Below are positions 1-40,786 of a stretch of 40,786 bases of DNA, in pieces. Made by a program: the position numbers and the translations under genes. Each line of letters begins with the position of its first letter. Positions within the stretch are counted from its first letter, which is position 1. Source of the DNA: Candidatus Zixiibacteriota bacterium (lineage in GTDB: Bacteria > Zixibacteria > MSB-5A5 > WJJR01). The stretch covers positions 1-40,786 of the forward strand of contig DASWIS010000002.1 of NCBI GenBank assembly GCA_036397555.1. Direction: 5' to 3'. The notes beneath the pieces were generated by a model. That model did not search any database. It had not been told where the DNA came from and saw nothing but the letters and a program-made list of their open reading frames with translations.

Positions 1-109
1 CATCGTGCAGTGGATCGAGGGCTGGTACAACCGCGAACGCATGCACACCAGCCTGGACGATCTCAGTCCGGTTGAATTTGAGGAACGCTTGTTGCTGGAA
101 TCTATCTAA
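1..109 (+). CDS. IS3-family transposase (orfB/InsF-like), C-terminal end only
   Basis: The reading frame enters from before the window and ends at the TAA at 107-109, leaving 35 residues. They contain WYNRERMHTSL and LSPVEFEE, the signature end of IS3-family DDE integrases (usual form WYNxxRxHSxLGYxSPxxFE). Family knowledge: this protein catalyses copy-paste transposition of the element. The catalytic Asp residues lie outside the window, so activity cannot be judged. The element appears to end about 25 bp downstream, inside a serine recombinase gene. Only the family assignment is firm; the IS subgroup cannot be told from 35 residues. Confidence 0.85.
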   Translation, partial: IVQWIEGWYNRERMHTSLDDLSPVEFEERLLLESI

Positions 110-136
110 ACGAGTGTCAACGAAAACGGGGGATCA
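110..136 (+). mobile_element. Putative right end of the IS3-family element
   Basis: Directly after the transposase stop comes GTGTCAACGAAAACGGGGGA and then TCA. This resembles the terminal inverted repeats of many IS3-group elements (TGTC-AC-GAAA-CGGGGG-type ends, closing in CA-3'). Recombinase homology begins at about 133, within a few bases of this motif, so the element boundary is near 133-136. The left end is outside the window, so neither the matching inverted repeat nor the target duplication can be verified. Confidence 0.55.
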
Positions 137-1293
137 TCACCACCTCGGCGGGACGGTTGATGCTCAATGTGCTCATGTCATTCGCCCAGTTCGAACGGGA
201 AATCATCGCTGAGCGGACCTCCGACAAGATGTGTGCGGCAAGGAGGAAGGGTAAGTGGTGCGGCGGTCCTCCGGTGTTGGGGTACGACATCGACCACGAA
301 CGCAAGCGGCTGATCATCAATCCCGATGAGGCCGAGCAGGTCCGGGAGGTCTTCGATCTGTATCTGGAGAAGCAGTCGATGCTGCAGGTTGTCTGTGAGA
401 TCAACCGCCGGGGATGGACCACCAAGAGCTATCAGACCAAGGCGGGATCGCACCACCCCGGAGCGCTGTGGGACAAATCCAAGCTGCAACGCATCCTCAC
501 CAACGTCACCTACATCGGCAAGACCAGGCACCAAGGTCAGATCATCGACGCTGAGCATGAGGGGATTGTCGATCCCGCCATCTTCGAGCAGGTACAGGAG
601 TTGATCCGGGAGAACGGCAACGGATCGGGCGGCACGGTCCGCAACAAGCACGGGGCGTTGCTCAAGGGCATCCTGAAGTGCGGTCAGTGCGGCGCCGCCA
701 TGGCGCACACGTACACCAAGAAGGGCAACCGGCTGTACCGCTACTACACCTGCACGACCTACCAGAAGCAGGGACCGGATGCGTGTACGACTCGGTCACT
801 TGCAGCTCAAGAGATCGAGGACTTCGTGGTCGAGCAGATACGCAGGCTGGCGCGCGATCCCGATCTGATCCGGGAGGTGTTCGAGGAGTCGATCCGTCAG
901 CGTCAGGAGCAACTTGCTCGATTGGAATCAGAACGCAATCGTCTGGTCAAGCAGCGGCAGCAGAAGGGTGAGGAGATCAAGCGGTTGGTCAGTGCGATTG
1001 CGGGCACCCCGAATCCGTCGCCGTCGCTGACAGAGCGGCTGGCGGTGGTCGAGCGACAGGCCGGTGATGTTGACCTGCGACTGCAGGAGATCGACACTCA
1101 GACGTCAACACTCCGCGATCAATCCATCGACCTCGCCGGCGTGACCGCCGCACTCGAAGAGTTTGAGGCGGTGTGGGGGGTGATGTGTTGCGCGGAACGG
1201 GAACAGCTGGTTCACGCACTCAGCGGCGTGATCTGGGTTGGGAAGTCACAGAATGCCATAGAGATAGGCTTTCGATCACGGGACGCCTCATAA
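133..1293 (+). pseudogene. Large serine recombinase, 5'-truncated by the IS3 element
   Basis: The frame starts inside the resolvase domain. The in-frame codons from 133 read ITTSAGRLMLNVL then SFAQFERE and AERT, matching the end of the catalytic domain of large serine recombinases, which usually reads (D)TTTxxGRxMLN. The first ~115 residues, including the nucleophilic Ser, are missing. What remains is the Recombinase domain (about residues 25-150 counted from the TTG at 157), a zinc ribbon (CGQCGAAM ... YYTC ... C) and a coiled coil rich in Glu, Arg and Gln. Without the Ser the product cannot cut DNA. It is probably a dead relic of an integrative element interrupted by IS insertion. A TTG at 157 could start a truncated protein, but it would have no catalytic residues. 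Confidence 0.85.
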
Positions 1294-1654
1294 TATTTCT
1301 TGCTCTCATTTGTGTTCGCTGCGATATACCCGCTGTCATTCCTGAGTTTATACGAGACAACTAAAGAGGATTCCGGCGGGCAGCAAGTAGGTTCGTTAGG
1401 TGAAGTGGTTGATGCAGGCGTATCAGCGATGCGCGCGCATTGGCGTGACGGCGTGCCACAATGGCGCCGTGCCGCGGCGGATCTTGCAGATCAACATTCA
1501 GGATTCGCCGTCACGTACTGCAAAGACCGATGTCCTAATGCTACGTGCGCCCTTTGTCATGAGTCCTCCGTAACTGCAATCATCGAAGTAGCGAGAATCT
1601 AAACCGCATTACGGATAGCACTCTGATCAGATGCTCAACCTTAGGAGAATGGAA
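1294..1654. other. Intergenic region, no convincing gene
   Basis: This 361-bp stretch lies between the recombinase relic and the SBBP protein. A frame from GTG 1400 to TAA 1573 (57 codons) stays open but has no ribosome binding site and no recognisable motif, and another frame is open across part of the same stretch. I see no tRNA, repeat or clear att core. The ribosome binding site of the next gene (AGGAG, 1643-1647) lies at its end. The promoter of that gene is presumably here, but no good -35/-10 pair stands out. Confidence 0.5.
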
Positions 1655-4600
1655 ATGACAATCCCAGAACGATTCCCAACGCTATCGCCAGGAAGAGGGA
1701 ACGAATCCGGTGATTCGCTTGCGACAATTACACTGCCGATTGCCCTCACAGCATTGCTGACCGTCCTGCCTTTGAGAGTTGAGCCCGATCCAATGCACTC
1801 GGAAACCGCAGGTGCTACACCCATCCCTGCAGAAATCGCCGTGACGGCAATGCCCTTGCCCTTTACGGAGAATTGCGGCCAATTCGATCCCCGTGTGAGA
1901 TTCCAGGCTCATACTCGACGTGCAACCGTATGGATTACCGGTGATGGTGTTTACTACGACTTCCTGCGCCCGAGATCGCGAATCTCGACAGAGCCGATGG
2001 CATCGAGTAATCGCGAAGTCGAGTGTCTCACCATTGGGGTCACCTTCATCCACGCTAATCCGTCGCCCTCGCTCGCCGGCGCCGGACTGCAACAGTACCA
2101 CACCAACTATCTGATTGGAAGTGACCCTCTGGAATGGCGGACTGGGGTCCCCAATTATGACACGGTGGTTTTCAACGGGATCTACTCCGGAATCGACCTG
2201 AAGTATTATGGAAACAGTGCGGGCTTGGAGTATGACTTCATTGTTTCTCCCGGAGCCGATGCATCACAGATCGAGGTTCGCTACGATGGTGCCACGTCGC
2301 TCTCCATCGACGGCCTTGGCAATTTGGTAGTCGAGACAAGCTGGGGCACAGTGACGGAGCATACCCCGCGGCTCTACCAATTCGACGAAGACCGGTGCGT
2401 CGAATTGTCCGGAAGATACACGTTGATTTCCGAGAATTCGTTCGGCTTTCGACTAGATGACTCCTACAATCCGGCGCTGGCGTTAGTTATCGATCCGACA
2501 TTGACTTACAGCACGTATCTGGGAGGGGGTTCGGACGAGTACGGCTACGAGATCGCGGTCGATGGCTCCGGGAGCGCGTACGTCATGGGCGTCACGTTCT
2601 CATCTGATTTTCCGACCGTCAGCTCCTACGACGGCACGCACAACGGCAGTGGTGATGTGTTCATTGCAAAGGTCAACGCCGCCGGTAGTGGACTCGTGTA
2701 CAGTACGTACATCGGCGGCGGGTCCGACGATTTCAGCTACGGGATCGCCGTGGACGGCTCCGGAAATGCCTACATCACGGGCTACACGCAATCGACAAAC
2801 TTCCCGACCCTCAACTCCTATCAGGCAATGCACGCGGGCGGCACCTACGATGCCTTTGTGACAAAGCTGAACAGCGCCGGGGATGGATTGGAGTACAGCA
2901 CATATCTGGGCGGCGGCGCCGACGACCTGGCCGTCGGTGGGATTGCTGTCGATGGAGGTGGAAACGCATACGTCACGGGATGGACAACCTCGACCAATTT
3001 CCCCACAGTGAATGCCTACCAGTCCGACCGGGGACTCACGGATGTCTTTGTGACCAAGCTAAACGCCTTCGGTAACGGGCTGGAGTATAGCACCTATCTT
3101 GGTGGAAACCTGTCGTCGGAGGAGGGCTGGGGCATTGCCGTCGATGGAGACGGCAACGCGTATGTCGTGGGCAAGACGAACTCCTCCGACTTCCCAACGG
3201 TTAATCCGTACGACGGTACACTCAATGGTACCGACGCCTTTGTCGTCAAACTCAACAGTCTTGGGAATGGACTGATTTACGGTACCTACCTTGGAGGCAC
3301 GGGATCAGACGGGGAACGCTGCTTGGTCGCGGTGGACGGCGATGGGAACGCCTACGTCACCGGCTGGACAACTTCGACCGACTATCCGATGGTCAATGCA
3401 TACCAAGCCTCGTACGGCGGCGGCGGATATGATGCGTTCGTTACAAAGTTGAACAGCGACGGGGACGGGTTGGAGTACAGCACCTACCTCGGTGGGAATG
3501 GGCAGGACTTTGGAGACGATATCGCTGTCGATGGGAGTGGCCATGCACACATTGTCGGCCGAACCCAATCGACCAACTTCCCAACGGTGGATCCACACCA
3601 GGCCAATCACGGAGGTGGGATTGATGACGCATTTGTGGCGGAGTTGAACAGCGCCGGAGACGGGCTGGTTTATGGCACGTACCTGGGTGGCAGTGGCCAG
3701 GACTTTGGCGATGGGGTCGCGGTGGATGATGCCGGAGATGTCTATCTGACGGGACGGACATCATCCTCCAACTTTCCCACGGCCAGCCCATACGATGGGT
3801 CAATCGGCGGAGCTTGGGATGCCTTTGTTGCGAAGATCGGAGAACTCCCCTGCCCGTGCCCATGTTTCGCCGATCCCAACTGTGACGGAGTCACGGATGT
3901 GCTTGATGTTGTGCTGGCCGGAGACGTCGCATTCGGTAGCGAACCCCCCACACTTGATCCACCATGCACGATTAAGCGAGAGGATGTCGATTGCAATGGT
4001 GTCGTCAATGCCCTTGATATCGCCGACCTGCTAAATGTCGCCTTCCGCAATGCCGACGCGTCGGTGGCGTTCTGCAATCCAAATCCCGGAGCCTGCACAC
4101 CCCCGACACCACCGACTCCGCCGCCGGCTGGGGGCGGGTCTGTGCTTGTAGAATCAAAGACATTCATGACCAATCAGGACAATTGCAAGATCGGCATCTA
4201 CATCAACAATTCAGTCGCCCTGAATGCAATTGTTCTCCCGCTGGAGATGCGATCCGTGTCGGGAGGTGCCTATCCGGCCTCCTCATTCACGTTGACAGTC
4301 AGATCCGGTGGACGAGTTAAGCTGAGCGGATTAGACCATTTTACCACGCTGCGTTACTATGGTACCCCAGAAGTGGTCAACTGCTGCAGTGGTCCGGTAT
4401 CCAGCACTTGGAAGTCGGGCGAGATCACACCTGGGCTCGAGTTTTACTCCAGTTCTGATGCAGTTTTTTGGGAGGGAAACACTCAGTATACGTTCATCGA
4501 CTCCTGTCTCGGTATCGGCAATGACCCCGCGGGAACGCCTTCCATTGAGCTGTCCTTTACAACTGGCGGAACACCCGGCACGTTTGAAATCGATACTGCG

Positions 4601-6811
4601 TGTGTCACGCCACAGAATCACCTGCTCTTCGTGGAGTGTAGCGGCGGGAGTCCATTCAGTTCGGTGGCCGCCAACGGCACCGCGTGGCAGCCCGGTTTCA
4701 CGAAGGGGACTGTCACCGTTACTGATGCGACCCCACCTGTGGCTGATTATGGTGACGCCCCCGACGGAATCGACGCCTGCCAGTTGTCCACCACGTGTGA
4801 TGCTCCGGCTTCCATATACCCGACAAACTGGTTGACCGCGAATGCGGCTGCCGGAAGGGAAGCCCCGTACCACTTCAACACCCTTGCCGGGGCAGAGAGT
4901 TGGATTTCACTCGGAGGCCGTGGAACCGGTCCAGCTTCCACAGAGTCCGAAGCACACCAACCCTGCTGCGACTGGATCACTGGCGTGCTCGCCCCTCCTC
5001 CGCCGCCCTGTGATGAAGATGACGGACCCCTTGTCCTGTGTCTGGGAGCCAATCCCGGTCTCGCGGCCCTATGCAACAGCGGGATCATCGTCGCACCCGG
5101 CGGTAATTGCGAGGAGTTCGCCGCCGCAGCATTTGGTCCGAATCCGGCGGTGGCGGGGCAGGCGTGGGGCATCTGGGTATTCCAAGCCGAGATTGGACCA
5201 ACAACGCCTGATGTGCCCGCATACGCCAACGTAGTTGTCGATTTGAACCAGAGTGGGGTCTATGGCGACGGCGCCTTGGAATGGACATTAACCGATGAAC
5301 CGCTGCAGTATATGCCCGGTCAGGTTCAGACCCTCATTACTGAACCATTCTTCCCGGTGCCGATCGCCGTAGTGGGCGGCCCGGTTGTGAACTGGGCGGC
5401 CTTGCCCTTTTGGACCCGGTTCACGGTCGGTTCCGAGCAGATCAGTTTCGCATTTCCCGGCGGCGATTGGGACGGTAGCGGTGAGGCGGGCGGCTATGAC
5501 TATGGGGAAACCGAAGACTGGGTTGTCTTCGGCGATCCGGAAGAGGAGCGTGGGGCTTGCTGTGACCCGGGTGGCGATTGCAAGTGGGTGACACAGGACA
5601 GTTGCGCAGCGCTTGGCGGTACTTTCCATGGCGCCGGGACTTTCTGCCGAGAATCTGACATCGACAGCAATGGCGTCGACGACATGTGCGAACCGTGTCT
5701 CCCTCCTGGGCCGTATAACGACACCACTTCGATGCTCGCGTACATGGAGATACTCGTCCATCCGGACTGGCGTGATTCGGTCAAGAGCTTGCCGGGGTAC
5801 GACAGCACCACGGCCATTCTGCGAACCGGGATTGGATTCGATCCACAGATCATCAACATGTACAGCGCGCCGTATCTCCAGGACGATGCCTGGGATGATT
5901 ATCTTGGGGTTCAGGTCGGTGTCGCCACCGGACCCGATACGAACATCGTCATAGTAGACAGCGACTTTCCTCCACTTAGCGATGAGCAGCTTGGAATCGA
6001 TGAGCTTCTCATACAGACTTTTGGAATCCCACAAACTCCGCACGCCCCTTGGGAGTTATTTGAGGGAAGAAAAACCTCAATGCACAACTGGGAATACTTC
6101 GGTCTTGAAGGTTGTCCGGGTTGTCTCTGGAGCCTAAACGATCCTGAGGAAACAGTCGGTCAGAGGCCGATCGTGCTGCAGTTCGGGGATGAAGGGACAG
6201 ATCTGAATGTGCTTCGTGGAATCGAATTGACTAGCCCGTCGATTTATTTCCCGAACTTCGGCGAGTTCTTGCTCTTAGAGCCTTACCCTGCAATCAGAGC
6301 CTACACAGGTCAGGCGTGTCCTGCGGGACAAACTCCTCCGCGCGCTGTTGAGACCTTTGATCCGCGCTTTGGGCCTGCTCCGGAGCTTCGTCGATCGAAT
6401 CCCCAGTCCGCAAATCCGACTCTGGGGCGTCCAGCAGGTACGGCTGCCCCCGGAGACGTTTTCGGATGGGTTATCAAAGCGGGTGCGGCCATCGGGTTTG
6501 ATGACTCCGAATCTGACTCGACAGAATTCATGGGGGCGATGAACTCGATTGAAGCACTGATTGCCCCGTGCGTATGCACGAAGTTCGCAGATCCCGCAAA
6601 CAACGGTGCCGTCGTGAATGTCTTCGACGTGGTCAAGGCCGTTGACGTTGCCTTCCGTAGCGCAGCTCCGACCACCGATCCGGGATGCCCGAAGCAACGG
6701 ACCGACGTCAATTGCGACAACGTCACGAACGTCTTTGACGTCGTCAAGTTCGTCGATGTGGCGTTTCGCGCAGCCAACCCGGCGACGGCGTTCTGCGATC
6801 CGTGCGGATGA
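1655..6811 (+). CDS. Secreted SBBP beta-propeller / GEVED-like / dockerin mosaic protein
   Basis: About 1718 residues. ATG 1655 is chosen because AGGAG (1643-1647) lies 7 nt upstream; in-frame ATGs at 1631 and 1649 are badly spaced. A hydrophobic segment near residues 27-45 looks like a signal peptide. Order of parts: a DUF7948-like N-terminal domain (ENCGQFDPRVRFQA, then GVYYDF); seven SBBP repeats of about 65 residues at 2500-3840 (YSTYLGG ... IAVDG.G.AYV.G ... FPT); a first Cys-flanked dockerin-like pair (3850-4090); a Pro-rich linker; a cohesin-like beta domain (4135-4730); a GEVED-like region starting VADYGDAPD (4735-5550); an unrecognised domain (5690-6300); and a C-terminal dockerin-like pair with NVFDVVK repeated (6570-6811). 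Family knowledge: SBBP repeats form extracellular propellers and dockerins bind Ca2+ and cohesins. A structural or adhesive surface role is inferred; no catalytic site is visible. Confidence 0.85.
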   Translation: MTIPERFPTLSPGRGNESGDSLATITLPIALTALLTVLPLRVEPDPMHSETAGATPIPAEIAVTAMPLPFTENCGQFDPRVRFQAHTRRATVWITGDGVYYDFLRPRSRISTEPMASSNREVECLTIGVTFIHANPSPSLAGAGLQQYHTNYLIGSDPLEWRTGVPNYDTVVFNGIYSGIDLKYYGNSAGLEYDFIVSPGADASQIEVRYDGATSLSIDGLGNLVVETSWGTVTEHTPRLYQFDEDRCVELSGRYTLISENSFGFRLDDSYNPALALVIDPTLTYSTYLGGGSDEYGYEIAVDGSGSAYVMGVTFSSDFPTVSSYDGTHNGSGDVFIAKVNAAGSGLVYSTYIGGGSDDFSYGIAVDGSGNAYITGYTQSTNFPTLNSYQAMHAGGTYDAFVTKLNSAGDGLEYSTYLGGGADDLAVGGIAVDGGGNAYVTGWTTSTNFPTVNAYQSDRGLTDVFVTKLNAFGNGLEYSTYLGGNLSSEEGWGIAVDGDGNAYVVGKTNSSDFPTVNPYDGTLNGTDAFVVKLNSLGNGLIYGTYLGGTGSDGERCLVAVDGDGNAYVTGWTTSTDYPMVNAYQASYGGGGYDAFVTKLNSDGDGLEYSTYLGGNGQDFGDDIAVDGSGHAHIVGRTQSTNFPTVDPHQANHGGGIDDAFVAELNSAGDGLVYGTYLGGSGQDFGDGVAVDDAGDVYLTGRTSSSNFPTASPYDGSIGGAWDAFVAKIGELPCPCPCFADPNCDGVTDVLDVVLAGDVAFGSEPPTLDPPCTIKREDVDCNGVVNALDIADLLNVAFRNADASVAFCNPNPGACTPPTPPTPPPAGGGSVLVESKTFMTNQDNCKIGIYINNSVALNAIVLPLEMRSVSGGAYPASSFTLTVRSGGRVKLSGLDHFTTLRYYGTPEVVNCCSGPVSSTWKSGEITPGLEFYSSSDAVFWEGNTQYTFIDSCLGIGNDPAGTPSIELSFTTGGTPGTFEIDTACVTPQNHLLFVECSGGSPFSSVAANGTAWQPGFTKGTVTVTDATPPVADYGDAPDGIDACQLSTTCDAPASIYPTNWLTANAAAGREAPYHFNTLAGAESWISLGGRGTGPASTESEAHQPCCDWITGVLAPPPPPCDEDDGPLVLCLGANPGLAALCNSGIIVAPGGNCEEFAAAAFGPNPAVAGQAWGIWVFQAEIGPTTPDVPAYANVVVDLNQSGVYGDGALEWTLTDEPLQYMPGQVQTLITEPFFPVPIAVVGGPVVNWAALPFWTRFTVGSEQISFAFPGGDWDGSGEAGGYDYGETEDWVVFGDPEEERGACCDPGGDCKWVTQDSCAALGGTFHGAGTFCRESDIDSNGVDDMCEPCLPPGPYNDTTSMLAYMEILVHPDWRDSVKSLPGYDSTTAILRTGIGFDPQIINMYSAPYLQDDAWDDYLGVQVGVATGPDTNIVIVDSDFPPLSDEQLGIDELLIQTFGIPQTPHAPWELFEGRKTSMHNWEYFGLEGCPGCLWSLNDPEETVGQRPIVLQFGDEGTDLNVLRGIELTSPSIYFPNFGEFLLLEPYPAIRAYTGQACPAGQTPPRAVETFDPRFGPAPELRRSNPQSANPTLGRPAGTAAPGDVFGWVIKAGAAIGFDDSESDSTEFMGAMNSIEALIAPCVCTKFADPANNGAVVNVFDVVKAVDVAFRSAAPTTDPGCPKQRTDVNCDNVTNVFDVVKFVDVAFRAANPATAFCDPCG
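2500..3843 (+). repeat. Seven tandem SBBP repeats (coding)
   Basis: Seven units with a period of about 195 bp start near 2504, 2698, 2890, 3085, 3280, 3475 and 3668. Each encodes Y[SG]TYLGG, a Gly/Asp-rich turn, [IV]AVD, G.AYV.G and [FY]P. The match is at protein level; third codon positions differ widely, so the duplications are old. The repeats probably form one propeller. Confidence 0.85.
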
Positions 6812-6837
6812 TCAAGTAGCTGTACAGCTACAATTGC

Positions 6838-6873
6838 AAAGCCCGTGGGGTCGGTGACGGCCCCACGGGCTTT
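6838..6873 (+). terminator. Rho-independent terminator of the SBBP gene
   Basis: A perfect 10-bp stem, GCCCGTGGGG (6841-6850) with CCCCACGGGC (6861-6870), encloses a 10-nt loop and is extended by AAA/TTT. On the plus strand it is followed by TTTGTCTT. It lies 26 nt after the stop codon of the SBBP protein. Confidence 0.9.
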
Positions 6874-7092
6874 GTCTTGGGTCACGGAATCCAAGATGAA
6901 TGGGCGGAGTTCGTCCCGATTGTCGCCCGTGCTCGTGACCTCAGCGGCTTCAGGTGCCGGGCATCGACGTGAGCGCCGCGAGCGGTGACCGCCAACCCCC
7001 GACACGTCCGCGGGTTACGTCGGCGCTTCTCTGACGGCAGGTACAGTTTGCTGACGTCGGAATTGTCGGAAGTTTGAAGCGGGCAGCAATAG

Positions 7093-7165
7093 CTCCCCGG
7101 GCCGGACTCGAACCAGCGACAAGGCGGTTAACAGCCGCCTGCTCTACCGACTGAGCTACCGGGGA
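7093..7165 (-). tRNA. tRNA-Asn (anticodon GTT)
   Basis: The minus strand folds into a complete cloverleaf of 73 nt. The acceptor stem is TCCCCGG/CCGGGGA with discriminator G. The D stem is GCTC/GAGC. The anticodon stem is GGCGG/CCGCC around loop CTGTTAA, giving anticodon GTT. The T stem is GCTGG/CCGGC around TTCGAGT. The 3' CCA is not encoded. The usual D-loop and T-loop bases are present, so it should be functional. No integrated element or att duplication is visible beside it. Confidence 0.97.
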
Positions 7166-7289
7166 ATGAGGCAAAGCGCCGAGCCACAGAATTTAGCCGT
7201 CTGTACGACGAAATCAAGCCGAAAACCGAACGGTTCCGTCCCTGATCGGAGCTGACGGGTCCTTTCCCATATGCGGACATAGGTCCTGT

Positions 7290-7478
7290 CTACTTCAACA
7301 ACGACGAGACGAATCGGATCAGCGGTATCAGGAACACCGCCAGCAGCACGAGCGCCACGAGTGTGCGCCACGACAACTTGCCATGGCGTCCGGCGAACTC
7401 ATATCCGCACACGAAGCAGACAGTCGAGTCGACGGGAACCATCGCGGCGCAGGATGGGCACTCACGTTTGCCGGTCAT
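7290..7478 (-). CDS. Small zinc-ribbon membrane protein
   Basis: 62 residues. The N-terminal half carries a zinc-ribbon pattern, CPSC (residues 7-10) and CFVCG (about 21-25), that is, two CxxC pairs about 11 residues apart. The C-terminal half is one transmembrane helix (about residues 37-57) and ends in Lys. The layout matches small zinc-ribbon membrane proteins of unknown function. It lies 30 nt downstream of the DUF2007-like gene on the same strand and is probably co-transcribed. No good Shine-Dalgarno precedes its ATG, so coupling to the upstream gene is possible. Function unknown. Confidence 0.7.
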   Translation of the reverse strand: MTGKRECPSCAAMVPVDSTVCFVCGYEFAGRHGKLSWRTLVALVLLAVFLIPLIRFVSSLLK

Positions 7479-7508
7479 GGGGATTATGTGCAGCCGGGTC
7501 GGAGCCGC

Positions 7509-7754
7509 CTACAGGTGATCGATGGTCATGTCGGCGATATCGCGCGCCGCTTCGAGCATCTCCGGGGGAACATGCACATCGACGCGCGTCGGTTCCAGCG
7601 TGCCAAGGCCGGTACCGCTGCCGAACATTTCATTGGAGTGCAGCAGCGACGGTATGCCCTCCTGCTTGAGCGCCTCGACCACCATCTGTGCGTGCATGGT
7701 CGTTGGGTAGGAATGAAGCAGGACAAAGTCCGCATTCGATCCGGATTCTTTCAT
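7509..7754 (-). CDS. DUF2007-type putative signal-transducing protein
   Basis: 81 residues from ATG 7754, chosen because GGGAG lies about 6 nt upstream; an in-frame TTG at 7775 has no comparable site. The core reads VLLHSYPTTMHAQMVVEAL, then GIPSLLHS and a later VDVHVPPE. This is the compact ferredoxin-like pattern of DUF2007, in which a small domain starts with a short strand and a helix containing A.....L...GI. Family knowledge: usually called a putative signal-transducing protein, with no established ligand. It is followed by a zinc-ribbon membrane protein, a frequent partner in small regulatory cassettes. The product is soluble and probably cytoplasmic. Confidence 0.75.
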   Translation of the reverse strand: MKESGSNADFVLLHSYPTTMHAQMVVEALKQEGIPSLLHSNEMFGSGTGLGTLEPTRVDVHVPPEMLEAARDIADMTIDHL

Positions 7755-7835
7755 TGCCGTCTCCCTGTTGACCAAGCGTGACTCATGGTGTGCCGGATTG
7801 CGTCATCACACAAACCTGATACCGGATATCCGAAC

Positions 7836-8771
7836 TCAGGGTTCTCCGAGTGCGCGATAAACGGAGCCGTTCGCTCGCTTCAATACGGTGTCCGCATCGC
7901 GGGCGGAGCAGTTCAGCTTGGCCATGACCAGCGCGCGCTTGACTGAACCGCGCGCCCGACGCAAGAACTCGCTCGACTGGTCATAGTCCAGACCGGCAGT
8001 CACACAAAGGATACGCTTGGAGCGTTCGCGCAGTTTCGCAGAGGTCGCTGTCAGGTCGACCATCCAATTCTGATACGTTTTGCCCAGTTGAATCATGGCC
8101 GCTGTTGTGATCATGTTGAGCACGAGCTTTTGCGCCGTACCTGCTTTCATCCGCGTTGATCCCGCGATCACCTCGGGGCCGACTACGACTGCAACGACAA
8201 CATCGGCGCTTTCCGAGCTCGTGGCGACCGGTATCGGATTGGCGACGAGGAAGATCGTGCGTGCGCCGCGACGTTTGGCCTCGCGCAATGCGCCCAGAGT
8301 GTACGGCGTGCGTCGTGACGCCGCGATGGCGATCAGGCAATCTTGTTTGCCGACGCGATGTCGCCTGACATCGGCGGCGCCATCGGCCGCTTTGTCCTCG
8401 ACCCCTTCGCGCGAACGGATCAATGTGCGATGCCCGCCGGCAATCAACCCCACCGCGCGCTTGTGATCCAATCCGAATGTCGGCGGCAGCTCGGAGGCAT
8501 CGAGCACACCGAGCCGTCCGGATGTGCCCGCGCCCGCGTAGAACAGGCGTCCGCCCCCAAACCAAGCATCGATGACCACTTGTGTCGCCTTTTCGATCTG
8601 CGGCAGACAGCGCGCGATGGCAGTGGCGACTGTGCGATCGGCATCGTTGATGCGCTTGAGCACCGTGCGCAGCGGTTCGCGGTCCAGCCGTCGATAACGT
8701 TTGTCCTGCGACTCGGTGGTCAATTCGGTCAATTGTTCGTATAGCGTATGGTCCTTTGCGTGTCGCTTCAT
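7836..8771 (-). CDS. murQ: N-acetylmuramic acid 6-phosphate etherase MurQ
   Basis: 311 residues. MurQ cleaves the lactyl ether of MurNAc-6-phosphate, giving GlcNAc-6-phosphate and D-lactate during recycling of cell-wall sugars in the cytoplasm. The SIS-domain signature is clear: GRLFYAGAGTSGRLGVLDAS (residues 74-93), with Glu94 at the position of the catalytic Glu in LDASE, then SREGVED around residue 122, where the second conserved Glu lies. Residues 148-160 (AIAASRRTPYTLG) match the sugar-binding loop, except that the usual Gly after AAS is Arg here. The length is normal for MurQ. No phosphotransferase or AnmK partner is present. MltG and a GH25 lysozyme elsewhere in the window fit a wall-turnover theme. 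Confidence 0.95.
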   Translation of the reverse strand: MKRHAKDHTLYEQLTELTTESQDKRYRRLDREPLRTVLKRINDADRTVATAIARCLPQIEKATQVVIDAWFGGGRLFYAGAGTSGRLGVLDASELPPTFGLDHKRAVGLIAGGHRTLIRSREGVEDKAADGAADVRRHRVGKQDCLIAIAASRRTPYTLGALREAKRRGARTIFLVANPIPVATSSESADVVVAVVVGPEVIAGSTRMKAGTAQKLVLNMITTAAMIQLGKTYQNWMVDLTATSAKLRERSKRILCVTAGLDYDQSSEFLRRARGSVKRALVMAKLNCSARDADTVLKRANGSVYRALGEP

Positions 8772-8903
8772 GTCCAGAAAGTCGATGGGAAACGAGGGGC
8801 TGTCAACTGTGGAAGATGGGAGCCGTGCATCAGAACTCGAAGGTCGACCACACGGGGTCGCCCAGGTATAGCGCCGCTGCGTCGTGGCATCGTGAGGGAT
8901 GAA

Positions 8904-11900
8904 TCAATTGATTACCGCGATCTTATACGGCGTCCCCTTGGTCTGGCCATTCACGACAAGCCGCAGGAGGTAGATACCGGAAGCCAGTTCTTCCACGTCA
9001 GCAGCACTCCACACGACATCGTGTGTGCCGCCGGAAAGGACGCCCCGATACGCCCTGGCAACCGTTCGCCCATGTATGTCGTGGACGATCAACTCGACTG
9101 GAATGGCCTGTTCCGATCCGATCACGCCAATGTCGACTCGGATCGTGGCGAGCGATCTGACGGGATTGGGAAACACAGCGACAATCCGCGAAGACCTGGG
9201 GACAGACGGCATCGCTTTCACTTCAATCTCGACGATTTCGGTATCAGCCAATGACGTGTCCTCGGCGATAAACCGGACAGAGTGATACCCGACCTGCTCT
9301 TCGTCCGGGGCAAACGAAAATGTCGCTACGCCATCGCCGTGGTCTACGAGCACAGCGTTATCAAGAGAATCGCCGAGTCGCAATACGATGCTGTCATCGT
9401 CCGGATCGCTGGCCCGGACTTCCAATTCGAGCGAATCGCCGAGAGTGATCGTCCGGCCACCGGTTGGTTCAAGCACCGGAGCGCGATTCGCGGGATGATC
9501 TGCGACAACATACTGTCCCTCGGGCGATGGGTTGCTGGTGTTCCCCATCGAGTCGGCTGCCACCACGACATAAAACGCAGAATCTCGGTCGGGCGGCAGT
9601 ATATCCGTCCAGCAAGTGTCATCGAACGGCACAGTTTCCTGCTGTTCCACGTCCATTGGCCAAAAGCCCGAATGCGTTCCACGACTAACCTTATACTCAC
9701 GCAAGTCACCCTCGTAACGACGACTCCAACAAACGGTGACCGCTGGACCTGCACCCGTCACGCTGATCGAGCCGGGAGCGAGGGGCGGAAAATCAGTGTA
9801 GTGGTAGGTGTTGCCACCCGGCCCACCCGTCCAGCCGATGTCGGAGCGCGAGCCGTCGACGTCGAGCACGGACGGGTCACCCGCGTCGATGAGCGGGCTA
9901 CCGTATTGCAGCTGGAAGAGCGAATCCGTCGTCAGCATCGGGTACAGATTCGTGTTTTCATAAGGGAAGATCTTGATCCGTTCGGGCGGATCGCCGGGAT
10001 AGATGTAGTAGAACGAGTCGACGGGCGGCCAGAAGGCATTGTAGGCATACGTAATCCATCCCGTGGAGTCACAGCCGTCGCACGAAAGACCGAATCGGAA
10101 GAGAGCTGGACTATCTAAGAAGATATTGTTGCGGATCGTGATCGTTTCAAAGTACCGCTGAAGCACTTCGGACCGCTGCGGGCCATGATCGCAGTCGATG
10201 AATGTATTGTTTTCGAGAGATCCAGTCGCATAGTACCAAATGACGGGATGTTGAGCCTGTCGGATGAGGTTATTGCGAATAGTGACCTGATTGGCGAACC
10301 CGACTTCAATTCCTGCTCGCGGACGAGCGTCACCCAGTAACGTGTTATCGCTTACGTTGTGCTCGATGAGAATGGTTCCCGCGCGGTAAACCGAGATTCC
10401 CCGCCCGGAAAAGCCTCCAGCAAATGTATTGTCATGAATCCAGGAGTGACCATTGCCGCAGATGATCCCGTCTCCCGCACCATGGATGAACTCGTTGTCA
10501 TGAATGTGACTTGTCCCCGAGCTTCCAAAGGAAGCATTGCACTCGACAAACCGGCATTCAGATACACTTATGGTACCGGCATAGTAGCCGAAAACGCCGT
10601 TAATGTGCATTACAGTGCTTCCTCTTGAAAACCGAAACTCCAGCCCAGAGACCGCATGGTCAAGGCTGCCACGAATCTCGATGATTTGCTCGGGGAACTC
10701 GTACGGGCCAGTCCAGTCCAGAGTGACTGAATCCCGTCCAACGCCGTGGAGAGAAACACCAGGTGCAATAAGGATCGTCGAATCGATTCCGTAGTATCCG
10801 GCATGAATTAGAATGGTATCGCCGACGGAGGTCGCCAATCGAGCCGCGTCGATCACACGATGGGCGGCTGTCTGGTAAGTCGCATATGGAGGGGTGTTCG
10901 AACCCAACGGCGAAACATGAATCGTCCGCGGTCTCACGCGCGGGCCGATCTGGATTCGAATGATCAACGTATCCTCGAAGGCTCCATCCGATGCGACCAA
11001 TAAGATCGTGACCTCCCCGACTTGCGACTCGTCCGGTGAGAAAACCAGTGATCCCTGCCCACTTCTCAGATCGGTGAAGGTGGCGTGGGCCGGCGGATCG
11101 AGGATCGACAGCGTCAGCGGATCGTCATCGGCGTCCGTCGCCATCACGGATAGGGTCAGCGTGTCACCCGCTACCACCTCCTGATCGGGTACAAGCTCCC
11201 AAACAGGCGGGTGGGGGTCAGTGTCGTAGGCAATCACGGCCGAGGGACCGCTCTCCTGGCCGGCGCTGTCGAACGCCGTGACGACATAGTAGACGACCTC
11301 CGGGGTTGCCTGATTGGTATCCCAAATCGCGGTGTCGGCGGCGGCGACCTCCTTCAGGGGGAGTGTCGTCTCATCCCAGAATCCGGGGCTCTCCCCGCGA
11401 TAAATTCGGTATCCGGCCAGATCGGTCTCCGGCCTGGCGCTCCATTGAACGTGCGCGACCACGTTCTGACCGACAGTGCGCAGTGATTCCGGCGCGAGTG
11501 GCGCGAGATCCGGGTAGCTATATGTGTATCCCTGCGGCCCGCCGGTCCAGCCGATGTCGGAGCGGGAGCCGTCGGCATCCAGGATCGAGGGGTCGCCGGC
11601 GTCGATCAGGGGGCTGCTGTATTGCAGCTGGAAGAGCGAATCCGTCGTCAGCATCGGGTACAGATTCGTGTTTTCATAAGGGAATATCTTGATCCGTTCG
11701 GGCGGATCGCCGGGGTAGATGTAGTAGAACGAGTCGACCGGTAGCCAGAATGCATTGTAGGCATACGTAATCCATCCCGTGGAGTCACAGCCGTCACAGG
11801 ACAAACCGAACTGGAAGGCAGCACGGTTATTAAGGAACAGATTGTTGCACATCGACAGCGTCTCAAAATAGCGCTGCAAGACGGTTGAGAGCAGTGCCCC

Positions 11901-12731
11901 ACGGTCACCGTCGATGATCGTGTTGTTCTCCACCACGCCTGATGCGTAGTACCAGAGGATCGGGTGCTTGACTTGCCGGATGAGGTTATTGCGGATTGTG
12001 ACCGAGTTCACGAAATTGACGTAAATCGCCGCATGTGGGCGACCACCCCCAGGTCGAGTGTTGTCAAACACATTTCGTTCGATAAGGACGGTTCCGGCAT
12101 CAGAGACGAGAAGGCCCTCCTCGGCGCTGGTAGTTTCTCCGACAAATAGATTGTCATGAATCCACGCGTACGTGCTATGAGCGCGAACTCCCCGCGCTCG
12201 CTGGTGAAAGAACTCATTGTCATACACAAATGCCCGGGTGTTTCCCCCCAGCACAACGGCAAACCCATTGATCCTACAATCCCGCACGGTCACCGTGTCG
12301 AACTCGGGGAAATTATGGCCGTACAGAGCGTACCCATTCAAGTTGTGATGACTGAATGGGAATCTCAGGCTCATCCCAGCCACCTCATTTTTACCGACGA
12401 GTCTAGCCATGATGCTTGAGCCATAGCTCTCGTCCGTCCAGTCGATCAGGGCTGAGTCGCGATGCACGCCGAGCCAAGTCACACCGCGTTGAATGATCAA
12501 TGTCGTATCGACTGAGTACGTCCCTGCGTGCACCAGGATCGTGTCCTGGTCACTGATGGCCAAACGCGCAGCGTCGATCACGCGATGGGCGGCAGTAGCG
12601 TATGTCTCGTACGGCGGCGTATTCGATCCCAACGGCGAAACGTGGTAGGTTGCCGCGCCTCCGCGACCGGGCAGTAGAATTGCAAACCCGTACAGGGCCA
12701 ACATTGCCAGCCGTCGCGTCATCCGCCCCAT
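8904..12731 (-). CDS. Secreted duplicated beta-helix/Fn3/Ig protein with a T9SS-like C-terminal domain
   Basis: 1275 residues with a signal peptide (LAMLALYGFAILLPGRGGAA). The protein is a two-copy array. Copy 1 begins TYHVSPLGSNTPPY (about residue 28) and copy 2 TIHVSPLGSNTPPY (about 601). Each has a right-handed parallel beta-helix with many N-x-I/V turns (about 370 residues), a fibronectin-III-like domain (L.GYRIYRGESPGFW; LREYKVSRGTHSGFW) and a cadherin/Ig-like domain (DADDDPL; DPDDDSI). The last ~90 residues (VFPNPVRSLATIRV ... HDIHGR ... SGIYLLRLVVNG) match FCB C-terminal sorting domains of the type used by type IX secretion. Beta-helices of this sort often bind or cleave polysaccharides, but I see no catalytic residues, so an adhesive role is equally possible. 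The start may be the second ATG (12722). Confidence 0.85.
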   Translation of the reverse strand: MGRMTRRLAMLALYGFAILLPGRGGAATYHVSPLGSNTPPYETYATAAHRVIDAARLAISDQDTILVHAGTYSVDTTLIIQRGVTWLGVHRDSALIDWTDESYGSSIMARLVGKNEVAGMSLRFPFSHHNLNGYALYGHNFPEFDTVTVRDCRINGFAVVLGGNTRAFVYDNEFFHQRARGVRAHSTYAWIHDNLFVGETTSAEEGLLVSDAGTVLIERNVFDNTRPGGGRPHAAIYVNFVNSVTIRNNLIRQVKHPILWYYASGVVENNTIIDGDRGALLSTVLQRYFETLSMCNNLFLNNRAAFQFGLSCDGCDSTGWITYAYNAFWLPVDSFYYIYPGDPPERIKIFPYENTNLYPMLTTDSLFQLQYSSPLIDAGDPSILDADGSRSDIGWTGGPQGYTYSYPDLAPLAPESLRTVGQNVVAHVQWSARPETDLAGYRIYRGESPGFWDETTLPLKEVAAADTAIWDTNQATPEVVYYVVTAFDSAGQESGPSAVIAYDTDPHPPVWELVPDQEVVAGDTLTLSVMATDADDDPLTLSILDPPAHATFTDLRSGQGSLVFSPDESQVGEVTILLVASDGAFEDTLIIRIQIGPRVRPRTIHVSPLGSNTPPYATYQTAAHRVIDAARLATSVGDTILIHAGYYGIDSTILIAPGVSLHGVGRDSVTLDWTGPYEFPEQIIEIRGSLDHAVSGLEFRFSRGSTVMHINGVFGYYAGTISVSECRFVECNASFGSSGTSHIHDNEFIHGAGDGIICGNGHSWIHDNTFAGGFSGRGISVYRAGTILIEHNVSDNTLLGDARPRAGIEVGFANQVTIRNNLIRQAQHPVIWYYATGSLENNTFIDCDHGPQRSEVLQRYFETITIRNNIFLDSPALFRFGLSCDGCDSTGWITYAYNAFWPPVDSFYYIYPGDPPERIKIFPYENTNLYPMLTTDSLFQLQYGSPLIDAGDPSVLDVDGSRSDIGWTGGPGGNTYHYTDFPPLAPGSISVTGAGPAVTVCWSRRYEGDLREYKVSRGTHSGFWPMDVEQQETVPFDDTCWTDILPPDRDSAFYVVVAADSMGNTSNPSPEGQYVVADHPANRAPVLEPTGGRTITLGDSLELEVRASDPDDDSIVLRLGDSLDNAVLVDHGDGVATFSFAPDEEQVGYHSVRFIAEDTSLADTEIVEIEVKAMPSVPRSSRIVAVFPNPVRSLATIRVDIGVIGSEQAIPVELIVHDIHGRTVARAYRGVLSGGTHDVVWSAADVEELASGIYLLRLVVNGQTKGTPYKIAVIN
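9903..10100 (-). repeat. Near-identical internal DNA repeat, copy 2 (partner 11619-11816)
   Basis: This stretch aligns with 11619-11816 with only about 15-20 mismatches, including an identical run longer than 50 bp. The surrounding parts of the duplicated beta-helices are far more diverged. The spacing is 1716 bp, or 572 codons. It encodes the last turns of the helix, through GWITYAYNAFW. Confidence 0.9.
11619..11816 (-). repeat. Near-identical internal DNA repeat, copy 1 (partner 9903-10100)
   Basis: Partner of 9903-10100 in the same gene. Both encode FQLQY.SPLIDAGDPS, the intervening helix turns and GWITYAYNAFW. The nearly unchanged DNA, including synonymous positions, suggests recent gene conversion or strong local constraint. 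Confidence 0.9.
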
Positions 12732-12861
12732 AATCGTGCCTGCAAGTCCGCTCTATCAGCAATCTACCCGGCCTTGCGACCTTGGCAAGCGGCCGTTGAT
12801 TGCCGAAGGCGATGGCTGTCACTATCTTTCGCCCGGGGCAGGGGCTGACACAGGACACGGC

Positions 12862-13425
12862 ATGGCGATTACACCGGAAAACGACCCCCGCACGGCGATG
12901 CGTCGGCAGGACCGCGCGGTCGAGGACGACGCGTGGATCAGGAAGTTTCTCGCGCGCTCGCCACAGGGGATCACGGCGACGGTGCATGACGGTCAGCCGT
13001 ACCTCAATATCAACACGTTTGTCTACGACGAGTCGACGCACTCGATCTACATGCACACCGCCGGATCGGGACGATTGCGTACCAATGTCGATGCCGATGA
13101 ACGCGTGTGTTTCTGTGTCAGCGCGATGGGGCGTCTGCTTCCGGCTGACACGGCGCGCGAACTGAGCGTCGAGTACGACAGCGTCATGATCTTCGGACGC
13201 GGGACGATTGTCACCGACACGGAATTGGCCCGCGCGAAGATGCTGATGTTGATCGAGAAGTACTTCCCGCACCTGCGGCCGGGCACAGATTACCGCCCGA
13301 TCACGCAGCAGGAGATTGAAGAGATCAGCGTGTACCGCATCGCCATCGAATCATGGAGCGCCAAGCGCAAGGTCGCGCCGACGGATTTCCCGGGAGCGTT
13401 TGAGTTTGCGGCGGGGTCGATCTAA
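12862..13425 (+). CDS. Pyridoxamine 5'-phosphate oxidase-like (NimA-type) flavin-binding protein
   Basis: 187 residues from ATG 12862, chosen because AGGA lies 6 nt upstream; the frame stays open further upstream, but that part is low-complexity and not protein-like. The sequence has the split-barrel flavoprotein pattern: GITATVHDGQPYLN (about residues 35-48), SIYMHTAGSGRLRTNV (about 59-74), VCFCVSA (about 79-85) and YDSVMIFGRG (about 101-110), then a C-terminal helix and YRIAIESW. Family knowledge: such proteins bind FMN, F420 or haem and include 5-nitroimidazole reductases and general flavin-nucleotide-binding proteins. The substrate cannot be read from the sequence. The gene stands alone between two minus-strand secreted-protein genes. 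Confidence 0.85.
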   Translation: MAITPENDPRTAMRRQDRAVEDDAWIRKFLARSPQGITATVHDGQPYLNINTFVYDESTHSIYMHTAGSGRLRTNVDADERVCFCVSAMGRLLPADTARELSVEYDSVMIFGRGTIVTDTELARAKMLMLIEKYFPHLRPGTDYRPITQQEIEEISVYRIAIESWSAKRKVAPTDFPGAFEFAAGSI

Positions 13426-13463
13426 TCACAGTTCAAGCATTCCCCAAGGTCCGGGCCATCCAT

Positions 13464-15170
13464 CTACGCGCACGGGTCGCAGTACACCGTCGCCGGGTCG
13501 GCGGCGCGAAAGGCCACATCGACCAGTTTCACCACGTCGAAGACGTTGGTCACGTTGTCGCACGTCACATCGGTTGTCTGACGCGGACACGCCGGGTTCG
13601 GATCTGGTACCGGCGCTCCCGCGCGGAACGCGACATCGACTCCTTTGACGACGTCGAACACGTTCACGACACTGTCGCAAACCGGGTCGCCGTGGCAGTC
13701 GCACGCGCACGAAGCCGCGATGTTGATGAGAATCATGGCAATGTTGGACAGGTCTTCGCCGTCATTGGCCTGGTAGAGAATGGTATCGAGACCGAGGTAG
13801 TCAGTATCGGGTGTGTAGTCGAATGCCCCTGTGCCCGCGTCGAAATTATCGATCGAACCGTGGAGCGGGCCAGCCGTGTGTGCGATTGTCCAACTGACGT
13901 CGTCGACATCGGTCACCGGCATCGGGGGCGTTCCGAACTGCGTATTGACAAGAGTGAACATGAAGGCATCGTCGGCCACCGGCGGATCGTTGACCGGCGC
14001 CACCAACACGCGCCATACCCCGGTGTCGGGCGGCGCGATCCCGTCGGTCACCGCGAAGTACAGCGAGTCGTCGCCGAAGAAGTCGGGGTCCGGCGCATAG
14101 GTGAAGTTTCCCATCGTAGGGAGCAGCGATTGCACTTCGCCATGAAACGGACCGGCAACGATGGAATAGGTCAGCGGATCACCATCGGGATCGAGCGCCT
14201 GCAGATTGGCCGCAAGGGGGACATCTTCGACGCCGGACGCGGTTGAGTCGCGTGCCTCCGGCGGGTCGGTGACTTCGGTGACCGTGATCTCAACCCCTTG
14301 GGAGTCGGCCAAGGCACCATCGGAGGCGATGACCAGGACATTGTAAACACCCGATTGTGTAAATCCGGGTGTCCACATGAAGCTGCCGGTTCCGTCACCG
14401 GGGCTATTAAACGATGCGCCCAGCGGTAGATTTTCGGCGGACAACTCCATCGGGTCGCCGTTGGCGTCGTCGGCGACGGCTGCGATCAGAAGCGTCTGGC
14501 CTTCATTGACGACCGCGTCGTCAATGGGCTCCAGGATCGGGGCCTGCGGCGGGCAGTCGATCGTTTCGGCCGGATCGCCATTGGGCTGCGGCGATGGCGT
14601 GCCGATGGCATAGTCAGTTGAATTGTCGCTGATCTGCGGCGGGAAGACGATGCGCGTGCGCACCAGCGACTGGCAGCCGTTGCTCGGCAATGCCAGCGCG
14701 GGCGTCCCGAACCCGGTGTTGCTGCCGGTGTAGTTGCCGTATGCGACCGCATCGACATAATCAGTACCGGGCGGATCCAGCCGAAATACCAGCCGTCCAT
14801 CCGTGATGGGAATCGAATTGTCGGGAATAATGAAGTCGGGCGGGTTGATCATGTCGGCAGCCACCGCCGCGGTCGCCAGCAGGACCGTCTCGTTGAGCCC
14901 GAGAGCTGGAAACGATGCGGTAAAGTCGTGCACCAGCGTCTCGGTGGTCCCAGTCGCATCAAACGCTGTAATCCGCACCGGCGACAGGTTGGTCTGGCCG
15001 CTTAATTTGGCGATCAACTCAACGTATTGCCTGGTCCCATCAGCGTTTGTGTGGATTTCGTTAAATCCAATCCGGTGAAAGGACTGCGGGTCCGCCCATG
15101 TGGTCGTGTGCATGAGCAATACTGCCGTCAGCGACAGCGTCGTGCTCCGGAATCCAAGACGATGGCGCAT
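13464..15170 (-). CDS. Secreted lamin-tail / cadherin-like / dockerin protein
   Basis: About 568 residues. ATG 15170 is preferred because GGGAGG lies about 4 nt upstream; ATG 15182 overlaps that site. A signal peptide (STTLSLTAVLLMHTTTWA) is followed by a lamin-tail-like domain (residues ~30-185: IGFNEIHTNADGTRQYVEL, LALPSNGCQSLVR). Then come a putative-Ig (He_PIG) domain (DDANGDPMELSAENLPLG), two cadherin-like tandem domains (DPDGDPLTYSIVAGP and FTYAPDPDFFGDDSLYF; FDYTPDTDYLGLDTILY) and a C-terminal Cys-flanked dockerin pair (VVNVFDVVKGVDVAFR; VTNVFDVVKLVDVAFR). Family knowledge: lamin-tail domains occur in secreted nucleases and adhesins, but no nuclease motif is present. The dockerin pair closely resembles the end of the SBBP protein (1655-6811). 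Likely a cell-surface or extracellular-complex component. Confidence 0.85.
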   Translation of the reverse strand: MRHRLGFRSTTLSLTAVLLMHTTTWADPQSFHRIGFNEIHTNADGTRQYVELIAKLSGQTNLSPVRITAFDATGTTETLVHDFTASFPALGLNETVLLATAAVAADMINPPDFIIPDNSIPITDGRLVFRLDPPGTDYVDAVAYGNYTGSNTGFGTPALALPSNGCQSLVRTRIVFPPQISDNSTDYAIGTPSPQPNGDPAETIDCPPQAPILEPIDDAVVNEGQTLLIAAVADDANGDPMELSAENLPLGASFNSPGDGTGSFMWTPGFTQSGVYNVLVIASDGALADSQGVEITVTEVTDPPEARDSTASGVEDVPLAANLQALDPDGDPLTYSIVAGPFHGEVQSLLPTMGNFTYAPDPDFFGDDSLYFAVTDGIAPPDTGVWRVLVAPVNDPPVADDAFMFTLVNTQFGTPPMPVTDVDDVSWTIAHTAGPLHGSIDNFDAGTGAFDYTPDTDYLGLDTILYQANDGEDLSNIAMILINIAASCACDCHGDPVCDSVVNVFDVVKGVDVAFRAGAPVPDPNPACPRQTTDVTCDNVTNVFDVVKLVDVAFRAADPATVYCDPCA

Positions 15171-15366
15171 ACATCCTCCCATAATCTGTTCGACCCACTG
15201 CGCGGGTGCTTTGATTGTAAGTCAACTCTTTGGCCGGACACCCGGAAACGAGTGACCAGGGTCGGTAACTGAACTCTCTGAGGAATTTAAACACCGAGGA
15301 GAGGGTTTTCCAAGCCAAAACCGATGGGCGAGGGCGTCGCGCCTTGGCCGATAATCCGTCACGGTC

Positions 15367-16401
15367 TCAATCGTCGGTCCCTGCGGGCCGTCGTTGTTCC
15401 CGTTTGATGCGCGCGCGTGAAGTATTGTGCTCGTCGAGCGTGCGGGAAAAGACATGCCCGCCGCCGCCGTCAGCGACGAAATACAATTCGTCGGTCGAGT
15501 CGGGATACAGTGCGGCGAGGACCGACGCCTTCCCCGGATTGCCGATCGGCCCCGGCGGCAGGCCGGTGTGACGGTAGGTGTTGTACGGCGAGTCGATCTC
15601 CAGATCGCGCGTGAGCAGCGTCTGCCCCGGTGCCAGGCCGCCCATCGCGTAGATAACGGTGGGATCGCATTGCAACAGCATCCCGCGTCGGAGCCGATTG
15701 TGAAACACGGCCGCGATCCGCGCGCGCTCCGGGTGAGAGGCGGTCTCCGCTTCGACCATCGATGCCAGTGTCAGGATGTCATGGCGTGTCATGCCCAGTA
15801 CGTTCATCTGAACAAGTACAGAGTCGGCGAATATAGCCGACATGTGATCGATCATTGTCGCCAGTACGGTCGTCGGTTCAACTCCCCACGCAAACGAATA
15901 TGTCTCGGGCAGCACATACCCTTCGAGTGACGTGGTCGGGATGTTTAAGCGATGCAGGAGATCGGGGTCATCAGCAAGTGTGAGAAACACTTTCGATTCA
16001 AACTCCATCTTCACCGACAAGTGCTCCGCAATCTGCGCGAGCGTCCATCCCTCCGGTATCGTGACGGTGACGATCTCGGAGCGACCTGCGGCCAGATCAT
16101 TGAGAATCGAGTTGATCGATGCCGATTCGGAAAACTTGTAGCGGCCCGGCTTGAGCCGACGGTCCAAACCGCGGAGGCGGGCCATCGCCACAAACGCGAG
16201 GCGCGACCTGAGGATTCCGACGGAATCCAACTGCAGCGCAATCTGCCGCGCTCCGGCGCCGACAGCCACATCGATGACGATCGACTCATGCAGATCGATT
16301 GGCCGGGTTGCCCAAAACGTAAATGCGCCGACGGCAACGCAGAGCAAGACAACGGTCGCGGCAACGAAGCGCCACAATAATGGGATGTGCCAGTGGATCA
16401 T
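15367..16401 (-). CDS. mltG: Endolytic murein transglycosylase MltG
   Basis: 344 residues. MltG is an inner-membrane enzyme that cuts nascent glycan strands and sets peptidoglycan strand length. A single N-terminal membrane helix (residues 10-30) is followed by a LysM-like region with KPGRYKFSES (about 84-93) and IPEGWTLAQIAEHL (about 115-128). The YceG core includes LEGYVLPETYSF (159-170), catalytic Glu217 in ILTLASMVEAE, the FHNRL motif (233-237) and DSPYNTYRHTGLPPGPIGNP. Family residues are all present and the length is normal. It lies downstream of ruvX and a 50-residue membrane protein on the same strand, separated from the latter by 3 nt. An operon linking wall synthesis with ruvX is common in bacteria. 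Confidence 0.96.
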   Translation of the reverse strand: MIHWHIPLLWRFVAATVVLLCVAVGAFTFWATRPIDLHESIVIDVAVGAGARQIALQLDSVGILRSRLAFVAMARLRGLDRRLKPGRYKFSESASINSILNDLAAGRSEIVTVTIPEGWTLAQIAEHLSVKMEFESKVFLTLADDPDLLHRLNIPTTSLEGYVLPETYSFAWGVEPTTVLATMIDHMSAIFADSVLVQMNVLGMTRHDILTLASMVEAETASHPERARIAAVFHNRLRRGMLLQCDPTVIYAMGGLAPGQTLLTRDLEIDSPYNTYRHTGLPPGPIGNPGKASVLAALYPDSTDELYFVADGGGGHVFSRTLDEHNTSRARIKREQRRPAGTDD

Positions 16402-16404
16402 CGC

Positions 16405-16557
16405 TCACTCCAACCCGGCGCGTTTGCGGGCGGCGCGTAAAGTCAAGCGGTCGGCGAGACGGATCACCAACGAAGGAAGAAACAGGACGACCACGAGCGC
16501 GACCGCAACTATTGCACGCAGCCAGTCGCCGATCCGTTCTTTAAGTGTCATCCTCAT
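16405..16557 (-). CDS. Tiny single-pass membrane protein between ruvX and mltG
   Basis: 50 residues from ATG 16557 (48 from ATG 16551). The sequence is KERIGDWLRA, a long hydrophobic helix (about residues 15-35, VALVVVLFLPSLVI), then a basic tail (RLADRLTLRAARKR). The start codon lies inside the end of ruvX, overlapping its stop in another frame, and the stop lies 3 nt before mltG, so the gene fits tightly into the operon. No homologue is recognised. Its position suggests an assembly or regulatory partner of MltG, but that is inference. The main alternative is a chance frame; the membrane helix with a positive-inside tail argues against it. Confidence 0.55.
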   Translation of the reverse strand: MRMTLKERIGDWLRAIVAVALVVVLFLPSLVIRLADRLTLRAARKRAGLE

Positions 16558-17035
16558 CAAACTCATCGTCGAGCTCACCGTGGGATGGCGCCGAGCGGTC
16601 GAGGTAGTGACGCAGGAGCAGCTCGGCCGCGATGCGGTCGATCGTGCCTTTGTTACCCTTGATTCGCTTTCCGGTCGAATGAAGGATGCGTTGCGCCTCT
16701 TCAGAGGAGAATCGTTCATCGAGTGTTTCGACCGGAACGCCGGCGGCGCGTTGCAGTCGCTCGACGAATCGCTCGACCTCGTCGGTCATCGGCCCGTGAT
16801 CACCGGACGTCAGAAGCGGCAGCCCGACGACAATGCGATCATACTCCCACTGACGCCGCCCCTCGGCGATAAGACGCACTGCGTGGTCGGCATCGCGAAC
16901 GATCAGCGTCTCCAGCCCGCTGGCGATTGTGCCGGTCGGATCGGAAATCGCCAACCCGACCCGTCGTCGGCCATAGTCGACCGCCAGGACCCTGCCGCTC
17001 GGATCATTCGGCCATGAAGCGGTCGCGCACATCAA
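16541..17035 (-). CDS. ruvX: YqgF/RuvX Holliday-junction-resolvase-like nuclease
   Basis: 164 residues with an RNase H-like fold. The N-terminal strand reads VLAVDYGRRRVGLAISD, with Asp20 as the first metal ligand. Then come IVVGLPLLTSG (conserved GLP), VETLDERFSSEEA (DERxxS/T motif) and the final TIDRIAAELLLRHYLD with the conserved Asp. Family knowledge: YqgF is needed for processing the 5' end of pre-16S rRNA and may act on Holliday junctions. The length is slightly above the usual ~140 because of an N-terminal extension, so a start closer to VLAVDYG is possible. It is the first gene of the ruvX / small membrane protein / mltG operon. Confidence 0.95.
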   Translation of the reverse strand: MMCATASWPNDPSGRVLAVDYGRRRVGLAISDPTGTIASGLETLIVRDADHAVRLIAEGRRQWEYDRIVVGLPLLTSGDHGPMTDEVERFVERLQRAAGVPVETLDERFSSEEAQRILHSTGKRIKGNKGTIDRIAAELLLRHYLDRSAPSHGELDDEFDEDDT

Positions 17036-17307
17036 CTATAACCTAACGCTTCGAATCGTCTGCGGGCACAGGCAAATCACGCCGCCTGAGACCGACTACA
17101 CTGCATCGGTTTGCAGAGTCTGGTGACCGCGCTGCATGCACGAAGTGCCATTGGGCCAAGTTTCGGCCGCGCTCATGACGATTGCAATCTGACGTGCCCG
17201 AACATCAAGGGGTAAGCGAACTTGGAATGTTGCGAATGTCCGACATAAATCGGGCCGCTGCCGTCGTATGAACCCAAGACGGCACTGGGGTTGCACTTGC
17301 CTCAATC

Positions 17308-18009
17308 ATGACAACCACCGACCGTCATCGTGAGGCCTCGGAACAGGATCCGGAGACACTGGGCACGCATGCTGATTCTCCCGCTGCCCCGGCGCTGGGA
17401 AATCTCCAGCGCGGGTTTCCGCCGCATCGTCTGGACAACCAGTCGGAACCGAAGATCAGGAAAGACGGGCGCGGCTATTACATCATGACCATTTCCGAAA
17501 ACCTGAAGGTGTATTTCGAAGACCACTACAACTTCCTGGAGTTAATCGCGGACCGTTGCGCCCAACTGCTCAATGAGGCGGCCGTCAGGATCGATGCCAT
17601 CCCGGCGACGCACGCCGAGACGCTGGCGTTCTGCCGCGCACGGCGTATCATCCTCGATCTGCTGATGCGCACGATCCGCTCGTTTTATTCCGACGGGCAC
17701 AATCTGGGCGTGATCATGACGCCGTGGTGTTTCGGGACCGTTGTGTTGGAAAAAGTCGAGATGTTGCGTGACCGTATCAGCCGCGGCGATGCCAGCCATC
17801 TCGATGTCGGCGACTTTCCCTACGATGTCGTACGATATATCGACGAGATCCGTGTCCAGGTGCTGATGGAAGTCCTGGAGTTTCCGCCGAAGGCTTTTGC
17901 CATGCGCTGGCAGTACACCGAGTTGATCCGCCGCTACTCTTCAGCGCTCTCCAATGTCACGACATCGCTGCAAACGATCCTTGACATGATGAAGAAACAC
18001 GGGAAGTAA
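17308..18009 (+). CDS. Unrecognised helical protein
   Basis: 233 residues from ATG 17308. The first ~55 residues are low-complexity and hydrophilic, so the true start could be ATG 17485 (MTISENLKVYFEDHYNF, 174 residues). Neither start has a clear ribosome binding site. The C-terminal part is strongly helical, with no signal peptide or membrane segment, and contains the patterns RRIILDLLMRTIRSFYSDG, FPYDVVRYIDEIR and a final SALSNVTTSLQTILDMMKK. I recognise no family. The frame continues to the end of the gene without interruption and has the composition of its neighbours. It ends 10 nt before the convergent tag gene. Confidence 0.65.
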   Translation: MTTTDRHREASEQDPETLGTHADSPAAPALGNLQRGFPPHRLDNQSEPKIRKDGRGYYIMTISENLKVYFEDHYNFLELIADRCAQLLNEAAVRIDAIPATHAETLAFCRARRIILDLLMRTIRSFYSDGHNLGVIMTPWCFGTVVLEKVEMLRDRISRGDASHLDVGDFPYDVVRYIDEIRVQVLMEVLEFPPKAFAMRWQYTELIRRYSSALSNVTTSLQTILDMMKKHGK

Positions 18010-18019
18010 CTCGCGCGGC

Positions 18020-18658
18020 CTATCGCAGTGCGCGGACTTCTCTGTGACGAAAACACCGGACCAGGTGGTCGTTGACCATTCCGGTCGCCTGCATGTGCGC
18101 GTAGCAGATGGTCGGACCGACGAATCGGAATCCACGCGATCTCAAGTCCTTGCTCATCGCCTGCGACTCGGCGGTTTCCGCGGGAAGGTCGGAGAGTTCC
18201 TTCCAGCGATTGACGATCGCTTGGCCCTGGGTGAAACGCCAGATGTATGAATCGAAACTGCCGAATTCGTCGACAACGCTCAGAAACGCCCGCGCGTTGC
18301 CGACGGCGGCTTCGACTTTGGCGCGATTGCGTATGATGCCGGGATCGGTCAGAAGCCGTTCGATCCTGCGTGGGTCGTACCGTGCGACTCTGCCCGCATC
18401 GAAACCATTGAACGCTTTCCGGAAGTTGCCGCGCTTGCGGAGAATCGTCAGCCAACTGAGCCCCGCTTGCATCCCCTCAAGAATCAGAAACTCAAACAGC
18501 AGGCGGTCATCGTGGATCGGGACGCCCCACTCGGTGTCGTGATACGACACATAGAGCGGATCGTTTCCCGCCCACGGGCAGCGGCGACGTCGGTCGGCAT
18601 AATTGGCCGGATCCGGCATGGGGGATGGGTACGACGGTCCGTTCCCTCGTACCATCAC
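18020..18658 (-). CDS. tag: DNA-3-methyladenine glycosylase I
   Basis: 212 residues from GTG 18658; ATG 18655 or the ATG at codon 14 are alternatives. Tag removes 3-methyladenine from alkylated DNA in base excision repair. The sequence carries the family pattern from RRRCPWAGNDPLYVSYHDTE (residues 23-42) through EFLILEGMQAGLSWLTIL to FRKAF. The C-terminus has FRFVGPTICYAHMQATGMV and NDHLVRC. The zinc ligands of the E. coli enzyme (Cys and His near the start, His and Cys near the end) have equivalents in Cys27, His40 and the final HxxxC. Every family block is present, so the enzyme should be active. It stands alone and is convergent with the orphan gene at 17308. Confidence 0.96.
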   Translation of the reverse strand: MMVRGNGPSYPSPMPDPANYADRRRRCPWAGNDPLYVSYHDTEWGVPIHDDRLLFEFLILEGMQAGLSWLTILRKRGNFRKAFNGFDAGRVARYDPRRIERLLTDPGIIRNRAKVEAAVGNARAFLSVVDEFGSFDSYIWRFTQGQAIVNRWKELSDLPAETAESQAMSKDLRSRGFRFVGPTICYAHMQATGMVNDHLVRCFRHREVRALR

Positions 18659-18672
18659 TTTCCAACGGGCGG

Positions 18673-19726
18673 TCAGTACTCGGCGCGCAGTCCCGGGTGA
18701 GCCATCAGGGCCGAATCGATATAGGCCCGTGCCTGCCGAATTGCGTAATCCCCGCCATCCGGCTTGTTTCCGTACTCCTCAGCCCACTCGAACAACGTGT
18801 CCCAAATGTCCTTTGCGCTCACGCCCTCGGCAAACGTGAAGGATGAATGACGGGAGGTCGTCTCAGCCCATGCTGCTCGCACGCCCGCCCAGAATGGCGC
18901 GGTGCGCCGCCAATACTCCCGCGCCGCCAGCAGGGAATCGTCGCGGAGGCGTCGGTATGTATTTGATCCGCGCTCGTGCACGAGCACCGATGCCGTCGTG
19001 CCGTAGCCGTGTAAGTCCAGCTTGTAGTTATCCTGTTCATGGACACAGCCGTCGGGCGTAATCGTGTGACGATTCACTCCGCAGAGGACATCGTACTCCT
19101 CCTGGCGCGCGCGTTCCCGTCGCGGCAAGGGCCGCCACGTCACACCCGACTCCCAGGAGGAACGATTGGCAATGTGCATCCAGCGCCCGAATGACTCGAA
19201 CGCGGCAAATCATTGACCTGATAAACGGCCTGAGTCCACGTGCCGCTGACCAGCGCCGAAGACAGCGCCTGATGCCCCAACTCTGGAAGCCCGCGTAGGC
19301 CAACAATGCCGTGTCTTGATACGTCCAGTCCTGCCGCCAATGCTTCACGACGCGGTCATCCCATTCGTCCCGCATGCTGATCGGTGCATCGCCGGACTCG
19401 GTCGTGTCGATAACGAGCAGATGCTGCAAGCTGACGAAGTCGCCCCGGTCTTCGATCACCCAAACCAGTTCACGCCCACGCGAACGATGCGGTTCGTGCA
19501 CCAGGTAGCCGGCTTGCAGCGCGACCGTTTCTTCGAATGAAAAGCTGACTTCATATTCTCCCGCCATCGCGAGGATCGCCAGACGGTCCCGTTCGAAATC
19601 GTCTGTAAGAGCGTTGGGTTCGACTTCCTGCGCGGATACGATACGCGGCATCATCAGAAGACAGGCGGCTGCCAAACATGAAACATACTTGATCAGGGAG
19701 TTCGCCTTTGCCTGCTCCTGAGTCAT
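18673..19726 (-). pseudogene. DUF6607-family secreted protein, broken by two frameshifts
   Basis: Three overlapping minus-strand frames make one protein. Frame A (from ATG 19726) has a signal peptide ending RIVSAQ, then FERDRLAILAMAGEYEVSF, FVSLQHLLVI and KHWRQDWTYQDTALLAY. Frame B continues with LSSALVSGTWTQAVYQVND. Frame C continues with FESFGRWMHIANRSSW, VTWRPLPRRE, YDVLCGVNRHTITPDG and TAPFWAGVRAAW. Adding one base near 19266 and one near 19200 restores a continuous reading frame, so each break looks like a single-base deletion. The conserved blocks match the DUF6607 family (WRQDWTYQD, GTWTQAVYQVDDSPR, NRHTITPxGWVHEQDN) as I recall it. Function unknown. It is either a recent pseudogene or an assembly error; the well-conserved residues in all three segments favour a very recent or artefactual break. 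Confidence 0.8.
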
Positions 19727-19920
19727 GCTATCGCATTGGACAGCTTCTGAATTGGATAAACGCATGGGGCACCTTCCGAGGAATTCAAGCTGTTGCCGTT
19801 CAAGCGGTAACCACTTACACCGCGAAGTTAGGCGCGCCTAACTCTCGGCGGGGTACTTGGTACATGTCTCGCTGGACCGAGTCAAGTCCGAATTCGCAGT
19901 CAGAAGCAGCGTTGCGCAGA

Positions 19921-19944
19921 ACGCGCCCGCGCATGGGCGCGCGT
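19921..19944. repeat. GC-rich inverted repeat upstream of the carbonic anhydrase promoter
   Basis: ACGCGCCC and GGGCGCG(CG)T flank a 6-nt centre, giving a 7-8 bp dyad that ends 28 bp before the -35 hexamer at 19973. No T-run follows, so it is not a typical terminator. An operator is possible, but short GC-rich dyads arise easily in this composition. Confidence 0.3.
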
Positions 19945-19972
19945 AAGCGAAGAACACCCACACCGGCGGCTA

Positions 19973-20001
19973 TTGACAAAACCTCTGAAAGATGCGAGAA
20001 T
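19973..20001 (+). promoter_or_regulatory. Sigma-70-like promoter of the leader and carbonic anhydrase transcript
   Basis: A consensus TTGACA (19973-19978) is followed after 17 bp by GAGAAT (19996-20001), which matches four of six bases of TATAAT. Transcription would start near 20008, giving a leader of about 230 nt before the carbonic anhydrase ATG at 20241. The perfect -35 box is rare in this window. Confidence 0.6.
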
Positions 20002-20031
20002 AAGCATAGGAAGTGCCTTAGGATTATGGAG

Positions 20032-20148
20032 ATGAGACCTCATCCCGACATGCACCGGCATTCTGCCGTGACGTACTCTGTGATGGGTTGTTGCTGTTGT
20101 CGCGTTTTCTCACGACGGAAGGGAATGCTCATTCAGAATCTGGATTAA
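20032..20148 (+). CDS. Putative cysteine leader peptide (four consecutive Cys codons)
   Basis: 38 codons from ATG 20032, chosen because AGGA (20020-20023) lies 8 nt upstream; ATG 20026 is in frame but too close to that site. The middle of the peptide reads SVMGCCCCRVFSRR, with Cys codons TGT TGC TGT TGT at 20089-20100. The stop is TAA at 20146-20148. It lies about 24 nt after the predicted transcription start and 28 nt before an intrinsic terminator, and the segment just after the Cys codons can pair with that terminator. This is the arrangement of amino-acid leader peptides such as trpL or hisL, with Cys as the sensed residue. Sequence similarity to any known leader was not assessed. A chance Cys run in a non-coding leader is the main alternative. 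Confidence 0.5.
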   Translation: MRPHPDMHRHSAVTYSVMGCCCCRVFSRRKGMLIQNLD

Positions 20149-20186
20149 GCCACACCTGACAGCGACATGAAGCGAGAGCCCTTCCG
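20116..20186 (+). promoter_or_regulatory. Candidate antiterminator stem of a cysteine attenuator
   Basis: CGGAAGGG (20116-20123) is the exact complement of CCCTTCCG (20179-20186), which contains most of the 5' arm of the terminator at 20177-20206. After a 4-nt bulge, CTC (20128-20130) also pairs with GAG (20176-20178). The upstream strand can instead pair with TTGTCG (20097-20102), which overlaps the last Cys codons, through CGACGG (20113-20118). The two pairings are mutually exclusive. A ribosome stalled on the Cys codons would free 20116-20130 and favour the antiterminator, allowing readthrough into the carbonic anhydrase. Confidence 0.5.
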
Positions 20187-20206
20187 CAAGGAGGGGTTCT
20201 TTTTTT
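20177..20206 (+). terminator. Intrinsic terminator inside the carbonic anhydrase leader
   Basis: The arm AGCCCTTCC (20177-20185) pairs with GGAGGGGTT (20190-20198) around a GCAA tetraloop, with two G-U pairs. CT and a run of seven T (20200-20206) follow. It ends 34 nt before the carbonic anhydrase ATG and precedes that gene's own AGGAGG, so it must be bypassed for expression from the upstream promoter. Confidence 0.85.
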
Positions 20207-20240
20207 GTATCTAAAACGCATCAAGGCAACAGGAGGCATC

Positions 20241-20825
20241 ATGAGCACCACGGTCGAACAGGTCCTTCGAGCCAATCAGTCGTACAAAGAAACATTCGGG
20301 AGCAAGCGCGACCTGCCCATGCCCCCGGGACGGCGGTTTGCCGTTTTGACATGCATGGACGCGCGCTTGGATCCGGCCAAGTTTGCGGGATTGGCCGAGG
20401 GCGATGCGCATGTCATTCGCAACGCCGGCGGGCGCGCCAGCGACGACGCGATTCGGTCGCTGGTCATCTCTTACAAGCTGCTGGGAACGCGCGAGTGGTT
20501 TGTGGTTCACCATTCCGATTGCGGCATGGAGACATTCACCGACGATGTGATCTCCGATCTGCTCTCCAGAAGTCTGGAGACGGCCACGATCAGCAATGGC
20601 GGCTGGAAAGACATCGGTAAAGGGCCGGGTGCGCCGGACGGCCGCTTCATCAAATGGCTGACGATCTCCGATCAGCAGACGAGCGTGGTCGAGGATGTGC
20701 TGCGCATCCGCAATCACCCGCTCGTGCCCAGGTCGATCGCAATCTATGGGTACATCTTTGACGTCCGGACCGGCGGATTGATCGAGGTCGAGGCGGCGAC
20801 AGAGGCGGGCGCCGAGCGCGGATAG
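20241..20825 (+). CDS. Beta-class carbonic anhydrase
   Basis: 194 residues. ATG 20241 is fixed by AGGAGG (20231-20236). The enzyme interconverts CO2 and bicarbonate. The beta-class zinc site is complete: Cys38 and the Asp40/Arg42 dyad in [10 protein letters not shown], and His91 with Cys94 in [25 protein letters not shown] is the standard family segment after the first ligand. The C-terminus ends with a typical strand ([19 protein letters not shown]). The overall pattern resembles the small mycobacterial type (Rv1284-like), which lies next to the sulfate-assimilation gene cysD in M. tuberculosis as I recall. It is preceded by a promoter, a Cys-rich leader frame and a terminator, suggesting expression tied to cysteine supply. 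Confidence 0.95.
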
Positions 20826-20910
20826 GTGGCAGAGACGGGCCCTCGCATCCGGCCGACCCCGGCCCCTGATCCTGTTGGCGCCCGAGTGATCACGGTGTAG
20901 ATTTGGGCTC

Positions 20911-22431
20911 ATGAGCTTCTATGTTTACCTCGCGGTGATCGTCAGCGGCGCATCGGTTCTGGCTGTTGAGATTCTGGGGACGAAAGTCATCGCGCCGTTT
21001 TACGGAGCCAGTCTCTACCTCTGGTCGGCGTTGATCTCAGTCACGCTCGCGGCGCTCAGCGTCGGGTACGCGATCGGCGGACGGTGGGCCGACCGTGGTC
21101 CGAATCTGCGGCGATTCGCCGCTGTCATCGGTCTGGCCGGCGTGTGGATCGCGTTGATCCCGTGGATGCGGATGCCGGTATTGGCCGCAACGGAGAGCGT
21201 CGGTCTGCGCATGGCGGTGCTCATCACCGCCACCGCCCTGTTCTTCCCGCCATTGGTGTTGTTGGGGATGGTCAGTCCGTATGCCATCCGATTGAAGGCC
21301 GCCAGTCTGGATGTCGTCGGAACGACGGCCGGTAATCTCTATGCGATCTCTACCGTCGCCAGCGTGGTTGCGGCGATCGCGACCGGGTTTTTCCTGATCC
21401 CCAACATGGGCGTATCGCGTCTTCTCTTGTTGATCGGCCTGGCGCTGGTCGTCACGTCGGCCATCGGCATGGCATTGCGCAGCGGCGCGAAGGCAATTGT
21501 CGTCGCGGCACTTGTCTTTGGCGGCGGCGCCGTCGTCATCGTTCGCGCATCGCCATCGGTCACTGTTAACCCGGAATGGGGATTGCTTGATGTCAGGCAG
21601 ACTCATTACGCTGAAATCCGAGTTGTCGAACGCGATGATACGCGCTACATGCTGATCGACGGGGGGACACACACGATCGTCGATCCACGCACATGGGAAT
21701 CGCGCTTTCCCTACGTAAAGGTGCTCGACCTCGCCCAGTGGATGTTCGCAGAGCCCGGAGAGATGCTCCTGGTCGGACTGGGTGGCGGGTCCGTCGTCAA
21801 GTCATTCCATCGTGGGGGTTGGCGAATCGATGCGGTCGAAATCGATCGTGGCGTGGTCGAAACCGCTTACGCGCACTTTGGTTTGAAATCGGACGAGGCG
21901 CGCGTCTTTGTGATGGACGCGCGGCAATACCTGATCACGCACGATGGCGCGTACAATCTGATTGTGATGGATGCCTTCGGCAGCAGCTCGATCCCATTCC
22001 ACCTGGTCACGGAGGAGGCATTCGCGCTGGTCAAGTCGCGCCTGTCGGCCGACGGTGTCCTGGCGATGAATGTTGAAGCGGTGGGCTGGGACGATGTCAT
22101 CGTTCGTTCTTTGTCCGCCACAGCGCAGCGCCGCTTCGCGCATGTCACCGTCCTGCCGATCGCCGAGCCACCGGACCAGATCGGGAATCTGATCTTACTG
22201 GCATCGGACAGGTCTATCGTATTGAGGGATGAGCCGCCGATTCCCATGGATCGGTTTTCCGCGGACTACGATCGCGCGCACGCCTGGGACAACCGTTTTG
22301 AGGTGGATACGATCGGAGTGCAAGTGTTGACCGATGAGTTAAACCCGATCGATGTATGGGCGGAGCGGGTGAATCTCGTGGCGCGACGCCAGTTGCACAC
22401 GGTCTTCAGCGAACGCGGACTCGCGTGGTAA
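20911..22431 (+). CDS. Membrane-fused spermidine synthase-like protein
   Basis: 506 residues. The N-terminal ~215 residues form about 6-8 membrane helices starting with YLAVIVSGASVLAVEILGTK, the pattern of the fused MFS/spermidine synthase family (GxxxLxxEIxxxRxxAPxxG). The C-terminal half is a Rossmann methyltransferase-like domain: MLLVGLGGGSVVKSFHRGGW, then IDAVEIDRGVVETAYAHFG with the acidic residue after strand 2, then ARVFVMDARQYL and YNLIVMDAFGSSSIPFHL. Family knowledge: the soluble domain resembles aminopropyltransferases, but the substrate of the fused forms is unknown. It lies 85 bp downstream of the carbonic anhydrase on the same strand with no clear terminator between them, so co-transcription is possible. 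No polyamine genes are nearby. Confidence 0.85.
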   Translation: MSFYVYLAVIVSGASVLAVEILGTKVIAPFYGASLYLWSALISVTLAALSVGYAIGGRWADRGPNLRRFAAVIGLAGVWIALIPWMRMPVLAATESVGLRMAVLITATALFFPPLVLLGMVSPYAIRLKAASLDVVGTTAGNLYAISTVASVVAAIATGFFLIPNMGVSRLLLLIGLALVVTSAIGMALRSGAKAIVVAALVFGGGAVVIVRASPSVTVNPEWGLLDVRQTHYAEIRVVERDDTRYMLIDGGTHTIVDPRTWESRFPYVKVLDLAQWMFAEPGEMLLVGLGGGSVVKSFHRGGWRIDAVEIDRGVVETAYAHFGLKSDEARVFVMDARQYLITHDGAYNLIVMDAFGSSSIPFHLVTEEAFALVKSRLSADGVLAMNVEAVGWDDVIVRSLSATAQRRFAHVTVLPIAEPPDQIGNLILLASDRSIVLRDEPPIPMDRFSADYDRAHAWDNRFEVDTIGVQVLTDELNPIDVWAERVNLVARRQLHTVFSERGLAW

Positions 22432-22779
22432 TCACTCTTCGTCCATCGGCTTGATTTCCCCGCTCTCGAGTAGCCGGACCGGGTGCCCTTCCAGTTCTCG
22501 GGGAATCTTGCGCTCGAGTTCGTCGGTTTGCTCAAATACTAAAACCAAAATGCACGGAGTTCCGTCGTCGAGTTCTCCGATTGCGACACCCGTAACACCC
22601 ACGATGGACATCAATTCGTCGACATGGGCATCCATCACGGCATTGATGTCCTTTTGTGCCACGGCGTCCCCCTTCTGGGATTGTGGTGCGCACCCCACGC
22701 AGGCGGCCAGCACCAAAGCACTCAGCGCGGCCCGACCGATCTGATGTCCGAACCGGACTGGACTCATGGGGCTGGGCAT
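22432..22779 (-). CDS. Small lipoprotein sharing a domain with the neighbouring protease
   Basis: 115 residues from ATG 22779, chosen because AGGA lies about 9 nt upstream. A signal sequence ends in LVLAACVGC, with a lipobox-like Cys, so the mature protein is probably lipid-anchored. The rest is one small alpha/beta domain: VMDAHVDELM, VTGVAIGELDDGTPCILVLV, IPRELEGHPVRLL. The same pattern occurs at residues ~50-125 of the protease encoded upstream on this strand (VMAVQEAHTKRLM, VIGTATTLDAKGQP, LDGVPVEIVL). In many trypsin-like secreted proteins a domain of this shape precedes the catalytic domain. Here it stands alone. A role as inhibitor or folding factor is only inferred. Confidence 0.7.
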   Translation of the reverse strand: MPSPMSPVRFGHQIGRAALSALVLAACVGCAPQSQKGDAVAQKDINAVMDAHVDELMSIVGVTGVAIGELDDGTPCILVLVFEQTDELERKIPRELEGHPVRLLESGEIKPMDEE

Positions 22780-22840
22780 GTGGCCATCCTGAGGGATCAT
22801 ATGCACTTTGGCCGATCCCAGTTTCGGGAATTCAAAGAGA

Positions 22841-22878
22841 GAGTCCCGCCCTCGACTCGCAGTCGGCGGACGGGACTC
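22841..22878 (-). terminator. Hairpin between the protease and small lipoprotein genes
   Basis: GAGTCCCG (22841-22848) and CGGGACTC (22871-22878) form a perfect 8-bp stem. Read on the minus strand it lies 36 nt after the protease stop and is followed by TCTCTTTG, a poor T-tract. It may be a weak terminator or an mRNA-stabilising hairpin separating the two genes. Confidence 0.45.
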
Positions 22879-22913
22879 CTATTGCGGTTCGTGAAGCCGA
22901 AGCAACGGGCCAG

Positions 22914-24038
22914 TTAGTTCCCGACCATCGTGGCGCCGAAGAACGACAACACCTGCCCGATCGGATTGGCCACGGCAATTGTGTTGCTGCCCGCGTAGAG
23001 CAGGCCCACGGCCCTCGGATTGGTTGTGACGTCTTCGACCATCAGCGACCCGGAGTCGCCGCCGGACAAAAATCGTCCGGCTCTGTTCGATACCAGAATC
23101 TGACCGGTGAACGTCTTGGTGAAAGCGGTTCCGCCGGCGCACTCATTATCATAGGCGACGCTCACGGTCGCGTTCAGACCGTTGACCTTGCTGCGGCTCA
23201 AGCCGGTCGTGCGTCCGCTCTTCTTAACCGCCTGGTTGACGAAGGCCCCGACTGTCGACGACGAGAGCGTGCCGACCTCGAGAATCGCACCGTTCTCGCT
23301 CACCATGCCGCTGATAATCGTGGCGCTCGAGGCGTCAACATTGCTGCCGGGCAGTGAACTGGACTTGACCAGCGTGGCGACATTCTGGGAATTGTTCGCG
23401 TTGCAACCGACATCGATCAGGCCGGGCTGGATGATGAAATCGCCGGTCTGAGCCGTCCGCCCATTGCCGCCGTTAACAATGTCAGCTTCGAAGACGTGGT
23501 AGTTGCTGAGAATCCGCTTTTGCCCGCCGACCTGGATCAGCGACCCGAGGGTGCCGCCGCAACAGTACCCGTTGGCGAGGTCATAGCGCCAGCCACCCGA
23601 GGTCCCGAGCTGGATGGGGGGTGTTTGTTTCGCGGTATGACTGACGCCGCCACCCCCGCCCCCGGGGCCCTTCATGGCAACGATCGGGTCGGTTAAGACG
23701 ATCTCGACTGGGACGCCATCGAGAGTCCTGGGCGCCGCATCGGCCGCCTTCTGGGATGTCACCAGCAGCATGACCGCCGGTTGACCCTTGGCATCAAGCG
23801 TCGTGGCTGTGCCGATCACATCCGGCTCCGCCATCAAGCGCTTTGTGTGGGCCTCCTGCACGGCCATGACCGATTGCAACTGGGGACTGATGCGTCCCAG
23901 AGCGTCATCGGAAAACGCCGTGGGACCGGTCGCGGATTCGTCGACGACGGAACATCCCCAGATTCCTGCGGCGACGGCGATCGCCACACCGATGAGGACT
24001 CCCCTGTTGTGACGAAGACGTCTGAATGAGTCTCTCAT
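22914..24038 (-). CDS. Trypsin-like serine protease lipoprotein
   Basis: 374 residues. TAGGAGG stands 7 nt before ATG 24038. The N-terminus is a lipoprotein-type signal (VLIGVAIAVAAGIWGC, Cys29). Residues ~50-125 are the small domain shared with the adjacent lipoprotein. A Gly-rich linker (about 125-132) leads to a chymotrypsin-fold domain. His181 lies in RILSNYHVF, Asp235 in GSNVDASSATI and Ser329 in FLSGGDSGSLMV, so the triad is complete. Cys159/Cys160 (YCCGG), Cys212 and Cys300 may form disulfides. The catalytic part resembles bacterial S1-like proteins with GGDSGS. Likely an envelope or extracellular endopeptidase; substrate unknown. It is divergent from the dienelactone hydrolase gene. 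Confidence 0.85.
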   Translation of the reverse strand: MRDSFRRLRHNRGVLIGVAIAVAAGIWGCSVVDESATGPTAFSDDALGRISPQLQSVMAVQEAHTKRLMAEPDVIGTATTLDAKGQPAVMLLVTSQKAADAAPRTLDGVPVEIVLTDPIVAMKGPGGGGGGVSHTAKQTPPIQLGTSGGWRYDLANGYCCGGTLGSLIQVGGQKRILSNYHVFEADIVNGGNGRTAQTGDFIIQPGLIDVGCNANNSQNVATLVKSSSLPGSNVDASSATIISGMVSENGAILEVGTLSSSTVGAFVNQAVKKSGRTTGLSRSKVNGLNATVSVAYDNECAGGTAFTKTFTGQILVSNRAGRFLSGGDSGSLMVEDVTTNPRAVGLLYAGSNTIAVANPIGQVLSFFGATMVGN

Positions 24039-24276
24039 TCAGGCCTCCTAAGGTGAAGCGGTTGGGATGGTGAGGGACCTCCCCTCCGTGGGAAGGTCGG
24101 TTATTTGCAGAAACGAGAACATGATTTGTCAGCCCCTGTCAAGCCGAATTCTGCGTCGGGCGCCGACCGGCCCCGGTCCGGGCGCGGAGCACATCCACCA
24201 TGGGAAAGACAAATCGATCCTCGGCCATTGCGCCGGCGGCGCCTTCTGTCGTATTTGAACCCGAGGAGGAACTGAG

Positions 24277-25053
24277 ATGAAATCTGCGCTGGCGCTAATG
24301 TTATCCCTTGCCTTCATCTCGACCGCATCTGGCAAGGTTGTCACTCAAACGATCGAGTATCGGTCCGGCGACCGCACCTGCGAGGGGTATCTCGCCTACG
24401 ACGATTCGACCGCCGGTCAGCGTCCCGGTGTGCTGGTCGTTCATCAGTGGATGGGGTTGACCGACTATGAGAAATCCCGCTGCGAACAACTGGCGCAACT
24501 TGGGTATGTTGCGTTCGCCGCGGACCTCTACGGCCAGGGCGTGCGTCCTGATTCGCCGCAGTCGGCCGGGGCACAGGCCGGACAGTTCAAGGGCGATCCG
24601 TCGCTGACCCGTCGGCACGTGGGCGCGGCGTTCGATTGGCTGACGCAACACGAACGTGTCGACCCAGCCAAAACTGCCGCGATCGGCTACTGTTTTGGCG
24701 GGTGGGTTTGTCTGGAATTGGCGCGGTCGGGCAAAGATGTCGCCGGCGTGGTCGGATTTCATACCGGTCTGGATGCGTCCAATCCCGATGACGCCCAGAA
24801 CATCAAGGGGCGCGTGTTGATTCTCAATGGCGCTGATGATCCGCATGTCTCACCCGAATCGGTGGCGGCCTTCATCAAGGAGATGACGGACGCCGGCGTA
24901 AAGTACGAATATGTGGCCTACGAGGATGCGGTTCACGCCTTCACGCAGCCGATGGCAGGCGACGACAAAGCCAAAGGCGCGGCGTACAACGAAGCGGCGG
25001 ACAAACGCTCGTGGGATGCGATGAAGAGATTCTTCGTCGACCTGTTCAAGTAG
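24277..25053 (+). CDS. Secreted dienelactone hydrolase family protein
   Basis: 258 residues. GAGGAGG about 7 nt upstream supports ATG 24277. A cleavable signal peptide (ALALMLSLAFISTASG) indicates a periplasmic or secreted enzyme. The alpha/beta hydrolase core has PGVLVVHQWMGLTDYEK with the conserved Glu, the nucleophile Cys in AAIGYCFGGWV, the acid in LNGADDPHVSPES and the catalytic His in YEDAVHAFTQP. The Cys nucleophile marks it as DLH-like rather than an ordinary serine esterase. Family knowledge: some members hydrolyse dienelactones, but secreted ones such as this have broad or unknown ester substrates. It lies 21 nt upstream of yajQ and may share its transcript. Confidence 0.92.
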   Translation: MKSALALMLSLAFISTASGKVVTQTIEYRSGDRTCEGYLAYDDSTAGQRPGVLVVHQWMGLTDYEKSRCEQLAQLGYVAFAADLYGQGVRPDSPQSAGAQAGQFKGDPSLTRRHVGAAFDWLTQHERVDPAKTAAIGYCFGGWVCLELARSGKDVAGVVGFHTGLDASNPDDAQNIKGRVLILNGADDPHVSPESVAAFIKEMTDAGVKYEYVAYEDAVHAFTQPMAGDDKAKGAAYNEAADKRSWDAMKRFFVDLFK

Positions 25054-25074
25054 CCCGCGGAGGGATTATTGCCG

Positions 25075-25572
25075 ATGGCACAAGATTATTCATTCGATGT
25101 TGTCTCAAAGATCGACATGGAAGAAGTGCTCAATGCCGTTAATCAGGCAACGCGCGAGATGAGCCAGCGGTTTGACTTTAAGGGGAGCAAGAGCAGCATC
25201 GCGCTCAATCGCAAAGAACGCGAGATCACGGTCGTCGGCGATGACGATATGAGGCGCCGAAACGTGCTGGAGATTCTGCTCGGACGGCTCGCCAAGCGCG
25301 AGGTACCATTGAAGGGATTGGTCTATGGCGACATCGAGGCGACCTTCTCGGGGACCGTGACGCAAAGGATCAAAGTTCAATCCGGCCTGAGTACCGAGCA
25401 GTGCAAAGAGATCGTCAAGATCATCAAAGAGTTAAAGCTGAAAGTGAAGACGTCGATTCAGGATGCGCAGGTACGGGTGGCCGGTTCAAAGAAGGATGAC
25501 TTGCAATCGGTGATCGAGGCGTTGCGCGGCGCGGACTTGTCATTCCATCTGAGCTTCGACAATTATCGGTGA
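25075..25572 (+). CDS. yajQ: YajQ family nucleotide-binding protein
   Basis: 165 residues from ATG 25075, with GGAGGG 10 nt upstream; an in-frame TTG at 25069 is an alternative. The sequence is a textbook YajQ: YSFDVVSKIDMEEVLNAVNQ, then RFDFKGSKSSIALNRKE, DDDMRRRNVLEILLGRLAKR and a second half with IKVQSGLSTEQCKEIVKIIK and VRVAGSKKDDLQSVI. Family knowledge: YajQ has two ferredoxin-like domains; members bind RNA or nucleotides, and one in Xanthomonas binds cyclic di-GMP. The length is normal and no residues are missing. It follows the dienelactone hydrolase and is convergent with the GH25 gene. Confidence 0.97.
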   Translation: MAQDYSFDVVSKIDMEEVLNAVNQATREMSQRFDFKGSKSSIALNRKEREITVVGDDDMRRRNVLEILLGRLAKREVPLKGLVYGDIEATFSGTVTQRIKVQSGLSTEQCKEIVKIIKELKLKVKTSIQDAQVRVAGSKKDDLQSVIEALRGADLSFHLSFDNYR

Positions 25573-25614
25573 CCGAGCCGCCTGCCCGCGTCCGTCGTTT
25601 GGCCCGTGGTCTCC

Positions 25615-26391
25615 CTACAAATCCCGACCCGACGGCGGCACAATCAACTCCGAGAATCGGATCGCTTCATGGTTGAGTCGTGTGATGTCGGCCCCCTTTT
25701 CGACTCCCGGCACGGACGTGTCACCGACGCATTGCCACAGATGCCAGGTTGACCATCCGCTCGGAACTTTCGGCTCATCGACTTCATACTCGGCGATCCA
25801 CAGCGGGTAATCGCCGAATTCCGGACCAAGATGTTCGTTCCAAAACTTGGGGCTGGTGTAGATGATCGGTTTGACTCCGTAGTGACTCTCCACGACATCG
25901 AGCCACCGTTTCAGCCGTGCCTTCAGTCCCGGCTGCGTATGGTGGCCGATCAATTCGATATCCACCACCGGAGCCAAATCTCCGGGCTCTAACTCGACCA
26001 CGCCGATAAACAATTGCGCCTGCGTATCGGGATCGTCTTCGGTCACATAGAAGTGATACGCGCCACGCGCCATCCCGGCGGACTTCACCTCTGACCAGTG
26101 GGAGCCAAACGACGGATCACGCAGATCATCGCCCTCGGTTGCTTTCAGGAACGCGAACGTGAATTCCTGAGCGGCGACGGCGGTCCAATCGACCGATCCG
26201 CTGTGGAACGACACGTCAATGCCCTTGTGCAGCCGCTGGTCGATCGACAACTGAGTTCCCGGGCCCTCAGTCTCAGGACTCTTGGCGTTCTTGTATACGC
26301 CTTCGCGTTCAAAAGCGAAATAGAACCCGAGTGTCACGAGCACTGCCACGGGGGCTATCGCGAGATACGGCAGACGTGATGGCATCGGCAT
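25615..26391 (-). CDS. Membrane-anchored GH25 lysozyme-like muramidase
   Basis: 258 residues from ATG 26391, selected because GGGAGA lies about 4 nt upstream. An N-terminal membrane helix (YLAIAPVAVLVTLGFYFAF) is uncleaved in appearance, so the enzyme is probably anchored. The catalytic domain starts with GIDVSFHSGSVDW and FAFLKATEG. Acidic residues Asp and Glu in LAPVVDIE (about residues 144 and 146 of this start) are the classic DxE of GH25, and the domain closes with YPLWIAEYEV and WHLWQC. Family knowledge: GH25 hydrolyses the beta-1,4 link between MurNAc and GlcNAc. Used either for wall remodelling or against competitors; context does not decide. Confidence 0.93.
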   Translation of the reverse strand: MPMPSRLPYLAIAPVAVLVTLGFYFAFEREGVYKNAKSPETEGPGTQLSIDQRLHKGIDVSFHSGSVDWTAVAAQEFTFAFLKATEGDDLRDPSFGSHWSEVKSAGMARGAYHFYVTEDDPDTQAQLFIGVVELEPGDLAPVVDIELIGHHTQPGLKARLKRWLDVVESHYGVKPIIYTSPKFWNEHLGPEFGDYPLWIAEYEVDEPKVPSGWSTWHLWQCVGDTSVPGVEKGADITRLNHEAIRFSELIVPPSGRDL

Positions 26392-26471
26392 GTTGTCTCC
26401 CATTGACCTGTGGTCAGGGTTACTCCAATTGGTCTATCGACCGAGTGCCGGTGTCAATTAAATCATGCCAA

Positions 26472-27767
26472 CTAGCGCCCGAGAGCTTCGGCTGCGCCGC
26501 GACCCGCCAGGAATCCGGTCGACCATGCCCACTGGAAGTTGAAGCCGCCGATTCGCCCGTCGACGTCGAGTATCTCTCCGCACAGATGCAGGCCGCGCAT
26601 CTTGCGCGATTCCATGGTCCGCCATTCGATTTCGCGCAAGTCGACGCCCCCGGCCGTCGCCTCGGCGTGGGAATAGCCGCGGGTATCGACCACATCCAGC
26701 TCCAGCTCCACAAGTTGGAGGGCGAGCTGGCGTCGTGTCTGTGACGGCAACTGCGAGAGCGTGGACTGCTCGTTGAATTCGGCGACGATCGCCTGCGCGA
26801 TGCGATCCGGCAGCAACTCCGATAGTGCAGTTTCGACGGACCGTCGGGGATGAGCTCGTGCCTGTTTGAGCAGCCATTGATCGGCTTGCTCGATGGTCGC
26901 CAGTGTGGGGACTCCGAAGACCACGCGCAGTGATGTGTGCCGGTCAGCCATTCGTGCCCGCAGCCAGTGGCGAGAGAGATTCATCGCGACCGGCCCGGAG
27001 ACTCCAAAGTGCGTGAAGACCAATGAACCGGTCAATTCAATGATCGGCTGGGTGCGGCGACCACGGCACAACCGCAGTCGGGCGTCCATTGTAATCCCGC
27101 GAAACTCGGAGAATCGTCCTCCGACACTCGCCCCGGATCGCAAAACCAGCGGCGTGAGGGCCGGCGTTGTCGGAATGATCGTGTGTCCGAGGCGCTGCAT
27201 GATCGAAAGCCCGGCGCCGTCGCTGCCCGACTTCGGCAGCGACAGCCCGCCGGTCGCGACGATGACGCGACGCGCGCGGCACATCGACGTTTGCCCAGCG
27301 ATCGATTTGCATTGCACGAGAAAACCGTCGCCGTCGAGCCGCACATCCGTCACGCGCTCCCCGGATGTCAGATCGACGCCGGCCGGCGCTACCTGTGCCA
27401 GCAACGCCGACAACACGGTCTGCGCCTGGTCGGATGTCGGGAAGTATTTGCCGGTGGACTCCAGCTTGAGCGGGACGCCCATACGATGAAACCACGCCAC
27501 CGTGTCTTCGTTGCTGAATGCTTGAAGCACTTTGGCGATCGTGTGACGCGAGCCGCCCCAGAAGTCGTCGGCGGTGACGACATCGTTGGTGACATTGCAG
27601 CGGCCGCCGCCGCTGACTAAGATCTTGGCACCCGGTCTGCGCGCGCTTTCGATCAGAATGATGCGTGCATCCGGCTTGCGCGCGCGTGCGCCCGCAAAGA
27701 CGGCGGCTGCCAACCCTGCGGCACCCGCGCCGATGATCGCGATATCGCATGATTCCCGGCGCATCAC
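26472..27767 (-). CDS. HI0933/BaiN-family FAD-dependent oxidoreductase
   Basis: 431 residues from GTG 27767; ATG 27764 is equivalent. The FAD site IAIIGAGAAGLAAAVFAGARA is at residues ~9-29, followed by PGAKILVSGGGRCNVTND (about 48-65), a hallmark of this family. Further blocks are LESTGKYFPTSDQAQTVL, RVIVATGGLSLPKSGSDGAG, FTHFGVSGPVAMNLSR and the final AEATAGGVDLREI plus GLHLCGEILDVDGRIGGFNF. Family knowledge: these proteins (YhiN, HI0933, BaiN) are flavoproteins of largely unknown role; BaiN takes part in bile acid dehydroxylation in clostridia. No substrate can be inferred here. It lies downstream of the metal-efflux and HExxH genes on the same strand. Confidence 0.93.
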   Translation of the reverse strand: MMRRESCDIAIIGAGAAGLAAAVFAGARARKPDARIILIESARRPGAKILVSGGGRCNVTNDVVTADDFWGGSRHTIAKVLQAFSNEDTVAWFHRMGVPLKLESTGKYFPTSDQAQTVLSALLAQVAPAGVDLTSGERVTDVRLDGDGFLVQCKSIAGQTSMCRARRVIVATGGLSLPKSGSDGAGLSIMQRLGHTIIPTTPALTPLVLRSGASVGGRFSEFRGITMDARLRLCRGRRTQPIIELTGSLVFTHFGVSGPVAMNLSRHWLRARMADRHTSLRVVFGVPTLATIEQADQWLLKQARAHPRRSVETALSELLPDRIAQAIVAEFNEQSTLSQLPSQTRRQLALQLVELELDVVDTRGYSHAEATAGGVDLREIEWRTMESRKMRGLHLCGEILDVDGRIGGFNFQWAWSTGFLAGRGAAEALGR

Positions 27768-27848
27768 GGCGACTACAATGCGATGTTCGAGTGTCCGGCG
27801 AAACAGCGATGATGCGGGGCTTCCGCCATGCGGGAGGGTGACATTGGA

Positions 27849-29429
27849 TCAGTGCGGACGCTGAATCATGCGGCACGGCTCTGCCGCAATGTTTATGGAA
27901 ACCACCGTCTTGTCGAGCCCGAAACGTACCGTGTGTTCGTCGGGATCCCAAATACGTTTGCCAAACGAGAATCCGGCGGCAAACTTGGACAGCAGCATGT
28001 CGGTTCGATAGTCATACAATCCGACTTCCTGATCGTCAAATACGATGCCCAACACTTCACCGCCGTACGGCACATCGCGATGTTGCCGCTCGAAGAGTGC
28101 GCTGCGATATCCATCGTAACCGTCCCCGGCGGTCGACCCAACGAGAAACGTACCATCGGGCGTTCCTGTATCGGACCGAATCTCAAATACGAACATCGAG
28201 TCGTCTTCGGAAACCGTTCCGGTCATTCCGCCCGCCCGACTTTCATGAATTATTTTCGCAGCGATCGGTTCATTGCACGGGTGCAATCCGCTCCCGCGTA
28301 CAAGTTCGCGCGTGGCCGTGCACGGGATCGACGCAGATGACATGTCGATCCCGTCGTGTGTGCTGATTCGGCGTTTGATTTCAAACGGCGGCAGGGCGCG
28401 CAATGCCGCTTTCGGACCGGACAAATCACGATACAAGTCAAGTGACCGCTCCGGGCCGAGTGAGTCCATCAGACACCGTACAAGCAATCCGCTGAGGGCG
28501 TACGACAAGTCCGAAGTGCCTTCCCCCTCGTGAAAACCATCGTACGAGAGAATCTCATCAATGCTGATCAATCCCGATTCCAGGAGAAACGCCCCGACCT
28601 GAAGTACGACCTCGGGCGCTTTCTCCCATCGCCCGCCCAGGGCGACCGCCAATCCCTCCTGCATCCATGGCAGCGTGTACAACGGGACGCTTTCCAGCAC
28701 GAAATTGACGAGAACGTGAACCAACTCGTGAGTGTGGCACAGGTGCTTGGTGACGATCGCATCGAGCGGGAGATCGGTCAGCCCGGAAATGTCATATCCG
28801 GTCATACGCAGCATTCCCTCACGGTCGGTCAGCACGTACTCGATCTTCTCCCGTTCGAGTATTCGCCGACGTGCGTCGGCGGCGCCGAAGTACGTCAGGA
28901 CGGAGTCGACAAATCGGTCCATCCGGTCCAGGGCGTAGCCGTTGATGCGGGTGGTGTCGCGGCACCGGATCCGAAGGTAGCGCGTGTCACGCACATGCCA
29001 ATCGCCGGTCTCCGTGAACAACACCGGCGCCAGCCGACGCGGACCGTCGGAATCGACCACACCGTAGGCAGCACTCATCGACTGACCGGCAAATGAGACG
29101 ATCAATCGCAGGACATTCCGCCCCGAATCTTCCGGATGCTGCTGCACTGAAACCGTCACCGCACCGGATCGTATGCTGTCGAGATGCAGAAAAAGCGGTG
29201 AAGAACAGTCGAACTTGAGTGGGACTTCCTCAAGCCGAATTCCGAGCCGCCGCGATCGCGCCACGGCATCCGGATGCCAGAGACGCTCTGCATTGTCCCA
29301 ATCGCCCGCGATGACAGCATCGACATACGCCCGCAGAAGGAGTGTGTCGGTGTCGGAGGACGCCGCATCGACAACACCCGCCGACAACGCCATCGTAACC
29401 GCAGTGAGCAAACATCGGAGTGCCCGCAT
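27849..29429 (-). CDS. Secreted HExxH metallopeptidase-like protein
   Basis: 526 residues with a signal peptide (LRCLLTAVTMALSAGVVDAA). Zinc ligands are visible: His234-Glu235-Leu-Val-His238 in CHTHELVHVLV and, 20 residues on, Glu258 in WMQEGLAVALGG, the gluzincin arrangement seen in peptidase-MA-like proteins. Before this lie ~200 residues with no family I recognise, and after it a helical segment (LSYALSGLLVRCLMDSLGPE) and a beta-rich C-terminal domain. Likely a periplasmic or surface zinc peptidase, or a protein that has kept only the fold; substrate unknown. The gene starts 17 nt after the RND pump stop on the same strand, suggesting co-transcription with the efflux operon. Confidence 0.75.
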   Translation of the reverse strand: MRALRCLLTAVTMALSAGVVDAASSDTDTLLLRAYVDAVIAGDWDNAERLWHPDAVARSRRLGIRLEEVPLKFDCSSPLFLHLDSIRSGAVTVSVQQHPEDSGRNVLRLIVSFAGQSMSAAYGVVDSDGPRRLAPVLFTETGDWHVRDTRYLRIRCRDTTRINGYALDRMDRFVDSVLTYFGAADARRRILEREKIEYVLTDREGMLRMTGYDISGLTDLPLDAIVTKHLCHTHELVHVLVNFVLESVPLYTLPWMQEGLAVALGGRWEKAPEVVLQVGAFLLESGLISIDEILSYDGFHEGEGTSDLSYALSGLLVRCLMDSLGPERSLDLYRDLSGPKAALRALPPFEIKRRISTHDGIDMSSASIPCTATRELVRGSGLHPCNEPIAAKIIHESRAGGMTGTVSEDDSMFVFEIRSDTGTPDGTFLVGSTAGDGYDGYRSALFERQHRDVPYGGEVLGIVFDDQEVGLYDYRTDMLLSKFAAGFSFGKRIWDPDEHTVRFGLDKTVVSINIAAEPCRMIQRPH

Positions 29430-29446
29430 CAGACTATCCGAAGACG

Positions 29447-32400
29447 TTATACACCGTCGACTCGGACACTTTCACTGATTGGCTGACGTTTCGCCCCAAA
29501 CAGCGCGTACAATGCCGGAAGAACGAACAACGTCAGCGCCGTCGAGGTCAGGATCCCGCCAATGACGACCGTGGCCAGCGGGCGCTGGACCTCAGCGCCG
29601 ACGCTATGCGACAGCGCCATCGGGATGAAGCCGAAGGATGCGACCAACGCCGTCATCAGCACCGGCCGCAGTCGCCCGATGGCGCTGTCGCGCACGGCAT
29701 CGGTCAGCATCAGCCCGTCGGTCAGGTGCCCTTTGATCGATGACACCAGCACCAAACCATTGAGCACCGCGATGCCGGAGAGCGCGATAAACCCGACGCC
29801 GGCTGAGATCGAAAACGGCATCCCGCGCACAAAGAGCGAGCACACGCCCCCAAAGACCGCCAATGGCACCCCCGTGAAGATGAGGATGGCGTCGCGGAAC
29901 GAACGGTATGTCCAGTACAGCAGCGCGAAGATGAGCGTCAGCGCCAACGGCACCACTATGGCCAGCCGCGTACGGGCCCGCTGCAGATTCTCGAACTGCC
30001 CGCCATAACGCACGAAATACCCTGGCTGAAATTCGACAGTTCCGTCGATACGTTCGCGCAATTCCTCGACAAAGGAGCCGACATCCCGGCCCCGTACATT
30101 GCACTGCACGACGATCCGGCGCTTGCTCCACTCACGCGTAATCGTCGACGGACCATTGTGGAGTTCCGGCCGCGTGATCTGGTCGAGCGTGACGATGGCG
30201 CCGGTTTCCGACCGGATCGGCAGACGGGCGATGTCCTCGGTGACACGGCGGTACGATTCCATCATGCGCACTTCGAGATCGAAGCGGCGCTGCCCTTCAT
30301 AAACTTCCCCCACATGAATCCCGCCAAAGCTCTCGACATGATCGAGCGCCTCGCGCGCCGCCAGCCCATAACGAGCCAGCTTATCACGGTCCAGGGCGAT
30401 GTCGAATTGCGGCTGCCCGGTGATTTGCTCGACTGTGACGTCGGCCGCGCCGTCGAGAGTCTGCACCAGAGCCGCAATCTCTTCGGCCTTCTGTACGAGG
30501 ACGGAGAGATCATCACCGAAGACCTTGATGCCGATATCGCCGCGAATACCGGCAATCATCTCGTTGATGCGCATTTCGATCGGCTGCGTGAACACGAGAT
30601 TCATCCCCGGCAGATCGGAGAGCTCCTGATCGATCAGTTCAACCAATTCCGCTTGCGATCGTGACCGGCGCCACTCGTTGCGCGGCTTCAGCGTGATGAA
30701 AACATCGCTGACCTCCAATCCCATCGGATCGGTGGCCAATTCCGCCGTGCCCGTGCGTGTCCACGCGTGGTCGATTTCATCGGGAAATGCATCCAGGAGG
30801 ATCTGCTCGACGCGCGTGCCGTATTCGACAGACTGCTCCAATGAGACTCCGGCCAGCCGCACCAGATTGATCGCGATCGTGCCCTCGGACAGGCGCGGAA
30901 CAAATTCAGAGCCGAGCTGGCCAAAGAGCAAGACGCCGCCCACGACGAGTATCAGCGCCATGGCGATGGCCGCGCGCGCGTGACGCAGAGTCCAATCCAG
31001 CGGGGCGCGATACGCTCGTTTAAGCCATTCGACGACGCGCGGTTCACGACGGCCGACATTATCCCGGAGAAATGTTGCGATCATCGCGGGAATGACGGAA
31101 AAGGACAACAACATCGAGCCGAAGAGCACCAGCACGACCGTGATCGCCATCGGGCGAAACAGTTTCCCCTCGATCCCCTCGAGCGTCAGGATGGGCAGAT
31201 ACACCACAATGATGATCAGTTCGCCGAAGAGCGTCGGCTTGCGAACTTCCATGATCGCGCGACGGATGATATCCAGCCGTGACGGCGACCCTGCGTGCTC
31301 CGCCAACCGCCGTATGCTGTTTTCCACCTGAATGACCGTATTGTCGACCGCGAGCCCGAAATCGATGGCCCCCAGACTCATCAGGCTGCCGGCGATCCCC
31401 AGCCGCGTCATCATGTCGAAGGCGAACAGCATCGACAGTGGGATCGCCGACGCCACAATCAGCCCGGAACGGAGGTTACCAAGAAAGATGAAGAGAATGG
31501 CGACGACCAGCAGCGCGCCAAAGAAGAGATTCTCGCGAACCGTGTGCAGCACCTGATCGACCAGGTCGGTGCGGCGGTATACTGTTCGCGCTTCGACACC
31601 CTCCGGCAGAGTCCGTTTGATCTCTTCGAGGCGTTCATCGAGACGTCGGGTTACGTCGGCTGAGTTTTCGCCGACGAGCATGAATCCCAGCCCCAGGACG
31701 ACCTCGCCCTGACCGTTGTAGGTCGTCGCACCGCGACGGATCTCGTGGCCGATCACCACCTCGCCGATGTCGTGCACGTGGATGGGCGCGCCTTCGACCG
31801 TGGCGACGACCAACTCATCGATGTCCTCGCGCGTGGAAACGATTCCGACCCCGCGCACCAGCGTCCGTTCGCCGCCGCGCACCATCTGCCCCCCGGCGAC
31901 ATTGCCGATGTTCTCCCGCAGCACGTCGATGACGTGCGTCAACGTGATGCCGTAGCGCACCAAGCGATTCGGATCGACGAGTACGTGGTACTGTCGCTGG
32001 TATCCGCCCCAGCCGTTGATCTCGGCCACGCCGGGCACCGACTGCAGTTGCGGCTTGACGATCCAGTCCTGCACCGTGCGAGCATAGGTCGGATCGGCAG
32101 ATTCGGCGATCAACACATAATGGAAGACTTCGCCCAGTCCGGTTGAGATCGGACCGAGGACCGGCGCTTCGATTCCATCGGGCAGCGTTACGCCGACCAG
32201 TCTCTCAGTTGTCTGCTGACGGGCCAGATAGAGATCGATATCGTCATCGAAGAGCAGCGTCACCTGCGCCAGGCCGAATTTCGAGATCGAGCGCACCTCC
32301 GATAGTCCCGAAAGCCCGGCCAATTCGCGTTCGATGGGATACGTGATCTGCCGCTCGATGTCCTCCGGAGTCCAGCCCGATGCCGTGACATTCACCTGCA

Positions 32401-32584
32401 CCATGACCGGCGTCGTGTCGGGAAAGGCGTCAAACGGCAGGCGTGTCAACGCGATGACGCCGACGACGACCAAGAGGGCGGCCGCGAAGAGCATCAATCC
32501 TCGGTATTGGATGGTGAAGCCAATCCATCGTCCGAGGAGTGAGTCGCTGTCGTCTGCGGGTGCCGGATGAGACGGCCCCTTCAC
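29447..32584 (-). CDS. Heavy-metal efflux RND pump (CusA/CzcA family)
   Basis: 1045 residues from GTG 32584. This start has GGAGG 7 nt upstream and overlaps the membrane-fusion protein's stop in a GTGA motif; TTG 32605 is less likely. It has the RND plan: one helix, a large periplasmic loop, six helices, then the same again. Early markers are DAFPDTTPVMVQVNV and ARQQTTERL. The transmembrane-4 motif GAIDFGLAVDNTVIQVENS, with Asp415 and Asp421 (numbered from TTG 32605), is the proton-relay signature of the heavy-metal group. Proton-driven export of Cu/Ag or Zn/Co/Cd/Ni from periplasm and cytoplasm is known for the family; the metal cannot be read from these motifs. No outer-membrane channel gene is in the window. 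Confidence 0.96.
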   Translation of the reverse strand: MKGPSHPAPADDSDSLLGRWIGFTIQYRGLMLFAAALLVVVGVIALTRLPFDAFPDTTPVMVQVNVTASGWTPEDIERQITYPIERELAGLSGLSEVRSISKFGLAQVTLLFDDDIDLYLARQQTTERLVGVTLPDGIEAPVLGPISTGLGEVFHYVLIAESADPTYARTVQDWIVKPQLQSVPGVAEINGWGGYQRQYHVLVDPNRLVRYGITLTHVIDVLRENIGNVAGGQMVRGGERTLVRGVGIVSTREDIDELVVATVEGAPIHVHDIGEVVIGHEIRRGATTYNGQGEVVLGLGFMLVGENSADVTRRLDERLEEIKRTLPEGVEARTVYRRTDLVDQVLHTVRENLFFGALLVVAILFIFLGNLRSGLIVASAIPLSMLFAFDMMTRLGIAGSLMSLGAIDFGLAVDNTVIQVENSIRRLAEHAGSPSRLDIIRRAIMEVRKPTLFGELIIIVVYLPILTLEGIEGKLFRPMAITVVLVLFGSMLLSFSVIPAMIATFLRDNVGRREPRVVEWLKRAYRAPLDWTLRHARAAIAMALILVVGGVLLFGQLGSEFVPRLSEGTIAINLVRLAGVSLEQSVEYGTRVEQILLDAFPDEIDHAWTRTGTAELATDPMGLEVSDVFITLKPRNEWRRSRSQAELVELIDQELSDLPGMNLVFTQPIEMRINEMIAGIRGDIGIKVFGDDLSVLVQKAEEIAALVQTLDGAADVTVEQITGQPQFDIALDRDKLARYGLAAREALDHVESFGGIHVGEVYEGQRRFDLEVRMMESYRRVTEDIARLPIRSETGAIVTLDQITRPELHNGPSTITREWSKRRIVVQCNVRGRDVGSFVEELRERIDGTVEFQPGYFVRYGGQFENLQRARTRLAIVVPLALTLIFALLYWTYRSFRDAILIFTGVPLAVFGGVCSLFVRGMPFSISAGVGFIALSGIAVLNGLVLVSSIKGHLTDGLMLTDAVRDSAIGRLRPVLMTALVASFGFIPMALSHSVGAEVQRPLATVVIGGILTSTALTLFVLPALYALFGAKRQPISESVRVDGV

Positions 32585-34257
32585 GATGCCGCCTCCAGTC
32601 CGCAACAGCCGGCCCCGATGCTTCCCTTCTGCAGTTCCGTCTTTAACAGGTAGCTGCCCTCCACGACAACCGACTCGCCGGGCCGCAGACCGTCAAGCAC
32701 GCGATAGTGGCCGCTTTCGCCGGTCTCCAGCCGTACTTTGCGCGGGCGAAATCGCTCGGGCGACTCCTGCACGAAGACGACATTGCAGCAGCCTTCCCAC
32801 TGCACCGCGTCATGGGGGACAAGAATCGCCGACTGCAGAGTCCCGTCGGGAAGTTGCAGCCGGCCGAACTGGTGCGCGCGAACGTGCGTCGTGGCGCGAG
32901 TCGGCTTCACCCGGACGATGCCGGTGCGGGTGTGGGGATCGAGGTACTGGGAAATCCAAATGACGGTACCGACGACCGGATCGGAATTGCCCGCGTCGGA
33001 GAGGAAGTTGACGGTTTGGCCCACCTCCACGCGTGAGAGGTCGCGATCGCGCACATCGGCTTCAACCCAGATTGCGGCGGGGTCACCGACGACTGCCATC
33101 GTCACGCCCGGCTCGATCAATGTGCCCAATGCGGCAGGTCGTTCCAGCAGCGCCCCACCGACGACTGATCGGAGCGTAAACTGCGACGAGACGGCGCCGC
33201 GTTCACGAAGCGCCAGCAGATCACTCTCGGCCAACCCGGCAAGCCGCAATTGGCTGGCCAGTTCCACGCAGTGCCCCTCGGCAGCAACTGCATCGGCCAT
33301 CGTGCGTTCGTATCCGGCCGAGTCGATCAGTCCACGCGCGAGCAATGCTTCGGCGCGTTCGCGTTCGCGGGCATGCACACGCCAGTCGCTCCATCCTTTC
33401 AGATACGCGCCCTGCAGCGATGCCATCTGCGGCGATTCGACATCCGCCAACGGCGCATCGGCATCCACAGGAGTGCCCGGCTCGACGCGCCAGCGGCGAA
33501 TAGTCACGGGAATGGTCGAGGAGATCATCGTCGTGCGCGTCTGATCAAAGACCGTCTCGGCCGGCGCCTCGAATCGATGCCCTCCCAGTCCGATCGTGAC
33601 CGGCATCGCACGAATTCCCGCGCGGTCGGCGGTTTGAATCGAGGCGAACTGAATGACCGACCCATCAGTCGGGCACAACGGCTGATTCTTCTCAAAGATC
33701 ACCGACAAACCCGGAAAGCGTGAGTCCTCAGACGTCGAGCCCGGCCCCGAAGCCGTCTGGGCCGGACCTTGACCATCAATTTGCGAGTGTTCACTTCCAC
33801 CCTGGGAATGTCCGTGGCCATCGTCTATGACGGCAGCACGAACCAATCCAGGATTGCAAAGCTCACACTGGGATTCCGGGACATCGTGCCCGGCGCACCA
33901 GTCGCCGCTCTCCTTAAACGACGCGATGAGTTCCGGGTGGCACCGTGCGCAGATGTTCGCGCTTAATCCATGCGGACAGACGGCTGATGCCGCGCGTGCG
34001 AGCCCCGGGTTGCAGAGCTCGCATTGGGACTCCGGGACATTGTGCTCAACACACCAGTCGCCGCTCTCTGTGAACCTGGGTATCAGAGCCGAATTGCACC
34101 GGGTGCACAGATCGACGTCTATGCCATGCACAGCGCAGACGGCTGTGGCCACACGTTCCGATTGTATCTGTGAGGATGGCGACCTCTGTCCGGCAAACCA
34201 GCCGATCAAGGCGCCGACTGCCAGCAGGGTGGTGTAGACAATGACATTCTTGCGCAT
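32581..34257 (-). CDS. RND membrane-fusion protein with a duplicated Cys/His N-terminal module
   Basis: 558 residues. GAGAGGA about 9 nt upstream supports ATG 34257. An N-terminal membrane segment (VIVYTTLLAVGALIGWFAG) is followed by two copies of a ~50-residue Cys/His motif (41-89 and 94-140). Each has C..HG, CxxC, FxESGDWC, then H[ND]VPESQCELCNPGL. A His-rich linker (DDGHGHSQGGSEHS) leads to the usual adaptor core: barrel-sandwich and hairpin segments (residues ~225-370), beta-barrel and membrane-proximal domain. The C-terminus contains GCCNVVF and ends IGAGCCGLE. Family knowledge: the CusB/CzcB adaptor links the pump to an outer-membrane channel and passes metal on. The Cys modules are not part of the normal adaptor and look like metal-binding additions. 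Confidence 0.92.
   Translation of the reverse strand: MRKNVIVYTTLLAVGALIGWFAGQRSPSSQIQSERVATAVCAVHGIDVDLCTRCNSALIPRFTESGDWCVEHNVPESQCELCNPGLARAASAVCPHGLSANICARCHPELIASFKESGDWCAGHDVPESQCELCNPGLVRAAVIDDGHGHSQGGSEHSQIDGQGPAQTASGPGSTSEDSRFPGLSVIFEKNQPLCPTDGSVIQFASIQTADRAGIRAMPVTIGLGGHRFEAPAETVFDQTRTTMISSTIPVTIRRWRVEPGTPVDADAPLADVESPQMASLQGAYLKGWSDWRVHARERERAEALLARGLIDSAGYERTMADAVAAEGHCVELASQLRLAGLAESDLLALRERGAVSSQFTLRSVVGGALLERPAALGTLIEPGVTMAVVGDPAAIWVEADVRDRDLSRVEVGQTVNFLSDAGNSDPVVGTVIWISQYLDPHTRTGIVRVKPTRATTHVRAHQFGRLQLPDGTLQSAILVPHDAVQWEGCCNVVFVQESPERFRPRKVRLETGESGHYRVLDGLRPGESVVVEGSYLLKTELQKGSIGAGCCGLEAAS
33840..34137 (-). repeat. Tandem Cys/His module duplication in the membrane-fusion gene
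   Basis: Two units with a period of 159 bp (53 codons) encode the repeated Cys/His motif. The DNA from about 33849 to 33910 matches 34008 to 34070 at most positions, including the shared CACCAGTCGCCGCTCTC. The duplication is thus fairly recent compared with the SBBP repeats. Confidence 0.85.
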
Positions 34258-34274
34258 CTGAAATGATCCTCTCT

Positions 34275-34290
34275 CGGACGAATTCGTCCG
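34275..34290. promoter_or_regulatory. Perfect 16-bp palindrome before the membrane-fusion gene
   Basis: CGGACGAATTCGTCCG reads the same on both strands and lies 17 bp upstream of the fusion-protein ATG, next to the ribosome binding site. With no loop, it suits a dimeric DNA-binding protein rather than an RNA hairpin. It could be an operator or an mRNA processing site. No matching copy was seen at the dyad of 34681-34703. Confidence 0.35.
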
Positions 34291-34363
34291 GAATCAAAGA
34301 ATTCATTCGCGCGGCCAAACATCGGTGGCGCGGATTGACTCTTTTTAAGAATGGGCAGCCGGG

Positions 34364-34657
34364 TTAGGAAGAGCGAGGCGGTCGGAACAGACCCTGGGGG
34401 TCGCATTGGACCGAGACATCAGAGGATGACTCGGCGATCTCACCGAGACACATCAATGAGTTGACCCGTACATCGAGCAGCGGCACGACACAAAAAGAAC
34501 AGGCGCAATGGCAGGCGCAGATTTCATCGCAACGCGCTTCGTCGCAACAGTCTTCTGCGTCACAGATGACACACGTGGCGTATCCCGCAAACAGCGCCAC
34601 CAGTATCAGCAGGCCGACCAACCGGCCGGACATTGTATCGGATAGTCTCATGACCAT
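34364..34657 (-). CDS. Small Cys-rich secreted or membrane protein
   Basis: 97 residues with a membrane or signal segment (LVGLLILVALFAGYAT, about 13-28) followed directly by a dense Cys block: CVICDAEDCCDEARCDEI then CACHCACSFC, eleven Cys within about 33 residues together with one His and several Asp/Glu. The tail contains two more Cys. The composition suggests metal binding in the periplasm, like small copper or zinc scavengers. It is the first gene before the RND adaptor and pump on the same strand, and a promoter/dyad precedes it. No family is recognised. No clear Shine-Dalgarno stands before ATG 34657 or ATG 34651, so it may be translated from a very short leader. Confidence 0.65.
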   Translation of the reverse strand: MVMRLSDTMSGRLVGLLILVALFAGYATCVICDAEDCCDEARCDEICACHCACSFCVVPLLDVRVNSLMCLGEIAESSSDVSVQCDPQGLFRPPRSS

Positions 34658-34674
34658 GGACGTATCGTCGGGCG

Positions 34675-34703
34675 ACTATATGCCGATAAGACAATTATCG
34701 GCA
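34675..34703 (-). promoter_or_regulatory. Putative promoter and operator dyad of the metal-efflux operon
   Basis: TGCCGATAA (34681-34689) and TTATCGGCA (34695-34703) form a perfect 9-bp inverted repeat around GACAA. On the minus strand TATAGT (34675-34680), a five-of-six match to a -10 box, follows immediately. The -35 region within the dyad is poor. The dyad would cover the spacer, the usual place for a metal-responsive repressor or activator. No T-run follows it, so it is not a terminator. The start site would lie about 11 nt before the Cys-rich gene. Confidence 0.5.
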
Positions 34704-34786
34704 CATCGGGGTTCCCAAAGGACGCGAATAACACCGAGTCTTCGGAATCATGAGCCGATGAGACATCCGGGCGTAGCGGCGCCGGC

Positions 34787-35032
34787 CTACTGGTGGGCGG
34801 CGACTACGGCGCTCCGGACACCCGGCAGGTGCTCGTTGCACCATCCACGCAGGTGGGTCGCGGTGACTACGGATTCTCTGGCACGCGCTTCTCCGATCAC
34901 CACGCCGCAGACATCGCACCGCAGACGGATGACCTGGCCTGAACCATGATACACTCTCGGTTTTCTTGTACGCGAAGGCTGGATAGAATTGGCCATTGGG
35001 ACGGGTGAGACGCTCCTTTGTTGACCCTCCAT
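34787..35032 (-). CDS. Small Cys/His (zinc-ribbon-like) protein
   Basis: 81 residues from ATG 35032, or 69 from ATG 34996 (MANSIQPSR). A good AAGGAG lies at about 35008-35013, but it is 15 nt from ATG 34996. The core reads VIRLRCDVCGVVIGEARA, then HLRGWCNEHLPG, that is CxxC and CxxH about 25 residues apart, a likely zinc site. No membrane segment. TATAAT on the minus strand overlaps ATG 35032, which favours the shorter start. It lies upstream of the metal-efflux dyad on the same strand. I do not recognise a family. A chance frame is possible but the paired metal-ligand motifs argue for a real protein. Confidence 0.5.
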   Translation of the reverse strand: MEGQQRSVSPVPMANSIQPSRTRKPRVYHGSGQVIRLRCDVCGVVIGEARARESVVTATHLRGWCNEHLPGVRSAVVAAHQ

Positions 35033-35421
35033 TATACACTCATCCTCGTGCCAAACCTACAACCATGGGAAGAATCCCATCCGGACGCTCTTTACTCAAG
35101 GGCATCAACAAGGGACCGGCTCATTCGATGACGGGAGCGAACGATCCAGTTGTCGTTACGCATCGGCTCGTAAGCGGCTCCAGCGTAAGGACATCGCACT
35201 GCCGACGATGTCGGGAGGCGCTCCGAAGAACGCTGCTTCGAGTTAAACACCCCTGTCGTCGTTCGCGCGAGATAATTCGAGGATTCCCTGCGTTTCTTTC
35301 GTATAATGACTCGGCACCGGCGACGGGGGCCGCTGGTGTTTCTGAGCTTTCCGCACTCCTGCTTACAGCTTCAGACACCTTATCCCCCTAAATGGCATTG
35401 GCCAGACAGGAAGACCGTATC
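35033..35421. other. Divergent intergenic region with a hairpin and weak promoters
   Basis: The region separates the minus-strand Cys/His protein from the plus-strand helicase. On the minus strand TATAAT lies at 35031-35036 with no good -35. On the plus strand TATAAT lies at 35303-35308, again with a poor -35, implying a leader of about 105 nt for the helicase. A hairpin GACATCG (35190-35196) / CGATGTC (35206-35212) sits upstream of that box. Open frames here have no ribosome binding site or motif. I see no known riboswitch or cold-shock box. Confidence 0.4.
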
Positions 35422-36804
35422 GTGAATGACTTCTCAAAGTTTGCCCTGCACCCCGACCTCATACGCGGCGTAACGGGCCTGCACTTCACTCAACCGACTC
35501 CGATTCAGAGGGATGCGATTCCGCCGGCGCTGGCGGGGCATGACATCCTGGCCTGCGCGACCACCGGATCCGGAAAGACCGCTGCGTTTGCGCTGCCGAT
35601 TCTGCAGAGTTTGCTGGGCGGCCAACGCGGAGCGACCCGCGCCTTGGTTCTCACGCCGACGCGTGAATTGGCCGCACAGATCGTCGACCACATCAAGTCG
35701 CTGGCCAAACGGACCAACATCACCTGCGCGGCAGTCTTCGGTGGGGTCGCCATCGGTCCTCAGGAACAGGCGTTTCGCCGCGGAGTCGACGTGATCGTGG
35801 CAACGCCGGGACGGTTGCTCGATCATTTCCAGTATCCTTACGCGCGACTGAATGCCCTGGAGTTCCTCGTTCTCGATGAGGCCGACCGCATGCTCGACAT
35901 GGGTTTTCTCCCCGATGTCCGTCGGATACTCAAACATCTGCCCGACCGGCGTCAGACGCTCTGTTTCTCGGCGACACTTCCTCCGGAAATCGTGCTGTTG
36001 TCGCAGCAAATCCTCCAGCATCCGGTCCGGGTCAATGTCGATCGCAAGCCGGAGGCGGCATCCGGGATCAATCACGCAGTCTATCCGGCCCGCCAGGACT
36101 TAAAGCCCGCGCTCCTGGTGGAACTACTGCGCCGCAATGGGATCAAGAACGCCTTGGTCTTCATGCGGACGAAGCACCGTGCCAATCGGCTCGCGACCTA
36201 CTTGCGCCAACGGGGGGTAAAATGCGAGCGCATCCACGGTAACCGCAGCCAGAGTCAACGCACCGAGGCCCTGGCGGGGTTCAAATCGGGACGGTTTCAG
36301 GTGATGGTTGCCACCGACATCGCGGCACGGGGAATCGATGTGGATTCCCTGTCCCACGTCGTGAATTTTGATGTTCCTAATATGCCGGACAGTTACATCC
36401 ATCGTGTGGGACGCACCGCGCGGGCTTCCCGTACCGGCGATGCGTTTACGTTTGTGTCTGAAAGCGAGGAGGCCGATCTGCGCGCGATTGAACAGGCGCT
36501 GGGACGACGGCTGCCGCGTCTGACGATGGCTGGATTCGATTACGCCGCTCCGCGACCCGTTGCGGACGGTGGGACTCGATCCGGACGGGCCACGCCGGCT
36601 CGGAGACACTCCGCCCCCGGCGGGAGGTCGAGGCCGTCGACGGCACACCGCCTGACGCCTGCCTGTGTGATTGGCGAACCGTTGGAGTCGGCCGCACGGT
36701 TTGAGGTGTCAGCGAACTTGACGAGCGGACTGAACGTTGAGCATGGACGGCGGATCAAACGAGCCGCGAAAAGCGGATCACGAAGGTCGCCTTATCGACG
36801 CTGA
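35422..36804 (+). CDS. DEAD-box RNA helicase (RhlE-type)
   Basis: 460 residues from GTG 35422, chosen because AGGAAG (35408-35413) lies 8 nt upstream; ATG 35392 has no ribosome site. The helicase motifs are complete: Q motif (FTQPTPIQ), ATTGSGKT (motif I), PTRELA (Ia), ATPGRLLD (Ib), DEADRMLDMGF (II), SAT (III), ARGIDV (V) and HRVGRTAR (VI). After residue ~390 a basic tail of about 75 residues, rich in Arg, Ser and Gly, replaces a structured domain, as in RhlE. Family knowledge: RhlE-type helicases remodel RNA in ribosome assembly and in mRNA decay, often at low temperature. The desaturase starts just after its stop. Confidence 0.94.
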   Translation: MNDFSKFALHPDLIRGVTGLHFTQPTPIQRDAIPPALAGHDILACATTGSGKTAAFALPILQSLLGGQRGATRALVLTPTRELAAQIVDHIKSLAKRTNITCAAVFGGVAIGPQEQAFRRGVDVIVATPGRLLDHFQYPYARLNALEFLVLDEADRMLDMGFLPDVRRILKHLPDRRQTLCFSATLPPEIVLLSQQILQHPVRVNVDRKPEAASGINHAVYPARQDLKPALLVELLRRNGIKNALVFMRTKHRANRLATYLRQRGVKCERIHGNRSQSQRTEALAGFKSGRFQVMVATDIAARGIDVDSLSHVVNFDVPNMPDSYIHRVGRTARASRTGDAFTFVSESEEADLRAIEQALGRRLPRLTMAGFDYAAPRPVADGGTRSGRATPARRHSAPGGRSRPSTAHRLTPACVIGEPLESAARFEVSANLTSGLNVEHGRRIKRAAKSGSRRSPYRR

Positions 36805-36807
36805 TCC

Positions 36808-37902
36808 GTGCGGATCGATGTCGCTGTAGAGAGGATTCGGCTCTTGACTGTTACAACGAACGGTGCCGAGAGAGTCAGCACAATGCACCTCGAGTTCCGG
36901 CCCGAGCTCCGTGACAGTCTCTTCCAATTGCTGAATACGGCGATTCCGTTTGCGGCCGTGTGGTTTCTGATGCTGCAAAGTCTTCGGGTTTCGTATTGGA
37001 TCACACTCGTTCTGGCGGTCCCGGCGGCGGGGTTTCTGGTGCGGCTGTTCATCATTCAACATGATTGCGGCCATGGATCGTTCTTCAAAAACCAGCGGGT
37101 CAACAATGGACTCGGTTTCATACTGGGTGTCCTGACGCTCACCCCCTACGGGTACTGGCGAAGGACACACGCGATTCACCACGCCACCTCCGGTAATCTG
37201 GACCGGCGCGATTTCGGTGACATTACCACGCTGACCGTTCGTGAATACCGGTCGCTGTCTCGCGTCCGGCGGCTGGGCTACCGGCTCTATCGCAATCCGC
37301 TGGTGCTGTTCGTCATCGGCCCGTTCTACCTTTTCGTTTTGAAGCATCGATTCCCGCTCGACCTGCCGCTGTCATGGAAGCGTGAATGGCGCAGCGTCAT
37401 TTTGACGAATCTTTGTATCGGCGGACTCATCGCCCTCATGTGGTGGGCTGTCGGCGGCATGGCATTCCTGAAAGTTCAGTTGCCCATCACGATGCTGTCG
37501 GGCACTGCGGGCATATGGCTGTTCTATATTCAGCACCAATTCGAGGACACGTACTGGCGCCGGCAGCCCTCCTGGGGTTATCACGATGCGGGATTGCGGG
37601 GCAGTTCCTTCTACGATCTGCCGAAGATCATCAACTGGTTTTCGGGGAATATCGGCGTTCATCACGTCCATCATCTCAACAGCCGCATACCGAACTATCG
37701 ACTGCATGATTGTCTCCAGGCGCACTCGCAGTTGCAGAATGTGACACGGCTCACGATGGCCGACGGCTTGCGCTGCGTACGCCTGAAACTCTGGGACGAG
37801 GATTCCGGCCAAATGGTCGGTTTTCGTGAAGCGCGCGTCCGACCATCCCAGTCTCCGATCCCAAGAGTCCGGCCCACCGAAACGACTGAAGCAGTGCGAT
37901 AG
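36808..37902 (+). CDS. Membrane fatty acid desaturase
   Basis: 364 residues from GTG 36808. TTG 36844 has AGAGGA about 8 nt upstream, and ATG 36883 (MHLEFRPEL) is also possible. The three His boxes are in place: HDCGH (85-89), HAIHH (121-125) and HHVHH (285-289), which hold the di-iron centre. Several hydrophobic segments lie between them (about 44-80, 100-115, 165-180, 195-240). It resembles acyl-lipid desaturases that introduce double bases of unsaturation in fatty acyl chains, using ferredoxin or a similar donor. It directly follows the helicase, a pairing that would make sense for adaptation to cold, but no regulatory evidence is visible. The C-terminal ~25 residues are disordered. Confidence 0.92.
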
Positions 37903-38177
37903 TCATGCCAGGCGATGCCGGTACCGGCGGCACGCTCTCTGGTGGATAAGTCGCTGCCGGGTTTGGTGTTATGTTCGCCGGATTTGAGCTTAAGGGATCG
38001 ATCCGATCAGACATCACCGGCATCTGCCGTGCGGCCGTGGCTTCGCTGCCCTGCTTAACTGGCTATTGACTTCGTCTTTTTCCTCTGCGTAACTCGCTTG
38101 TGCAGTACGTCTACATGGTCTCGCCCATGGCCCGGCTTGGGCCAATAGCGACAAGTCAATAGCAAGGGGAGGAAATT
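37903..38177 (+). promoter_or_regulatory. Structured upstream region of the HYR protein gene
   Basis: A perfect 11-bp inverted repeat, GCTATTGACTT (38062-38072) and AAGTCAATAGC (38153-38163), ends 2 nt before the ribosome binding site GGGGAGG (38166-38172). CAATAGC also occurs at 38143-38149, so GCTATTG has two alternative partners. Between them TGGCCC (38128-38133) pairs with GGGCCA (38139-38144). TTGACT at 38066-38071 could be a -35 box, but the -10 is poor. The rest shows no gene. Confidence 0.4.
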
Positions 38178-40786
38178 ATGAACAGCCGCATCTGGTGTCG
38201 ATGTTGTGTGTCCATCGTCGCACTTGTCGTTTCGCTGACAAATGTCGGACACGCAGCCGAGCAGTCCTCACAGCGCCACCAGCCGTCGACTCTTTCCAGC
38301 AACGAGGCAACGGTCTGTGTGCTGACGATCAACTGTCCGGCCGATAAGACCATCCAGTGTCATCAATCGAACAATCCGTCATTCACCGGGACGGCGACCT
38401 ATACATCGAATCCTGATTGCGGCACGGTGACCTTGACTTACAGCGATGCGGAGACGCCGGGCGGATGTCCGGCCGAGAAAACCATCGCGCGCACCTGGAC
38501 GGCGACCGCCACCAGCGGCGATATGGCCAGTTGCGTTCAGACCATCTTCGTCGAAGACACCACACCGCCCTCGTACGGCGGCACGTGCGGCACGAATGCG
38601 AACTATCAGTGCGTCTCACAAGTCCAGCCGCTGGCACTCGGCGGAGTCGGTCCGATCGATCAATGCGATCCGTCGGTTTCGATTTCCAGCTCGCGCAGCG
38701 ACAATGGCGGCTCCGGATGTCCCGGCGATCCCTTGATCTTCACGGATGTTTTCTCGTTTACCGACGACTGCGGCAACTCATCTCAATGCGTGCGCACTCA
38801 TACCGTCATCGACGATACGCCGCCGGTCTTCACGGTCTGTCCGGCCGACTTCGACGCCGGCTGTTTCGCCAATGTCCCACCGTGTGATCCGGGTGATGCG
38901 ACCGCGACCGACAACTGCAGCGCGGTCACCATCACCTGCAATGACAGTCCGCCGCCGGGAGGCGGTTGTTCCGGCACGATCACGAGGACCTATACCGCCA
39001 CCGATGCCTGCGGCAACACGGAGACTTGCGTGCAGCTTATTACGGTCTCCGACGATCCCCCGACGATCGTCTGCCCCGACGACTTCAGCGTCGATTGTCT
39101 CGCCGATGTGCCCGCCTGCGATCCCGGCGATGCCACCGCCACCGATGACTGTGGCGGTGTGACGGTGACCTGCAGCGATGGCCCCCTGGTCGGTGGCACC
39201 TGCTCGGGCACCATCACGCGGACTTTTACGGCGACCGACGACTGCGGCAATCAGACCTCGTGTGATCAGATCATCACGGTGACCGGCGATGTGCCCGCGA
39301 TCTCATGCCCCGCCGACTTCGATGTCGCCTGTCTCGAAGATGTCCCGCCGTGCAATCCCAACGATGCGACCGCGACCGCCAATTGCGGCAGTGTGACCAT
39401 CACCTGCAGCGATGGCCCGCTGGTCGGCGGACCATGCTCCGGTACAATCACGCGCACATACACCGCGACCTACGAGTGCGGCGGGGTAGCGTCGTGTGAT
39501 CAGATCATCACCGTGCTGGGCGACATTCCGACAATCACGTGTCCGGACGATTTCAATGTCGGCTGTTTGGCCGAGTTGCCGCCATGCGATCCCAACGACG
39601 CGACGGTGACGACCAACTGCGGCTCGGTAACAGTTACGTGCAGCGACGGCCCTCTCGTCGGCGACCCGTGCGGGGGCACGGTGACCCGCACCTACGTCGC
39701 TACGTCCGAGTGCGGCAGCATGGCCTCCTGCGATCAGATTATCACGATCGGCGGCAGCTCATCGGTAACGATCTCCTGCCTGTCGAATATCATTGTCCAA
39801 CGCTTTGCCGACTTGCCCCCGTGTGATCCGAATGATGCGACCGTCACCGGCGGGTGCGACGTGGTCGTCACCTGCTTCCGCTCCAGTGTCGGCGGTGTGG
39901 GGTGCACCGATGTTTCGGTTCCGATCACGTACACGTACACGGCCACCGATGCCTGCGGCAACGAGGCGTTCTGCGAGCGGGTGGTGACGGTGCTGCGTCC
40001 CGATTGCCCCTTCTTCGTGGCGGCGGGGGACGTCTCATCGCCGGTGGATGTCGCGGTCGGCGGACGGTCAACCATTCCGATTCGTTTGGACTCCGCGCAG
40101 TCGGATGTCGGCTCCTTCGAGCTGGCCTTCGCCTATGATGACAACGTCTTCAGCATCGCCCAGGTCGAACGGGGATCCGCCTTGGCGGACTGGGAGTACT
40201 TCACCTACCGTTTGGAGACCGGCGTGATCCGTCTGATCGCCATGGCGGATTTGGCCAATGGTGCGATGCATCCCCCGTCGTCGGCGTACCGTCCGGTGGG
40301 GGTGTTGGCCAATGTGACGGTCAATGTGACCCCCAACCGTCAACTGGCGGGTCAGAGTGTCTACTGGCAGGCGTGTCTGGATGGCTGTACCGACAACACC
40401 ATCAGCAGCCGGTCGGGAGACATGACCTTCGTGATGGCGGAGTCGGACTATGAAAACTGTGAAGCGTCGCTGTCCGGCAGTGTGCTGCCCGGTGTCCGGT
40501 TGGCCAGTGCCCAGATGCGGATCGTGGAGCCGGCGGGATCACGGGGTGACATCAACCAGAACGGTCTCTCCTATGAGGTCGGCGATGCGATCCTGCTGGT
40601 CAATTATCTGATCAATGGCGTGGAGGTATTCTCCGAAGATGCCGCGCTGCGGGCATTACAGGTGCAGGCGGGAGATGTCAACGGGGACGGGGTGTCCCTG
40701 ACGGTGGCGGATCTGACCTACCTGATCCGGGTGATCAGCGGCGCGGTCAGTCCGACCATCGAGGCGAAGCTGAGTCCGTATGCGGG
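38178..40786 (+). CDS. Secreted HYR-repeat / cohesin-like / dockerin protein, 3' truncated
   Basis: At least 869 residues; the frame is open to the end of the window. ATG 38178 has GGGGAGG 5 nt upstream. A signal peptide (VSIVALVVSLTNVGHAA) leads to seven HYR-like immunoglobulin repeats (two diverged, then five in strict series). The repeats have CP.D, CDPxDATxT, CS.GP and TYTATD.CGN. A cohesin-like domain follows (about residues 613-735: PVDVAVGGRSTIPIRLDSA, GSFELAFAYDDNVFSI). The end is a canonical dockerin with two calcium loops, GDINQNGLSYEVGDAILLV and GDVNGDGVSLTVADLTYLI. The dockerin differs from the NVFDVVK type of the other two genes. A surface-adhesive or scaffold role is inferred. 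Little or nothing may be missing: the dockerin is nearly finished. Confidence 0.85.
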   Translation, partial: MNSRIWCRCCVSIVALVVSLTNVGHAAEQSSQRHQPSTLSSNEATVCVLTINCPADKTIQCHQSNNPSFTGTATYTSNPDCGTVTLTYSDAETPGGCPAEKTIARTWTATATSGDMASCVQTIFVEDTTPPSYGGTCGTNANYQCVSQVQPLALGGVGPIDQCDPSVSISSSRSDNGGSGCPGDPLIFTDVFSFTDDCGNSSQCVRTHTVIDDTPPVFTVCPADFDAGCFANVPPCDPGDATATDNCSAVTITCNDSPPPGGGCSGTITRTYTATDACGNTETCVQLITVSDDPPTIVCPDDFSVDCLADVPACDPGDATATDDCGGVTVTCSDGPLVGGTCSGTITRTFTATDDCGNQTSCDQIITVTGDVPAISCPADFDVACLEDVPPCNPNDATATANCGSVTITCSDGPLVGGPCSGTITRTYTATYECGGVASCDQIITVLGDIPTITCPDDFNVGCLAELPPCDPNDATVTTNCGSVTVTCSDGPLVGDPCGGTVTRTYVATSECGSMASCDQIITIGGSSSVTISCLSNIIVQRFADLPPCDPNDATVTGGCDVVVTCFRSSVGGVGCTDVSVPITYTYTATDACGNEAFCERVVTVLRPDCPFFVAAGDVSSPVDVAVGGRSTIPIRLDSAQSDVGSFELAFAYDDNVFSIAQVERGSALADWEYFTYRLETGVIRLIAMADLANGAMHPPSSAYRPVGVLANVTVNVTPNRQLAGQSVYWQACLDGCTDNTISSRSGDMTFVMAESDYENCEASLSGSVLPGVRLASAQMRIVEPAGSRGDINQNGLSYEVGDAILLVNYLINGVEVFSEDAALRALQVQAGDVNGDGVSLTVADLTYLIRVISGAVSPTIEAKLSPYA
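38838..40000 (+). repeat. Five tandem HYR repeats with a 78-residue period
   Basis: Units begin at 38838, 39072, 39306, 39540 and 39777, at intervals of 234, 234, 234 and 237 bp. Each codes for a CP/CL start, CDPxDATxT, CS.GP..GG.CSG and TYTATxxCG. Units 2-4 share long near-identical DNA around the segment encoding VTCSDGPLVG. The strict period and DNA similarity point to recent tandem expansion. Confidence 0.9.

Follow-up and report, generated by a model that had tools for sequence, protein, structure and literature searches.

The window analyzed here, the whole stretch of 40,786 nucleotides, carries on its minus strand a Cys-rich leader-like ORF followed by a periplasmic adaptor and a permease of the RND superfamily, whose parts are collected in Table 1. 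No outer-membrane factor was found within the window, the clear ones of this genome being located on other contigs. A tandem repeat with a period of 234 bp (2.5 copies, 75% matches) is also present at 39072-39663.

Table 1. Features of the adaptor-permease locus. Positions are those of the window; aa numbers refer to the adaptor.
Feature	Position	Strand	Basis
P0001, RND periplasmic adaptor (CzcB/CusB type), 558 aa	32581-34257	minus	HlyD_D23, TIGR00999, ZneB
N-terminal membrane anchor, aa 2-23	34189-34254	minus	helix 2-23 in structure model
Module copy 1, aa 41-86; half-sites aa 41-54, 69-82	34000-34137	minus	profile match, motif positions
Module copy 2, aa 94-138; half-sites aa 94-106, 121-134	33844-33978	minus	profile match, model pLDDT 88.8
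Linker with a few His, aa 140-191, predicted disordered	33685-33840	minus	pLDDT < 50
Cys195	33673-33675	minus	invariant across 10 aligned adaptors
Adaptor core, aa 229-539	32641-33573	minus	Pfam and TIGR00999 match ranges
Cys490-Cys491 (WEGCC)	32785-32790	minus	invariant across 10 aligned adaptors
C-terminal Cys551-Cys552 tail (GAGCC)	32602-32607	minus	tail common in fused adaptors
CzcA/CusA-type RND permease, non-Met metal site, DFG in TM4	29447-32605	minus	TIGR00914, ZneA 4k0e, site residues
97-aa Cys-rich leader-like ORF, signal-like start, probably exported, ends LFRPPRSS	34364-34657	minus	homologues, leader-like design

The core of the adaptor is of the CzcB/CusB type, as judged by its match to HlyD_D23 (6.3e-30, 104.5 bits against a cut-off of 30), and its match to TIGR00999, which describes the CzcB/NccB subfamily, falls under the curated cut-off (6.5e-35, 120.6 bits against 319.3), so that the protein is not assigned to that subfamily. 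The closest solved structure is ZneB (3lnn), which is covered by the core only. The permease exceeds the cut-off of TIGR00914 by a wide margin (1176.7 bits against 701.45), in accordance with a heavy-metal RND permease of the CzcA/CusA type.

Two Cys/His modules between the membrane anchor and the core had been described in the first-pass annotation, and they proved to be real by the positions of their half-sites, by profile matching and by self-similarity. At an offset of 52 aa the protein displays 31 identities with itself, a value reached by none of 10000 shuffles of the region. Each module is built of two half-sites of the pattern C-x(1-2)-H-x6-C-x2-C, separated by 14 residues and flanking a helix, and the four CHCC half-sites of the adaptor hold 12 Cys and 4 His at the ligand positions (12 Cys and 5 His in total within aa 38-143). 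Among the 140 distinct, nearly full-length copies that the profile found in the fetched loci, conservation reaches 99-100% at the eight ligand columns and 90-96% at W30, D29, P37, S39, L20, E38 and P46; in the seed profile itself (A1), made of 35 copies picked by their Cys/His pattern, the invariance of the ligands is partly a result of that choice. When the number of copies was compared across homologous adaptors, the half-sites ranged from one to nine per protein. In two planctomycete adaptors (L042:3-1592, plus strand; L045:1-1599, plus strand) the second half-site is altered to WCxxHGVHNCxLHHP and a separate small protein carries the full module.

The predicted structures are consistent with this anatomy. 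A model of the whole adaptor, based on 10 sequences, reached a mean pLDDT of 72.7 and displayed a 10-residue helix in each module, and AlphaFold2 folded a single module of 46 residues (18 sequences) with a pLDDT of 88.8 and one helix at residues 15-24. A Foldseek search of the PDB with the single-module model returned no match, which for so short a model is a weak test. Residues 23-40, 83-91 and 140-191 of the whole-adaptor model have low confidence, which suggests that the modules sit on a flexible arm between the anchor and the core. The last of these stretches had been called a His-rich linker; the linker is there, but it contains only three His, at positions 148, 150 and 157.

The duplication had also been regarded as recent, on account of a DNA repeat said to be well conserved with a period of 159 bp. 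The modules in fact recur at 156 bp (52 aa), 159 bp being the interval at which a 21-nt piece lying upstream of the motif recurs, and a comparison of the copies at the codon level contradicts a recent origin. The two copies are identical at 93 of 138 nucleotides (67.4%), with 22 of 46 third positions, and at 29 of 46 residues (63%), and among the degenerate codons at shared residues 14 of 28 are the same, where 12.7 are expected from local codon usage. Codons at shared residues are thus alike only as by chance, and the repeat is therefore maintained by selection on the protein and not by its youth. TRF reported no tandem array at the module region. The identity of copy 1 is 68% with the first copy from a neighbor genus (L005) and 65% with its sister in the window and, since the two values are so close, the duplication probably predates the split from that genus, a placement based on 46 residues, which are few for firmness.

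In order to relate the module to known domains, Pfam and NCBIfam were searched with the complete adaptor, with its tandem region, with individual copies and with 35 members, and all matches to the module remained below threshold. No CusF family appeared among its Pfam matches, a sequence search of the PDB gave chance-level matches only, and no description of the module was found in a literature search. An annotated heavy-metal domain at this site of the adaptor, which the first-pass annotation had named as the finding that would refute the observation if common to most adaptors, is therefore absent here, in that no Pfam or NCBIfam model exceeds its cut-off. Such a domain does occur at that site in a different class of adaptors, since HMBD-like motifs are present in 15 of the 20 adaptors that served as controls from this phylum, the control loci being the best adaptor-core matches outside the module group. 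The module might accordingly be a divergent HMBD (PF19335) and hence a known domain, a descent that the shared place in the adaptor, the same C-H-C-C order of ligands and the presence of HMBD adaptors in the window's own phylum would favor. We consider it improbable, because HMBD is absent from the families matched at E<=1 by the 35 modules, as it is from those of the whole adaptor, and because the spacing of the module differs and its half-sites are paired around a helix. The two adaptor classes also differ in their permeases, HMBD being coupled to Met-site ones and the module to non-Met ones. An alignment of the module with HMBD by hhalign reached a probability of 15% on nine columns, within the range of column-shuffled controls, a weak comparison given that only two distinct HMBD sequences were gathered; on this result homology to HMBD was set aside.

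The module is no local curiosity and recurs in at least two further phyla. Three phyla were searched with the 35-copy profile. In that of the window, 33 of 132 genomes carry the module; in those to which a Phycisphaerae and a Deltaproteobacteria genome belong, the numbers are 73 of 343 and 48 of 329, respectively, with weak and half-module matches counted. A scan of genome contigs by peptide pattern gave 13 loci, among them ones from Zixibacteria/Zixiibacteriota, Calditrichaeota, Phycisphaerae, other Planctomycetota, Lentisphaeria and Deltaproteobacteria. When 129 genomes of the phylum were searched with the core only, the 30 best matches (E <= 5.8e-87) were all module carriers, the next match being at 7e-31, and the module is therefore a constant part of one adaptor subfamily in this phylum; two weaker core matches, one with an internal stop (G129) and one a fragment (G077), also carry it. 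One scan of viral contigs revealed no relative of the module. Among 72,556 plasmid records it was found in two, both planctomycete, and a related adaptor core in 2,687, the latter search differing in query and E-value limit.

The genomic context of the module was assessed in the window and 80 chosen loci, a non-random set drawn mostly from the better-scoring of the 33, 73 and 48 positive genomes, one of which gave two loci. These 81 loci contain 114 module ORFs, 76 with an adaptor core and 38 stand-alone, and both forms coexist in 33 of them, which is the free and fused arrangement of the CusF/SilB kind. A permease is located directly downstream of 71 of the 76 fused adaptors, and the locus also contains a permease for 34 of the 38 stand-alone ORFs; the loci without a permease match are L196, L197, L200, where the contig ends, and L201 and L238, where the adaptor lies at the border of the sequence. 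A simple pattern of signal and lipobox-like sequence is matched by 29 of the 38 stand-alone ORFs, and on this pattern their products appear to be small, mostly exported and lipoprotein-like. A proline tail was considered as a leader sign in these proteins and rejected, as it occurs in 19 of 38 and equally upstream and downstream, a few having been placed in that count with the wrong operon of two.

The fused adaptors are further distinguished by Cys outside the module. A pair of the WEGCC type was found in 48 of 76 of them against 1 of 13 other adaptors, and a C-terminal Cys tail in 72 of 76 against 1 of 13 adaptors devoid of the module, the single exception (L216) being preceded by a free module protein. 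Annotated examples of the module go under the names of hypothetical protein, CzcB or simply adaptor. In plasmid pK2D_1 an operon annotated as czcC, czcB and czcA is flanked by merA and by the gene of a putative cadmium ATPase, its adaptor being annotated as CzcB and its stand-alone module protein as hypothetical, and in pPL62-1 the module is located inside an annotated RND adaptor.

The residues at the metal site of the permease bear on the nature of the substrate. Asn, Val and Glu of the window permease are aligned with Met573, Met623 and Met672, which we take to be the metal-site methionines of CusA, and the protein therefore lacks the three Met of a Cu/Ag pump. Its closest solved structure is ZneA (4k0e), with which it shares the DFG motif of TM4 and non-Met residues at the CusA positions. 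To assess how general this is, 109 adaptor ORFs were arranged into 96 adaptor-permease pairs, of which the 93 with a permease of sufficient length were retained. All 69 module adaptors are paired with non-Met permeases, mostly N-L-D-E-D (49) or N-V-D-E-D (14), and all 14 HMBD adaptors with permeases of the M-M-E-M-A type, while adaptors with neither domain are paired with nine non-Met permeases and one Met permease. The C-terminal Cys tail follows the same classes, being present in 66 of 69 module adaptors, in none of 14 with HMBD and in 3 of 10 with neither. In a permease tree the most recent common ancestor of the module permeases embraces 78 of the 93 tips with a support of 1.0, and nine of these 78 belong to adaptors of the neither class; because they largely form one clade, these counts are not independent and represent few evolutionary events. 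As read from the site residues, a divalent thiophilic metal, such as Zn2+ or Cd2+, would be the natural substrate. Both adaptor core and permease are homologous to those of the divalent-metal systems ZneB/ZneA and CzcB/CzcA; in contrast, only the core of the adaptor finds a counterpart in ZneB, and the Gln of ZneA is an Asn in most module permeases (67 of 70 in one count, 66 of 69 pairs in the other). Two adaptors of the neither class from the window's own family (L279:4079-5563 and L285:3246-4625, both on the plus strand) carry one Cys/His half-site-like motif and a GAGC tail, with permeases in which Ser replaces the Asp of TM4, and are possibly a minimal or derived form.

Upstream of the adaptor, the leader-like ORF has homologues at the same place in L167, L161 and L176. 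PMC9973294 describes CutF-like sensors as having a signal peptide, a Cys cluster and a C-terminal Pro motif and as being located upstream of metal genes, features that the ORF at 34364-34657 shares, since it appears exported, has a Cys motif and a C-terminal Pro motif, and precedes a metal gene. When this design was scored as a signal-like start, at least four Cys/His and PP near the end, such an ORF preceded 19 of 21 module adaptors of the window's phylum, against none of 21 on the opposite strand. In the third phylum the count was 6 of 18, five being free module proteins, in the Planctomycetota set 2 of 35, one being a free module protein, and before control adaptors 2 of 18. Unlike CutF and CopL leaders, however, the ORF matches no Pfam family at E<=1, and hence not DUF2946, and its score to CopL_fam is 15.7 bits against a cut-off of 40. 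A hairpin is seen before the adaptor start in the window, but across 21 loci RNA structure at this place shows no significant excess, the mean z being -0.64 upstream and -0.49 in-gene (Wilcoxon p = 0.47), which lends no support to a cutFOG-like stem-loop that would mask the next ribosome-binding site. By its design we regard this ORF as a putative leader of the exported CutF kind. Further upstream, at 34787-35032 on the minus strand, an 81-aa ORF with a CDVCG...GWCNEH pattern has a weak match to a C4 zinc finger of the TraR type (E 0.13) and no homologue in the fetched loci.

The module had been proposed to act as a periplasmic metal-capture arm feeding the pump, a proposal that fits its position, the flexible linkers, the conserved ligands, the stand-alone copies and the coupling to the permease; from these features we infer that it binds metal, and also the identity of the metal, the handover and the direction of flow. 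According to PMC4446572, SilB carries a CusF-like domain at its C-terminus, CusF itself is a beta-barrel with Met ligands, and the N-terminus of CusB receives metal from CusF, a transfer that PMC6235853 describes as proceeding via shared-ligand intermediates. The likeness is in a small domain, metal-binding in that case and presumably in this one, which the operon encodes as a free protein and which also occurs in fusion with the adaptor (PMC4446572); the module differs in being N-terminal, repeated, of Cys and His, and of the half-site-helix-half-site build, with no Foldseek match in the PDB, weak as that test is. By analogy with SilB and CusF, we hypothesize that the CHCC arm catches the ion and hands it to the core and the permease, the module being best read as a Cys/His equivalent of the domains that deliver metal in CusF/SilB and HMBD systems, here in a pump for divalent metals. 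Each module would be a small metal-binding domain of two Cys3His half-sites joined by a short helix, and two copies on the arm would provide up to four sites per adaptor chain. The arm would capture a soft divalent metal in the periplasm, most likely Zn2+ or Cd2+, and the ion would be passed, perhaps via Cys195, Cys490-491 and Cys551-552, to the acidic site at which metal enters the CzcA-like permease. In other phyla the same module is also present in the form of small exported proteins of the operon, as CusF is beside CusB. To this reading, a metal-binding domain on a flexible arm capturing a soft divalent ion for the CzcA-like permease, we assign a probability of about 0.6.

Cys3His sites are also typical of structural zinc, which counts against capture, and structural zinc is commonly held by a pair of CxxC knuckles such as each module has. 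The CHCC sites might thus hold zinc permanently in a docking or oligomerization domain that delivers no ion, as is suggested by the knuckles, by the confident fold of the 46-residue module and by weak Pfam near-matches to zinc-finger families, among them zf-B_box_Trim66, which 14 of the 35 members match at 0.0019 in the best case. Nevertheless, one to nine half-sites and free small exported proteins better suit a buffer or carrier, and the module is coupled to the metal-site type of the permease, so that a purely structural role appears unlikely to us. The periplasm is oxidizing, and the Cys of the module could therefore form disulfides, which likewise counts against capture. A disulfide-stabilized domain without metal would agree with the periplasmic location and with two fusions of the module to a thioredoxin-like domain (L043:55-723, plus strand, PF00085 at 2.4e-9; L196:5086-5904, minus strand), which may relate to redox maintenance of its Cys or to another function of the module; an odd number of Cys (three) per half-site and a His conserved at 99-100% point instead to metal ligands, and we hold this possibility to be very remote. 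Finally, the binding of metal to the arm might turn the pump on, as proposed for CusB, the arm then being a switch and not a carrier. Direct activation of CusA by CusB is reported in PMC4446572, and sequence cannot separate a gate from capture; nonetheless, a switch needs neither a variable copy number nor free copies, and we deem a gate improbable.

Capture by the arm remains our preferred reading, and it may be part of something larger. We tentatively suggest, at less than even odds, that these systems form a separate class of heavy-metal RND pumps with a thiolate/imidazole relay, dedicated to soft divalent metals (Cd2+, Zn2+, Pb2+, Hg2+), in which the kind of N-terminal domain, HMBD or CHCC, would tell the metal class. 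Its parts would be the N-(L/V)-D-E permease site, the tandem CHCC modules, Cys195, the membrane-proximal Cys pair and the Cys-Cys tail. Some phyla would have the module as free chaperones too, and in others a nascent exported sensor of the CutF kind would control expression.

RND adaptors with metal-delivery domains are already known from CusF/SilB and HMBD, and the module would add a Cys/His variant to them. The module is real, widespread and without a model in the copies of Pfam and NCBIfam searched. If it delivers metal, it would represent a second answer, readable from sequence, to how RND pumps pick periplasmic ions, many uncultured bacteria could have the metal class of their pumps predicted, and a role would be found for small proteins at present annotated as hypothetical.
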